The translations under genes were made by a program, and so were the position numbers. Source: Chrysaora quinquecirrha (Eukaryota > Cnidaria > Scyphozoa > Semaeostomeae > Pelagiidae). Taken from it: a stretch of 64,000 nucleotides of DNA. Below, piece by piece: positions 1-64,000 of the stretch (positions within the stretch are counted from its first letter, which is position 1; each line of letters begins with the position of its first letter). The notes below the pieces were generated by a model. It was not told where the DNA came from, made no database searches, and saw only the letters and a list, made by a program, of their open reading frames with translations. The stretch lies in assembly GCA_014526335.1 (NCBI GenBank), contig JACTAT010000048.1:902440-966439 (forward strand). The letters are read 5' to 3'.

Positions 1-3000
1 TCTTGATGCGATCCTGCTCATCTGTTGGCTCTCTTCCATCTCCAATGCGAAGTGAGAGATCAGCAAATTGTTGATATTGTGGATCATTGGCTGCTCTCAT
101 ATTTCTGAGAAGATGGAAGGTGTGGAAGTGATGCCACAATGGTGACCTTTTCAAACAGATGCTGACAATCTGTTCTCTGCCTGCTTTCCTTTTGACCGGA
201 AGAATTTGTCTGAAATCACCACCAAGGAAGATGAACTTACCTCCAAATGGTGTTTCAGATTGTGTGAGATCTCTGAGGAGGATGTCAACAGTTTTCAAAG
301 CATCTGCTGGGATCATGGATGCTTCGTCCCATATGAACATGTCTGTTGTTCTGAGATCCTCTGCCCTCTTACTCTGACGGCTGATGTTGCATGTTGAGTT
401 TGACAACAAAGGAATTGGAATTTGGAACGTTGAATGAGCTGTGGCTCCATCAATAAGTAATGTACTTGCTATACCTGTGAAGAAAGAAGAAAATGTTCTA
501 AGTATATTGGAAATAATAGAAATGAAGAAATTCTGATTGGAATTTAACTGAATACAGAGAAATCGATGTTGTAGCTAACCTGAATAGGCAATGCATTTGG
601 CTTTCTTCCCCATTCCACGTAGCATGTGTGTTAGGGTGTTGTAAAGGAAGGTTTTCCTGTTCCTCCAGAACCATCCAGAAAGAAGCATCGTTGGTTGGAG
701 CCTGTTGTGACTGCATGAAGAACTGCATCAACAACTGCACGTTGATCATCATTGAGTTGTTGATGCATATGCTCTCCCTGACGCTGTTCTTCCTCGATGT
801 TGATTGTTGGCTGTTCGTTGTCTGGTGGATGGTAACCTACTGGTAGCTGAGGCATTTCTGTGAAGTCTGCAAGAGACTTGGCATGAACGTGTAAATGCCT
901 GTCAATGTCATAGAGGAATTGATGGACTTGTACGTCTGACAAAGGAATGTCTTGTTGATGCATCCTTTGTCTTTCAGCATACAGAAAGTCTTCTGACATG
1001 CTTTCTTTGAAGTTTTCAAACAACTGTCTTGGATCTGAAGGAGTGTTGAAAACCAAGAGTGTTGCAAACAGTAGACGCATTTGGCTTGGCATCTGAAGAA
1101 GACTGGCTTCCTGCAAGCAACTGTTAAGCTCTCTGTCATCTTCTAGGAGACCCAAAACTCTGGCTGCATCCCTGAATGTGGGGCAGATTTGACCATTGAC
1201 GGTTCGTAAGGCCTCAAAGGAAGTTGCACCACGAATATGAAGGAGCAGTAGACGTAATGCAAATCGCTGTGGATCTGATGGCTGAACTTGATACATTCTG
1301 CCGATTGTCTTGTGCTCACGTTGTCGTTCTTTCCACTGTTTTGTCCCTTTATCAAAGGTGTAATTTTGTGGAATATCATGGTAGAGATATTGGTGAGCTG
1401 TTGCATCTTGGCTGTTTAGCTGAAACCATGCTGTGAGAGTTGTGTCTGGATTTCTGTCAAGTGCTTGTTCCTCGGAGCCTTCTCTGAAGTAGACGTGCTG
1501 TTGGAATGGAAGGTGTACTGCTAGACGAATGATTGTATTGCTGAGTTCATGGAGTTTGTAGTGGAAGATTCTGAACAAAGCCTGATGTGGCCCAACGTAT
1601 CTGGCATTGAGATAATCAACAATTTCGTCATGATGTACAACACCTTCGCGTAACTCCACATGTGCTGAATCATAACCTTTGTGGATGTACTTGAAAAGGT
1701 ACTTGACAGATGAAATGCTTGAGCATGCTTCCACATTGCAATGGCAGTCATATTTAAGGAGAAGATATGCATTGTATGGGACAACAAATGTGTCATCCAC
1801 ATTGTGACCACCAATGTTGGCTGTGAAGTTGCAACGGCGCCTGTATAATGGATAGCCATCAACTTCGAAAATTGTCTGTGCATTTTGAGGCTTAAGGAAG
1901 TTCTTTTTGCATCTATTGTCTACCATGCAAACACAATGTGGGTTGCGATCACCACAGGGCCCATGAATCATGTGACGCTTGACTTTCTCATGAAGATCAG
2001 GGTATTGCTGTGGGTCTGGAATTTCAGCTGATATGAATGCATCAACATCTTCTGCTGTTCTAGGTTTGTCTTCCTCAGCCAAGAACAGAAGCATGTGTGC
2101 ATGCGGCAGACCTCTCTTCTGAAACTCTATTGTGTTAACATAAGCTATGACACAACCAAAGATGTGCCTGAGAAGAATGTCATCTTTCAGCCTGTGGAAC
2201 TTAATGTTGAACACCCTGGTGACAATGTCTGGGCGATCATTTGCATTTTGATGTGGAAGAAGCTGCTCTGTTATCTCCCGCCATTTTGGATTTGTTGTCA
2301 TTGTGAGGAAAACATCTGGTTTTCCATGAGTACGAACAACAGTCATGGCATCCTGGAAATTCTGATGAATGTACCGTTGACTGCCTGAAAATGTTGACGG
2401 AAGGATGATGACTCGTCCAACACCGCTGTTCTCTGCTTCAGCTCGTGCACGAACATGATCCATAAGTCCCTGATACGACTCTGCACATAGCTGAGCTTGG
2501 TGGGTTCTGATGTAGGTAAGGTCTTGGCCTTCAATTTTGGTGAAGGCATCAACCAGGTTTGTTGGAGCAGAAGCCCACCATGATGAATTGCAGAGAATCC
2601 ATCTCTTGTAGCAACACGATATGCATAAAACTGAGAAAGTGTTACGCGTTGCCTTGGTCCTGTAGCATGGGCAGCTTGATTTCTCTCTGCCTGCTGGCGC
2701 TGGTGTAGTGTGTAATGTAGATATGCTACATTAAAAAGGAGCTCTCTGTCCCAGCCAGGTTCTCCGTGAAAGAAGAGTAGTGGGTATGTCATAGGATCAG
2801 CATGTTCTGATATTGCACTGATATGCTGTGTTCGATGCTGACTTCTGTCATAAATGACAAAATCTCTGTGTGATGGATCGGGTGGTGCCCCATCTTCTCC
2901 AACATACACAGCTGCAATTTCAGCAGCAGTTGGATTGTCATAGCGACGTTCTTGCCCTGGCCTGCTGCTGATGACCATGCGCACTGGACGTAACTCTTGA

Positions 3001-3784
3001 TTGCTTGCAACTGAGCGGTTGTGTTCTTGTTGCAGAACTTCCCCCATATGTTGGAAGCTTTGTGCATACCTGTTCACCTGATTGAGCTCACGAGACAGTA
3101 ACGCTAGGAGTCCAGGATTGAGGTGCTGATTTGCGGTATTTGCTGTCCTCTCAGCCAAGGCCTGGCTGGTGTCAATAATATACAACTGTGCATACTGGGG
3201 TGGCTGAACTTGATGTGGTACAGCTGGACCTGTCAGATGATATGCCTGTCCATGAATTGTAACTACTCTTGGACCTCTCCCAGGGTGTGAAACAAAGTCT
3301 GCTTGCCATGAGGCCATAGCAAGTGCACAGTTATATTGACGAATATGTGTTTTGAACTTTGAGAGTTTGGTGAATAGCCACAGAAGAGATCAATGACTTC
3401 CTGGGATGGCGGCATAATAGGTGGTAGAATCACCTTTCCATCTTGACAACATTTTGTGAATTTGTTGTGGGTTGTCTTTTCTTGGAGAAAATACTTTGCA
3501 CAACAATGAATGCATTGCTGGTCCATGACACCAATGTAATCTTCCTGTGTCAATGGCTGTGGCAATGCTGGTTGTTGCTGATTGGCTGGAGCAGTGATTT
3601 CTAGATCCATGGCATCAATGCCATGATCCTGCTGCTGTGGTAATGCCAAAGGCAACACAGGTTGTTCATGATTGGCTGGTTGCAGTTGTTGAACATTAGA
3701 ATTGTGTTCCCTGTTTGCAGCCATTTGTCGTCTGTTTGACTGTCTTTCTCTGCGTCCAGTCAATGTTCTGCGTCGACGCGGCAT
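1..3784 (-). pseudogene. Helitron Rep/helicase gene, broken, 3' end off window
   Basis: Rolling-circle (Helitron) transposase. The start is taken at the Met of MPRRRRTLTG (3784). In order: a Cys-rich N-terminus (CIHCCAKYF, then CCQDG) to about 3345; a Helitron-like N domain (3317-2550); the HUH Rep nuclease (2463 onward) with FQKRGLPHAH (HxH, codons ~121-123 of that segment) and KYLFKYIHKG holding the paired tyrosines. The PIF1-like helicase begins at Walker A GGTGK near 660 and continues to the left edge with motif II WDEASM and motif III GGDFRQILPV. The frame is broken at least three times: near 3345, near 2553 and near 657 (one A short after GGTGK). Family identity is secure from these motifs; the element is probably dead. 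No Helitron terminus was located. Confidence 0.93.
475..579 (-). other. Intron in Helitron helicase
   Basis: On the minus strand the helicase frame runs to TCA-G at 580, then GTTAGC...TTCACAG, then resumes at 474 with GT-ATA-GCA. The 105-bp intron has GT-AG ends and joins in phase 1, giving ..YSGIASTLL.., which fits the helicase between Walker A and motif II. Confidence 0.75.
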
Positions 3785-4430
3785 GGGAGCTAAGCAATGG
3801 GAGGCAAAGATGCAATATTTTTGTGAAGCAGGGAGTAAAGAATATAAAGTAATAACACTTGTTAAGGTGAAATTTAATTCTGAAAGCATGGAAGTACAAG
3901 TATCTTGTAAAGCATTGTAAAACATTTGAGACATATTACAAATAGAGAAATATAGAAACAAAAGTCACTGAATAATGTGAGGGTAAGCAATAATTGAAAA
4001 TAGAAGATTGGACATTGACGTGAATTTGAATATGCATTTAACCAAATTTTGAAAGGAAATTTATTACATGTTTATGGTTTTGATGGGCAAAAGAAGTGAA
4101 TTATTTGTTATCATATTCATGAGAAAAAATTAATACAAATACTTAAATATGCACATATTGAATATGGACATAAAACTTTGATAAAATGTGAGGCCAAAAA
4201 TGGCCATGAGGTTCAGGAGTACACATGAAATGCAGACACGTTGAAGATCCATATAAAAATGTACACGGATATGTTGGAAAATGTTGAAATAAATAGGGAC
4301 ATTAAAAATTTGGAAGTTTAATTTTTAATTTGTAAGCAATACATTATACTTGTCCATGTAAACAGTGAAAGTAAATATATGAAATGTTTCTGGGTTTTAA
4401 AGGGATAAGAAGCAAATTATTTGACATTAT
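3785..4430. other. AT-rich stretch without a recognisable gene
   Basis: Upstream side of the Helitron gene. It is AT-rich and carries no convincing long frame. It may contain the Helitron 5' end, but a lone TC dinucleotide cannot identify it. Confidence 0.5.
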
Positions 4431-4480
4431 ACAGGGTGGCCCAAAAAAAGGGACCCCCTTAGGTAAATAATTGTTGAATA
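4431..4480. mobile_element. Possible mariner-like terminus
   Basis: The string TACAGGGTGGCCCAAAAAAA followed by GGGACCCCCTTAGG looks like one end of a Tc1/mariner-type element (TA target, CAGGGTG.CCC start). I found no matching end or transposase in the window, so this would be a fragment. Confidence 0.25.
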
Positions 4481-4774
4481 ATTTTTCTGAAGGAGGAATT
4501 TTATAAAATTTATACCAGGTAATATTCAAGTGCGATATCCTGAAGAAATAATCCTGCTGATAAGAGATTCCATCTCGGTGCAATTAGACATTAAATTCAT
4601 GATGTCCAAAAACCAGCTGTTTAAATTCCATCATTGCATACTGCAATCGTGTGTGAAGGGGAATCATAATCCCAGCGTGAAATTGTCATGGCCAGTAATG
4701 CATGGTCCATCATATTAGAGAAGTGTATTGAGCAGGACTTAGGACATTTTCAACACATCACTTGACTGAAAGAA

Positions 4775-5470
4775 GGCCCTTTGCACACTAGACCTAAAAT
4801 TCTGCCAAAATTCTACCAAACAGTGGGGCGCATTTGCTAATTATTGAGTTCCGACCATAAATTCCTGATGCCCTGAAATAGTCTCTATCAATCATTTCGA
4901 CTTCTGATGACAGATTCGATAGGGTTCACCGTAACGTCTGAGAAGAATTCTTTCTTTCTTTCACCCTCAATGCACCATCAACTTGAATTATATTTATTTT
5001 GAAATTGCCTATTTTCGACATTTAGTGAATGACATGAATTAAATTTAAGAATCTGGGTTCTCCGACTTTAGCTCTTCAGAATATTGTTGAATAAAGAACC
5101 TTAATGCCGCTTGTTGCATTTGTAAAAGTGATAGTCTAACATATGCAGATAATAGCAACATCATTCTTTGCATTCTGCCCTGGCCGCTTTGCTCCAGCAA
5201 ATAGAAAACTCTTCATCCGACATCTTGTTTCGAGAACGAATGAAAAAGCAAGAAAATGTCGCTTCAGGTCAAGAAATTAATCCGTGATGACATTTGGCAG
5301 AAATAAGGGCAGCTCGGGAGCTGCCCATATTTAATTAGTCGGCCTGTTTCATCCTTACTAGAATTTATGGATAGTAGAAAATGCAAAAAAGTCCTTGCAC
5401 ACTAGGAAAAAGGTGTTAATTTGTTAATCCTTACTAAAGTTTGGAAAAGTACTCTAGTGTGCAAAGGCCC
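4775..5470. mobile_element. MITE-like element with ~18-bp terminal inverted repeats
   Basis: GGCCCTTTGCACACTAGA at 4775-4792 is matched, inverted and with one mismatch, at 5453-5470. A third related piece (CCTTGCACACTAGG) lies near 5392. The ~0.7-kb interior has no coding potential that I see. This suggests a non-autonomous DNA transposon; no flanking duplication was recognised. Confidence 0.45.
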
Positions 5471-5757
5471 TTGGTGTTTGAAATCTGTTAATTGCCCGTA
5501 TTTTAATGCTTCTTGATGGGGCTGATTTCCAATTGCTCAGCTTGTCAGAAAAATACTTAATTGTAGACGAAACACCGAAAATGAAAGAGAATTGCTTGAA
5601 ATAAGAAGCAAGTTGTGATGAATTCGTGTTATATAATGTTTTATAATAGCGGGAATATTAATTGTGAAGGTCATTGAGAATATTTGGTAGCTACGCTAAG
5701 ATAAACTTACGAATAAACAATTAGTAAATGAATACATAATTTGGAAAAGTGACTTAC

Positions 5758-6239
5758 CAGGTAATTGGAGAGAGATAGTACAGAGAGGGTTTTGGGATCC
5801 CTTTGAACACGGTTGGTATATCTAGGAAAGAAGATTGAAACGGTGAAATGTAATCTGTAATGTCAAATGGATATTGATAATTGATAGCAGCATTATTAAT
5901 TGTATTGATATAGGCCTGAACTCACCGTAGGGCTATGAATCGACAATACAGAGGAGTCCACTGTGCAGAACAGCTGAAAAGAAAGAAAGAATATTATTAA
6001 AAAAATAAGCATGAAACAATGGGTAGAAGGGAAATTATAAGAAGTAAGAGTTGTAGTAATGATACAAATCCTGTCTGAAAGTGTGCTTTAAACTTAAAGC
6101 ACACGTTCAGCAAGCCAAGTACGACTTCGTCTGTCCGTGAAACCAGTGGTTCTGGAAGATAAACAAAGAAAGGAATTAGGTGGGGGAAAATGGATAAAGG
6201 AGAAATGAAATCCAGAAGGATAAAAGTAAATTACATACC
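5758..6239 (-). other. Splice-like exon candidates, minus strand
   Basis: Three short blocks have convincing splice borders. Block 5973-5926 runs from TTCTTTTCAG to ACG|GTGAGT. Block 5821-5758 runs from TTTCCTAG to CTG|GTAAGTC. An upstream block ends at 6239 as AAG|GTATGT. The first two join in one open phase (..CSAQWTPLYCRFIALR then YTNRVQRDPK..). The block ending at 6239 does not join them cleanly. This could be a piece of a host gene or a lncRNA. I do not recognise the peptide. Confidence 0.25.
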
Positions 6240-6445
6240 TTTAGTGAGTTACAAATAGGGAACGTTAGTACGGATAGAAGTTCTTGCTCAACCATCGTAC
6301 GGAACCGACCATTGAACTGAAAATAGTCATGGTTGAAGAAGGTGAGGAATGCAAGACCTGCATTGAATTGGATAATAATTGTAGATATTGCCATCGCACC
6401 AATCGCGATTACAATGGGGAAAAGGGAAGACTTTATGCAATGATT

Positions 6446-6530
6446 TGAGTAAGTAATGATGATGATGATGATGATAGTATGATGATCATAATTATGATGA
6501 TGATGATGATAATGGTGATGATGAAGTGAG
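6446..6530. repeat. GAT/ATGATG microsatellite
   Basis: A run of imperfect GAT triplets with one ATC patch. It produces artificial His- and Ile-rich frames on the minus strand. Confidence 0.85.
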
Positions 6531-6619
6531 AGACAGCACAAAGAAAATTGGCAGGTCACATGATGTGGGGTGGGGAAAAATGTTATATAAAGGGAGGTTT
6601 TTAGGGTTAACAAATGTAG

Positions 6620-7165
6620 ATGATTTCAGCGCTACAAGGAATAGAATTTTCAAGGCTGCAATTGAAAATGGAGAAATGTATCAAAGACTTCGAAGCGAGA
6701 ATGAAAGAGGCAGTTCATCACATTGAGGGTGGCATGGAGGAATTTGAAGAAGAAATGGACGGGGCCATGTACCAGTTTATGGTGAAGGGCAACGGAGCTG
6801 TGGGAAAGCACAGAACGGAGAGAGCAATGAGGCGACTCAAAAAAACGTACGAGAAATGGACCAATGATATCAAGATTGGGAAGAAAAGGATGTTGGAGAC
6901 GATGAATGCCATAGAAAGGGAGAGAAAGAGGAAAGCGCAACAGGAGGAAGATCGAAAGCTGGGTATAGGAATGGGGCAAGAAGAGAAAGAAGCAGAAGGC
7001 AAGAGAAAAGGGGTGAAGGAAGACGTACAGAGAGAGGAAGAGATAGAAAATTTACGGATAGAAGCCGAGGAGTTGGAGAAGTTGTTTCTTTGTGGAGATG
7101 CGGAGGAGTTCGAGCAGTCTTTTAACTCTGAAGATGGTGTAGAGACAGCAAATAGCGAAAGCTGA
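6620..7165 (+). CDS. Coiled-coil hypothetical protein, 181 aa
   Basis: An open frame rich in Glu, Lys and Arg with long predicted helices (KMEKCIKDFEARMKEAV, then a KR/E-rich stretch ending EELEKLFL) and an acidic tail. It has no family motif that I recognise. It begins at an ATG inside a region with GAT repeats and ends before a duplicated AT-rich segment. It may be a last exon of a longer protein or a chance charged frame. Myosin-like charge patterning is common in random A/G-rich DNA, so confidence is low. Confidence 0.35.
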   Translation: MISALQGIEFSRLQLKMEKCIKDFEARMKEAVHHIEGGMEEFEEEMDGAMYQFMVKGNGAVGKHRTERAMRRLKKTYEKWTNDIKIGKKRMLETMNAIERERKRKAQQEEDRKLGIGMGQEEKEAEGKRKGVKEDVQREEEIENLRIEAEELEKLFLCGDAEEFEQSFNSEDGVETANSES

Positions 7166-7203
7166 ACGTTTCAATTTAAATGGGAACAGTATTATATATA
7201 CTT

Positions 7204-7320
7204 GAATAATTAGTTATTTAATTTTATCAATTGGTGTTTACATGAGACTTATACGTACGAAATAATTAGTTATTTAATTTTATTAATTATTGTTTGCATG
7301 AGACGTATACGTACAAAAAT
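7204..7320. repeat. Two direct copies of a ~60-bp AT-rich segment
   Basis: The block containing AATAATTAGTTATTTAATTT and ending ACGTACAAA occurs twice in tandem with small differences. Confidence 0.6.
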
Positions 7321-7829
7321 GTATTTCATTGCTCACTTTCTGTTCGTTATTTTAATGGGAAAGAAAATATATATTCAAATATGAGATATGTAAGCAACGG
7401 TAATAAAGTAGATAGGCCCTAGGTGGAGAGGGAGTTGGGATTAATGAATTGCGGTAAAAAAAGAGGGTTTTGGAGAGGGGAAATTTAGGGATTGTGAGTG
7501 AAAAGTAAGAAGGCAAAGCGCCGGTGCGTCTTTTTATTTGTTCGTATGCATGATATTGTTTAAATGGATAATTAATAGGTGAAGTAATATAATGAAAAAG
7601 TTTATTATAGTAAAGAAGTTTGGAGAAGGAGACGTTTAGGTTGTTGAGTAAAGAGAAAAGTTTATTAGGGCCAATAAGGTTGGAGAAGAAAATCTTTTGG
7701 TTAGTGAGTAAACAGTGAGAAAGTGAGAAGTAAGCTAATTCACGAGCAGCACTTTTTCTTTCATTCATCTTGTTCATTCATTAATCTGCATTTTTTTCCC
7801 CCATTGAAATGGATGGGCGAAGTAAGGGG
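7321..7829. other. Degenerate edge of the satellite, no gene
   Basis: Contains fragments resembling the neighbouring monomer (AATAGGTGAAGT.., GAGAAG..AAAAGTTT). Frames here are short and lack family features. Confidence 0.4.
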
Positions 7830-10009
7830 ATAACAAAGATTCCTCTACTTGTTGAGCTATGTTTTATGACCATTGAAGGTAATAATAGGTAAAGTGGGAG
7901 AAGGAAAAGTTTGTAAAGTCCATATCAGGGAAAACGTAACTCTTATCTTATTTGCGTATGTATGAATTCAGTCCATTGAAGTTTGTAAAACAGGCGTTCC
8001 TCTTTATTTGTTGAGCTATGTTTTATGACCATTGAAGGTAATAATAGGTAAAGTGGGAGAAGGAAAAGTTTTTAAAGTCCATATCAGGGAAAACGTAACT
8101 CTTATCTTATTCGCGTATGTATGAATTCAGGCCATTGAAGTTTGTAAAACAGGCGTTCCTCTTTATTTGTTTAGGTATGTTTTATGACCATTGAAGGTAA
8201 TAATAGGTAAAGTGGGAGAAGGAAAAGTTTTTAAAGTCCATATCAGGGAAAACGTAACTCTTATCTTATTCGCGTATGTATGAATTCAGTCCATTGAAGT
8301 TTGTAAAACAGGCGTTCCTCTTTATTTGTTTAGGTATGTTTTATGACCATTGAAGGTAATAATAGGTGAAGTGGGAGAAGGAAAAGTTTTTAAAGTCCAT
8401 ATCAGGGAAAACGTAACTCTTATCTTATTCCCGCGTATGTATGAATTCAGTCCATTGAAGTTTGTAAAACAGGCGTTCCTCTTTATTTGTTGAGCTATGT
8501 TTTATGACCATTGAAGGTAATAATAGGTAAAGTGGGAGAAGGAAAAGTTTGTTAAGTCCATATCAGGGAAAACGTAACTCTTATCTTATTCGCGTATGTA
8601 TGAATTCAGTCCATTGAAGTTTGTAAAACAGGCGTTCCTCTTTATTTGTTGAGCTATGTTCTATGACCATTGAAGGTAATAATAGGTAAAGTGGGAGAAG
8701 GAAAAGTTTGTAAAGTCAATATCAGGGAAAACGTAACTCTTATCTTATTTGCGTATGTATGAATTCAATCCATTGAAGTTTGTAAAACAGGCGTTCCTCT
8801 ATATTTGTTTAGGTATGTTTTATGACCATTGAAGGTAATAATAGATAAAGTGGGAGAAGGAAAAGTTTTTAAAGTCCATATCAGGGAAAACGTAACTCTT
8901 ATCTTATTCGCGTATGTATGAATTCAGGCCATTGAAGTTTGTAAAACAGGCGTTCCTCTTTATTTGTTTAGGTATGTTTTATGACCATTGAAGGTAATAA
9001 TAGGTAAAGTGGGAGAAGGAAAAGTTTTAAAGTCCATATCAGGGAAAACGTAACTCTTATCTTATTCGCGTATGTATGAATTCAGGCCATTGAAGTTTGT
9101 AAAACAGGCGTTCCTCTTTATTTGTTTAGGTATGTTTTATGACCATTGAAGGTAATAATAGGTAAAGTGGGAGAAGGAAAAGTTTTTAAAGTCCATATCA
9201 GGGAAAACGTAACTCTTATCGTATTCGCGTATGTATGAATTCAGTCCATTGAAGTTTGTAAAACAGGCGTTCCTCTTTATTTGTTTAGGTATGTTTTATG
9301 ACCATTGAAGGTAATAATAGGTGAAGTGGGAGAAGGAAAAGTTTTTAAAGTCCATATCAGGGAAAACGTAACTCTTATCTTATTCGCGTATGTATGAATT
9401 CAGTCCATTGAAGTTTGTAAAACAGGCGTTCCTCTTTATTTGTTGAGCTATGTTTTATGACCATTGAAGGTAATAATAGGTAAAGTGGGAGAAGGAAAAG
9501 TTTGTTAAGTCCATATCAGGGAAAACGTAACTCTTATCTTATTCGCGTATGTATGAATTCAGTCCATTGAAGTTTGTAAAACAGGCGTTCCTCTTTATTT
9601 GTTGAGCTATGTTCTATGACCATTGAAGGTAATAATAGGTAAAGTGGGAGAAGGAAAAGTTTGTAAAGTCAATATCAGGGAAAACGTAACTCTTATCTTA
9701 TTCGCGTATGTATGAATTCAGTCCATTGAAGTTTGTAAAACAGGCGTTCCTCTATATTTGTTTAGGTATGTTTTATGACCATTGAAGGTAATAATAGATA
9801 AAGTGGGAGAAGGAAAAGTTTTTAAAGTCCATATCAGGGAAAACGTAACTCTTATCTTATTCGCGTATGTATGAATTCAGGCCATTGAAGTTTGTAAAAC
9901 AGGCGTTCCTCTTTATTTGTTTAGGTATGTTTTATGACCATTGAAGGTAATAATAGGTAAAGTGGTAGAAGGAAAAGTTTTTAAAGTCCATATCAGGAAA
10001 AACAAGAGC
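7830..10009. repeat. 159-bp satellite array, ~14 copies, with 955-bp higher-order unit
   Basis: The landmark GTTTTATGACCATTGAAGG recurs at 7861, 8020, 8179, 8338, 8499 and onward, giving a period of 159 bp. Every monomer carries GAATTC. Diagnostic variants (TGAGCTATG versus TTAGGTATG; GTTCTATGACC; AGATAAAG; GGTGAAG) recur in the same order. Copies 4 to 8 match copies 10 to 14 at an offset of 955 bp (8338 to 9293), a six-monomer higher-order repeat. The array stops abruptly near 10009. It is non-coding. Confidence 0.95.
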
Positions 10010-10834
10010 AAAACAAAGTGATGGCAGAAACTCTGAAAACCGTCCACAATGATGAAAACACAAAGTTACCAAAGCTTTTTTTATATGAATTATGCAATAT
10101 AACCAATTTTTATCATTTAATTATGATCATAAAAACAACTGTATAATTATGAATACTGGCAATATCTTAGATTTTCATCACAGGAAATTTAATTCAAATC
10201 AATGATGAAATTCAAAAGCTTAGCTGTATTTTCAGAATTAGAATTTAAGCTTTTGAAATGAGAAAATGGTATCAAACCAGTTGCGATTTCGTGATTACAT
10301 TGGAAAATGGTTATTAAATGGGCTTTGAAATGCACTCTTCAAACAACTTCTCAAAAGGTTTTTGTTTGCTTCGAAAAGGGTTATATGGGCTTTGAAATGC
10401 ACTGTTGAAAAAATCTTTTTAAAGATGTCTTTATTTCGTTGTAAATGAAACGCACTTTTCAATAAGCTTTTCAAATGAGGTAATGGCATTTTGTTTCAAT
10501 TGAAAGGGGTAAAAGCATTAACACAATGCCATTCAGGCCGGTTGACTGAATTTTCCTGTAAACATAAACCTTAAATCGTTTTAGATCCAGAAAAGTTGTT
10601 ATTTCCCAGTAAATAATCCAGGTATACATGAAATTTAGTAGATATATTCAGCCAGCTTCGTTACTTGCAGTCATCGTTATGAAGTAAGAAGAATTTAACA
10701 TACAGTAAGCCAGTAAGCCACGTCTGGGGTGTAGACAAAAGATTCTAATTGGGCAAGACAATGCCCTGTTACAAAAGAGGGGGTCTTCTCTTCGTTTACC
10801 CAGAAACGGTAGCTTCGTGCTCTTCAGTCCCATA
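10010..10834. other. AT-rich spacer with partial copies of the downstream repeat
   Basis: No gene seen. At 10290-10530 it contains partial, scrambled pieces of the motif family GAAATGCACTCTTC / GGTAATGGCATTTTG, which recurs in the two larger repeat copies downstream. Confidence 0.5.
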
Positions 10835-11837
10835 CTATGGTCCTGTTAATCAGTCTTGTTATTGTTCATTTTCTGCAGTTCTGTTCCTTGTTGATTTCCT
10901 TAGCCCAGTTCGTTGTTCAAGCTTTTATGCTACGAAGGAAATTTTACCTTTCTAGCTGTCCTTGTTTCCTTCCCTGTGAAAGGATCCCCCAAAGATCCAC
11001 GATAGAAAACGTAGCAATATAATAGATTGGACGCATTCTCCCCCTGATCATGGAGAACTCGGGTTTACTGCAGGATCCTCTTTCTTGGTCTTGTGGTAGT
11101 TTATCTTCCTCAGTCCTGTATAGGCAGATACTGCAATGAAGGCAGCTTAAACTTCCTGATGGCATTTGGAAAGTCTTTGAAATGCACTCTTTAAAAAGGG
11201 TTTTTGTTTGTTTTCTTTGAATGAAATGCACCTCTGAATAAGCTTTTGAAATGTGGTAATGGCATTTTGTTTCAATTGAAAGGGTTAAAAGCATTTGCAC
11301 AAGGCGATTCGAACCGGTTGACTGAATATTCATGTAAACATGAAGTTTGTTTGAAGAACTTTGATTGAAAAATATTAATACCAAACGAATTTTAAAATAA
11401 TTTCGCAGCAAGTTTTAGTGATTGAAACGTCTCCTTGTCCTCGGAAGAGCATTTCCACCACGAAAACCAAAGAAATAAAAAATTCTTACCGAAAAAGATT
11501 CTCTCCTGAGTGGTATCGATCTCCTGCCTCCGACAACCTGCATCACGAAACAGGACCCCTTACCAACAGAGCTATTTTCATGGCCTTCAGATTTCGATAA
11601 TCCCTTTAGGAAAACAATGGGGCGATTGTTCAAACGGGCACCAATGACGCACTTCAAAGAGGGGTTAGCCCCAATTACCCCAGAAGCGAGAGAAGTTTGC
11701 AAAAAACGACAGGGTGATGACACGCCTACCCCACGGTCGGCTGGGCAGCAAAAAAGTCGAAAAAGCGTACCACTTCCGACGTCGGCGGAGCGACTAACAC
11801 AAAATCGGTTATCATGACCACTCCTATTTTAGTATAA
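10835..11837. repeat. ~1.0-kb direct repeat, copy 1
   Basis: Aligns by eye with 12895-13905 over its whole length, from TCAGTCTTGTTATT to the shared end CCACTCCTATTTTAGTATA, with roughly 10-15% differences. Both copies contain the same short frames (for example RLFKRAPMTHFKEGLAP), which are broken differently in each. I see no known domain, so these frames are treated as repeat by-products. Confidence 0.8.
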
Positions 11838-11860
11838 GAGACTAGCTCATGCCCGTCTCT

Positions 11861-11950
11861 GACCACCGCCTCATAGAACCACCGCCGCGTAGAACCACCG
11901 CCTCAAGGACCTCTGCCTCAAGGACCTCTGCCTTAAGAACCTGCGCTTGA
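11861..11950. repeat. ~16-bp minisatellite (ACCGCCTCA..)
   Basis: About six imperfect units of the type ACCGCCTCAAGGACCT in tandem, immediately after repeat copy 1. Confidence 0.7.
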
Positions 11951-11999
11951 ACAAACTTTGCTTCTCGACTTAGCTCCTAGTTTCTAATATTGAGTATTT

Positions 12000-12900
12000 T
12001 TCCTTGGTCATAGTCCAGGGTCCTTTTCCTAGTGCCAATCACAGTTCTGTTCCTCTGTTTTAGTCCAAGGTCCTTAGTCAGCAATGATGTTCCTAGTTTC
12101 AAATTAGTTAGTGTACAGCAGTTCTCTTTGTCTATGGTCTGTTCCGTCAATAGTCCTGAAATAATTGATGGTCTTCTGTCCCGTTCCTTGGTCCTGTTCG
12201 TCAGTCTTGATATTGTTCAGATTTTCTATTCCATTCCTTGGTCCTGTTCCTCAGACTTGTTACTGTTCATGTTTCTTAGTCCTGAAATTATTCATGGGGT
12301 CCTGTCCCATTTCTTTGTCCTGTGTCTTATTCCTAAATCTATTGAAGATCTTCACCCCTTAGTCTAGTTCGTAAACTTTGTTATTTTTCACATTACTTAG
12401 TCCTGATATTATTCATGGTCTTCAGTCCCATTCCTTAGTCCTGTTCCTCAGTCCTGAAATTACTGAGTGTCTTGAGTCCCATTCCTTAGTCCTGTTCCTT
12501 AGTTCTGAAATGACTCACAGTTTTCAGACTCATTCCTTATTCCTGTTTCTCAGTCCTGAAATTATTCACGGTCTTCAGTCCCATTCCTTAATCCTGTTCC
12601 TCAGTCCTGAAATTATTCATGGTCTTCAGTTCCATTCCTTAGTCCTGTTCCTCAGTCCTGTAATTACTCATGGCCTTCAGTCCTGTTCCTAATTCCTGTT
12701 CCTCAGTCCTGAAATTACTCATGGTCTTCAGTCCCATTCTTAAGTCCTGTTCGTCAGTCCTGAAATGTCTCATGGTCTTCAGACGCATTCCTTATTTCCT
12801 TATTCCTGTTTCTCAGTCCTGAAATTATTCATGGTCTGCTGTTCCATTCTTTAGTCCTGTTCCTCAGTCCTGAAATTATTCGTGGCCTTCAGTCCCATAC
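12000..12900. repeat. 51-bp minisatellite
   Basis: Imperfect 51-bp units (core ..CCTGAAATTATTCATGG.. then ..CAGTCCCATTCCTTAG..). Because 51 is divisible by three, one plus-strand frame (12378-12692) stays open and would encode the 17-residue repeat LSPEIIHGLQSHSLVLF. I regard this as a minisatellite rather than a gene. It lies between the two ~1-kb repeat copies, and its units resemble the start of each copy. Confidence 0.8.
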
Positions 12901-13905
12901 TGTGGTCCCGTTCCTCAGTCTTGTTATTATTCATTCTCTGCAGTTCTGTTCCACATCGTTTTCCTTAGCCAAGTTCGTTGGTCAAGTTTTTATGTTGCGA
13001 AGAAAATTTTACCTTTCTAGCTGTCCTTGGCTTGTTTCCTTCCCGTTGAAAGGTCCTCCAAAGATCATAATAGAAAACGTAGCAATATAATAAATTGAGC
13101 GCTTTCTCCGTCTGATCGTGGAGAACTCGGGTTTACTGCAGGATCCTCTTTCTTGGTCTTGCTGTAGTTTATCTTGCTCAGTTCTGTATAGTCAGATACT
13201 GCTATCAAGGCAGCTTCAACTTCGTGATTGAATTTGGAAAGTGCTTTCAAATGCACTCTTCAAAAACCCTTTTAAAAAGTATTTTGTTTGTTTTCTTTGA
13301 ATGAAATGCACTTCTGAATAAGCTTTTGAAATGCGGTAATGGCATTTTGTTTCCATTGAAAGGGTTGAAAGCATTTGTGACAACGGGATTGAAGCCGTTG
13401 ACTGAATATTCACGTAAACATGGACTTTGTTTGAGGAACTTTGATTGAATAATATTAATACCAAACGAATTTTAAAATTATTCCGAAGCAAGTTTTAGTG
13501 ATCGAGAAGTCTCCGGTCCTCCGGAAAGCATTTTCAACAGGAAAATCACAGAAATAAAAAATTCTGATCCTCTCGTGAGGGGAATCGATCTGCTGCCTCC
13601 CACAACCCGCATCACGAAACAGGAGCCTTTACCAACAGAGCTATTTTCACGGGTTTCAGATTTCGATAATCTCTTTAGGAAAACAATGGGGCGATTGTTC
13701 AAACGGGCACCAATGACGCACTTCAAAGAAGGGTTAGCCCCACTTACCCCAGAAGCGAGAGAAATTTGCAAAAAAGGACAGGGCGATGGCTCGCCTACCC
13801 CACGGGCGGCCGGGCGGCGAAAAAGTCCGAAAATCGTACCACCAACAACACCGGAGGAGTGACTGTCACAAAATCGGTTACCATGACCACTCCTATTTTA
13901 GTATA
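12895..13905. repeat. ~1.0-kb direct repeat, copy 2
   Basis: Second copy of 10835-11837. Its end (..TTTTAGTATA) abuts the BEL/Pao coding relic, while the end of copy 1 abuts a minisatellite. The shared boundary therefore lies inside the repeat family rather than at the retroelement. Confidence 0.8.
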
Positions 13906-15572
13906 GTAGATAGTCTATGGTGGCATGGGCCCGAATTTTTGAAATCTGAGTCTCGAAATTGGCCCAAATGTGTCGAACTATCGCCTGAAAGCAATGAAGA
14001 TTCGATAGAAAGACAAAATTTACTGATTGTACACAACAAGAAACCTTCGGTTCATCTCGAGAAAATCATTGATTGTCGAAAATACAGTAGTTACGACAAG
14101 CTTCTGCGCATCACTGCTTTAGTGTTGAAATTTATCAAAAACTTCGAAAACAGGTTTCTAACCGAAACGCGCAAACCGTCATTGACTTAGACGATATTGA
14201 ACACGCAGAAAAACTTTGGCATCGCGAAATACAAAAATCTTTTGAGGAAGATCCGAAATGCAACGAAAGGAAGAAAAACTTACGCATCATAACTGATGAC
14301 GACGGAGTTTATCGTGTTAGCAGCAGATTAGAAAACGCACCCATTCCATTCTCTGCGAAATACCCTGTAATCTTACCAAAGAGACATCACTTCACCGAAT
14401 TAGTGATTCGAAAACATCACGAAATCGTCAAACATAACGGAACAAACGAGACTCTCACTCAATTAAGGTCCAAATATTGGATATGCAAAGGCAGACAAAT
14501 AGTTACGACAGCATTGTCAAAATGTTTTCAATGCAAAAGAATCATGGGTAAGAGTTACAATACGCCAGACTCTCCGCCACTACCACAGTTCAGAGTCTTG
14601 GACGATATGGCATTTTCAAATATTGCCGTCGATTTTGCGGGACCGTTATATGTCAGAAGTATGTATTTGTCGAGTAAAGAACCTCATAAAACATACATCG
14701 CATTGTTTACATGCGCTAGCACCAGAGCTATTCACCTCAAACTAGTTACGGACCTTCAAGCATATTCGTTTATACGCGCGTTAAAAAGATTAATCGGACG
14801 TCGTGGGTTACCAAAACGTATACAATCTGACAATGGAAAAACATTCGACGATAAAATGGCTCAACGATTCGTATCAAGTAAAGGCGTCGCGTGGAAATTC
14901 AATTTACCATACGCTAGTTAGTATGGAAGTTTCTTCGAAATTCTCGTCAAACTGAGAAAACGCTGCTTGAGAAAAACGTTGGGAAACGCCCTTCTTACAT
15001 ATGAAGAATTGGAAACTGTGCCTATCGAAACTGAAGGGGTTCTTAATTCGAGACCCCTTACGTTTGTTGGAAGTGATACGGAGAGCCACCACTTACGCCG
15101 TCGTGTTTAGTAACTGGTCGTCGACTACTAGATCAATCTGACAGTTCCGATAATGTTATTCAATCCGATAAAAGAAATATAACGAAATGTTTGAAAGATC
15201 TGAACAGTTTATTGGAAAAATTCTTCATTTGTTGGAAGCAAGAATACTTACCTGCTTTACGTGAGCATACACGCGTAAAGAAACGCTCAGTTATAAGATC
15301 TGCGAATGTCGGGGACATAGTCATGATTCACAAGGAAAAACTGCCACGACAGAAATGGAGTATAGGAAAAATCACTCGTCTTATACTCGGATCAGACAGA
15401 GTAGGAAGAGGAGCAGAACTTATAATGACCGACCGCTTGAGAAACTATATCCACTAGAGGTACAAGACACCTCTCACGACAATGCAGAAGAATCGCTTTG
15501 TATTGAAAACGAACACGAACCAAGAATAATTAAAGTAATGGACGAAGATGTTCTCGAACATATTCAGAGTTA
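13906..15572 (+). pseudogene. BEL/Pao retrotransposon pol, 3' half, broken
   Basis: Starts inside the region before integrase (SLWWHGPEFL, a BEL signature). It continues through a KLLRITALVL segment, the HHCC-type integrase zinc region (RKHHEIVKHNG..CFQCK) and the integrase core: Asp in AVDFAGPLY, Asp in IQSDNGKTF, Glu in YGSFFEI. It ends with LNSRPLTFVG and the DUF5641-type tail (WKQEYLPALREH..VGDIVMIH..PLEKLYPLEV). Breaks: frameshift near 14160; TAG at 14919 in the position usually Trp before YGSFFE; frameshift near 15085; frameshift near 15440. Gag, protease, RT and RNase H are absent, so the copy is 5'-truncated or rearranged. An internal relic with a 3' LTR. Confidence 0.92.
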
Positions 15573-15665
15573 AAGACATATAAGACAATATTTAATCATA
15601 ACTTTTTTCTATTTTATATTCGCTTAGTTACCTTCCTGATTGACTCTGTCAATCAGGGGGGAGTG

Positions 15666-16069
15666 TGTTGTAATTTGAATCGCTTCACCGCTTTTAGCTG
15701 TAATTGTTGTTAGTTGCGCTTGCGCAAGAAGTTGTTGTCATTCATCGCAGTCGTTCATGGAAGTTAGTCGCGTTTGCATCGCTTAAGAAACAATTCAAAG
15801 AATAATCGTTTATTCGTTTCGTTTACAGTCGTTTTAAGTAGCTATCGTTTTGTATATATACATCTATCTATCGTTATCGTATTTTATCATATTTGAAGTT
15901 CAAGATTTTTCAAAGTTGTCAATCTCTCGTCGGAAAGGCTGTCGTACTGGTTAAACTTACCAAACAACAATGTGCATTGTTTTAAAAGCAATTTTGTTTC
16001 AAGACTATCAAATTTGTTGTAGTGTGCAGTCAATAAATACAACATCGTAGGACGTCCAAAATTCACAAC
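15666..16069 (+). repeat. 3' LTR of the BEL/Pao element, with polypurine tract
   Basis: A GGGGGG-AG polypurine tract at 15655-15663 follows the pol tail. It is followed by TGTTGTAATT, and the block ends near AATTCACAAC, giving short inverted ends and ~404 bp. CAATAAATAC near 16031 is a possible polyadenylation signal. No partner LTR was seen, so the boundaries are approximate. Confidence 0.7.
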
Positions 16070-16320
16070 TTTTGATGTTTCACTGCCTTTATAGTTTTAA
16101 CATAACGTCTAAAAACATAAGATTACAAAAAGATTTTTTGAACTGCCGGAATTTATGGTGTTTTTCTTTTATAATAACCTAAATTTTGGTGTCATTTGCA
16201 TAATAACCTTGTTTGAAGGCATTATTCTTATTTGCAGCGGGTGAAAAATTTTACACCCTCAATTCATGCACCAACCAAATTGGGTGGTGCATGAATTGGT
16301 GCATGCTGGATCCGCCCCTG
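16070..16320. mobile_element. Remnant ending in a hAT-like terminus
   Basis: Ends with CTGGATCCGCCCCTG (16306-16320), the reverse of the CAGGGGCGGATCCAG end seen several times in this window. Just inside it is an inverted pair, AATTCATGCACC (16261-16272) and its complement (16286-16297). No left end was found. Confidence 0.5.
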
Positions 16321-16324
16321 GCTT

Positions 16325-16745
16325 ACTATTCTTGATGTGGTGGGTTATTATGCTTGTTGCGGTGGTGTTTTTTGCGTACTGTGGTGGATAATCACTACCG
16401 TGGTGGGTTACTATGCTTGATGTGGTGGGTTATTATGCTTGATGTGGTGGTGTATTTTTCGTACTGTGGTGGATAAGAATCATTGTGGCGGATTATTATG
16501 CTTGATTTGGTGGTATTTTTGCATACTGTCGTGGGTACAAAATCATATCTAAAATCCATAGACCAAGCAAGAAAAACCACAAAATCTACCACATCAAACA
16601 AAATAACCCATCACGTCAAGCATAATAACCCATCACAGTATGCGTATTCACCACAGTACATAAAATACCACCACAGTACGCACAATAGACCACCAATGTA
16701 GTGCGTATCCACCAGAGTGTTGCATATCCACCACAGTAATGCTTA
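16325..16745. repeat. Foldback of CCACCACA/GTGGTGGGTTATT repeats
   Basis: Left arm 16330-16545 is built from GTGGTGGGTTATTATGCTTG units. Right arm 16555-16740 has the complementary units (CATAATAACCCATCAC, CCACCACAGTACG). The two arms would pair into a long imperfect hairpin. The same family recurs in the C-rich orientation at 31.98-32.46 kb. Confidence 0.65.
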
Positions 16746-16747
16746 TA

Positions 16748-17514
16748 GATTCGCTAGCGTGACTAACATGTACAACTGGATGTCGGCATGAATCATTCGT
16801 TTCCATCCGATACAATATTTTCGATTACCTAGGGTCCTAACCAGTGATTTTTATCTAACCTGGTTATTTTGTCTCCTGATTGTAGGCAAACAGAATCTGC
16901 CTTCTTAAACTGGCACTCCTGTACCTTACTTTTCTCATAGCAAATCTCTGCTTGTATTTCTTTCCTGAAGCATTGAGATCTCGAACCAGTGCGAAAGCAT
17001 CACGAGTATTATTGTCTCTCAGTTAGAAAATTGTCGGTGTTATGTTTGGTAGGCAACTTCGGGCAACTGAAATCGTATGCTTGGTAAAATTCGGAATGGT
17101 CCGCTGAACATAAGATAAGCTGGCATTTATTTTGTAGCAGGATGGGGCATTGGGTGATATGCTGCCAAGATTTCTGGTAGAAATATATCCCAATTTATCT
17201 TTCTTTCGTCTATTATATTGGATAATGTTGTTTTCAAGTGGAATGAAATCGCTCAAATAAACAATTGTTCTGAGGATGCTTATGACAATACAACAATTCA
17301 TATGACTGATACATCACGCGAATATGTAAATGTACTGATGTTCCCATAACGTAGGTCATACCCGCACATGCTTTTTCCACCAAGCTTAATCAAACTGAGA
17401 TCCGCTGTCTGATAGACTATTTTGAGGATATCCAAAATTGCTTTCAGAAGATCAAATACACTTTACAACTTTCAGTTCATTAGCTGCTTCTAACGGATAC
17501 CACGCTAGCGAATC
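16748..17514. mobile_element. MITE-like element with 14-bp perfect TIR
   Basis: GATTCGCTAGCGTG at 16748-16761 is perfectly inverted at 17501-17514. The interior (~740 bp) has no recognisable domain. The superfamily is unknown. Confidence 0.5.
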
Positions 17515-17599
17515 AAAACATAGGGGTTCTTTGGGCATGTTCGACGAACGAATCTGGTTGAATATAGCTATTTCAATCAAATGATGAAAGATGTTTATC

Positions 17600-17940
17600 G
17601 GTGTGCACATCAATGACGATAATGATTATGATGGTAATGGTGGTGGTTATGATGATGATCTTGATGACCACGATGATCTTGATGTTGGTTGGTAGGGGTG
17701 ATTGTGGTGGTAGGGTGGGTGTCGTTGTGGTGGTAGAGGGTGGTTGTGGTTCTGAAGGTATAGGTGGTTGTGGTGGTTGTGATAAGGGTGATCGTGGTGA
17801 TGGTTGTAGGGGTGGTTGTGTTGGTGGTGATAGGGGTGGTGGTGGTGATAGTTATATGGGTGATTTTGGTAGTGGTGCCGTGGCTATTATGCTTGCGGTG
17901 GTCGTGGTGGTAGTTTTGTAGTGTAGTGGACATACACTAG
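17600..17940. repeat. GGT/GAT-rich simple repeat tract
   Basis: GATGATGGTAATGGTGGTGG grading into GTGGTGGTGGTTGTG. It yields artificial Gly/Val- and Thr/His-rich frames on the two strands. It grades into the GTAGTGGG repeat family. Confidence 0.85.
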
Positions 17941-18025
17941 ACTGTAGTGGGTATTTTGCATTAGGTTTTTAATCCTTCATGATGTTTTTAATCCTTCAAT
18001 GTAGTGATGTTCATGAACCAAGAAG

Positions 18026-19112
18026 CAGAGGCGGATCCAGTGGAAAATCTGACTGTAGCAGAAAATTGGAGGTCTGGTGAAATTTTCTGGTGACCACGCC
18101 CTTCAGTCTCTCGGAGAATATATATCAATGGATATATCTATAGATAGAGGTATCCCTGCCTGTTTAAACTTGCTAACATTAGAAATAGTTTGATATAGTT
18201 ATAAGCAGGTGAAATATGAAAAGATTGTTATGCTTACTGGATAGGTTCCTGGTTTGGGCATCTTGGCTTCAAGAAGTGTTTACGTTTAGTTTGGGGCATT
18301 GCAAAGATGAAAATTCGCATAAGTGAACATGTTGGTTGATTCCTTTACTTGCAACCATTTTTGAATACTTATTACACATCTTTGTTCTATTTCTTCAACC
18401 TGAAGATATTTGGAATCATCGCTTTCACAGAATAACCGGAGAAGTTGGCTCAGAGAAACGTTCTCTGACTCAAGTTCGGCACCGGCATCCACCATGTTGG
18501 TTATTGCGAAATTTTCAGAAATTCTTTGCCTTGTACCCTTGCCTGAAATGATTGACAGCAAGGAGTTGACAGATCGAGATTACGACTTTCCTGATTGGCT
18601 TGCTACAGTCAAGCTCTTTCGTGATTGGTTTGCTACCCTCGCCTCAAAATTTGCGCACTGTGTGAGCAGTGATAACAACAGCTCCATTGTTCTACGGTGA
18701 AATTCTAATTGGCTTGCTACGGTTGAAGCATTTATTCCATTGGTTTGCTACTTTCTAATTTAAATTCATTATCATTCCCGCGACTTTTGGTACACAAGCC
18801 GCAAAGTTTTATTGGACGGTTATCGGCTTGCGTTTGGGGGCTAGAAAAGGACCAGCTGTTTTTCAAGAGCCCAGACGTTGAGTTAAGCCTCGTACCCTCA
18901 TTCCGCTTGGTTTTAAAAAGTTGCTTGTCGATCAATGAAATGACGACACTTTTATTACTTCAAAATTTAAGTAAAGGGTTCCAAAAGAAATAGATATATT
19001 TTACTTATTACAGACTTCTAACAGCAACTTATCCAAAGCAGTATGAAAATTTTACTCTTGAAAATCTGACTGTAGCATCTGCTACGGTTGCTACTATCTG
19101 GATCCGCCTCTG
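18026..19112. mobile_element. Non-autonomous hAT-like element, 1,087 bp, 6-bp TSD
   Basis: Ends CAGAGGCGGATCCAG (left) and its complement CTGGATCCGCCTCTG (right), each with GAAAATCTGACTGTAGCA just inside. It is flanked by AAGAAG on both sides (18020-18025 and 19113-19118). A minus-strand frame at 18561-18286 (ELESENVSLSQLLRLF..) may be a captured or decayed coding piece; I do not recognise it. The termini resemble those of the hAT element at 32.5 kb. Confidence 0.75.
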
Positions 19113-19513
19113 AAGAAGCTTATAAATCACTTAGCCTCGATGAGCCTAAAGAATGTTATTTAAATTATTCTTAGGCGTTAGTTTCCATTCACTGAATTTT
19201 TGCTGAGAAACTTTGCATATAAGAAATCAGTGAATGACAGTAATATTTGCTTCGTGTTTTCAGCATAAAGGCAAAAAATGAACTTCAAAATTGTAAGGAA
19301 GGTCAGGTAAATATTAAATGAAATGTTCAGTGACAATAGATCCAGGCCAGGTTACGTAACGTCTTCTTAATTAGAAGGTATAAAACGGATATTAATTTGC
19401 CAAATTCCAACAATGGAAAATTCATTGGAGTATGTTCTAAATTCTGCAAATTTTAGCATTTCTACCAGTTGATTAGCTTGAACTTGAGCCCGTTAAACAC
19501 GACAAACGTGCCC
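19113..19513. other. Flank of the 12-kb element, no gene
   Basis: AT-rich, without a supported frame. Ends with GTGCCCT(A), which is repeated immediately beyond the right end of the large element. Confidence 0.5.
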
Positions 19514-20138
19514 TAAGCAAGGGGGAAAAATGTTTCAACCAATCAGAGTTCATGTTGACAGCGACAACCAACCAATCAGAATGCACGAAAGACAATAGAA
19601 TTGTGCGCTGAAGCGGGTAGTGGCGGCCATTGGGGATGCGAGCTGCGAGATAATGCCCCTCAAATTCCAGCTTTGTTGCACGCGTATTTTCTTGTTAACA
19701 ACTTGAAGCAACCATTTTTTCGAAGAAAAAGGGTTAGTCCAGATTTCCATCGTCTGCATTTTTAAATTTCCGCCTAATACCAATTATATGGCCAAATAAA
19801 TTTGGCCTAATTCGCCCTGTTTGTATACAGCTAAATTTCCTCACAAATAGAAGGTAAAAATCATCTCAAAATCAACACTTACCCTGCAAAACTCCTGGAA
19901 GACCAGGCTTGTCAGTGAACAAAAGTTTATGAATAAAAATAACATCCTCTGCCAGCATGTTTCGCAATTTGAATGCACATTTTGCTGTCAAAACAGAAGA
20001 ACATTCAGCTATCAACTTGCTGCAACCACAATAAATTGGAACTTTGTAAATACCATAACATTATTGGCCTAAGAACAACGAACATAACAACAACGTCAAA
20101 CCGCCCAGGGCCAAGGGCAATCGTTCACATCGAATTCG
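19514..20138. repeat. Left terminal inverted repeat of outer element
   Basis: Pairs with 31151-31767. Contains CCAATCAG boxes near both ends of its first 80 bp and the palindrome GGCCAAATAAATTTGGCC. Frames inside it appear in inverted orientation in the partner repeat and are not genes. Confidence 0.9.
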
Positions 20139-20340
20139 CCTCGTTTCACGTGATAGTTGTTTATCATTTCTATCAAATCAGCTGATTATCGCACGGAGCT
20201 TTCACGTTGCATATTCTTCCCTGCCCTCTCCTGATTTTGTCCATATCTGCTTCTTAATTATAAAAATCGGTTCAGCCCAAGGGGGGCGGGGGCTACATTA
20301 GCATGCCGCTGGGAGGCTTGCCCATGATTTTTCTCATTTA

Positions 20341-20390
20341 TGAGTCACAGTTTCGGCGCGAAAAGGGGTTTTGTACATTGGCGGGAAAGT
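20341..20390 (+). promoter_or_regulatory. Candidate promoter: AP-1 and two E2F-like sites
   Basis: TGAGTCAC (20341-20348), TTTCGGCGCGAAAA (20351-20364) and TTGGCGGGAAA (20378-20388) lie 54-101 bp upstream of the ATG at 20442. The first matches the AP-1 consensus and the others E2F/DP consensus forms. The region is locally GC-rich (GGGGGCGGGGG near 20282). The match is visible in the sequence; the regulatory role is inferred. Confidence 0.4.
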
Positions 20391-20441
20391 AAACTAAGTA
20401 CAGAAAAGATTTTACCTGTATTTGAATAATATTTATTGAGA

Positions 20442-20702
20442 ATGCCAAAGTTATTTACAAAGTCTTGTCATAATCCTCATCACCATCTTTGGAATGGTGA
20501 AGAAGAAGGAAAAATTATTTGCTTGAGAGCAAATGGATTGGCAAAAGTAGCTAACATTTATAAGAGCCTGGAGGCAGAACAGGGTGGACGCAGAGAATAC
20601 TATATTTCAAATAGTTGCTCACATTGTTTACTTAGATTTTGCAAAAAAGGAGTTTTGAGTGATGATTTAGAACAGAACATTTCCACATCCTTGACTGATA
20701 AG
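20442..20702 (+). CDS. Outer-element gene, exon 1
   Basis: 87 codons starting MPKLFTKSC, with CxxH/CxxC-like spacing (KSCHNPHHH; NSCSHCLLRFCKK), possibly a zinc-binding N-terminus. The exon ends AAG|GTTTGA in phase 0, and the following intron (20703-20971) ends with AG just before TTG-TAC-AAC, also phase 0. The ATG at 20442 is preferred because upstream in-frame codons lie in the promoter-like region. Confidence 0.6.
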
Positions 20703-20971
20703 GTTTGAATAACTTTTTCTGGATTTCAATTCATTATTTAAAATAACTAACTAAAAAAAACAAGGGAACATGTGGGATGTTCAAAAAAGTTAATTAGCTA
20801 TGTTAGTAATCAATAGATTTGCTAATCTTCATTTGGGTGCATAATTGTGCCTATTTCATTTGATAGAAGATGCAAAAATATTATTTTCAGTAAAGAAATG
20901 AACACCACTAATACATAGTTCTTTTTTTTCTTTTACCCGATTCATTTAGTTTTAAAGAAATATGGAATTAG

Positions 20972-22925
20972 TTGTACAACTTGAATGAAATGGAATGGGA
21001 ATCCTCATATACAGAAAGCACGGAATCATCCAGTCAAGGAAACAGTTCTTCAACAATCTTCACTTCATCCAGTCAATTACTGCAGTTTTCCTCATCATCT
21101 CATCTTGAAACAATTGAACAGTCATGCCAAACAGAAAGTCTAGGAACAATTACAATAAGTCAAGAAGTGTACGATGACCTTGTCTTGAAGTCTGAAGCAG
21201 CATTTGATCTCCAGGATGAAATAACAAAAGTTAGACAAAAATGTACAGAGTTGTTTGGTAGTGATGGAAATCCTGAAATGGATCCAAAGAAATTTGAATT
21301 AATCTGCCAACAAGCTGGAGCTAACAATATATTCCCCTTTATCTTCAATTCCATTTGTGTGGAAAGAATGTCAGAGAGTCGTTGTGAGCTGAATAGAGTA
21401 CGTGCAATGGTTGTGATCTATATGATGGTCTTTGGTCAATCTGAAAAGGCAAATTGGTTTCAGGTTGCACTTTCCAAAACGCTTTCACAGTATGGAATCA
21501 GTGATTATGGATTGGCCTCTTTACATAACCTTGGTATTGCTGCTCATCCTGGTACTGTCAAGTCAGCATCCCTTTCCTCTGCAGCAAGTCACCTTGATTT
21601 TGTAAAGCATTTTTTCCAAGAAGCAGCTGAGAATCAACATTCTATTGTCTTCTTCATTGATGATTATCACAACATCCATACAAAACACAGGCCATCTGAA
21701 AAGAAACAAACACAAGCCATAAATATGTCAACCCTCCTTGTTAAAATTTTCGAAAACATCAGAGCCATACCAGTTGAATGCAATTCTAGTCCATTGAGTA
21801 AAGATCCTGCTGATGCATCTATTTTGAAGGAAATGGTCAATATGTGTATGTCAAGTTTGTCAAAATCCTATGCCCAAGATATGCCCGATTACATTACAGC
21901 GAAATATTTTGATCCTGCAGCTGAAAGACAAAGGCTTCTGGTGCATGACTATCAGCAAACAGAATTGAAAAAGATGAGGTCAATGGATGATACAAAGTTG
22001 GTAGATTGCCTGGAGATGCCATTAAAAAACTTTCAAGATCTCTTAGCTGCTGTTACTTACATGCTTGAAAATGGCCTCTCCTCCTATCTTGCTAAATTCT
22101 TTGTTCCATTTGTTGGAGACTGGCCCACTCAATTTTACATGCGACAGCTTGTATATTCAAACACAGTATTCTTTTCTGGGCAAAGCAACATCATTCCTTT
22201 CATTGGTCCATTGCATATATCATTGAATTCAAGGGAATCAGTTGTTCTGAAATTTCATGCAGTCTTGAAGGAGCTTTATTCTTTTTTGTTTGGAGCAAAG
22301 GCAGTTTTAGCCAAGAAACCTAAAGCCTGGCGCCAGTCTTTATTGTTAGAATTGCTTTATGGTGGATGGTCCCTGATTCGTGATCAGGTTATCTCAGCTT
22401 TTAGTAACTGTAAGGAAGTGGAATATGTGACACTCCTTAACCTGATTGATTCTTACTGTCCTCTTGTCTTGAGTCTGTATTCAATTGAATTCAAGAACAA
22501 CCATTTTTTGCATTACACTCAATCAGTTCTACGGTGTTGGGTGATGTTGATGGTTTTTAAGAGAAGACATTACAATAAAGTACTTCTCATTCTTCTCACC
22601 ACTTTCAACCATCTAAAAAAATCAAATCATCCACTATATGACATCCTGATGCAATCTTTGAATGCTTTTGATGAATATCCTGTTGAAAATTTTCACTCTG
22701 TTCTCAGAGGCAGGACAAAATCAACTGATACAGGTGAGCAAATTTTTTTTAAAGGCAAGGGAAATTGATGCCTGCAAACATGAATTGCATGAGTTCAAGT
22801 TCAACTGTTTGTGTTTGACAATGTCTGTTTCTGACAAAAGTTGCTCTCCTTCTCTTTTGAAAGAAAGTTCTATGTACAAAAATATACCTACCTTTTTATT
22901 TTTCTTTTCTCCTAAGGAAATGTGA
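20972..22925 (+). pseudogene. Outer-element gene, main exon (DUF6589-like)
   Basis: A ~590-codon open exon: Ser-rich start, coiled segment, then a conserved core including FFIDDYHNIHTKHRP (codons ~227-241), FVGDWPTQFYMRQL, GPLHISLNSRES, ELLYGGWSLIR, YCPLVLSLYSI and DEYPVENFHSVLRGRT. This pattern recalls DUF6589-type proteins found in transposons of cnidarians and fungi. I recall that family and did not search. The paired Asp and later Asp/Glu could be a DDE-type active site (inference). At 22742-22749 a run of eight T shifts the frame: the homologous continuation KAREIDACKHELHEF is in the neighbouring frame to 22925. The copy is therefore probably inactivated. A donor was not settled. Confidence 0.72.
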
Positions 22926-23083
22926 CAAAAGTGGGTGCTCTTTAGTCAGTTCACTTTGGCAAATTTTTCAATGCGGACATTCCTTCCATGTTCAATGCAA
23001 TTTACCAGCTGTCAGCAAGTGCCATGTCTGCAAGGCCCATGTCCAGAAACAGATCGAAGTTTTATCTGGTAAAGCCAATAATT
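22918..23083 (+). CDS. Outer-element gene, RING/PHD-like exon (5' half)
   Basis: After a pyrimidine-rich acceptor (TTTCTCCTAAG, ending 22917) an open frame encodes CDKSGC..QCGHSFHVQC..CHVCKAHV, with paired Cys and a CGHSFH core as in RING/B-box-type fingers, then an Ile/Leu helix. The frame runs into CAATAATT, where the inner element is inserted. It resumes in the same phase at 30928 (GC-AAT-AAT-TCG). The phase relation to the main exon is not resolved because of the frameshift there. Confidence 0.65.
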
Positions 23084-23091
23084 GAGCCGGC

Positions 23092-23250
23092 GTGGCGCGG
23101 AGCGAAGTAAAATAGAGAAATGAGTAAAATATAGAAATGGATATGACGTAAAATACAGAAATCCTATATACTGCTGCAGAAATGCTAAAAGTCGATTTTA
23201 CTAAACATTTTATTGCAACACAAATACATGTGAAAGTATATACCGATCAA
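23092..23250. repeat. Left terminal inverted repeat of inner element
   Basis: Inverted match to 30755-30920. Carries GGCGCGGAGCGAAG, then repeated TAAAATAnAGAAAT motifs, and AAATACATGTGAAAGT at its inner side. Confidence 0.85.
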
Positions 23251-23289
23251 GTTTCCGCGATTTATTGCTTCTCGTCTTCATATTACTCA

Positions 23290-25835
23290 TTTGTTTTTGA
23301 GAATACAGTAGGTAGTTGGTCACTCGTGCAGTGAAACACTTATGGTGACGTACACTGCACTAACTGCGTAGCTCAATTGTCGCTTGTTTTGTATCTTATA
23401 GAATGAGGAAATCACTGGTAATAAAATGAAAACTGATGATGTAGACAATGTTAACGAGAATACAGTAAGTAGTTGGTCACTCGTGCAGTGAAATACTTAT
23501 GGTGACGTACACTGCACTAACTGCGTAGCTCAATTGTCGCTCGTTTTGTATCTTATAGAATGAAGAAATCGCAAGTAAGAAAATGAAAACTGATGATGTA
23601 GACAATGTTAACGAGAATACAGTAAGTAGTTGGTCACTCGTGCAGTGAAATACTTATGGTGACGTACACTGCACTAACTGTGTAGCTCAATTGTCGCTCG
23701 TTTTGTATCTTATAGAATGAAGAAATCGCAAGTAAGAAAATGAAAGCTGATGAGGTAGACAATGTTAACGAGAATACAGTAAGTAGTTAGTCATTTGTGC
23801 AGTGAAATACTTATGGTGACGTACACTGCACTAACTGCGTAGCTCAATTGTCGCTCGTTTTGTATCTTATAGAATGAAGAAATCGCAAGAAAGAAAATTA
23901 AAGCTGATTATGTAGACAATGTTAATTAAAATACAGAAAGTAGTTAGTCATTCGTGCAGTGAAATACTTATGGTGACGTACACTGCACTAACTGTGTAGC
24001 TCAATTGTCGCTCGTTTTGTATCTTATATAATGAAGAAATCGCAAGAAAGAAAATGAAAGCTGATGATGTAGACAATGTTAATCAAAATCCAGTAAGTAG
24101 TTAGTCATTCGTGCAGTGTAATACTTATGGTGACGTACACTGCATTAACTGCGTAGCTCAATTGTCGCTCGTTTTGTATCTTATAGAATGAAGAAATCGC
24201 AAGAAAGAAAATGAAAGCTGATGATGTAGACAATGTTAACGAGAATACAGTAAGTAGTGAGTCATTCGTGCAGTGAAATACTTATGGTGACGTACACTGC
24301 ACTAACTGTGTAGCTCAATTGTCGCTCGTTTTGTATCAAATAGAATGAAGACATCGCAGGAAATAAAATGAAAGCTGATGATGTAGACAATGTTAATGAG
24401 AATACAGTAAGTAGTTGGTCACTCGTGCAGTGAAATACTTATGGTGACGTATACTGCACTAACTGCGTAGCTCAATTGTCGCTCGTTTTGTATTTTATAG
24501 AATGAAGAAATCGCAAGTAAGAAAGTGAAAGCTGATGATGTAGACAATGTTAACGAGAATACAGTATGTAGTTAGTCATTCGTGCAGTGAAATGCTTCTG
24601 GTGACGTACATTGCACTAACTACGTAGCTCAATTGTTGCTCGTTTTGTATCTTATAGAATGAAGAAATCGCAAGAAAAAAATGAAAGCTGATGATGTAGA
24701 CAATGTTAACGAGAATACAGTAAGTAGTTAGTCATTTGTGCAGTGAAATACTTACAGTGACGTACACTGCACTAACTGCGTAGCTCAATTGTCGCTCGTT
24801 TTGTATCTTATAGAATGAAGAAATCGCAAGTAAGAAAATGAAAGCTCATGATGTAGACAATGTTAACGAGAATACAGTAAGTAGTTAGTCATTCGTGCAG
24901 TGAAATACTTATGGTGACGTAGCTAAACTGCACTAACTGCGTAGCTCAATTGTCGCTCGTTTGTATCTCATAGAATGAGGACATCGCAAGAAAGAAAATG
25001 AAAGCTGATGATGTAGACAATGTTAATGAGAATACAGTAAGTAGTTGGTCACTAGTGCAGTGAATTACTTATGGTGACGTACACTGCACTAACTGCGTAG
25101 CTCAATTGTGGCTCGTTTTGTATCTTATAGAATGAAAAAATTGCAAGTAAGAAAATGAAAGCTGATGATGTAGACAATGTTAACGAGAATACAGTAAATA
25201 GTTAGTCATTCGTGCAGTGAAATACTTATGGTGACGTACACTGCACTAACTGCGTAGCTCAATTGTCGCTCGTTTTGTATCTTATAGAATGAAGAAATCG
25301 CAAGAAAGAAAATGAAAGCTGATGATGTAGACAATGTTAACGAGAATACAGTAAGTAGTGAGTCATTCGTGCAGTGAAATACTTATGGTGACGTACACTG
25401 CACTAACTGCGTAGCTCAAGTGTCGCTCGTTTTGTATCTTATAGAATGAAGAAATCGCAAGTAAGAAAATGAAAGCTGATGATGTAGACAATGTTAACGA
25501 GAATACAGTAAGTAGTTAGTCATTCGTGCAGTGAAATACTTATGGTGACGTACACTGCACTAACTGCGTAGCTCAATTGTCGCTCGTTTTGCATCTTATA
25601 GAATGAAGAAATCGCAAGTAAGAAAATGAAAGCTGATGATGTAGACAATGTTAATCAAAATACAGTAAGTGGTTAGTCATTCATGCAGTGAAATACTTAT
25701 GGTGACGTACACTGCACTAACTGTGTAGCTCAATTGTCGCTCGTTTTGTATCAAATAGAATGAAGACATCGCAAGAAAGAAAATGAAAGCTGATGATGTA
25801 GACAATGTTAATGAGAATACAGTAAGTAAAAGTAA
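23290..25835 (+). repeat. 157-bp exon-intron satellite, 16 units
   Basis: CTTATGGTGACGTAC recurs at 23339, 23496, 23653 and onward, a 157-bp period. Each unit has a pyrimidine-rich tract ending TCTTATAG, a 63-nt open block (begins AATGAAGAAATCGC, ends GAGAATACA) and GTAAGTAGT. The 63 nt read as 21 codons, NEEIASKKMK through VNENT, in phase 0 at both borders. The last unit joins in phase 0 to the exon at 26001. Lesions by eye: unit 4 has a TAA and no donor; unit 5 lost the acceptor AG; unit 9 has a 1-nt deletion; unit 12 has an altered donor. Most others look spliceable. Confidence 0.9.
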
Positions 25836-26000
25836 TAAGTCATTGGTATAGTGGAAAAGTTATCGCGACATCTATCATATTTTGAATAATTTCTTAGGTT
25901 GATTTCTGGATTTCTTATTTTTCATAGGTTGTTGTTTAGACGCTTGTATATTTGCCTGTGAATGTCCATAGAATTATTCTTATCATTAATCTTTCTTTAG

Positions 26001-27063
26001 GCTACAGCTACAGTGGTTACAGATAATGAGGATGGAGTTGATGATGATGTGCTGCATGTAATGTCGAGTGCTAACTTGCAGTTACCAAGCATAGATTACA
26101 CTTCTGAGATACAACAGTACTGCATTGCAACTGAACATCTAACCATGGAACGCAACTTCACTGTTACAATTCCATGTGATCCTGTTCTGTTAGAAGCTAA
26201 AGACTACCTACAGCGTAGTGAAGTCGACGGTAATCAGTTGTGTGTTCGAATTGGAGATAGTTTCTTCGATTTGAAGGGGATCAATCATTGCTTAAAATTG
26301 GATCAGCTCATGAAAAGAAGAGAAGATATTGCTGCGAAACGTACATGGTTCATTTGCGTTTCACGTAATTTACAGCAACCTGAGGGCACCCCGAGCCTTG
26401 ATAAAACTGCAGCTATTAACCTTCTCAAGGCAATCCACGAAGATTCAAAAACAGGAAGACAATGCCACTTGGAAGCATTAATTGGAAATAGGTGGATAAA
26501 CGGTGCTATCATTGATAGCATGATCTCCATTCTAAATTGTCAATCAAAGGACACATTTGCATTCAATTTCAATGTGACGGAAAGCCTAGAAAAAATACCA
26601 TCCGTAGCTTACAGAGCTTTCAAGAAGAAATGGTCTACTAGCTTGCCAAAAAGGCTTGTTTTCTCCATTCATATAAGCATGTTTGGGGAGAAGACCTACA
26701 AATGTGACCGTCAACGGCATACGCTACCCAGCTAATCATTTTGCATCTGGTGTATACGACTTTGAGTCAAATACATTGTTTTATGGCGATTCTCTTGGTT
26801 TTCCAATGCCTGAAGGTTTAGAAAACGCATTTCGATGTCTCTTGGGACTGATACTGAATGGAACCAAGGCAAGTGAGTGCCTATTTGAATCAGTTCACAA
26901 CAATCCAAATAACCACCTGAATCCAACTAATCATGGTTGCAACGAACTTTGTTGGCCCTTTTTCCCCCTGTATAGTGATGGATCCATTTGCGGCATCGCA
27001 ACAATGATAGTCTTATGCATGGCATCTCTAGATTTTGCATCCTTCCTTTCCATGCGGCGATCG
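26001..27063 (+). pseudogene. Inner-element gene: Ulp1-like cysteine protease region
   Basis: Starts after the acceptor CTTTCTTTAG (26000) with GCT-ACA-GCT, in phase with the last satellite exon. An acidic start (DNEDGVDDDV) is followed by a Ulp1/C48-like fold: GNRWINGAIIDSMI (the usual W-L-N-D region), PANHFASGVYDF (catalytic His), FYGDSLGFP (catalytic Asp), YSDGSICGIATMI (catalytic Cys in a CG motif). The usual Gln before the Cys is not evident. A frameshift near 26690 separates the first part from the His/Asp/Cys part. The exon ends TCG|GTAAGT. Role inferred: SUMO/ubiquitin-like deconjugation, as in Ulp1 domains carried by several transposon families. Confidence 0.72.
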
Positions 27064-27174
27064 GTAAGTCAACATTTGTGTCAATTTATGTATCTGAAAG
27101 ACATTTCTGCATTTAACCACTTTCTGAGGCTGGTCACAGCCAAATGGCTAATATCTGGGTTTGTCGACCTCTAG
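27064..27174 (+). other. Intron in the inner-element gene
   Basis: 111 bp, from TCG|GTAAGT to GACCTCTAG|GAT. Both sides are in phase 0, giving ..SMRRS|DIRTNRS... It removes an in-frame TAG that would otherwise end the frame. Confidence 0.75.
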
Positions 27175-29312
27175 GATATACGAACAAACAGATCCAAAGA
27201 ATCATCTGCTATGAACACCTCCAAATTCCAAGGCTTGGAGTTTGATAAAGCTGAAGAGGTAGCTGAAGAGGTGGAAAACACAGATTCTACAGCAGCAACA
27301 GCTTCGGATGAAAACACTTTTGCGTTTAGAGACGCTAGCCATATGAAGGGGAACGAAGGCTACAAGATGTTTACAAGGACATGCACAGATGCTGTGGTAA
27401 AATGCAATGAGAAGAGAAAACATTTCCACTGTCGTCTATGCCCTTTGTCAAAGGTGGAATTCTTCGAATCGAAAATAAAATGTCACATTGAAAGCTCCCA
27501 TCTCAACGCAAAGAGGGTTGTTAGACACAACAACATCATGATAACACCGTGCAAACTAGAGCATGTGGATAAAGCATTCAAGAAGAGTTCTGTTTCGCAT
27601 TATCATTGCCCCGAATGTGGAAATGCCATACAACAAAAAGAACCATTTGAGAAACATCTGCATGGTCACGAAGTTAGAGAGCGTAACCCAACTGATGTTC
27701 GACAACCTGCCAAAAAGATCAAGTAAGTCTAGAAAGGACATGTCGGAACCAGATAATAACAAGGAAGCAGAGTCACTAGTCAGAAGACAAGATCCAAAAG
27801 AGCGCGTTCAGTGTGCAATTTGTAAGATGCTCATTAGTGCAAGGAATATGAATCGACATATGAAGGCAAAGCACGAAATTCAAATGAATCATACAGCGGT
27901 CTGTTGTGATGGAGCAAGAGGCATTTATATGGTCAAGAGATCTCATCATGGTGGTGTTGGCTTTCCAATACATGTGCAGAAAATAGTTACATCATCGAAT
28001 AGCAACGTTATTGACTGTGAAGTAGCAAGCTGCAAAACTCAACTGGAAATGGCAGAGCGGTCGGGAATGAGAGGACGTGAGTGCTCTCATCTATTGTTGG
28101 TAAACGAAGCGCATTACCCGACCAAGGTCCAGTTGAATGAATTTGCACTGACTGAACTAAGTGCTGCTAACAAGTTTAAAGTTTTAAAGCAGGAAACCGT
28201 AGATAGCTGTTGCAGACAGAACGAGTTGGCTTGTCAGCAGAATGCACCAGCAGTTGTTGAGTGGGACGATGGCAACTTCATTCATCTATCCGTTTATGAT
28301 GGCAAACGCCGGTTCTTTCCTGTCCGCCTACACTGCATCGTTACTTACCAGAAAGAGAAGCAGCAGCTAGATTGTCGATGCGGTCTAAACCATTGCTTCT
28401 GCTTGCACAAAGCTATGGCATTGTGGTACCTGTATCAAACAGGAAGAATCAAAAACACAGTTGATGTTGGGGCAAAGTTGAACGAAGAAGATGATGATGC
28501 AGATCCTGGAGAAAATACATATCTAGATGATGCAGAGGAAGAGCAATGCGAGTTGCATGGAGAAAAGCAAACAATTATATACCCGCCTGTTGAGGATGAA
28601 ATAGCTCTAAAAATGATTAAATACATGAGAGAACATAAACGCATCCCTTTTCCACCTCTGGAATGGCATCAGGCAATCGATGCACAAGAGCTTCCTCGCT
28701 GTTTCAAACCAACAGAATGACAATGCCATGAGTGCAAAGGGAAACTAGCAGGACCTTTCCGCATCACACAGAAGGCAAAAATCCTGACAATGACCGAAAT
28801 GTTGGAAGGAGTGGAAACGTTTTTCAAAGTGTGCAATAAATGCAACAATTACTACAGGTATCAAGAATTTGAAGACGGAGTGCATAACTTCGATGACAGC
28901 CTCCTTATTGGTATAGATGTATGCATATTTCTACGGTCAGCAGCAAAGAACCACACTGCCGTTGGTACCGTATGCAGCATATTGTCAGATATATGGGATT
29001 TCAAGGTCCATGAGGCAAAAGTTTTAAATGCTGAGGAGAGAGCTGATATAGGCACTTGAGAAGGAGTCATTCAACAGCGTAATCTTTCAGAGCACACCTC
29101 GAGTGAAGCCAAGAACATTGTTCAGCTGGGATATAGAATTGTACTGCCATTGTAGGAAACCATTTATTTCAGAGCCCCTCACCAAATGCACTGCTTGCAA
29201 AGGATGGTTCCATGAGCGTTGTGAAACCGGAGACATGAAAGACTCTTCGTGGAAATGCAAAGAATGCAAAGTGAAAACTAACATACCAATATCGCAAACA
29301 GTGCTTAGCTAG
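27175..29312 (+). pseudogene. Inner-element gene: C2H2, SWIM/CxC4 and PHD fingers
   Basis: In order: an acidic linker; C2H2 fingers (CRLCPLSK..H..H; YHCPECGNAIQQ..H..H; VQCAICKMLISARNMNRHMKAKH); a SWIM/CxC4-like cluster (CRCGLNHCFCLHKAMALW, ~28375); a CxxC pair with CNKCNNYYRYQEF and NFDDSLLIGIDVC; and a C-terminal PHD (YCHCRKPF..CTACKGWFHERC..WKCKECK, 29146-29268), ending at 29312. The middle resembles the HMGXB3 / KDZ-associated cysteine clusters as I know them. Breaks: 1-nt frameshift near 27720, in-frame TGA at 28718, frameshift near 29055. Few lesions suggest a fairly young pseudogene. Confidence 0.78.
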
Positions 29313-29779
29313 ACAGCGCTTTTCCATTTTGATCATGTTGAGTTTTTGTTCTGTTATGTTATAGCTTTCAACTTGTTATTTTTCAGCTAACTATATCGAC
29401 AAAACATATGTAGGATGGTCTACCCCTGTGTTTGTACAGACACTGCCGCATCACTTAAAATTACAATGTCATCCATGTGCTCCAGGTTTCTTTATGCTTG
29501 TGAACCTAATAAGATTATGTCCATCTGCCGAAAAATATAATTTTGTAATAGTGTAATCATGTTATGTAATGATGTAGTGCACATTACAGATGTAAGTTAT
29601 CTTATCAGTAATAGAATTTAGGGTACAACGACAAGAGTACTGCAACAGAATGAAGTGGAAAGACTAGACCTTACCTAATATGCATGAAATAAGTGATGCA
29701 GTGGCGCCTGTACAAAGACGTTGGTAGAATATCCTACACATAAGCTATGAGAATAGAAACGTTTCCATTTGTAATACTA
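29313..29779. other. 3' region of the inner gene, no gene seen
   Basis: AT-rich sequence between the PHD stop and the 156-bp array. Presumed 3' UTR and spacer of the inner element. Confidence 0.5.
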
Positions 29780-30440
29780 GAAAAGTAAAAGTTACAATTT
29801 CTCTATTTTACGCCAATGTGTTTTTCCAAACCATGACGTCAGAAGCAAAAAAATACAAAGAGATTTGCTTCAAGTCACCTTTGTTTCCTATTCTATTTGA
29901 TCTTCTGCATTTATTCAATTGATTAAGTGAGGTTAGAAAAGTAAAAGTTACAATTTCTCTATTTTACGCCAATGTGATTTTACAAACCATGATGTCAGAA
30001 GCAAAAAAATACAAAGAGATTTGCTTCAATTCACCTTCGTTTCCTATTCTATTTGATCTTCTGCATTTATTCAATTGATTAAATGAGGTTAGTAAAGTAA
30101 AAGTTACAATTTCTCTATTTTACGCCAATGTGTTTTTCCAAACCATGACATCAGAAGCAAAAAAATACAAAAAGATTTGCTTCAAGTCACCTTTGTTTCC
30201 AATTCTATTTGATCTTCTGCATTTATTCAATTGATTAAATGAGGTTGGAAAAGTAAAAGTTACAATTTCTCTATTTTACGCTTACATGTTTTTTCTAAAC
30301 TATGACGTCAGAAGTAAAAAATATAAATAGATCTGCGTTAATTTACGTTCGCATCTTATTCTAATTTGATCTCCTGCAATCTGCATTTATTAGATTGATT
30401 TCAATAGATGAGACAAGTAAGAGTTACAGTTTCTCGATTT
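29780..30440. repeat. 156-bp tandem repeat, ~4.2 copies
   Basis: AAAAGTAAAAGTTACA recurs at 29781, 29937, 30093 and 30249 and, degraded, near 30411. Each unit contains TTTCTCTATTTTACGCC, which resembles the TCTATTTTAC motif of the inner element's terminal repeats. These look like subterminal repeats of that element. Confidence 0.9.
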
Positions 30441-30485
30441 TACGCCTATAAAATTTTCAGATTCTTTCTCTATCTTTCTCTTTCT

Positions 30486-30522
30486 CTTATACATGAGTAT
30501 GTGCAACTTACTCATGTATAAG
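30486..30522. repeat. Perfect 14-bp hairpin
   Basis: CTTATACATGAGTA (30486-30499) and its exact complement (30509-30522) around a 9-nt loop, between the 156-bp array and the right TIR of the inner element. No T-run follows, so a terminator role is not indicated. Confidence 0.7.
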
Positions 30523-30754
30523 AATTACAGTAAAATACTTCAGTACTTTGAAAAAAAAGACCATCTTTCATGCAGTTTTGGGCCACGCAGTTTGCAACAG
30601 ATTTGCTCACGCGCTGAAGATTCCGCCGCACTGCGAGCAAGAATCTCCAGCAGCGCTGCCTCGTTTTAAAAATTACCCTTCGACTGGACCTGGCCTAACT
30701 TTCATGGTCAACTCCATGGATGTCAAGATTGTTGGTGAAAATTGGTGAATTGAG

Positions 30755-30920
30755 AAGGTAAATTCGATCGGTATTGACTTTCACATGTATTTGTGTTGCA
30801 ATAAAATGTTTAAAATCGATTTTTAGCATTTCTGCAGCAGTATATAGGATTTCTGTATTTTACGTCATATCCATTTCTATATTTTACTCATTTCTCTATT
30901 TTACTTCGCTCCGCGCCAGG
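30755..30920. repeat. Right terminal inverted repeat of inner element
   Basis: Inverted match to 23092-23250, ending CGCTCCGCGCCA. Differences from the left copy are few. Confidence 0.85.
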
Positions 30921-30927
30921 ATGGATG

Positions 30928-31123
30928 CAATAATTCGGTGTCGAATCGCGGAGCTGCAGAACCAGAAGATGATGATGATCTCCAAGAAGAACAGGACGAT
31001 GATGATGTGGAAAATGATGAAGATGATTTGAATTGCACAAGTGTTGATGTCGAGAAAGAGGCAGTCTTTGAATTGATACAGGAAATTTCATCATGGTCAC
31101 GTCCTCCACAGCCTCCATGTTGA
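30928..31123 (+). CDS. Outer-element gene, last exon (3' half)
   Basis: Continues the finger exon after the inserted element: NNSVSNRGAAEPEDDDD, a strongly acidic stretch, then EAVFELIQEISSWSRPPQPP and a stop at 31121-31123, about 30 bp before the right TIR. The frame is open across both copies of the 8-bp duplication, which is what an insertion into an intact coding exon predicts. Confidence 0.7.
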
Positions 31124-31150
31124 TCAGCAGAAAGTGAAAAAGAAATAACT

Positions 31151-31767
31151 CACGTGGACGATCGCCCTTGGCCCTCGGCAGTTTGACGTTGTTGTTATGT
31201 TCGTTGTTCTTAGGCCAATAATGTTATGGTATTTACAAAGTTCCAGTTTATTGTGGTTGCAGCAAGTTGATAGCTGAATGGTCTTCTGTTTTGACAGCAA
31301 AATGTGCATTCAAATTGCAAAACATGCTGGCAGAGGATGTTATTTTTATTCATAAACTTTTGTTCACTGACAAGCCTTGTCTTCCAGGAGTTTTGCAGGG
31401 TAAGTGTTGATTTTAAGATGATTTTTACCTTCGATTTGTGAGGAAATTTAGCTGTATACAAACAGGGCGAATTAGGCCAAATTTATTTGGCCATATAATT
31501 GATATTAGGCGGAAATTTAAAAATGCAAACGATGGAAATCTGGACTAACCCTTTTTCTTCGAAAAGATGGTTGCTTCGAGTTGTTAACAAGAAAATACAC
31601 GCGCAACAAAGCTGGAATTTGAGGGGCATTATCTCGCAGCTCGCATCCTCAATGGCCGCCACTTCCCCCTTCAGCGCAAAATTCTATTGTCTTTCGTGCA
31701 TTCTGATTGGTTGGTTGTAGCTGTCAACATGAATTCTGATTGGTTGAAACATTTTTCCCCCTTGCTT
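31151..31767. repeat. Right terminal inverted repeat of outer element
   Basis: Inverted copy of 19514-20138 with a few percent differences. It begins right after the last coding exon of the outer gene. Confidence 0.9.
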
Positions 31768-31979
31768 GTGCCCTATATAAAACGAAAGTAGACCGGCTGG
31801 TTCCCGAAAAGCTCAAAAGAGCTCGATGTTAATTGCAAGCAGCGAAAGCGATAAATGTACGCAAACTTGAACGAAACACAGCCAAAGCAAAAGGCACAGT
31901 GAGCACAGTATAAAGACATAGTTAAGTCAATACGGTAACCAACCACATTTGCGATTATCCAACGCAATATGATAAAGCT
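31768..31979. other. Right flank of outer element
   Basis: Begins with the second GTGCCCT(A) copy, then a TATATAAAA stretch. No gene seen. Confidence 0.4.
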
Positions 31980-32460
31980 ACCACCATATCAAGCATAATA
32001 ACCCACAAGTGTAGTACACAAAGGTACGCGAAAACTGTCACCAGATCGTGCACAGTAACCCACAACAACAGGCGTAATTACCAACCACATGTAGTGCTTA
32101 TCCACCACATTACACCAAAAAAACCACCACAGCAAGCAGAGTAACAAATCACAACAGGCCTAGTAACCCACTACAAGTATGTAGTGATTGATTATCCACC
32201 ACAGTATGCCGAAACAACCCGCACATTAAGCATATTAACCCACCACAACAGGCGTTATGACCAACCACATGTAGTGACTATCCACCACAGTACGCCAAAA
32301 CGACTAGCACAGCAAGCATACACCACAATAGGCGTAATAACAGACCAAAAGAAGTTATTATCGACCACTGTACGCCAAACTATCACCACAGTAAGTAAGG
32401 TAACCCACCACAACAGGTGTAATAACCCACCGCAAGTATGTCGTGATTATTGTGCAACAT
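31980..32460. repeat. CCACCACA/AATAACCCACCAC repeat tract
   Basis: Degenerate units such as CATAATAACCCACCA and TATCCACCACAGTACGCC. Same family as 16.33-16.75 kb, here only in the C-rich orientation. Confidence 0.7.
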
Positions 32461-32930
32461 AATTTTCTTTTAAAATCCAAAACAACAGTTGGGGACAGCT
32501 CTTAAGCAATGTAAAATGCATTCTTACACTCTTACATAACGTAGCAGGGGTGGATCCAGACTGGTGCGACCGGTGCTCAAGCACCAGTCAGATTTTATAA
32601 TCATTATAACAAAAAAGTTTGGTATTATATCAGCTGATTTCTTATTTACTTGAAATGTTCTTTCCACGAAAATCATTCATCACACCCCTTTGATTATTCT
32701 TTGTTGTCATAATTGACCTAAATTTCCCTTCTTTGCGCTCTGTTCTATCAATGGATCACTGATTTCCAATGAGTCAGTGACGTGTTCACTTTTGATGTAT
32801 TCGGGGAAAATGCGGACCAGTTTTGTCAGAATGGCAAGGAAAGGCAGAAATGATTTGTACAGAGATACGTCACTGCAACCTTCAGCACCAGTGACCAGCA
32901 TTATTATAGTGATAAAATGAACTTCCACTG

Positions 32931-33593
32931 GTGCTCAACGTCACTTCCACTGGTGCTGAAGAGAATCAACCAATTAAAATGCAAGGCTCACTGGTGCTCA
33001 ACGTCACACGGAAAAGCAACGTCGTCACTGTGTTGGCGATAAAAGATGGAGGAGAATTATCACACATTCGCCATCTAGCTATGGAGGGTGATTATCTAGC
33101 ACGAGTTGCGTCAGTTCTCAAAGAGAAGTCATTTACCGAGGAAGAGAGAAGAATTCGATTGATTAGTATTAGAACTTTAGTAATAAATAATGTAAATAGT
33201 GTAAATAGACATAACAAAACGAGTACAGACAGAAGAGGTAACAGGAATTTAGGCCTAATTCAACAAGATGACTTCGCAGTATTACAGCTCCCTAAGAATG
33301 AAACAGACAGAAGAGCACCTGCTGGCATAATTCCCGCCAGGTCTGTATCTAAAAATTCGTTTGATTACATAAATGCATTAAGTAAGAAGCATAAAGTAGG
33401 TCTAAAATATTTCATTTCTAAAACAAGAAAGTTTGGCCTAATATTTGTGAGGCCAGCTAGGCATTCACAGTCATGTATGAGTCAATCCTGTTTTGAAATT
33501 GGCATGCAGCAAATTTCAGGTGGAGAAAACTGGAAAAATTATGCCAGCGGGTGCCAGAAACATGCGACAAAGCTCTTTGTACTTGTTTCATAA
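32931..33593 (+). CDS. Hypothetical ORF in the hAT element, ~220 aa
   Basis: An open frame beginning with repeats of the terminal-type sequence (TGGTGCTCAACGTCAC twice), then a basic, Asn-rich middle (NNVNSVNRHNK) and a tail with CMSQSCFEIGMQ. I recognise no domain. It could be the 5' exon of the OTU/hAT gene or a separate accessory protein. The first part is translated terminal repeat, so the annotated start is doubtful. Confidence 0.35.
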   Translation: MLNVTSTGAEENQPIKMQGSLVLNVTRKSNVVTVLAIKDGGELSHIRHLAMEGDYLARVASVLKEKSFTEEERRIRLISIRTLVINNVNSVNRHNKTSTDRRGNRNLGLIQQDDFAVLQLPKNETDRRAPAGIIPARSVSKNSFDYINALSKKHKVGLKYFISKTRKFGLIFVRPARHSQSCMSQSCFEIGMQQISGGENWKNYASGCQKHATKLFVLVS

Positions 33594-34152
33594 TTCATAC
33601 AGGCATTTTACAGAAAACAAAGAGCAATGCAATTTTTATTAAGATTTTCTTTGACATAAGAACTGCAGGTATTTATTTTCAATGTATTCAAGGTCTATTG
33701 ATACAGTAAATAAAATTTTTGGTAAGTAGACATAATTACATTCTCAGTCAGTGGAGCATTGAGACAAAAATTCAATGTAATAAACTATTTGAATGACCAG
33801 TTTTTATGATAACATATCCTAAGATATTTGAAATTTGTGACGAGTTTAATACATATTCAAAGATGTACAGTGACACACCTATCACCCTGCCTTCTTTTAT
33901 TTCCCTCATGGAAAATATTTCTTCCCATTGAAAGGGCTTTTACTGTGATTATGGACTTCCTTTGATATTACAATCAATACAACACTCTTACCCCTGATGA
34001 ATGTTTTGAAAACCTTCCATCCTTTTTTTCTTTATGCTGTTGTTACTGATGGGGTACATTGACACAATTTATGCTTTTTTGAACCAATGCTACCACAATG
34101 TCATATTTACAGTACAAAGAAGTTGATTAAACTCTTGTGATTCCTTTCATAG
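33594..34152. other. Probable intron or spacer before the OTU-like exon
   Basis: AT-rich and without a frame. Ends in TTCCTTTCATAG, a plausible acceptor, immediately before ACAAATGGGCAAGG. Confidence 0.45.
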
Positions 34153-37100
34153 AACAAATGGGCAAGGAAATTGTTTGTTTAATGCTTGTTCAATTGCATT
34201 GATTGGTAACGAAACAATTGCAAAAAGCCTTAGATGTCTTACTGCTATCGAGCTCTACATGAATGACAATTTCAATGCTTATCATCCGTTAATCGAAGCC
34301 CAACATTCTAAAGGGGCTTTCACGAGTATCAACAATGCATTTTCAATGTGCTTGTCTGATGCTGCCCTAGTTGCTTCTGGAGGAAAGGATCATCTTCTTG
34401 CCATCTGCTCTGAAGCAACTCAAATTTCTAAGAATTACCAGCCTTCTTCATTTGTCTGCGAAATGGCACTTGCTTCTGTTATTGGTCGGCCCATTGAAGC
34501 TTACTATCCCATTGAGAATGCAAATGATTTGGAAGAACACCAAGAAAGGAATAGTCTTGAAGTTATGTTTAATTGCACCATCAGCCCTAGAAATAATAGT
34601 TTGCCAGAAAGTTGTAAAATTCACTTACTCAGATGTGCAGAACTCCCCTTAGATTTCATGAAAACCAGAAAAATTCCAGAATGTAAGAATCATTTTGTGC
34701 CTTTAGTTCCTACATTGCCTCCATTGGGATCATCAGATGATGACTTTGAACCTGTTACACTCCTTCCTGAAAGTGCTGATGAGAGCAACTACTACCAACA
34801 ACGTTCTGAATTATCTCCTCAAGCAAGCTCCTCTTTTTCAACAATGTCAGCATCTACCTCTTCTTTACCAGCTTATGTAAACCACGCTCAACCATATAAA
34901 TCTATAGCTGCGACTTCAAAACGTAAGCAGCTTAAAATGGATAGCTTTATCCGCTGTAAGCAACGTCAGAGCACAGAAAGCGTGTCTGAAGCACTGTCTG
35001 CCTCCAACCTGGATTTACAGGAGAAGATCATTTCCGCCGGGCCTTTGCAGGTATCATCGTCTGGTGAGTGAGGGCTCTTTCCTGAACCGACACCAGTAGT
35101 TGATCTTCCTGATCTTGCTGTTGATATGAGCAGATCTGCTGCAAAGGTTGATCTTGATGAAGTCTCCCTCTCTTCCATGCATATACCTAATGCACCTCTC
35201 AATGATATTGGGAATTTTTACAAGTCGGTGCCTAAGTTAAGTGAAGACCAAAAATATGAACTTCTTTCGAATTGCTGGAAACAGGAGAGCAACTTTATGT
35301 TTCCAACTAACTCAAACGGCCCAAAATTTCAGTACAAATGGCTATCCATGTTTCTATGGCTAGCTTATTCTTCTGTACTTGATGGTGCATTCTGCATAAA
35401 CTGCGTTCTGTTCGGTGGAGAAAGCTCCCACAATGCTTCAAAGTTGCAGTTTCTTTTTAAAGACCCTCTGACCAGATGGTCCAATGCGCTTGAAAGATTA
35501 CGAAGTCACGCTGAAAACTCCTGCATTCATTCCACTGCGACCTTGAAGGCTTCCCAATACCGTCGGGTTATGCAAAACCCAGCAGAGTCTATCGATCTTC
35601 AAATGAATAACATGGTTTCCGAGCAAGTTCGAGAAAATAGAGAAAAACTGAAGCCCATCGTAGCGGCGATTGCTGTGCTCGGTCGTCAAAATATAGCACT
35701 GCGTGGTCATAGAGATGACTCTGAATACTTTGAGATGGATGGCAACAATCCAGGTAATTTGCAAGAAGTCCTTGAACTGATGGCAAAGTTTGGAGATAAC
35801 AAATTGTTTAAGGATTTTCTTTCTTCTGCTCCCAAACATGCAACTTACCGTTCGAAAACTACGCAAAATGAAATAATCAGTATATGTGGGGAATACATTC
35901 GTAACATTATAGTTAACTAAGTGAGAAATGCCAGATTTTTTGCAATCTTAGCTGACGAGGCTGCAGACATTAGCAATGTTGAGCAAATGGCTCTTGTTTT
36001 ACGTTTTGTCGGCAAAAAGTGCAACATCTGTGAAGATTTCATTGGTTTTGTACCTTGTAGCGAAGGATGAACAGGCGAAGCCTTGTCAAAAACTATTGTT
36101 GAGTCTGTAGCGACATTGGGGTTGTGTATGGATGATTGCAGAGGTCAGGGGTACGATGGAGCAGGAAACATGGCCCGGAAATGTTCGGGTGCAGCTGTGA
36201 GAATCCAGCAATCTTATCCACAAGCAACTTATGTGCATTGCGGCTCACACCGTCTCAATCTTTGCGTTGCTTCCGTTTGCACAATTCCAGTAGTACGCAA
36301 CATGATGGGACATATCAGGGTTGCGTCTGAATTTTTCAACGTCCATCCAAAGCGACACGCCCTATTGGTCAATAAGATCAAACTGCTACTGCCTGAAGTG
36401 CGTCATTCTCGTTTGACCGATGTCTGCCGCACGAGATGGGTAGCAAGAATAGATGGCATGGAGATTTTTATCGAGCTCTTTTTAGCGATCATAAATGCTC
36501 TCGAAGATGTCAAAGATGGAATAATGAATCGATTTGGGATGCTTCTGCTCTATTCCACTCCATCATTGCGTTTGACATCATTGTATCACTAGTAGTGGTC
36601 TCAAGGTGCCTGCAAATAACGAGGCCTCTTACTAAACAATTGCAAGCTCCTGAGTGTCTCTTCTTTTTGTAATGATCACAAGATTCCGTGAAGAGATAGC
36701 TCTTTGACACGGTTCTTGGTACAAAGAGGCTGTTTCCCTTGCAGAAACAGTGGGAACAACTCCCAGAAAACCAAGGACGGTCTCCATGCAAAAGCATCAA
36801 AGCAATGTGAAGGCAGATTCTGTCAGTGAATACTATCGTCAAACTGCGTCTATCCCATTTCTCGACCATCTGCTTTCCGAAATTTCTAATCGGTTCAGCG
36901 ACCGCAATGTCAGCACACTCAATGGCTTCGTTGGTTTGCCATCTGAAGTTGTTTGCGCCGGAAACTGGAAGGAGAAGTTTAAGAATTACCTTTCTCTGTA
37001 TCAGAATGATCTTCCAGAGCCAGAGTATCTGGATACTGAGCTTGACATGTGGCAGGAAGCATGGCAAAGGTATGAAGGTACTCCTCCATCCAGCGTGCGG

Positions 37101-37343
37101 TCACTTCTTCCGATGATCGACAGAATGACATTTCCCATTATATATGTTGGGTTTCAAATTCTTGCAACCTTGCCTGTCACTTCTTGTTCTTGCGAACGGT
37201 CTATATCCGTTTTGCATCGACTTAAAACATATTTACGGAGTACCATGAAACAAGACAGGCTAACAGCTTTGGCCCTTCTTCATGCCCACCGAGAAATCCA
37301 GATGGATATTGAAAAAATAATTGACATTTTGCAAGAAAGCATT
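34153..37343 (+). pseudogene. OTU-like domain joined to TTF/DUF4371 hAT transposase
   Basis: After an acceptor at 34151-34152 the frame reads TNGQGNCLFNACSIALIGNE, the Cys-box pattern of OTU-type (vertnin-like) domains, continuing to ~YYPIEN. A Ser-rich linker and KRKQLKMDSFIRCKQ follow. In the same frame come a TTF-type finger (WLAYSSVLDGAFCINCVLFGG), the DUF4371 core (ILADEAADISNVEQ; QGYDGAGNMARK; VHCGSHRLNLCVA) and the hAT dimer region (PVTSCSCERSISVLHRLKT). Breaks: TGA at 35069, TAA at 35918, TGA at 36068, frameshift near 36515, more damage at 36660-36740. The coding end is cut by the retroelement at 37344. The fusion could instead be two genes, or spliced at CTG|GTGAGT (35061). Confidence 0.82.
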
Positions 37344-37598
37344 AACGTAGCGCAGCTCGCTAATACAACGATTTACTTGCAGGATTTGTAGAACAATAGA
37401 AAAGACACAAGTATTTATTTTGTTTTGGCAGTCATTGGGATCGCACCTTGACCTAATACCCATGCGAGGGGTACACATGAGAAGGGTGTAGTAGGCCCCT
37501 CGCATAAGTAAGCACATATCGATAAGGTATAAGGCTATAATAAGTAAAAGTTACCAGCTAACTATAAACAATGCCACATAGCTGTGTGGCCTACCGCC
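37344..37598. repeat. B2 repeat of the retroelement
   Basis: 255 bp, identical by eye to 38377-38631, from AACGTAGCGCAGCTCGC to GTGTGGCCTACCGCC. It supplies a spurious C-terminus (NVAQLANTTIYLQDL) to the interrupted hAT frame. Confidence 0.9.
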
Positions 37599-38203
37599 CT
37601 ACGATGTTTAGATGTGCGACTATAGAGAGGGCCGATTGGGTGACTGCGTACCACTGGTATCATGGCTGTAGGCCTATTAGATAGTGTGCCCTGAACGGGT
37701 ATCTTCTGGAGCCATGGTAGTAGGCCAGTGGTAACCGATCCGTGCACTGGTACCATATTTGTACGCAGTAATAGGTAGTAGGCCCTTCTAGGGGTACCTA
37801 TAACTGACGATGGTAGTAGGCCAGTGGTGTACACCCCATCCGCTGGAACCATAAGTTTGTAGACATACCAGGTAGTATGCCCTTCTTAGGGTACCTGTAG
37901 TCTATTATGGTAGTAGGCCAGCTGATGAGGGCTGGTCAATGCTAAGAAAGAACTTACCCTGCAACTGAAGGCAACACATAATCAAATTCTAAAAGTAGTA
38001 ACCATGAGTTAACTAGCTACAATACGCAACAGTAAGATAACGGGTTATAATAACAAATACTATGATCATACTTTCATTTCATTATGTTCCTTTTTTTTTA
38101 TATATATATATATATATAAATTTATAAATATTGTGTTCTTTGTTTTGTGCATTATATATAGGTATATGGAAAGGAGAGGAGACATGGGCGGGAAGGGCAA
38201 GGG
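37599..38203. repeat. Spacer between A2 and B2 with ~97-bp tandem units
   Basis: ATGGTAGTAGGCCAG recurs at about 37713, 37810 and 37907 (period ~97 bp), with GGGTACC-containing units. A short (TA)n run lies at 38098-38118. There is no ORF of note; in particular nothing resembling a tyrosine recombinase. Confidence 0.75.
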
Positions 38204-38376
38204 AGATTAAAAACACTAACTTATTTTCAACGAAGGCAGTAATCGACTGACGGGCAGAATGGCCATGCCGTGGAAGGCGTGTCATCTGCAGGGGTATAGG
38301 ATAGAGGCTGAAGGGTGAAAACGAGGCTCCGTTTCTCCGTTAAACCACATTTACGCCGTGCTTAAATGCTGCGATT
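38204..38376. repeat. A2 repeat of the retroelement
   Basis: 173 bp, matching 41449-41622 (one 1-bp indel and a few changes), from AGATTAAAAACACTAAC to GTGCTTAAATGCTGCGATT. Directly abuts B1. Confidence 0.9.
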
Positions 38377-38631
38377 AACGTAGCGCAGCTCGCTAATACA
38401 ACGATTTACTTGCAGGATTTGTAGAACAATAGAAAAGACACAAGTATTTATTTTGTTTTGGCAGTCATTGGGATCGCACCTTGACCTAATACCCATGCGA
38501 GGGGTACACATGAGAAGGGTGTAGTAGGCCCCTCGCATAAGTAAGCACATATCGATAAGGTATAAGGCTATAATAAGTAAAAGTTACCAGCTAACTATAA
38601 ACAATGCCACATAGCTGTGTGGCCTACCGCC
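38377..38631. repeat. B1 repeat of the retroelement
   Basis: 255-bp copy of B2, lying 37 bp past the stop of the RT ORF and abutting A2. Confidence 0.9.
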
Positions 38632-38668
38632 AAGATGCAACCCCAAGACTGTTACTAGTAACGAGTTC

Positions 38669-40510
38669 TTAGATTAAAAATGCTTCTTTTGGTACCAAAT
38701 GAGCTGTCCGTTCGGCTTGTGGTGCTAACTCAAAAAACCGGGCCATTTGAAGGCGAGACAGGGCATCTGCGATACTGTTATCTGTTCCTGCTATGTGCTT
38801 GATGTTGATTGTGAACTCATTTTTTGCGGCGATAAAAAACAGTCGGCGAAGTAAAGACATCATGGCTGGGCATTTTGTGCTTTGAGCGGCCCATATGTCC
38901 ACGATTGCACGATTGTCACAATGAAACAGTAAGCGTTTGCCTCGAAATAACGGACCCCATAATAAACAAGACACATAAATTGGGAATAATTCTTTCCACT
39001 GGATTGTGTAGGTCTGGCAAGACGAGGGCCATTTTTCCGCGATCCATTTCCCTTTGAAGTAAATTCCGAATCCTGATAAACTAGATGCGTCAGTATAGAG
39101 TTCCAAATCTGCAGACAATGTCACGGATGGATCCAGCATTTTGTATTTGCCGTTCCATTCCGGTAAATAGTCCAACCACCATTGAATATCTGCGCGTGCT
39201 TCTTTGTTTAGAGAGACATGATGACTCAGTTTTTCTACGGTAGTTGACAGATCAATTAATCGACGGAGAAAGGTGCGACCCGAAGGGATTATTTTTGACG
39301 CAAATGATAATTTACCAACAAGTGATAATAATTCTTTTTTAGTGCATTTTCTCTTGTTTTCCCATGAACGTAAAATTTGAAGTAGGGAAGTGAATTTTTC
39401 TTCGGGTAAACGTAATTCCATGTTTCCAGTGTCTATTTCAATGCCTAAGTAGGTCAGTACCGTGGAGGGGCCAACAAGTTTTTCGGGCGCGATGGGAACT
39501 CCTAGTTGTTGAAATATAGCCATAGTCAGGTTCAGATTGTTTAGACATTCGTTGCTGTGTGGCTGCCCGGCTAATAAGAAGTCATCGGAATAATGAGTAG
39601 AATGTTTAATATTATAATTTTGCTGCATTATCCAAAGAAGTGTGTCTGCGAGTTGTGAAAAACGATTCAGGGAAGAGCGCAGTCCGAAGGGTAAGAAAAG
39701 ATCAACGAAGTATTTCCCGAGGAAAGAGTAACCAAGAAGATGCCAGTCATCTGGATGTACCGGGCAAATTCTGAATGCGCTTTTTATGTCCAATTTAGCC
39801 ATCAGAGATTGTTTACCGAGAGAAGCAATCATATTTACTGCTGAATCAAAACTGTTAAGTTCTACTGACGCCTCTATGTCGTCGATAAATTCATTCACGG
39901 CCCGCCCGCGGGGTGATGAAAGGTCTGTGATCATGCGAAATTTGCCAGAGTCTTTCTTGGCGACGACACCAATAGGTGAAACTCGGAAATTGTGTAGTGG
40001 TAATGAATCAAAAGGACCGGCTGTGCGGCCCACTTTAAGTTCAGACAACAAGCACTCAGCAACCGCTTCTGGGTTTGTAGTGGCTGACTGCAGGTTTTTA
40101 GACACGCTGGTAAATTCTGGGCCGGAGTAGCCTATTTTGAAGCCATTCTTTAAACTATTTAATAACTCAGAACGAAAAGACAAGTCTGGAAAGTCAATTA
40201 GTTCTTCTTGCAATTTAAAAATGTTAATTGGAGTGGAAATAAGTGAAGGCAAGTCGTAGAAATTATTTACTAGCTCCTTGACAATAAATCTTTGGGTGGG
40301 CTCCTCCACAGCCGGTGTTGCTGCACTTGTGTTGGAATTTGCAACTCGGGTCTCGGCAACGATTTTGGTTGAAGAACCTACAAGGTTCGTTGCTAAGAGG
40401 GGCACGAAAGGGCTGCTGTGGACGAAAACTAGATCCATTTTGAAATTGCGCTGGTAAAGCTGAGGTGGCGGCTGAGGGGCAGCGGACAAACTTGTCGAAA
40501 ACATACTCAT
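38669..40510 (-). CDS. Reverse transcriptase-RNase H (DIRS/Ngaro type), ~613 codons
   Basis: Copies element RNA into DNA. Contains an RT palm with KLDIKSAFR (~239-247), LFLPFGLRSS (~271-280) and the catalytic YSDD (~307-310), then YLGIEID and a KLSFASK thumb-like part. RNase H carries LYTDASSLSGFG, WKELFPI and HCDNRAIVDIW, ending with GTDNSIADALSRLQMARF, the usual DIRS-type junction. In autonomous relatives a tyrosine recombinase follows; here the frame stops 37 bp before B1. The first ~80 codons overlap the Gag-like ORF in another frame, so the true start is uncertain (readthrough or frameshift is possible). The frame is intact, so the element may be recent. Confidence 0.9.
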   Translation of the reverse strand: MSMFSTSLSAAPQPPPQLYQRNFKMDLVFVHSSPFVPLLATNLVGSSTKIVAETRVANSNTSAATPAVEEPTQRFIVKELVNNFYDLPSLISTPINIFKLQEELIDFPDLSFRSELLNSLKNGFKIGYSGPEFTSVSKNLQSATTNPEAVAECLLSELKVGRTAGPFDSLPLHNFRVSPIGVVAKKDSGKFRMITDLSSPRGRAVNEFIDDIEASVELNSFDSAVNMIASLGKQSLMAKLDIKSAFRICPVHPDDWHLLGYSFLGKYFVDLFLPFGLRSSLNRFSQLADTLLWIMQQNYNIKHSTHYSDDFLLAGQPHSNECLNNLNLTMAIFQQLGVPIAPEKLVGPSTVLTYLGIEIDTGNMELRLPEEKFTSLLQILRSWENKRKCTKKELLSLVGKLSFASKIIPSGRTFLRRLIDLSTTVEKLSHHVSLNKEARADIQWWLDYLPEWNGKYKMLDPSVTLSADLELYTDASSLSGFGIYFKGKWIAEKWPSSCQTYTIQWKELFPIYVSCLLWGPLFRGKRLLFHCDNRAIVDIWAAQSTKCPAMMSLLRRLFFIAAKNEFTINIKHIAGTDNSIADALSRLQMARFFELAPQAERTAHLVPKEAFLI

Positions 40511-41438
40511 CGTGACGATCCCAGGGAAGTCCGGTGATCGCTGTGTTCATACGGAACGCTATATCGAAACGGAACCAGGTGTCGAAAGGATAGGCTTTGT
40601 TCATATTGCAGATTGTTTCTTGATAAGACAACAATTCTTGGGCGAGATGAGGATGAAAATAAGTCATACCCCTGATAAAAACGTTCCAAGCTTCTAGCCA
40701 TCCTAGAAAATTTGTTATTTTGGCTTTTTTCTTATTTGACGCTAATGCTAATGTATTGGTATTGGGGCTATCTTCATTTAGTTGCAGGTAAAATGTTGAT
40801 TGCTGCTGCGCGATATCATAGAGAGACTGCGGAAGAAGGTTGTTGAAATCAACATACTCTTTGGCTTGGAGGGCTTTATGGATTTTTGCCGGGAGTGGAG
40901 GGAGCTTCTTAGCTTTAGAGTATGAATTATCTTGAAGCAAGTTCATACCTGGTTCTTCCAGAGTTGGCATAGGGAGGACTGGGTTCTGACCTGTACTAGC
41001 TTCTTGTCTCCTTTCTCTCTGAAACTGATTTGGAGGCGCGATTGATGAAGCAGGTGAGAGTTGCTGGGCTGCTGTGGGCTCTGGCACTGAGACTTGCTCC
41101 CTTTGGACTGGCTGCTGCTGCATTGACTGAACTTGTTCTCGTATGATATCCCTTAACTCTTCTCGGTTCAGCATGATAACATTATTTGGCTGCATGACTT
41201 CTGTTGCTTGGCTTTTTGAAGGTTGGCTTGGTTCCTCAGCGTTCGTCGGTAGGGATGAAGGGCCTGCTTCCCCATGATGAAAATAATCAAACAGCCTTTT
41301 TGCAATAGCTTCTTTCTTGCCGGAAGATGATAAATGGTAGTGTTCTGCTTTATTCCGTAAAAAAGGAAGGCTCGATTTCTTCCAGTCCCTAAGGGACATA
41401 AATTCGTCCGGTTTGCGACTTACCTTAGAACTCTGCAT
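40263..41438 (-). CDS. Gag-like protein with SAP-like and zinc-finger parts, 391 aa
   Basis: First ORF of the retroelement, starting 11 bp inside A1. N-terminus LRDWKKSSLPFLRNKAEHY..KKEAIAKRLFDY resembles a SAP-type DNA-binding helix-extension-helix. The middle is Gln/Pro-rich. A conserved core (ITNFLGWLEAWNVFIRG) follows. C-terminal CRFFNQNRCRDPSCKFQHKC then GCGGAHPKIYC gives a CCCH finger plus a second Cys/His knuckle, fitting an RNA-binding nucleocapsid role. The frame is intact and overlaps the RT ORF by ~250 bp. Confidence 0.8.
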   Translation of the reverse strand: MQSSKVSRKPDEFMSLRDWKKSSLPFLRNKAEHYHLSSSGKKEAIAKRLFDYFHHGEAGPSSLPTNAEEPSQPSKSQATEVMQPNNVIMLNREELRDIIREQVQSMQQQPVQREQVSVPEPTAAQQLSPASSIAPPNQFQRERRQEASTGQNPVLPMPTLEEPGMNLLQDNSYSKAKKLPPLPAKIHKALQAKEYVDFNNLLPQSLYDIAQQQSTFYLQLNEDSPNTNTLALASNKKKAKITNFLGWLEAWNVFIRGMTYFHPHLAQELLSYQETICNMNKAYPFDTWFRFDIAFRMNTAITGLPWDRHDEYVFDKFVRCPSAATSALPAQFQNGSSFRPQQPFRAPLSNEPCRFFNQNRCRDPSCKFQHKCSNTGCGGAHPKIYCQGASK

Positions 41439-41448
41439 TTTATTACTC

Positions 41449-41622
41449 AGATTAAAAACACTAACTTGTTTTCAACGAAGGCAGTAATCGACTGACGGGC
41501 AGCAGGGCCATGCCGTGGAAGGCGTGTCATCTGCAGGGGTATAGGATAGAGGCTGAAGGGTGAAAACGAGGCTCCGCTTTCTCCGTTAAACCACATTTAC
41601 GCCGTGCTTAAATGCTGCGATT
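41449..41622. repeat. A1 repeat of the retroelement
   Basis: 174-bp copy of A2 forming the 5' end of the minus-strand element; ends GCTGCGATT at the hAT border. Confidence 0.9.
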
Positions 41623-41851
41623 ATTTCTTTGCTTATGCCACGCCCATTATTGCAAGCCGACCACACCTATTATAATAACCCGACCACACCCTTTGCCATC
41701 CCTTTTTTGTTTTTGAGCACCAGTCAGAATTAGGGCTAGATCCGCCCCTGCGTAGCTCCTATCGTATGTATCTGTATGCTCATAAAAAGTTAGGGACAAG
41801 TATATTATCAAGTAGTTCATGTTTGGTAGGGTTGAAAAAGGTCTATTTTGA

Positions 41852-43129
41852 AAATGCAAGCAAATATGAGTGAGGATGATGAATTGCAAGCAAATGAGTA
41901 ATGCTCGAAATGGTAGACAAACATATCTCATCACATATTCCATGATTCCAAGAGAGAGGTTTCCCACACGGCAAAGCTTTGGTTCTATAGTAGAGAATTA
42001 CTTCAACGATGGACTTTCAAAAGCGAGAGTTGAATACTGGGCATGTTGTTTGGAAGAGCCCCGGAAGAGCATGCTGATCACGGCTACCACTATCATCTAT
42101 GCCTCAAGTTATCAGCTGCGAAAAAATGGCTTGCTGTCAAGAACAAGATTGCCCAAGAACAGAGAGAGAAATTAAACTTTTCTGACAGGCATGACCTGTA
42201 TGCAGTGGCTTAAAGGCACATTTCCAAATCGAACAACTAACGTCTATCACTGTGAAAGCCACCCAGACCTTAAGGATGCACGATAACAAAAACCAAGAAA
42301 TCAACAAATGTATTTAGTGAGTCTCATTAGCGCAAGACTGGTGCACCGAGTGAGCCCTCCACAAGCGCTGCAAGTGCATGGCCTAAGAGAAAGATTCGAT
42401 GTTTATCAAACGAAGAAGTATCCAAGACTATAGTCTGCAACAGCATTTGAAGGGACGCTGAACTATTTTCTCTCGCAAAGAAGCCTAGCAATGATGTTGA
42501 GTCTAATTTAGCAGATTTTGTGTTGTCGATATCGTCAAGGAGTCTACATGAACTGTTAGACAACACTTAGCGTCTTGAAAATGCCGATAGTATATTTGAA
42601 CGCAAAAAGATGGCAAGAATTGGTCTTGGCCACAAAAAATTTAAGCAGTCATGTGTAGAGAGATGTCATGATAAGCAATGGCTTCAATGTGCACTAGAGG
42701 TACTAAGAAATAATGGCATTGACGAGAACTTCTATGGAAGCTTTAGTGAAAGGGAGGGGTAGATATCGCAATATAGTGAGAATTGAACCTGCTAACTGTG
42801 CCAAAAATTTGATGTTTAAACCACTGGAAGAAACTGTTTACGTTTTCAGTAACCCATCCAATGATAAGTATGCCTGGATTGGAGCTGACAAATCCAAAGT
42901 GATAGTACTGCAAGACTTCCATTGGAGTAGAAAAATGATTTCATGGAAGGACTTACTACTTTTGTTAGAAGGTGAAGCGGTCAAGCTTCCTGCATTGAAA
43001 AATCAGTACACAGGGGATATTGTTATAAATGATTACACGCCTATTTTGGCTACACGCAAGGAAAGAATAAGGTTCGAAGATAAATATAATACATATTATC
43101 AACGGGAAACAGAAATGATGTCTGTATGA
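41852..43129 (+). pseudogene. HUH endonuclease-SF3 helicase Rep-like gene, decayed
   Basis: N-terminus: RQTYLITYS and FPTRQSFGSIVENYFNDG. In the next frame the HUH motif GYHYHLCLKL follows (~42082), then a KNKIAQEQ segment. The later part (42713-43129) is SF3-like: EPANCAKN (degenerate Walker A), KYAWIGADKSKVIVLQDF (Walker B region), WKDLLLLLEGE, and TPILATRK (motif C). Breaks: frameshift at 42050-42070, TAA at ~42160, further stops to 42560, frameshift near 42720. Rep proteins of this type initiate rolling-circle replication in small DNA viruses and related mobile elements. Whether this is an integrated virus relic or a transposon gene cannot be told here. Termini were not found. Confidence 0.72.
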
Positions 43130-44049
43130 TGGAGGGTTATACAGTTTAAGAATTAAATTCCTCAGAGCGAGCAAAAACAAGTGCCTCCTTGTGGCCCTTG
43201 CTTTTCAGAACTGATATTGATGGGACAATAAGTGTAGTGGTTAGCTTTTTGACGCGTTACCCTCGTGTTACCTACGTGTTACTCAACGTGTTTCCACCAA
43301 AAGGTATCTACCCAGGTCACAAATAGGCTTATACTTATTCTTACTTTTATGCTTGCTTGATGATTGAGATTTATTATAGCTGAGGAATGCAAAAGATATA
43401 TAAATGGTTGAGTAAACATATATAACTACTTCCATTTTCCTTAAATCATTATATATTTAACATAAAATACAACAACCTAGCCACAAAGATTAATATTTTA
43501 TTCTGAATCACTGCAAAATACACTACAATCAAACCGAAGATAAATTGTCTTAAATTTTCCAAGTCTGCAAAAGTTAACACAATCGTTGACAAAAATGAGT
43601 GGACTTTTGCTCGAAATCACATGGCCCCTCTGTGGTGAATTTTGAGACATTACTTAATTTTCCTGATATGTACTAGTTGATCAAAGACAATATTTAGATT
43701 TTATCATGCAGCATGCTGTTATCATAAGATAGTGTTTATTGTTTTGTTACTAAGGTTTTTAATCCCTTTTTTGACATTTGTTTTATTTCCTGTGTAAATT
43801 TGATTCTCCTTTTAGCAATTTACTTTAATTTTGTTGTTGTTATGACTTGGTTACCATGACCAAAGTCGTCGAGAAAAAATCGGTTAAATACAAGGTAATT
43901 TTTGGTAGAAATTTAGATTTTAGATCGTATGAGAGAAACTATGAGGTTGTCTTTCTACTTCTGAGCATAATCATAATCATCATACTGTTTTCGTGAGTTT
44001 TTTAGTGTCACAGGGAATTTCTGCAGGAAAGCAGAGCTCTTTACGTTCC
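43130..44049. other. AT-rich stretch, no gene seen
   Basis: Between the Rep relic and the foldback repeat. No supported frame, inverted terminus or RNA gene recognised. Confidence 0.5.
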
Positions 44050-45490
44050 TTAAGAATATTCCCCACACTAATCATTACCTAATCCTCACTAATCCTTAAC
44101 TAATTCTCACTAATCATTAACTTATACTTGCTAATTATTACCGAGTCCTTACCTAATCCTCACTATTCATTAACTAATCCTCACTTAATCCCAACTGATC
44201 CTAAGCTAATCCTTGCTAATTCTTGCTAATCATTACCTAATCCTTACCTAATCCTCACTAATCCTCACTATTCATAAACTAATCCTTAGCTAATCCCAAC
44301 TGATCCTAAGCTAATCCCTGCTAATCATTACCTAATCATTACCTTATTCTCAATAACCCTTAAATAATCTTCAATATCCATTATTTAATCCTTAGCTAAT
44401 CCCAACTAATCCTAAGCTAATCCTCATTAATCATTAACTAATCATTAACTAATCCCTACTAGTCCCAACTAATCCTAAATTAATTACCTAATCCTAATTA
44501 ATCCTTACATAATCATTAACTAATCGCTACTCAACCTAACTATTCCTAAACTAATCCTTAGCTAATCTCAACTAATCCTTAATAAATCCTTGCTTATTAT
44601 TACTTAATCCTTAGCTAATCCTACTTAATCCTTAATTAATCATCTCTAATCATTATTTAATCCTTACATAATCCTCACTAATCCCTACCTAATCCCTACA
44701 TAATCCTCACTTATCATTAGCTAATCCCTACTAATCCTTAGCTAATCTTTACTAATTTTCAGCCAATCCTTAAGTAATCCTTATTAATGCTTACCTAATC
44801 ATTAGCTTATCATTGCCCCATTACCCATCAATTAAAGTCTTAAGTGATGGTTCGCAAGTGCCAGGGTATGTAATGAGGCAATGATAAGCTAATCATTAGG
44901 TAAGCATTAATGAGGATTAGGTAAGAATTAGCTCAGGATTAGTGAGGATTAGCTTAGAATTAGTAGAGATTAATTAATGTTTAGTGAGTATTAGTTAGGA
45001 ATAGTGAGGATTAGGTAGGGATTAGTGAGGATTATGTAAGGATCAAATAATGATTAGTAAGGATTATTTAAGGATAAGAGGGGATAAGCTAAGGATTAGG
45101 TAATGTTTAACAAGGATTTGTTAAGGATTAGCTAATGATTAGTGAGGATTTGCTTAGGATTAGTTGGGATAAGCTAAGGGTTAGATAATGATTAGGTAAG
45201 GATTAGTTTAGGATTAGTTAATGATTAGTGAGGAAAAGGTAAGGATTAGGTAGTGATTATTTAAAGATTAGTTGGGATTAGTCAAGGATTAGGTAATGAT
45301 TAGTGATGATTAGTTAAGGATTAGTTGAGATTAGCTAAGGATTAGTTTAGGAATAGTTAGGATTAGTAGGGATTAATTAGTGATTAGGTAAGCACTAATG
45401 AGGACTAGTTAAGGATTAGCTCAGCATTAGTGAGGATTAGCTAAGGATTAGTAGGGATTAGCTAATGATTAGTGAGGATTAGTTAGGATT
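44050..45490. repeat. Large AT-rich foldback (TAATCCT / AGGATTA arms)
   Basis: The left arm (44050-44820) consists of ~6/12-bp units CTAATCCTCACTAATCATTA and similar. The right arm (44875-45490) is the complementary AGGATTAGTGAGGATTAG type. Nearest the centre the arms match closely: AATGCTTACCTAATCATTAG (44787-44806) against its complement at ~44889-44908. The central ~60 bp (TTAAAGTCTTAAGTGATGG..) is unique. The whole would form a ~1.4-kb cruciform. Non-coding. Confidence 0.88.
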
Positions 45491-45492
45491 AG

Positions 45493-46055
45493 TGTCATAC
45501 AGCTACTTTTTAGGACTATAAGTACGTCATGCGGTTAGTTTTCGGTGCTTTGTCAGTTGGCAGCGTTCGCGTTCGCGCCGTTTCATTTCTGTTTTTCCCA
45601 TGGTTTTCTTTGCCATTTTTGCGTCATTTAGTTTCTCTGCGCGGGTCATAAGGCATCTCGCGCGCCTTATTAGCATGGCTCATGTGTTATTGGCTCCTCG
45701 TTATTCAGTTGATTAGGCACCTTTAGTTATTATCATGTTTAGCTTATTCTTTTCTATATTTGTAAGAATGCTTTGTTTTACTTCTTTGCCAATTCGGCTA
45801 GACGCTTCATTTGTGTATTTAAGTTTGCTCATTTCATCAGTTTATTTAACTTATACTTAACAGTTGAGTTCATCGGATATGAGTTGGTGAAAATTATATG
45901 CAAGTGTTTTATTGTGTGTTGTCTGCAGCGCTCATTAGGTGCTTGTGAAAGACCTAAATGGAGTTTGCCTGTCGTCAGGATGGGGTTGGTGCCCCTTTGA
46001 GCAGCAACAATGTGTGTTGTGTGTTTTCGGACAAATTTTGGGAAACCGAATTACA
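45493..46055 (+). repeat. Orphan 5' LTR with primer-binding site
   Basis: Begins TGTCATACAGC and ends ..GAATTACA, followed at 46056 by TTGGTGTCAGGTGTGGGATC. A TTGGTGTCA.. start right after an LTR is typical of Ty3/Gypsy-like primer-binding regions. About 80 bp of leader follows, and then the retroelement is lost. It directly abuts the AT-rich foldback. Confidence 0.6.
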
Positions 46056-46617
46056 TTGGTGTCAGGTGTGGGATCAAGAAATCTGAAAAGTTTCAAGCCT
46101 ACAGCCTACAATCCGAACAAGAGATAGAGATAAAGACAAAAAAATTGGTTTTGTTGATGATCACTGTATAGACTATATAGACTCACAAACTGCTACAGCT
46201 TTTTGCTATTTGTATATATTGCTTAAACTTTGCTGACACATTAGACTTTTTGAATGTTTTTGAACATTCATATTTGGTATGATGCTTGAGCTTTGTTTAA
46301 CTGGACTTGTCCTGAAATTTTGGAAATCATCGTATTGGACTCTTAAATGATTATTTACCGGATTTTCGTTTACTGTAGTTTATTAATAATCTCCAACAGT
46401 GCAAAGACATTCAAATCTGCTTCGAAACATGTATTAAGTCTTTTGCCAAACGAAAATATTGCAAGTTATTTGTTTTAGCGAAAGATGGAATGGAAATATA
46501 TTCCACCTTAATCATCCTGGTTGGGCGGTTTTTATGTGATAATTGTTCATAGTGTGAAGTCTTGAAGAGGGTGATTGGCAACGCTAAATTTAATTTCGAC
46601 GAGTTTTGGATATCTGT
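46056..46617. other. LTR leader remnant and AT-rich sequence
   Basis: First ~80 bp are retroelement leader. The rest has no supported gene. Confidence 0.45.
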
Positions 46618-47125
46618 AAAACTTGGAATGGAATGATGGAATGGAATGAAAAATGAAATGCAAGGATGAAATGGAATGATAAATGGAATGGAATGATGGA
46701 ATGTTATGACAAATGGAATGGAATGATGTGATGAAATAATAAATGGAATGGTATGATGGAAATAGATAATGGAATGGAATGATGGAATGGAATTACTTTT
46801 TGTTATCGTTATTTTAGTTTTAATCAAAAATTGCCAAACAATTGTGGATTTGTGATGAATTATTTCAAAAGATCAGCATGTTTGCTTGTAATTCAATCAT
46901 TTAAACAAGCAAAGAATAAGCTGATTTGAGATAATTTTCAAGAAACAAACAGTTTGCTTCAATTTTTCAAATATTCACATTCGATTTCATTTCATTCCAT
47001 CATTCCATTCCATTTAATCATTCCATTCCATTTCATTCCATCATTCCATTTAATTCAATGATTCCATTCCATCAATACATTCCGTTCAATCATTCCTTTC
47101 CTTTTTATCATTCCATTCCATGTTT
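46618..47125. repeat. GGAAT-type foldback repeat
   Basis: The left arm (46618-46795) is GGAATGATGGAATGGAATG repeats. The right arm (46985-47125) is the complementary CATTCCATCATTCCATTCC. They are separated by ~190 bp of unrelated sequence. The unit resembles the (GGAAT)n class of simple satellites. Confidence 0.85.
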
Positions 47126-47149
47126 TACAGATACCTAGTTACATGTAAT

Positions 47150-47640
47150 ACGACATCTTTATTAAACTCTTGCCGACTAAAATATTTCTCTACAGACATT
47201 GCTGAAGAATCCTTAACACCGTCACATCTGATAGCTGGATTGCTAAGATTGCCTGGTACTCACAGTGATTTATTGAACCAAAAAGATCAAGACTTTGGAA
47301 TTCAAGCATCAAACCTACGTTGTTGCGAGAAATATCTTGCAACTGTACTTTCAAAAAATCAGTTTCGAAATTAATGGCAGCAAGAATATTTGTCTTCCCT
47401 TTGTGAACAACACCAATTTGTATTAAGAAATCAGAAAACGCAATTGATTTAAGTTGGAGATGTTGTGTTAGCTGTGGATGAATATAGAATCGTAATCTCT
47501 GGCGTTTGAGTAGGGTACAAAGAACAAAGATCCTATAACAGAAGCAGATGGAGAACTTTGAGGAGCATCTGTAAGACTTGCGAACCATAATGTAATCAAA
47601 AGATCTTTGAATAAGCTGTTTCAGCTAGAAGCTGTTGTTG
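47150..47640 (+). pseudogene. BEL/Pao integrase C-terminus and DUF5641 fragment
   Basis: LNSCRLKYFSTDIAEESLTP then SHLIAGL matches the conserved end of BEL/Pao integrases (LNSRPLTY..LTPSHL). Then ASNLRCCEKYLATVL, WQQEYLSSL and VGDVVLAVDE follow across frame breaks, matching the DUF5641 tail. A short, decayed fragment, different in sequence from the copy at 14-15.6 kb. Confidence 0.72.
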
Positions 47641-48168
47641 AAATTTTATCCTACAAATTATCACTCAAAATAATGTGGTTTAGAGATTGTTCTCTCTTGT
47701 CGACCTTGAAGAACTGCAGCAGTTTGCTGATGCGAAGAGACACCTTATTGAGGACTTAGTATTGGGGAGAATGTTATAGAATAAATGTGTAATTAAGTTG
47801 AATTGACCTTGTTTTCGTTTCGTTTTAATAACCATGTAGAGCAGTTTTACACAGGGAATTTTCCAAAAAACCCTCAGGAGCTACCTAACTTTGCAAGTTG
47901 TTTTTAGCTAAATCGAATACGGAGATAGCATGAATCTATTTTGGGTATTTTGAGATATGGCCTCACAATCTCGTGATCAATGATGTCATTATGCTATGAC
48001 AAAAAGTCGATAAAAAATCAAATATTCAGCTTAAACCGTAAAAACTACCGTATTTCACTATGTAAGTGTTAGACTTTAATAAAAAAATAGCTTTGGCGAA
48101 AAATTTTACAAGGGGGGCTAACAGGGAGAGGACCGACGTTTTCCTCCATATCGAGGATATTTGCATTT
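47641..48168. other. Flank of the ISL2EU element, no gene seen
   Basis: AT-rich; ends with the target AT at 48169-48170. Confidence 0.45.
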
Positions 48169-48344
48169 ATAGACCCTTGCTTTGTTTACAATGCGCATGA
48201 GTGGTTGTAACGTGCGCGCGCAGGGTGCAGGGCAAAATAGCTTTGTGTTGGTTTTGGTTTGGTGGTGAAGTGTTGTGTTGCCAAAGAGATAGGTTTAATC
48301 GTACTGCTGTCATCCATACAACTTGCAAACATCGAAATTTGAAA

Positions 48345-48554
48345 ATGCCGTATTCTTGTTGTGCTGTGGGTTGCACAAATCGAAAACTGGAGATAAGAAG
48401 CATTTGCCATTTTATCGCATTCCAAAAGGCCAATCCCCATTAGAAAGACGAAGAAGAGAAGATTGGATCAGGGCAATTCGTCGAGATGACTGGAAAAAGA
48501 TGACAGCAACTCAAATATCGCAGCAAGCAATTTGTGGAGAGCATTTTATTTCAG
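48345..48554 (+). pseudogene. THAP-domain exon of ISL2EU transposase
   Basis: Starts MPYSCCAVGCTNRK (the first Cys pair of a THAP finger), shifts frame near 48385, and continues HLPFYRIPKGQSPLERRRRE and AICGEHFISG, the CxxxH-type end of the finger. A donor TCAG|GTAGAT at 48554 leads to an acceptor TTTTAG (48660) and KRSDDPEQPNWIPTI, the usual continuation. THAP domains bind the transposon ends. Confidence 0.8.
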
Positions 48555-48660
48555 GTAGATATTAAGTATTTGATACTGTATGTTCTTTTAATTTCCTCTG
48601 AACCATCAAATATTTAGGGTAGCATCTATCTCAAACTGACTTTGATTCAAAAACTTTTAG

Positions 48661-49913
48661 GAAAAAGATCAGATGATCCAGAACAACCAAACTGGATTCC
48701 AACAATTTTAAGCATACATCAGAAAAGGAAGCTAAAAGGTAAAAGAAAAGACGAAGAGGAGAGCACGTTATGAACAGCTGAAAATGAAGCGAGAAAGTTG
48801 TACTGCTAACTGGAAAATTGAAAATCGGGGGACGATCACAATGACTCAAGATGTAGATTTCGAAGTACCAATGCAAGAAGACCAGGCTTTATCTGTTGAT
48901 GCTGAGGTACAGTGTAATTTGGCATTGGAAGATGAAAACAAGAGGTGAAAGTTACATTTTCGCAAATGGAAAGAGAGCTGAGGCAGCGAAATGAAGAAAT
49001 TTACATACTACGACAAGAAAATGAAAGCTTGAAGAAAAGGATTTTTGGTTCTGAGTCAATAAAGAAATCTGACAACTTAATCAGTTTCTTCACTGGAGTT
49101 GCATCTCTATCTGTGTTCCTCTGGATAGGGAAAGTATTGAAATCAAAGCTGAAGAAAGTTACAAGCAGTATTTCTTTTGAAGACCACATCCTTCTTGTTA
49201 TGATGAAGCTACGACTTGGCTTGTTGAATAGAGACCTGGCATACAGATTTGGCATTGAAGAAACTACAGTCTCAAAGATATACCGTAAATGGCTCCCAGG
49301 TATGGCTACTGTGATGAAAAATCTGCTGATATGGCCAAGTAGATCAGAAGTGAGGCTAAATCTGCCAAGTTCTTTCAAGAAGAAATACAGAGATTGTGTG
49401 TGCATAATTGACTGTACTGAAATATTTATTGAACGCCCAAAATCTTTGACTGCAAGAGCTCAGACATGGTCAAATTATAAGCACAACAACACAATCAAAT
49501 ATTTGATTGGAATAAGCCCTGCAGGCGCAGTTACGTTTTTATCAACGGGATGGGGAGGAAGAGTTTCCGATAAAGTATTGACTCTTGAGTCTGGATTTTT
49601 GGAAAAAGTATCTCATGGAGACTGTATTCTTGCTGACCGTGGTTTTTTGATTGAACAGGAGTTGAATGAAAAAGGAGCCTACTTGAAGATACCACATTTC
49701 ACAAAAGGAAAAGATCAGTTGTCAGGAAAGGAAGTTCATGAATCACGTCAGCTTTCCAATGTCAGAATTCATGTCGAACGTGTAATTGGACAATTAAAAA
49801 AGTTTAGAATACTGCAAAGCACTGTTCCAATCTCACAAGTTGATCTTCTCGATAATGTCATGATTGTTATTTCTGCTCTTGTCAATCTTAATAGAAGTGT
49901 TGTAAGAAAATAG
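48661..49913 (+). pseudogene. ISL2EU DDE_Tnp_4-like transposase
   Basis: Basic linker (48661-48940, frameshifts near 48755 and 48940), a coiled-coil (MERELRQRNEEIYILRQENE), an HTH (LNRDLAYRFGIEETTVSKIY) and the catalytic domain. In the 323-codon open part from 48945: first Asp in CIIDCTEIF (~156), second Asp in CILADRGF (~231), Glu in HVERVIGQLKKF (~278). The catalytic domain itself is uninterrupted, so only the N-terminal half is broken. It catalyses excision and integration of the element. Confidence 0.9.
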
Positions 49914-49950
49914 ATAAACATAAAAGAGTAAGTAAAAAATGACAAAGTCT

Positions 49951-51909
49951 TTATTGTTTTTTGCTACAGTCATTGCAAAACCATTTACCCCTTGGAGCTC
50001 GAGTAATGTTAACACATCCATAATGGAACCATTCTAGTTTACAGGAAACATTATCACAAGCTATCATGTTTCCAAACTCTGGCCTGTCACATACACAATA
50101 ATTTTTTCTTGAGTTATCAATATCATTGTCCATCTTTCTTGACACTATTTCAGGGAGAACGAACTTGTGGAATTTTTGCAAGAGAGTGCTTTTAAGCTCT
50201 GTTATAAGTTCTAAATCCAAACCTACAATACTGAGTAATGCTTTGTTGTTTCCTGGAGAAAAAACATAAAAATAACCAAACTTTGCCTTGCACATGTCCA
50301 TTTGCATCTGTATTTGATAGTAATACTTATGATTTCTCTTCATTGATAATTTTCCATCAATAGGAAAATCTCTGTCTTGTTGCCAATCATCTAATCTTTC
50401 TCGATCGTGTAAGGGCATTTTATCTCCAAGACACCCCTGCCATGACAAGAACAACTGACAATTCCATCAGGAGAAGCTCCAAGGCAAGGGATTTCAGCAT
50501 TTACCATCAGCCCAACTTCTTCAATTTCAAAATTTGAATGCAATGGTTGCTGTTCAAGAACAAATTTTTCTTTTGCTTTAGGCTCCATGATTTTACCATG
50601 CTCAGTGTACTTTGACTTAAACGGTTGTTTATATTGCATTATTGTAGAAATCAAGGATTTGCTGTCTTGCATTCTTGAAACCTGGTGAGCAATGGAGGCT
50701 GTTATTCTCCCAGCTCTATGTATGGACCATGCATTTGATAATGCTTGTTTTTTTGTTATGTCACATAAATTGTCATATGACTGCTGATTATATGATTTAC
50801 AGTATTGCCTGTAAAGGATTTTTCCATGTTCCAGCAATTCATATTCATTCATATTAACCGTCGATGGGTCAAATAAACTTGTTAGTGGTTCTGGTATACA
50901 GGTTTCATCGGTTTCGGATGCTGTATCAGTCTCACTTTCATTAACAGTAACACTGTGTATAATTTGGAACGGTTCATGTACCTTCTCGTCTCTTAATTGC
51001 GAAGTGGCCATACTTGTAAAAACAACTATCTCAGGTGCAGATTTGTACAATTCTTTAAGATCTTGTTTTGAGATTGCGTCTTCTCCAGTACTGGGATCCT
51101 TACATGAATAATGAGCAACTTGTGGGCGTTTCTTGGCATGCTTGGGCAATGAATGCTTCTTTGGCCTTGAAAAATCAATTGCCAACAAAGGTGATGGATT
51201 GACATGCTTTCTTGATGCTTTCCAAGAGCAAAGCTTGCTTGTGCATGCTGTTTGGTCATTAAGCTTGAAATGAACAGCAGTTTCAAGTTTAAATAGAAGC
51301 GCTGCAATGTGACTGCATGAAGATCCTAGCCCAGCCATACAGGTGCAATTTCCAGTCAAAATCCAGCCATGAACTTTGTTGAGACAGACCCATACTTCAT
51401 AGAGAGTAGTTTTTTGACCTTGACGTTGACTTGGGAGTACCTAAAATGTAAATAACATATCAAATACAACAAAGAACTTTCCAACCTTTCCAATATAGAG
51501 AGCACAGTGTCAATTTATCAGAATGCAATCAATAATTTAATGCTTTTTGGAAATGTTGAAACATAGACTAGTACCTCAGATTTGATGTAGCAAAACTCAC
51601 TTTCATTAGTGATAGGATGATAATAACATTCTTGTACATGTCCACAGGTAAAATAATCATATGCTTCTAGTGATTTGTAAGCCTTCAGAGATTCCTTCGT
51701 GAAAACACTTGGAGAATCAATGAGATATTCAGTCACATCACGCCATGAAAGGTTTGGCAAGTTTGAAATATCATTGTTCCAGCATTCTTTAATCGCAAGA
51801 GGATCAGGCAGCTGCTTCCCAGTTTTCAATGTCAATTTTGAAAATATTGTTTTCGGCTTTCTGAATCCAGATGAGCTGTGTAGTTTGAAGAAGATTCACG
51901 AGCAGCCAT
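49951..51909 (-). pseudogene. ISL2EU second protein: SWIM finger, YqaJ nuclease, PHD
   Basis: Start taken at MAARESSSNYTAH (51909). Frameshift near 51840 into the exon LPDPLAIKECW..AYDYFTCGHVQ, donor AATCTGAG|GTACTA near 51573, acceptor TTTTAG near 51441, then VLPSQRQGQKTTLYEVWV. SWIM finger NCTCMAGLGSSCSHIAALLF. YqaJ/PD-(D/E)xK nuclease: WSIHRAGRITASIAHQV, GLMVNAEIPCLGASPDGI, GVLEIKCPY, with a frameshift near 50420 just after this, then the QIQMQMDMCKAKFGYFYVFS tail. C-terminal PHD: CVCDRPEFGNMIACDN..WFHYGCVNI..WFCNDC. Divergent from the transposase, with stops ~37 bp apart. Confidence 0.88.
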
Positions 51910-52319
51910 TTTCAAGTCAAAGCAAAGCAAGTCGCACGCAAAAGGCCGTTTCTAACCCAACGCGTCTTCTTTCTGCCCTGCACCCTGCGCGCGCATGCTG
52001 TTTACATTTTGTTGTTACGTCATTGGTCAAGGGTCTATCGGATATAGTTTATTAAAAAATGGGCTTTAAAGGGCCCCTAAAGTCAAAAATTTTTATTTCT
52101 GATTATGATGGGAATGGACCTCTTGAAAAGGAATCTGTTATTATTTCTTTGATATCTAGCACCGTTTTGCTTATATAAGCATACTTCGAAAATTGAATTG
52201 AATTGTTATTTTCGGAAAATCCTGAATTGACGTCACACTGCCAGTCGGCAATCGCCAAATCTTCGAACAAAATTTTCGGTAAGGCAGCGAAAACTGGACT
52301 TCACTTTGTCTTTGCAAAG

Positions 52320-52592
52320 ATGGCGGATCGATCTGATCCGAGCAGCAGCGCCAGCAGTGATGAGGCCAGTTTTGTTTCCAGTGTGTACGTCGGGATGTCT
52401 GATTTGGATTCAGAGGCTCAATCTATGGATTCTCAAGGCTCTCCAGATATTATAGTTGAAAATGGCAATGTCTTACCGTACCAGTTTGAACCTCAATATC
52501 TGGTAGAGCAATTGGAAGAGTTGGACCTAGAGCTGGAGAATAGAGATAGGGGAAACGAAAATGAAGACAGACTGCATGATTTATCTTGGTGA
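52320..52592 (+). CDS. Kolobok second protein, exon 1 (P2X7-like tail family?)
   Basis: Starts MADRSDPSSSASSDEA, with an acidic Ser-rich region and the short motif NVLPYQFEPQYL. YxFEP motifs occur at the start of P2X7-receptor-tail-like proteins of invertebrates, which are often linked to mobile elements (from memory, not searched). A donor TCTTG|GTGAGC near 52587 suggests splicing; the next plausible exon begins after TTTGTAG (~52712) with EVHHHCSS. Further zinc-finger exons expected for that family were not found. Confidence 0.45.
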   Translation: MADRSDPSSSASSDEASFVSSVYVGMSDLDSEAQSMDSQGSPDIIVENGNVLPYQFEPQYLVEQLEELDLELENRDRGNENEDRLHDLSW

Positions 52593-53205
52593 GCTTTCTT
52601 ATCAAGGACATATAAAATTCAATTAAAAAATACCAAACTTCTAAAGCTTTCAATTTCACATAGAATTAAAGCATTCATACCATTTTTGTTTTGCTGTATT
52701 TTGGCTTTGTAGAAGAAGTTCACCATCATTGCTCAAGTGCTGAATGCACAGCCAAGAGCTCAGATATGGAATTCCTTGACCCAAAAGCAAGCGAGCCTAA
52801 TGTCAATTTAAATTTAAATGCAGAAATTATTATGTTACTAGCTTGTTGTCTGTACTTGTTATATTGGGTAGTTGAACACCATCATTGCTCTGACACATGA
52901 GCTCAGGTGTGGAATTCCTCAGCCAGTTATGGCTCAGATTTACTGTTCTGATGTCCCTGTCCTTGTATGTCAGCTGTTATCAGTATAATAAATATTATTA
53001 ATCTAGATACATTGTATTGTAAAGTAAACATTTCTTTCTACGAACAACCTTTACAAGAAACATCACAAATTCACACAAAGCAAAGGTAACTAGCATGCCT
53101 TTGCCCGGAAACACATTTTAAACATGGGGTGAACTCGTATGTGCAAATTCCCTGAAAAAAAAATAGAAAAACAGGCAGGCTGAAAATGAAGGCAACCTAG
53201 TGTTG

Positions 53206-54690
53206 TTATAAATGGACTAGCTGGATATCAATAACTTTATTGATTCTTTCTTCAATTACTGTATACGAGCCATATTTTGCAGAATGGCCTGGAGAGTCTG
53301 CTCTTCCATCTGTGCCTAACACAAGGCTGCCATCCATGTTCGAAAGCTGTTCAAAAAGCTCGTTCTGATGAGACTTCCATACATAGTAAATAGCAGGCTG
53401 TAAATAAATTGCTGCATGGTTGTAGAAGGTAACTTCACTAAAGCATGCTATGTTGATCGACTGCAATGTTTTTATGACTTTTCTGCATGAAGAGCCATTA
53501 AAGAAAATTGCTCCTGCCAGCTGTAAATTTCCTGCCGGTATCTTTCCATAGGATGGCTGAGAAAACCAATTTCTTTGATACCCACAAGAGGTGCAGGTTT
53601 GGAGTATGGAAATCTGGGTTCCAATCTGTTTCTCGTCTTCTACTCCACAAGGCTGCTTGCACAGAGGGCATTTGGAAAAAAGCTCCATCAAGCAACTCTT
53701 GAATACAATGAACTTCTTTTCACCAACATACTGCCCCTCCATGCACCTGCAATAATACGTATACATAATTTAGAAAAAGTGCAGAATGCCTACAGTACTT
53801 TATTTTGGAAGATATCAAAATGGTCCCTTAGACCTCCGAATAGTATGGCAATACATGTATTTACACAATATCAAAGGACTTACGAAGCATTGTTTTCCAC
53901 TGTTGTCGAGTCATGGACATCCTCTTCAGTATCAGGTATATATAGGCTGGAACCTGTACATCCAGTTTGTAGTTCGGATGTATCCATCTCATTATCACTG
54001 TGGATTGGTGTTGATGATGGCCTTGGTACTGGTGTCCACAAATCACACTGCAGCTCAGTCTGGGTTGCAATTGATGTTTTTGGAGGTGGTAATGGACCCC
54101 CACTCAATGTGCATTGTACAGAGGCATTTCTTTTCGTTGTGTGCGGAGGTCTGTACTCTGTTTCTAGAGATACCATTACAGGCTTCTGAAAATGAAAAAA
54201 TGAAAATAGATAAACCAAATTATATATAGCCTGGTGGCTCTGCAGGAGAAATACACCATTACACCATGTAGAAATAAGAATGTTCCAATTACGAAATTCC
54301 AGAAGCACTAGATAGGCTTTGCAACCTCAATTAGAAGTATAAAAAGTAGATAGGGAAGCACTTACATGCGAGGTCTCCTCTGCAGCATGTCTGGCCCTTT
54401 TCTGTCCGAGCCCAGAGCTACTAACAACAGTAGCAGGAGTAGCGTTGGGTAAAAGATGGAGTTTTGCAGCTGTACCATTTCTCCAAAGCTGATAGTTTCT
54501 GAAGCAGTTCTCTGTGAAGTGAGCACTGCAGATACGAGCATTACTGGTCCACTTTAGCTGGAAGCGTTCAACTCCAACGAAGTCAGCCCAGGCCGATCAA
54601 GTGGTTCCTCACGAGGAACTCGAACAACGCTACTTTATGTGGCAAAGAAACACTGCCACAGTCTTCCACGAAACACTTTCTTGGCATTTC
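53206..54690 (-). pseudogene. Kolobok THAP transposase, fragmented
   Basis: The THAP end is visible at 54540-54400 (ARICSAHFTENCFRNYQLW) with a frame break upstream. An acidic linker (54190-53886) ends at a donor CTTC|GTAAGT. The next exon starts after TTATTGCAG (~53749) with CMEGQYVGEKKFIVF. Then SKCPLCKQPC, CTSCGYQRNWFSQP, IPAGNLQLAGAIFFNGSS, and LVLGTDGRADSPGHSAKYGS, which carries conserved Asp residues of Kolobok transposases. The frame stops at 53206 soon after VIDIQLVHL, so the C-terminal third, including the final acidic residue, is missing. Non-functional. Confidence 0.82.
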
Positions 54691-54962
54691 GCAGTTTGGT
54701 GTTCAAAAAAATACTAAAATAATATGATAAAGGAAAAAAAATCAAACAGTACGATTATTCTCACACTATAATTTGAGAGCAAAGCGAAAGCGTCTGATGA
54801 CTAGTAGCAAGTACTCCCAAAAGACTGAAAACAGTATGCCACATGCGGTCTGTGCCTGTCTGTGCTTGTTTTCTCGGTTTTTGACCGATCAGGAATCGTC
54901 ATGGCCGAGTTACGCGTTTTACTCACCGAAATGATAACAATAGACCCGTGTGACGTAACAAT

Positions 54963-55011
54963 AGCCCCGTGTTACGTCACACGGGGCTTTTTTCCGAGAA
55001 AAATTTCTCGG
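54963..55011. promoter_or_regulatory. CRE-centred palindrome and adjacent inverted repeat
   Basis: AGCCCCGTG and its complement flank TTACGTCA (54963-54988, perfect 9-bp arms). A second palindrome CCGAGAAA..TTTCTCGG follows at 54994-55011. A related half, CCCGTGTGACGTAA, lies just upstream. Position near the right end of the Kolobok element and upstream of its transposase suggests a promoter or transposase-binding role (inference). Confidence 0.4.
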
Positions 55012-55154
55012 ATTTTGCCCGCCGAGTCCAACTTTGAGCGCTTATAAGAGGCAGAAGAAGCAATATTTCTTAAAAAAAACTTCAGGATGGCTTTCAGGGC
55101 GTTATCCACTATCGACATCTTAAAAAAAAATTTTTGACTTTAGGGGCCCTTTAA

Positions 55155-55360
55155 TATGAAGTAGTTCAAATTGTCTACAAAACTATACAACTTCACAGCA
55201 AAACTATTGATGATGGGGTATGAAATAATTTTTGGGTTTTTTTGGGAATCAGAAATAATTCATGGGGTACAAAATATAATTCCGAAAATTTCAAAAATCG
55301 TCCACCCCTGCATTACACATACTTTATGACCGGTCCCTTACTGAGCAAGCAGTTGAAAGT
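55155..55360. mobile_element. Tail of an element ending GTCCACCCCTG
   Basis: Repetitive AT-rich run ending AAAATCGTCCACCCCTG near 55311, similar to hAT-type ends in this window. The partner end was not found on the far side of the Kolobok/ISL2EU pair. Confidence 0.35.
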
Positions 55361-55834
55361 GTGACTATAAGGTTGGAGCAAGGTACAGAACCTTCGATAA
55401 TTCACACATTGACTCTAATATCGAGGCTTGTGGGAAAGCTTAAAGATGACTTGGGGTATTTTTTATCCGGCGAACAGCTAATAGTTCACGCAACTGACAC
55501 CAATCTCTGCCAGTACTTCATATCTACACTACATGGGCAAGGTTTACAAAATAACGAGGTGAATAAGTTTTTTGCCTTGATGATTAGACGGAAAATAAAA
55601 TCTCGGCAATCACAAGAAAAGACGTGGGCGTACACATCAGAGGAGGTACTTGAAAGCTTGATACAGGTCCATGGCAGGCAATTTAAAATGTTGTGTTTGC
55701 TTCAATCGATCCAAACTTTGAAGTCAATGAATACAGTTATGCTATTACTAAATCACAGGCAACTGCAATTGCATCTGATTGGCAGGCTTTGCTGGTTAAA
55801 GACAAGTCAGAAAAGCAAACAGTGGCAAGATTGA
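55361..55834 (+). CDS. Hypothetical ORF
   Basis: The open frame continues from upstream (LYDRSLTEQAVESVTIRLEQ) with no ATG. Middle GTEPSIIHTLTLISRLVGKL and LSGEQLIVHATDTNLCQYF; the last part looks frameshifted. Compact helical protein-like composition, no known family. It begins ~10 bp after a transposon-like end, so it may be part of an older element or an exon of a host gene. Confidence 0.35.
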   Translation: MTIRLEQGTEPSIIHTLTLISRLVGKLKDDLGYFLSGEQLIVHATDTNLCQYFISTLHGQGLQNNEVNKFFALMIRRKIKSRQSQEKTWAYTSEEVLESLIQVHGRQFKMLCLLQSIQTLKSMNTVMLLLNHRQLQLHLIGRLCWLKTSQKSKQWQD

Positions 55835-56375
55835 CCATTCACTACCTGTGTCAATGCTACATAAGCTGAATAACAGCATCAGCTACCATGAAGCCCAAAT
55901 GCAAAACAAGCATGGTCAATAATGGTTTCTTCGACTGGTCAAAAAATGATGTTGATGATGAAAGGAGTCCCCACTCATGCAACAGTTGACAACAACGATG
56001 GGAGGCAGAGACAATAATGGGCAAATGCACCAGCTATGATAGCAATCGCACTCTTTTTCAGCCAATACTTCCAGGTAGATTCACTTGACATTTTTCCAAT
56101 ATCGACCGCTTGCACCATTTTTAACGATGTTTGATCTTTATGGATTCTTTGGTTTCTAGTCACTTTTTATGATTTTCGGTGGATTTTTATTTTTTTCAGG
56201 TGAACAGCAGTAAACCTCAGTAGATGAACAAGTAGAAATTCTTGATGAAAATGAAAATGATATAAAAAATGTGCCAGATTATCATATTGGACCACTGCAA
56301 CCTCCTCCAACATTCAGTAGTCACTTAATCGACGAAAGTGGCAATCGTCTCAATGAGTCAAGCAGGATGTTGTAA
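55835..56375. other. No gene supported
   Basis: Short frames only. A TTTTTTTCAG acceptor-like site at ~56200 precedes a Glu/Asn-rich frame with stops. Confidence 0.4.
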
Positions 56376-56450
56376 GGGGCGGATCCAGAAGGTTGCAAAA
56401 GGTGCAGATGCACCAGTCAGATTTGGCTGGCAAAAATATTTGTTTTGTAA
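56376..56450. mobile_element. hAT-like left end fragment
   Basis: AGGGGCGGATCCAGAAGG followed by GATGCACCAGTCAGATTT, close to the left end of the hAT at 32545. The first base is A instead of C. The related right-type end CTGGATCCACCGCTG lies at ~58603-58617. Flanks do not match, so I do not assert a pair. Confidence 0.5.
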
Positions 56451-57729
56451 TAAATATATTTTTTGCAGGTTATTTTTACTTTAACAGTATAATTTTACTG
56501 CATATTTTGATTTGGGCCAAGGGAATCAGTGTTCTTCTGCCAAAGTGGAGACAAGAATTATATTTCATTGTCACGTTCGTTCTCCCCCTTCATTATCGTC
56601 ATTATTAAAGAGTCGAGAAATGAGAGAGAAAGTGCCTATAATAAGTCAACTGAATTTTTGCATGATTTCAAAATGGGGAACGTGAAGCAGCTGACAAGCC
56701 ATTAGGTACAGCCATCTCCCAAAATATAAAACAATAGTAAACTTCATGCCACACGCCATGAACTTGCGCAGAACTTATGTTTCAGACTTTACTTTACTTC
56801 CAATCATTAATAGCTCCCTATTGATTACTTAAAATGATGTTGTGTTCATTAGAGTTTAGGGGGATGCCACTTCAAAGCAATCAAAAGACAGCATGGGATT
56901 TCCTTTTTTCTAGTTTTTGCGGGCAAGGCTTTCATCTTTGTTCCTTTTTACTAATGTACTTTATAAGGAAAGCTATCTTCTTAACTAAAAAGTTTACCAA
57001 CATTTCAGCTCTAGTTGCTTTAATTTTAACCAGTTGGTTATTGAAAAAAAATAAGTTCAAGCTGTTTCATGGAAAATACCAAAGGAAGACAAGCCAAAAA
57101 TCTCAGTATCATAAAAATATATACAGAAAACCTAAAAAACTATATTAAACTACAAACAATACATGATAACTATATGTACAATTGCAAGGTAATAAGTAAT
57201 GATTATAATAAAGATTAAAGCTGAAAAAATTACTTGGGCTGGGCTCCTTCATGATAATCCTGGGGGGTATCATTTATTCTAAGATGATAAATTTTGTTTT
57301 CAGTCCAAATAACTGTCAGATGAATCACAGACAGATAAAAATACATTAAGGAATTTTTATGAACTATATTTGTTTTACAAAGTTTTGCAAAGTCAACAGT
57401 TGAATCCCCGATGAAGCTAAGACTAAGAGTTGGTGTTGCCTGAAAATTTATGTTTTTGTTGGAGTTAATTTGACAAAAATCTTTTTGCTTTTCCAAAGGA
57501 TTTTTTTCTGCAATTTTTCGTTCTTCGTCAACTCACGAAGATGCAAGATGCAACCTTGAAAAATGCAACTTGCATGAAAAGTAAATACTGACTAATTACC
57601 TTAACAACAGAAATGATTACATTAACATCAATTAGCATAGATTAAAGATTAGCGTGGAGTCTTCCTACAATTTAGGGGGGCTTACTCGAGGATTTATGGT
57701 ATCATTTATCTTTAAAAACGCTCAAAATG
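56451..57729. other. AT-rich stretch, no gene supported
   Basis: One Lys/Phe-rich frame (56834-57148) and others of low complexity; none has domain features. Confidence 0.4.
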
Positions 57730-58077
57730 TCATTGTGTACAGCTTTTGCAAACATACTCTGACTCCTGGTCAAAACTTGCACAAGCACTAAGCACCCAAA
57801 CACCACACATTGAACATTCTAACCTATCCACAAATTCGTTATTTGTTTTGTCATCTGTGTCAAAACAGATATCACAAGCAGTTGCTGTTTGCTCGGATAA
57901 GCTTTTCTTTATGTTTTTCACGTCATCAAGAGATGGCTTTGAAAGAGTATCCTTTTTCTTTGCTGTCTTCTTCTTGGTGCTAAAGAATTTTCGTTGTTTT
58001 TCAAAAATTTTGTTTGAAGGAAACCTTCCCTTTAAACTCAGCCGTAGAATTTTTGTAGTCATCGTTTCTGAAGACAA
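57730..58077 (-). CDS. PHD-like zinc finger C-terminal fragment
   Basis: 115 codons: a basic start (KGRFPSNKIFEKQRKFFS, then KKKTAKKKD) followed by CDICFDTDD..LECSMCGVWVLSACA..YVCKSC. The spacing C-x2-C..C-x2-C-x7-C..C-x2-C is PHD/zinc-knuckle-like, with Leu where the usual His would be. Similar tails end pogo/Tigger-like and other transposase proteins. The N-terminal catalytic part is absent here, so it is a fragment of an unidentified element. Confidence 0.5.
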   Translation of the reverse strand: MSSETMTTKILRLSLKGRFPSNKIFEKQRKFFSTKKKTAKKKDTLSKPSLDDVKNIKKSLSEQTATACDICFDTDDKTNNEFVDRLECSMCGVWVLSACASFDQESEYVCKSCTQ

Positions 58078-58649
58078 TCCATGAAGAACAGTGAGAGCAT
58101 TATATAAATTTAATTGTTATGCTGTGGTTTCCGACCTACGGATCTGGAAACAAACTTATACAATTCAAACGCCTGTGGATGTCGCTGCTGTATACACTCA
58201 AATAACATGCTCGAGAGCTATTCCCCTACACGATCTCTACGCGCCCAACTTCGCAGGAGGGAACGCAATTTAAAGATAGAACAGAATTAATAATTAGAGG
58301 AGACTTACCTGTAAGTTGAACTTTGATTGTAATTCTATGAGTCATTAGCCAGGAGTGAAGGAGTTGTACGCCCTCCCATATAAATCATTATTATTTCAAT
58401 TTGGGAAAGGTTATTAAAGTTCCCCAACCCGACCCCCTCCTTCCTATTTTTCCGAGACTGTTGCCAATGCATAACTTGGAAGTCTGGTTGGCTCCTGAGA
58501 TGCGCTCTCGTACAACGACGTAACGACATAGACAATACAGAAGGGCGTGGTCCGAAAGAAAAATTTAGGTCTAAGTTTTGCCCCTGTGAGATTTTGGGCT
58601 GGATCCACCGCTGCCTTCAAAACTCGATGAAAATTTTTTTAGGGACATG
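58078..58649. other. Element junctions, no gene
   Basis: Includes AGGGCGTGGTC and CTGGATCCACCGCTG (~58603-58617), sequences typical of the hAT-like ends in this window. Confidence 0.4.
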
Positions 58650-59784
58650 TTAGAATGCCCACTTCTCTTGGCGTTTCAGCATCTCAGATCGGAAATAGGC
58701 ATTAAAAGATGGATATGAGGATTCTGCAAAAGAGCAAAATTCCTGCAGCTTGACCTTAAAATCTGTCAAGTTGGTTTCTATCTGTAGGGTTATTAAAGTT
58801 TTGTAAAACTGAACTTTTTCTGGAACTCCCTTCACATGCTGGTATCTATTTTTTTCGGATTGCCTTGTCTACATGCCAGGAGCAAATAAGATTCCTTTTT
58901 GGCTTCTGAAAGTTCCTTACACAAGCGTTGTAGAAGGACTCTGCATCATCACTCATGAAATCTGTGACGGCCATCTCTCTCCTTAAGGGATCAAAAGAAT
59001 GGATCCAAGGCACATACATCATCGTGATTGGATATGAGCCATGCAACAGGGATGCCTTCTCCAAATTGATCTTTCACAAGCACTGTAACCAGGAGAAAAT
59101 CATATCCGGTTGTAGAGAGGGTAGAGTCTACACATATCAACTTTTCACCAAATTCTTTCATAGTATCCCTTTGGAACTCTGCGTGTATACCAAGAAGAAA
59201 GTCACTTTCTGGAAGATCATACCCACTTGCGCCATGTAGTTTATAGCACAAAACGCAATTATACTGTTGGTCTCGTAAGCTCTGAACCCAACAATCACTT
59301 GTGGCTTCACTGAATTATCACGAATTTCATCAAGAATCGCGCCAACAGGTATATTCTTTGCCAAATTTCTTGCAATATTCTGGCGCAGATCTTCAGACAT
59401 CCTTAAATGTCCAAGTTTGCAGTCATGTCCAATGTGCAACAGAGAAAATTCAACATTAACAGTTTTTGAAACAATTTCGCTTATGACTTTCATGTAAGCA
59501 CTGCATTTTTCATTTATTTTTGAGGATCCTTGGATTTTCAATGATCTTTTATCATTACCACGCCTTCTTATATCTCCTGATCGGCTGCAGTAAAATCTAC
59601 GTATCTCAAAATCTGTGCTTTTCTCCATCTGTCTATATTGAACAAACAAAGAGTTCGTTTCTTTCTCAACTTCTTGTTTCCATTTCAAGAAGTCTTCATA
59701 AGTGTCGAAGGCTTTTGCTCCTATTTTGACATTTTTCCGTGATCTTCTGAAAGATGGGCTGAAAGCTCTTTCATAGTCTTGCAA
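58650..59784 (-). pseudogene. MULE-type transposase, broken
   Basis: N-terminal FAR1/FLYWCH-like region (YEDFLKWKQEVEKETNSLFV; RRFYCSRSGD; HIGHDCKLGHLRM), then the MULE DDE core: EKLICVDSTLSTTGYDFLL (first Asp), FGEGIPVAWLISN, DFMSDDAESFYNAC (second Asp) and LICSWHVDKAIRKK. The tail PEKVQFYKTL..YPSFNAYFRSEML follows. Frameshifts near 59210 and 59010 and a break near 58845. The 5' border is an acceptor-like CTCTTGTAG just upstream of LQDYERAF (59784), so earlier exons are expected but not found. No TIRs assigned. Confidence 0.85.
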
Positions 59785-60914
59785 CTACAAGAGGAAAATG
59801 GATTAATCGCTATACATCTTAGAGATTTCTACCATTCATTTACTAGTACACAATTTTGCAAGCAATCAACATTAAGTTTAAAACATGCATGTACCTGAAT
59901 TTATTGCATATGGAGCATTTGACAGGATTTCCAGATTTTGGCTCATATTTGGCGCATGTTTGCACTTCTTGTGTTTGTAGAGACAATTTCTGGACCTTAG
60001 TATTGACTCAGAGTGGACATTGATAGATATTGCTCATTTCTTTACTCTGGGTGGCAAATATATCAGAGTTAATTTCTTTTGATTTCAAGCTTAAGAAAGG
60101 ATGTTTCAAAGACGGGCATTTAATTTTTACAGTATTTTTCTAAACTACTTTACCAAAGCAAATCATATCACTTGTGTAGCAGAAGAGAGACAATAGAAAC
60201 TACTGGAAAGAAATAAAGACAGATTGGTAGTCATTAAACATCAGCCAGGGGTATCTCACGAAAGCTAGGCCATGAAATTCAATTTATACTGAATATGAAA
60301 CCTATCATGGTAATGATTGTTGGGTATACCTTATTACATGAAATTGATACATTAGTTAGGGTGATTTGTCTTAATAAAAGTTAATTGGTGTTTATTTGGC
60401 CCGTGTAAATTTCATTTACACTATTTGATGTATCACTTTTATTTCATGTTGTAATGTATTTGTTCTAATGTAATGTAATGATAAGTTGAACAAAAACACT
60501 GATCTGGATTAGATACATCTAATATCAGCAAGATAAAATAAGAGAACTAAGATAGTCCAACTTTTCTGACCCGGTTTACTCACTTTTGCAGTGGCTATTC
60601 CCCCTTGTTTTCCTGCCTCGTTTAGGAATCCAATGACATCATCGTATTCCCTGAACAATGGAGAACAAAACTAGTTAAATCTTGTATTGTTTTTTCATTG
60701 TTAGCTGCTGGTCCGAGCGATTGAAAAGCGAACAATTTGAGGCATTGTGTTGGGTAAGTCTTAAGCAAAGTGACAATATTAAATCATGTATCCATCGCGC
60801 AGTCCTATTTTTGTTGCTATGTCCCAGATGCTGCTTGATTCGCGCCAGGCTTAACTCGGCCAACACAAGAGACAATCAGGGGGTGCAACCACAAAAACTT
60901 TGACGACAAGTAAA
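59785..60914. other. Non-coding stretch before the 376-codon ORF
   Basis: AT-rich sequence without frames of note. The last 100 bp are more balanced in base composition and could hold the promoter of the next ORF. Confidence 0.4.
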
Positions 60915-62042
60915 ATGGACAATCAAGATGGAAGCTATGGCAATTGTGAAACTCAGGCATCACATTGCATATCGCAAAGTGTCAGAAAAAAATTGTTGGA
61001 ACAAATAAAGAGAAGAACCACACAGGCAGCAAGGGACAGGAAAGAAAACACAAGCACAACAACAGTAACTAGGCCTACTACTGCAACAGGAGGAGAGGAG
61101 CAGCAGCCTCTGATGAAGAACATTGAGGCTAGTTCCCCTATTCCTATTTTTAAAAACATTCATGATGCTTTGAAGGGCAAGAAGTTGCAAGATGTTGTTG
61201 CAACAGAATTAATATTAGATAATGGAAAGACTTATTTAGAACTAAAGAGACCATTTCCTGATTGGAAGGACATAACAAAGGGAGGACCCATGCACTCTGC
61301 TCGTGCAATTGTTGACGAGCTGGGCCACGCAAAATTGCAAGTGCTTCACCATCCAGAGTGGGAGACAGACCTATATGATAGAGGTAATGTTAATATGGAT
61401 AATCTTGAGGCACTTATTGGTTTACTGGACCATAACCACTACCTTTGTATTGGAATGAGTCCTGATGATTTCAAAGACATCTCTAAAGATATGCACGTTG
61501 AACTAAAGAACAGAAATGAACACAAATTTCCTTTTCCAAGAGTGACATCAAGGAAATGTCAGGTGTGGTTCAAATCTTCAAAGAATTTGAGTAAAGTACA
61601 AAGGCTTCAAGGGGCAACTTGCAGTGAATGCAAATACTTCTTTGGCTATGTCAGGAGAATGAATGCAAGAGAAGATGGTGAATTAAAGCAGAAACGCCTA
61701 AGAGCATCATCTATTTTTCCTATTACAAAGCTAACACCAAAAAGCAGGCAGAGACGCCTGTTAACAAATTCCTGGAAGAGAGTTGATTTACAACACAAGG
61801 TAAAACAGTATGAGGAAAAGCTAATGGATTTTCAGATTCAATTGGATGACAAACAGCATGATGAGATGGAGAAAGTTGTTGAATGGATTAATAGAAATGC
61901 TGTGAATGATCTAGACAAATTACAGTGCAGCAATACACTTGAAAACAGTCCAGAGGTGACTGATGTTGTGAGAGAAAATTGGAACAGGGACACCATTCAC
62001 AGGGGGCAGTTTTACAAAGATCAGCTTGTAAACTATGGTTAG
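60915..62042 (+). CDS. Unknown intact ORF, ~376 aa
   Basis: Start preferred at MDNQDGSYG (60915). Thr/Arg/Lys-rich N-terminus, a central domain with IPIFKNIHDALKGKKLQD, PFPDWKDITKGGPMHSAR and LIGLLDHNHYLCIGMS, a CSECKYFFGYVRR pair, a PITKLTPKSRQRRLLTN patch, then a coiled-coil (KYEEKL-like: VKQYEEKLMDFQIQLDD) with DDKQHDEMEKVV. Similar proteins occur as unnamed multi-copy genes in invertebrates (recollection). The end NYG-TAG overlaps a donor-like G|GTTAGT, so more exons are possible. It is one of the few undamaged frames here. Function unknown. Confidence 0.6.
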   Translation: MDNQDGSYGNCETQASHCISQSVRKKLLEQIKRRTTQAARDRKENTSTTTVTRPTTATGGEEQQPLMKNIEASSPIPIFKNIHDALKGKKLQDVVATELILDNGKTYLELKRPFPDWKDITKGGPMHSARAIVDELGHAKLQVLHHPEWETDLYDRGNVNMDNLEALIGLLDHNHYLCIGMSPDDFKDISKDMHVELKNRNEHKFPFPRVTSRKCQVWFKSSKNLSKVQRLQGATCSECKYFFGYVRRMNAREDGELKQKRLRASSIFPITKLTPKSRQRRLLTNSWKRVDLQHKVKQYEEKLMDFQIQLDDKQHDEMEKVVEWINRNAVNDLDKLQCSNTLENSPEVTDVVRENWNRDTIHRGQFYKDQLVNYG

Positions 62043-62730
62043 TAAATTTTTCAAGTATCAGTTTAATATTACTGTGAACTACTTTACATGAGCACCACGC
62101 CAGGCAGTTATATGAGCCGAAAACTTCGGGTTCTGGGGGTATTCCCCCAGGAAAATCTTTGTGGCCACGCCCTTTAGATTGGCCTAAAATGCTATCAAAA
62201 TGTTTCAATGAATATTAATCATGTTCTTCCACAATATTTTTAGCTATTTCTCCACATGTCCATCCTGAATCGCATAAGATCGCATATTGCTTATTTTGAA
62301 GTTGGTTTTCTATCAAGTTTCAACATAAGTTGCTTTCAGTTGAATTTCTGGGTATTGAAATAAAGTAGTGCAGGACTAAAACATCGAAAATTTTTGTTTC
62401 TAGCAACAATGGAACGCCTTTGACCTGTCTTCCGTTATCCATACATTTCCATTCCGCGCTTATCAGAAATACATAAGACAAAATCAAATTTGTGGATAAT
62501 AGATCAACAATCAAATAATCATTTGAAACTGGGGTCTTCAGTATGTCTTCTGTTTGGAATATGAAGAACATCAGTATGCCTTCTGCATCTGGTTGAGAGC
62601 AACTTCATGGCTGCATTTATTTACCAAAGTAGTCTATCCTTGTTTCATTCCTCTCACCGAATTCACAAGCAATTGCTTTGATGTCAACCCTGTCCATATC
62701 ACCCTTCTGAATGTTAGCAAATGATGTCAT
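62043..62730. repeat. hAT-like terminal region with hairpins, no gene
   Basis: CTGGGGGTATTCCCCCAG (62133-62150) is a palindrome. CCGAAAACTTCGG is next to it, then GTGGCCACGCCCTTTAG, a subterminal-type sequence also seen near 18095. Probably the 3' border of the hAT pseudogene downstream. Confidence 0.4.
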
Positions 62731-64000
62731 TCAAATGATTTGCTCCCGTCTTTGCTCGTAGCCATGTTTTAAGTCGTCGGATAGCGCTAAATGTGCGCTC
62801 ACAGGATGCTGAGGAGAGGGGCACGGTATAGTACAACTTGATGATCTTGATCTTAACAGGATTTGTTCTATACTCTTTACCAAGGAAAGATTTTCCTGCT
62901 CGAACCTTTCGCTTACGCTTTGAACAATCGCGTCAATTGTTTCATAGTAGGATTGGCGCATCTGGTCAATGCTCCCATCGTCTGCTGTATCAGTTGTGTG
63001 AAGCCTCTCAATCAGAACACTTTCTCCACACTCCATCCATCTTGGGACTTTCCTTTGCCGGCCCATATCAGCCTTTTTCTCCAACCCAGGGACATTCCTG
63101 GCTTCATCGAGAATGCGCTGAAATTCTCTCTCGTTCCTCATTTATTCTGAACTTCTTCAAACAGGAGAACTCGTTTAGGGTAAGCTCCCACAATTGCATA
63201 CAATGATTGGCATAGATCCAGAGATGCTGACAATGAAGGACACTCCTTCATTGCATCTCTAACGATTAACTCATTGCAATGGGCGAAGCAGTGAACACAT
63301 ATAGCATCTGGGCAACATCAGCCTTGAGCTTTCTTGCTAAAGATTTCATTGCAAAAGCTCCATCAAAGCCCATCGCTGCCATTTTCTGGCCATCCAAACA
63401 TGATCTAAAGAGGATATCTTTCGTGTACTTTAGAAACGCATCAGATGATAGGCCTTCGGTGCATTCAAAAATCCCAACAAAGTCTTCAGAAACTTCATAG
63501 TCATCATTGCATGTCCTGACAGAGAAAGATAGCTGCTCTTTTTTGGACACATCTGCTGATTCTTTGGCAAGGATGGAGTAGAAGTCTTTCTCCAGGATAC
63601 CTTCCAACAAATTTCTTCAAGCTTTCAAAACTAGCATCTGTTTTTGCTCCTCTAGAATGTTGTGTGCCGTTACATAGTGTTTTTCTTTGACAAGCAGCTC
63701 CAGACCTTTGTCATGAATCGCTTTGTCTAGTTCAAACTGGTATATGTTAGAATCTGAATCAGATTTCCCTTGAATAGCAACGCCTTGACGCAACAGTGTC
63801 TTCAGTAATTGAAGATGAGAAATGAGCCCTTGTTTTGGAAGCTGCTGCCTTTCAAGTTGAAGTGAACTGAATGTTGCCGTGAGGGTGTGTTTCGCCCTTG
63901 CCATTGCAGCACATGCAGCTTTGTGAACAAAGCTTTCCTCATGGTCCTATAATTTTTTGGCGCCTTTCTTCCAGTTGTCAAAACCTTCTAAATATTTGGA
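62731..64000 (-). pseudogene. DUF4371/TTF hAT transposase (ZMYM1-like), broken, off the right edge
   Basis: From the right edge leftward: the end of a TTF-type finger (FDNWKKGAKKL, HEESFVHKAA), a helical part (63904-63617), and the DUF4371 core from 63610 (YSILAKESADVSKKEQLSF; MGFDGAFAMKSLARKLK). A middle part (63141-62800: GRQRKVPRWM..) and the hAT dimer motif, TVPLSSASCERTFSAIRRLK in a second frame near 62800-62760, complete it. Frameshifts near 63612, 63290 and 62840. Distinct in sequence from the hAT at 34-37 kb. Confidence 0.85.

Follow-up and report, generated by a model that had tools for sequence, protein, structure and literature searches.

Does the tandem array at 23299-25828 of the 64,000-nucleotide stretch of Chrysaora quinquecirrha DNA analysed here (the window) consist of exons of a transposon gene, each copied together with an intron, or is it a satellite in which splice signals and an open frame coincide? 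A preliminary description of this locus had proposed sixteen exon-plus-intron units of about 157 bp with 63-nt blocks, and both Tandem Repeats Finder and alignment of the units bore this out. The array has a period of 157, 16.1 copies and 93% matches and reads on the forward strand, as do the exon blocks, the introns and the gene described below.

Each unit comprises a 63-nt block of 21 codons in phase 0 (consensus NEEIASKKMKADDVDNVNENT) and a 94-nt intron-like spacer containing CACTAAC, a candidate branch site. The sixteen blocks occupy 23402-25821 and start at 23402, 23559, 23716, 23873, 24030, 24187, 24344, 24501, 24658 (62 nt), 24814, 24974, 25131, 25288, 25445, 25602 and 25759; thirteen of the fifteen block-to-block steps measure 157 and the other two 156 and 160. 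The acceptor is exactly TCTTATAG in 11 of the 16 units and its AG is kept in 15, while the donor is GTAAGT in 13 and retains GT in 15. An open frame is preserved in 14 blocks, and AG, GT and frame are jointly intact in 13 of the 16 units. The exceptions are unit 4 (23873-24029), with an in-frame TAA stop and a lost donor (GAAAGT), unit 5 (24030-24186), whose acceptor AG is lost to TATAT immediately 5' of 24030, and unit 9 (24658-24813), where a 1-nt deletion in the exon block destroys the frame. The edges of the array lie within about 10 nt of an exon end.

Phase relations extend beyond the array on both sides. The last block (25759-25821) and the ORF at 26001 agree in phase (phase 0), as the preliminary description had noted, and between them lies a last intron-like stretch of 179 nt (25822-26000) that begins with the array donor GTAAGT, is otherwise unlike the array and ends in the acceptor TTTCTTTAG. 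Because the ORF is immediately preceded by the TAG codon of its own acceptor, the block and the ORF share a frame solely if spliced. Upstream, 23182-23307 is a candidate exon 0 on the strength of its open frame and phase: 42 codons are open from an ATG within the left terminal inverted repeat (TIR) to GAGAATACA|GTAGGT, the frame matches that of the array, and its end is a partial first array copy. The corresponding stretch of the right TIR matches exon 0 except for a 3-nt gap and some substitutions. The complete splice set, together with phase agreement with open frames on both sides of the array, argues for the exon reading.

The array had been placed within a transposon, and TIRs and a target duplication now delimit that element. 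The inner transposon spans 7844 bp (23084-30927) and is flanked by an 8-bp target duplication, CAATAATT, at 23076-23083 and 30928-30935; once it is removed, the rejoined flanks stay open in one frame along the 240 bases inspected. Its left TIR (23093-23254) pairs with the right one (30760-30918), the outer 108 bp being 99% and the inner 53 bp 92% complementary, and the outermost 9 bp of both ends of the element are mostly mismatched. Near the 3' end lies a second, subterminal array (29778-30446; period 156 bp, 4.2 copies) bearing the TIR motif TTTCTCTATTTTACG at 29798, 29954, 30110 and 30266; these repeated motifs could serve as extra transposase-binding sites. The array-bearing transposon sits in turn within an outer element (19516-31767) with 614-bp TIRs (arms 19515-20128 and 31154-31767, 96%) and its own 8-bp target duplication, GTGCCCTA (19508-19515 and 31768-31775), and the arrangement is thus a nested insertion. 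The outer element measures 12.3 kb and contains a 598-aa ORF (20972-22768) that has no Pfam match above the cut-off. Elsewhere in the window, a 159-bp tandem array occupies 7849-10003, with 13.5 copies and 97% matches.

Downstream of the 157-bp array, 26001-29312 holds the remnant of one long coding exon with Ulp1-like, zinc-finger-like, SWIM-like (by eye), CxC4 and PHD-like parts. Ulp1 and SWIM modules are typical of Zisupton/KDZ transposons, and the CxC4 cysteine cluster, a further likeness to that group, was recognised by Pfam (PF18717, 33 bits against a cut-off of 26.9, E 6e-8); the PHD-like finger scores below the Pfam cut-off. Six ORF pieces from 26001-29312 gave no Pfam match to a transposase domain at E up to 1. 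In contrast to Zisupton/KDZ elements, no KDZ catalytic domain was recognised in the window copy, and we therefore call the gene KDZ-related rather than a proven member. The catalytic domain may have been lost at a frame break near 29050, between the CxC4 cluster and the PHD-like finger.

The Ulp1-like character that the preliminary description had assigned to this gene is supported by profile comparison. Pfam gave no match to Ulp1 for this part, and a profile of four relatives matches yeast Ulp1 (PDB 1euv) with E 5e-6, over profile positions 107-178 only; zinc-finger chains were also matched in this structure profile search, with weaker E-values. Of the five relatives found, four (37-39% identity) were aligned; P0008, at 31% across 23% of the query, did not enter the profile. 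All four aligned relatives share H243, D260, Q319 and C325 (P0007 numbering, residues identified by eye), and the window copy has the H, D and C together with a Tyr at the Gln column. Searches with other parts of the array and gene yielded nothing further: a protein query that combined six repeat blocks with the Ulp1 part found no match among the 8000 most word-sharing candidates scored, a procedure that missed the known relatives too; the SWIM part compared with viral contigs gave four stretches fitting the pattern and no relatives; and the Ulp1 DNA had no match in phage records.

The gene in the window is decayed. In-frame stops occur at 27172-27174 and 28718-28720, and frame breaks near 26690, 27700 and 29050. 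An intron at 27079-27174 was considered and rejected, since P0007 and the other aligned relatives code straight through the region; this makes the TAG at 27172 a premature stop instead of the end of an intron. Likewise P0001, which is related to the SWIM part, is coding at the position of the TGA at 28718. Together with the Tyr at the Gln column, these stops and frame breaks mark the copy as dead. The gene models of P0004, P0005 and P0007 start about 10-60 residues before the conserved part and that of P0006 starts inside it, none with a repeat tail, and database gene models of this kind may fail to join small exons. Before its zinc-finger part, P0001 contains IENVRKDGTKVK three times, spaced every 15 residues; these copies are charged, which shows that charged repeats recur in the family and is not evidence of an exon-array origin.

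How readily a repeat of this size could resemble an exon was assessed with 20,000 dinucleotide-shuffled units, in which a counterpart was scored by donor, acceptor, CTAAC branch candidate and open symmetric block. A comparable phase-0 exon arose in 0.43% of trials with the donor GTAAGT and in 0.78% with GTRAGT, percentages that do not yet require phase agreement with the neighbouring exon. The 157-bp unit itself contains seven donor/acceptor pairs, one of which, that of the 63-nt block, is complete with a branch candidate. One 159-bp unit, tested on both strands, has eleven such pairs and none with a branch candidate; they include one symmetric 27-nt block open in frame that has a donor and an acceptor and lacks the branch candidate. 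One 156-bp unit, likewise tested on both strands, offered no exon candidate.

Variation among the units is uneven across codon positions. Variable sites in the exon blocks number 9/21, 0/21 and 10/21 at codon positions 1, 2 and 3, and the empty class has a hypergeometric P of 7e-5 when the frame is taken from the splice sites; this value and the shuffling frequencies are indicative only, because the codon-position statistic and the splice test were chosen after the unit had been singled out and the units share ancestry. An empty codon class appears in 6 of the 157 circular 63-nt windows, all starting no more than 4 nt from the exon start, and intron variable sites counted in the same phase number 12, 10 and 6. 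The absence of variation at position 2 hints at coding constraint during part of the divergence.

The preliminary description had stated that both splice signals are retained, which is true of most units, but they show no conservation beyond that of the intron interior: changed cells amount to 3/96 in the donor hexamer, 7/120 in the last 8 nt of the intron and 36/1203 in the interior. The excess conservation that it had proposed to look for is thus lacking at the splice sites, and for the frame it takes the sole form of the invariant codon position. A hand count of 20 distinct substitutions in the exon blocks gave 5 silent, 14 replacement and 1 stop, where 20% silent, 77% replacement and 2.4% stop would be expected without selection; these proportions are near neutral, and there is therefore no clear purifying selection on the residues. 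Mean pairwise divergence among units 1-15 is 6.8% in the exon and 5.7% in the intron, in agreement with the earlier remark that the two are equally similar between copies, and such parity fits homogenisation.

We consider it somewhat more probable than not that one intron and one exon were tandemly duplicated and homogenised within a KDZ/Zisupton-related transposon, and that the array served as exons in a working ancestor. Under this reading of the DNA, a segment comprising an intron and a 63-nt exon would have been duplicated at the 5' end of the Ulp1/zinc-finger gene, with exchange points near the exon end, and unequal exchange would keep the units alike across exon and intron together, a process also considered for the iterated introns found in spider silk genes (PMC9779670). 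In the working ancestor, transcription would have produced a pre-mRNA starting in or near the left TIR; its units would have been spliced together as symmetric phase-0 exons and translated into an acidic, lysine-rich tail that would vary in length and precede the Ulp1 domain at the N terminus of the protein. An advantage to the element would be a further supposition.

The alternative that survives best is that the units are exonic by origin and the array expanded in this copy only, neutrally, and never served the element. We regard this as quite possible, if short of an even chance; because it overlaps with the reading that we prefer, the probabilities given to the explanations do not sum to one. 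The exact pattern TCTTATAG-N50-80-ACAGTAAGT was scanned over 327,998,173 bases in 740 contigs and matched 13 places, nine within the array (units 1, 2, 3, 6, 9, 10, 13, 14 and 15) and four elsewhere with unrelated blocks, and the reversed control pattern matched five places in the same assembly. By this exact scan the assembly holds no second array with the splice signature, as expansion in a single copy would predict. A closely similar second array would very likely have appeared, but a diverged one, which an exact pattern misses, or an unassembled one would escape. The load of lesions also agrees with neutral expansion, being similar in the gene (two stops and three breaks in 3.3 kb) and in the exon blocks (one stop and one frameshift in about 1 kb). 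Against it stands the invariant codon position 2, with the coding constraint that this suggests for part of the divergence.

A satellite origin strikes us as rather unlikely. In that view the array would parallel the 156-bp one as a subterminal repeat with a nucleosome-scale period, its splice signals and open frame being coincidental or its units at most untranslated 5' exons. The near-equal periods of the three arrays in the window (157, 156 and 159 bp) would be well accommodated by such an origin, as would the TIR motif in the 29778-30446 array, the near-neutral silent and replacement proportions and the absence of extra conservation at splice sites. However, neither of the two TIR-motif patterns tested matches the 157-bp array, and among the three units compared, the 157-bp one alone combines a complete phase-0 exon and a branch site. 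Nor would a satellite be expected to leave codon position 2 invariant or to fit in phase the open frames on either side.

A more ambitious form of the exon reading seems unlikely to us, namely that a self-homogenising exon-intron satellite constitutes the first part of the gene and that exchange alters the N-terminal tail in in-frame steps of 21 residues. The proposal of the preliminary description that a charged N-terminal repeat is tuned through unit number and exon skipping, extended here to an effect of tail length on the activity of the Ulp1-bearing protein, is very unlikely: symmetric exons would permit it and the three repeats of P0001 might seem to parallel it, but the gene of the window copy carries at least five disruptive lesions, the exact scan gave no second array, and the P0001 repeat differs in sequence and place.

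Homogenised genes of iterated exons and introns are known, as exemplified by flagelliform silk, and the introns within an Argiope MaSp2 gene average 97.6% similarity (PMC9779670). As in those spidroin genes, exon and intron are here repeated together and are highly similar within one gene (PMC9779670). In contrast, the spidroin repeats, as described there, belong to a host structural protein gene, whereas the present array has a 63-nt exon in a 157-bp unit and lies in a transposon gene known from its sequence alone. Schistosoma micro-exon genes likewise consist of many short exons (3-81 bp), but their introns are long, reaching 5 kb, and they encode secreted proteins, unlike one short homogenised exon-plus-intron unit (PMC10526429). 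Zisupton/KDZ elements share with the inner transposon an 8-bp target duplication and TIRs, and the available part of their description makes no mention of an exon array (PMC12730594). Among the open-licence papers listed, none describes an exon-intron array within a transposon in its title or abstract opening.

Homogenised exon-intron repeats are thus a known gene structure, of which a 157-bp unit within a transposon gene is a variant. We know of no earlier case of exon-intron co-amplification inside a transposon gene. If transcribed, the array would represent a very compact form of such co-amplification (157 bp), and would offer a simple system in which to study how introns shape unequal exchange and how a long run of near-identical splice sites is handled. 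If not transcribed, it would illustrate that a nucleosome-sized satellite can mimic an exon array. Repeats of another kind occur further downstream in the window, where a large inverted pair at 44067-45493 contains arrays of degenerate CTAATCCTTA-like repeats.
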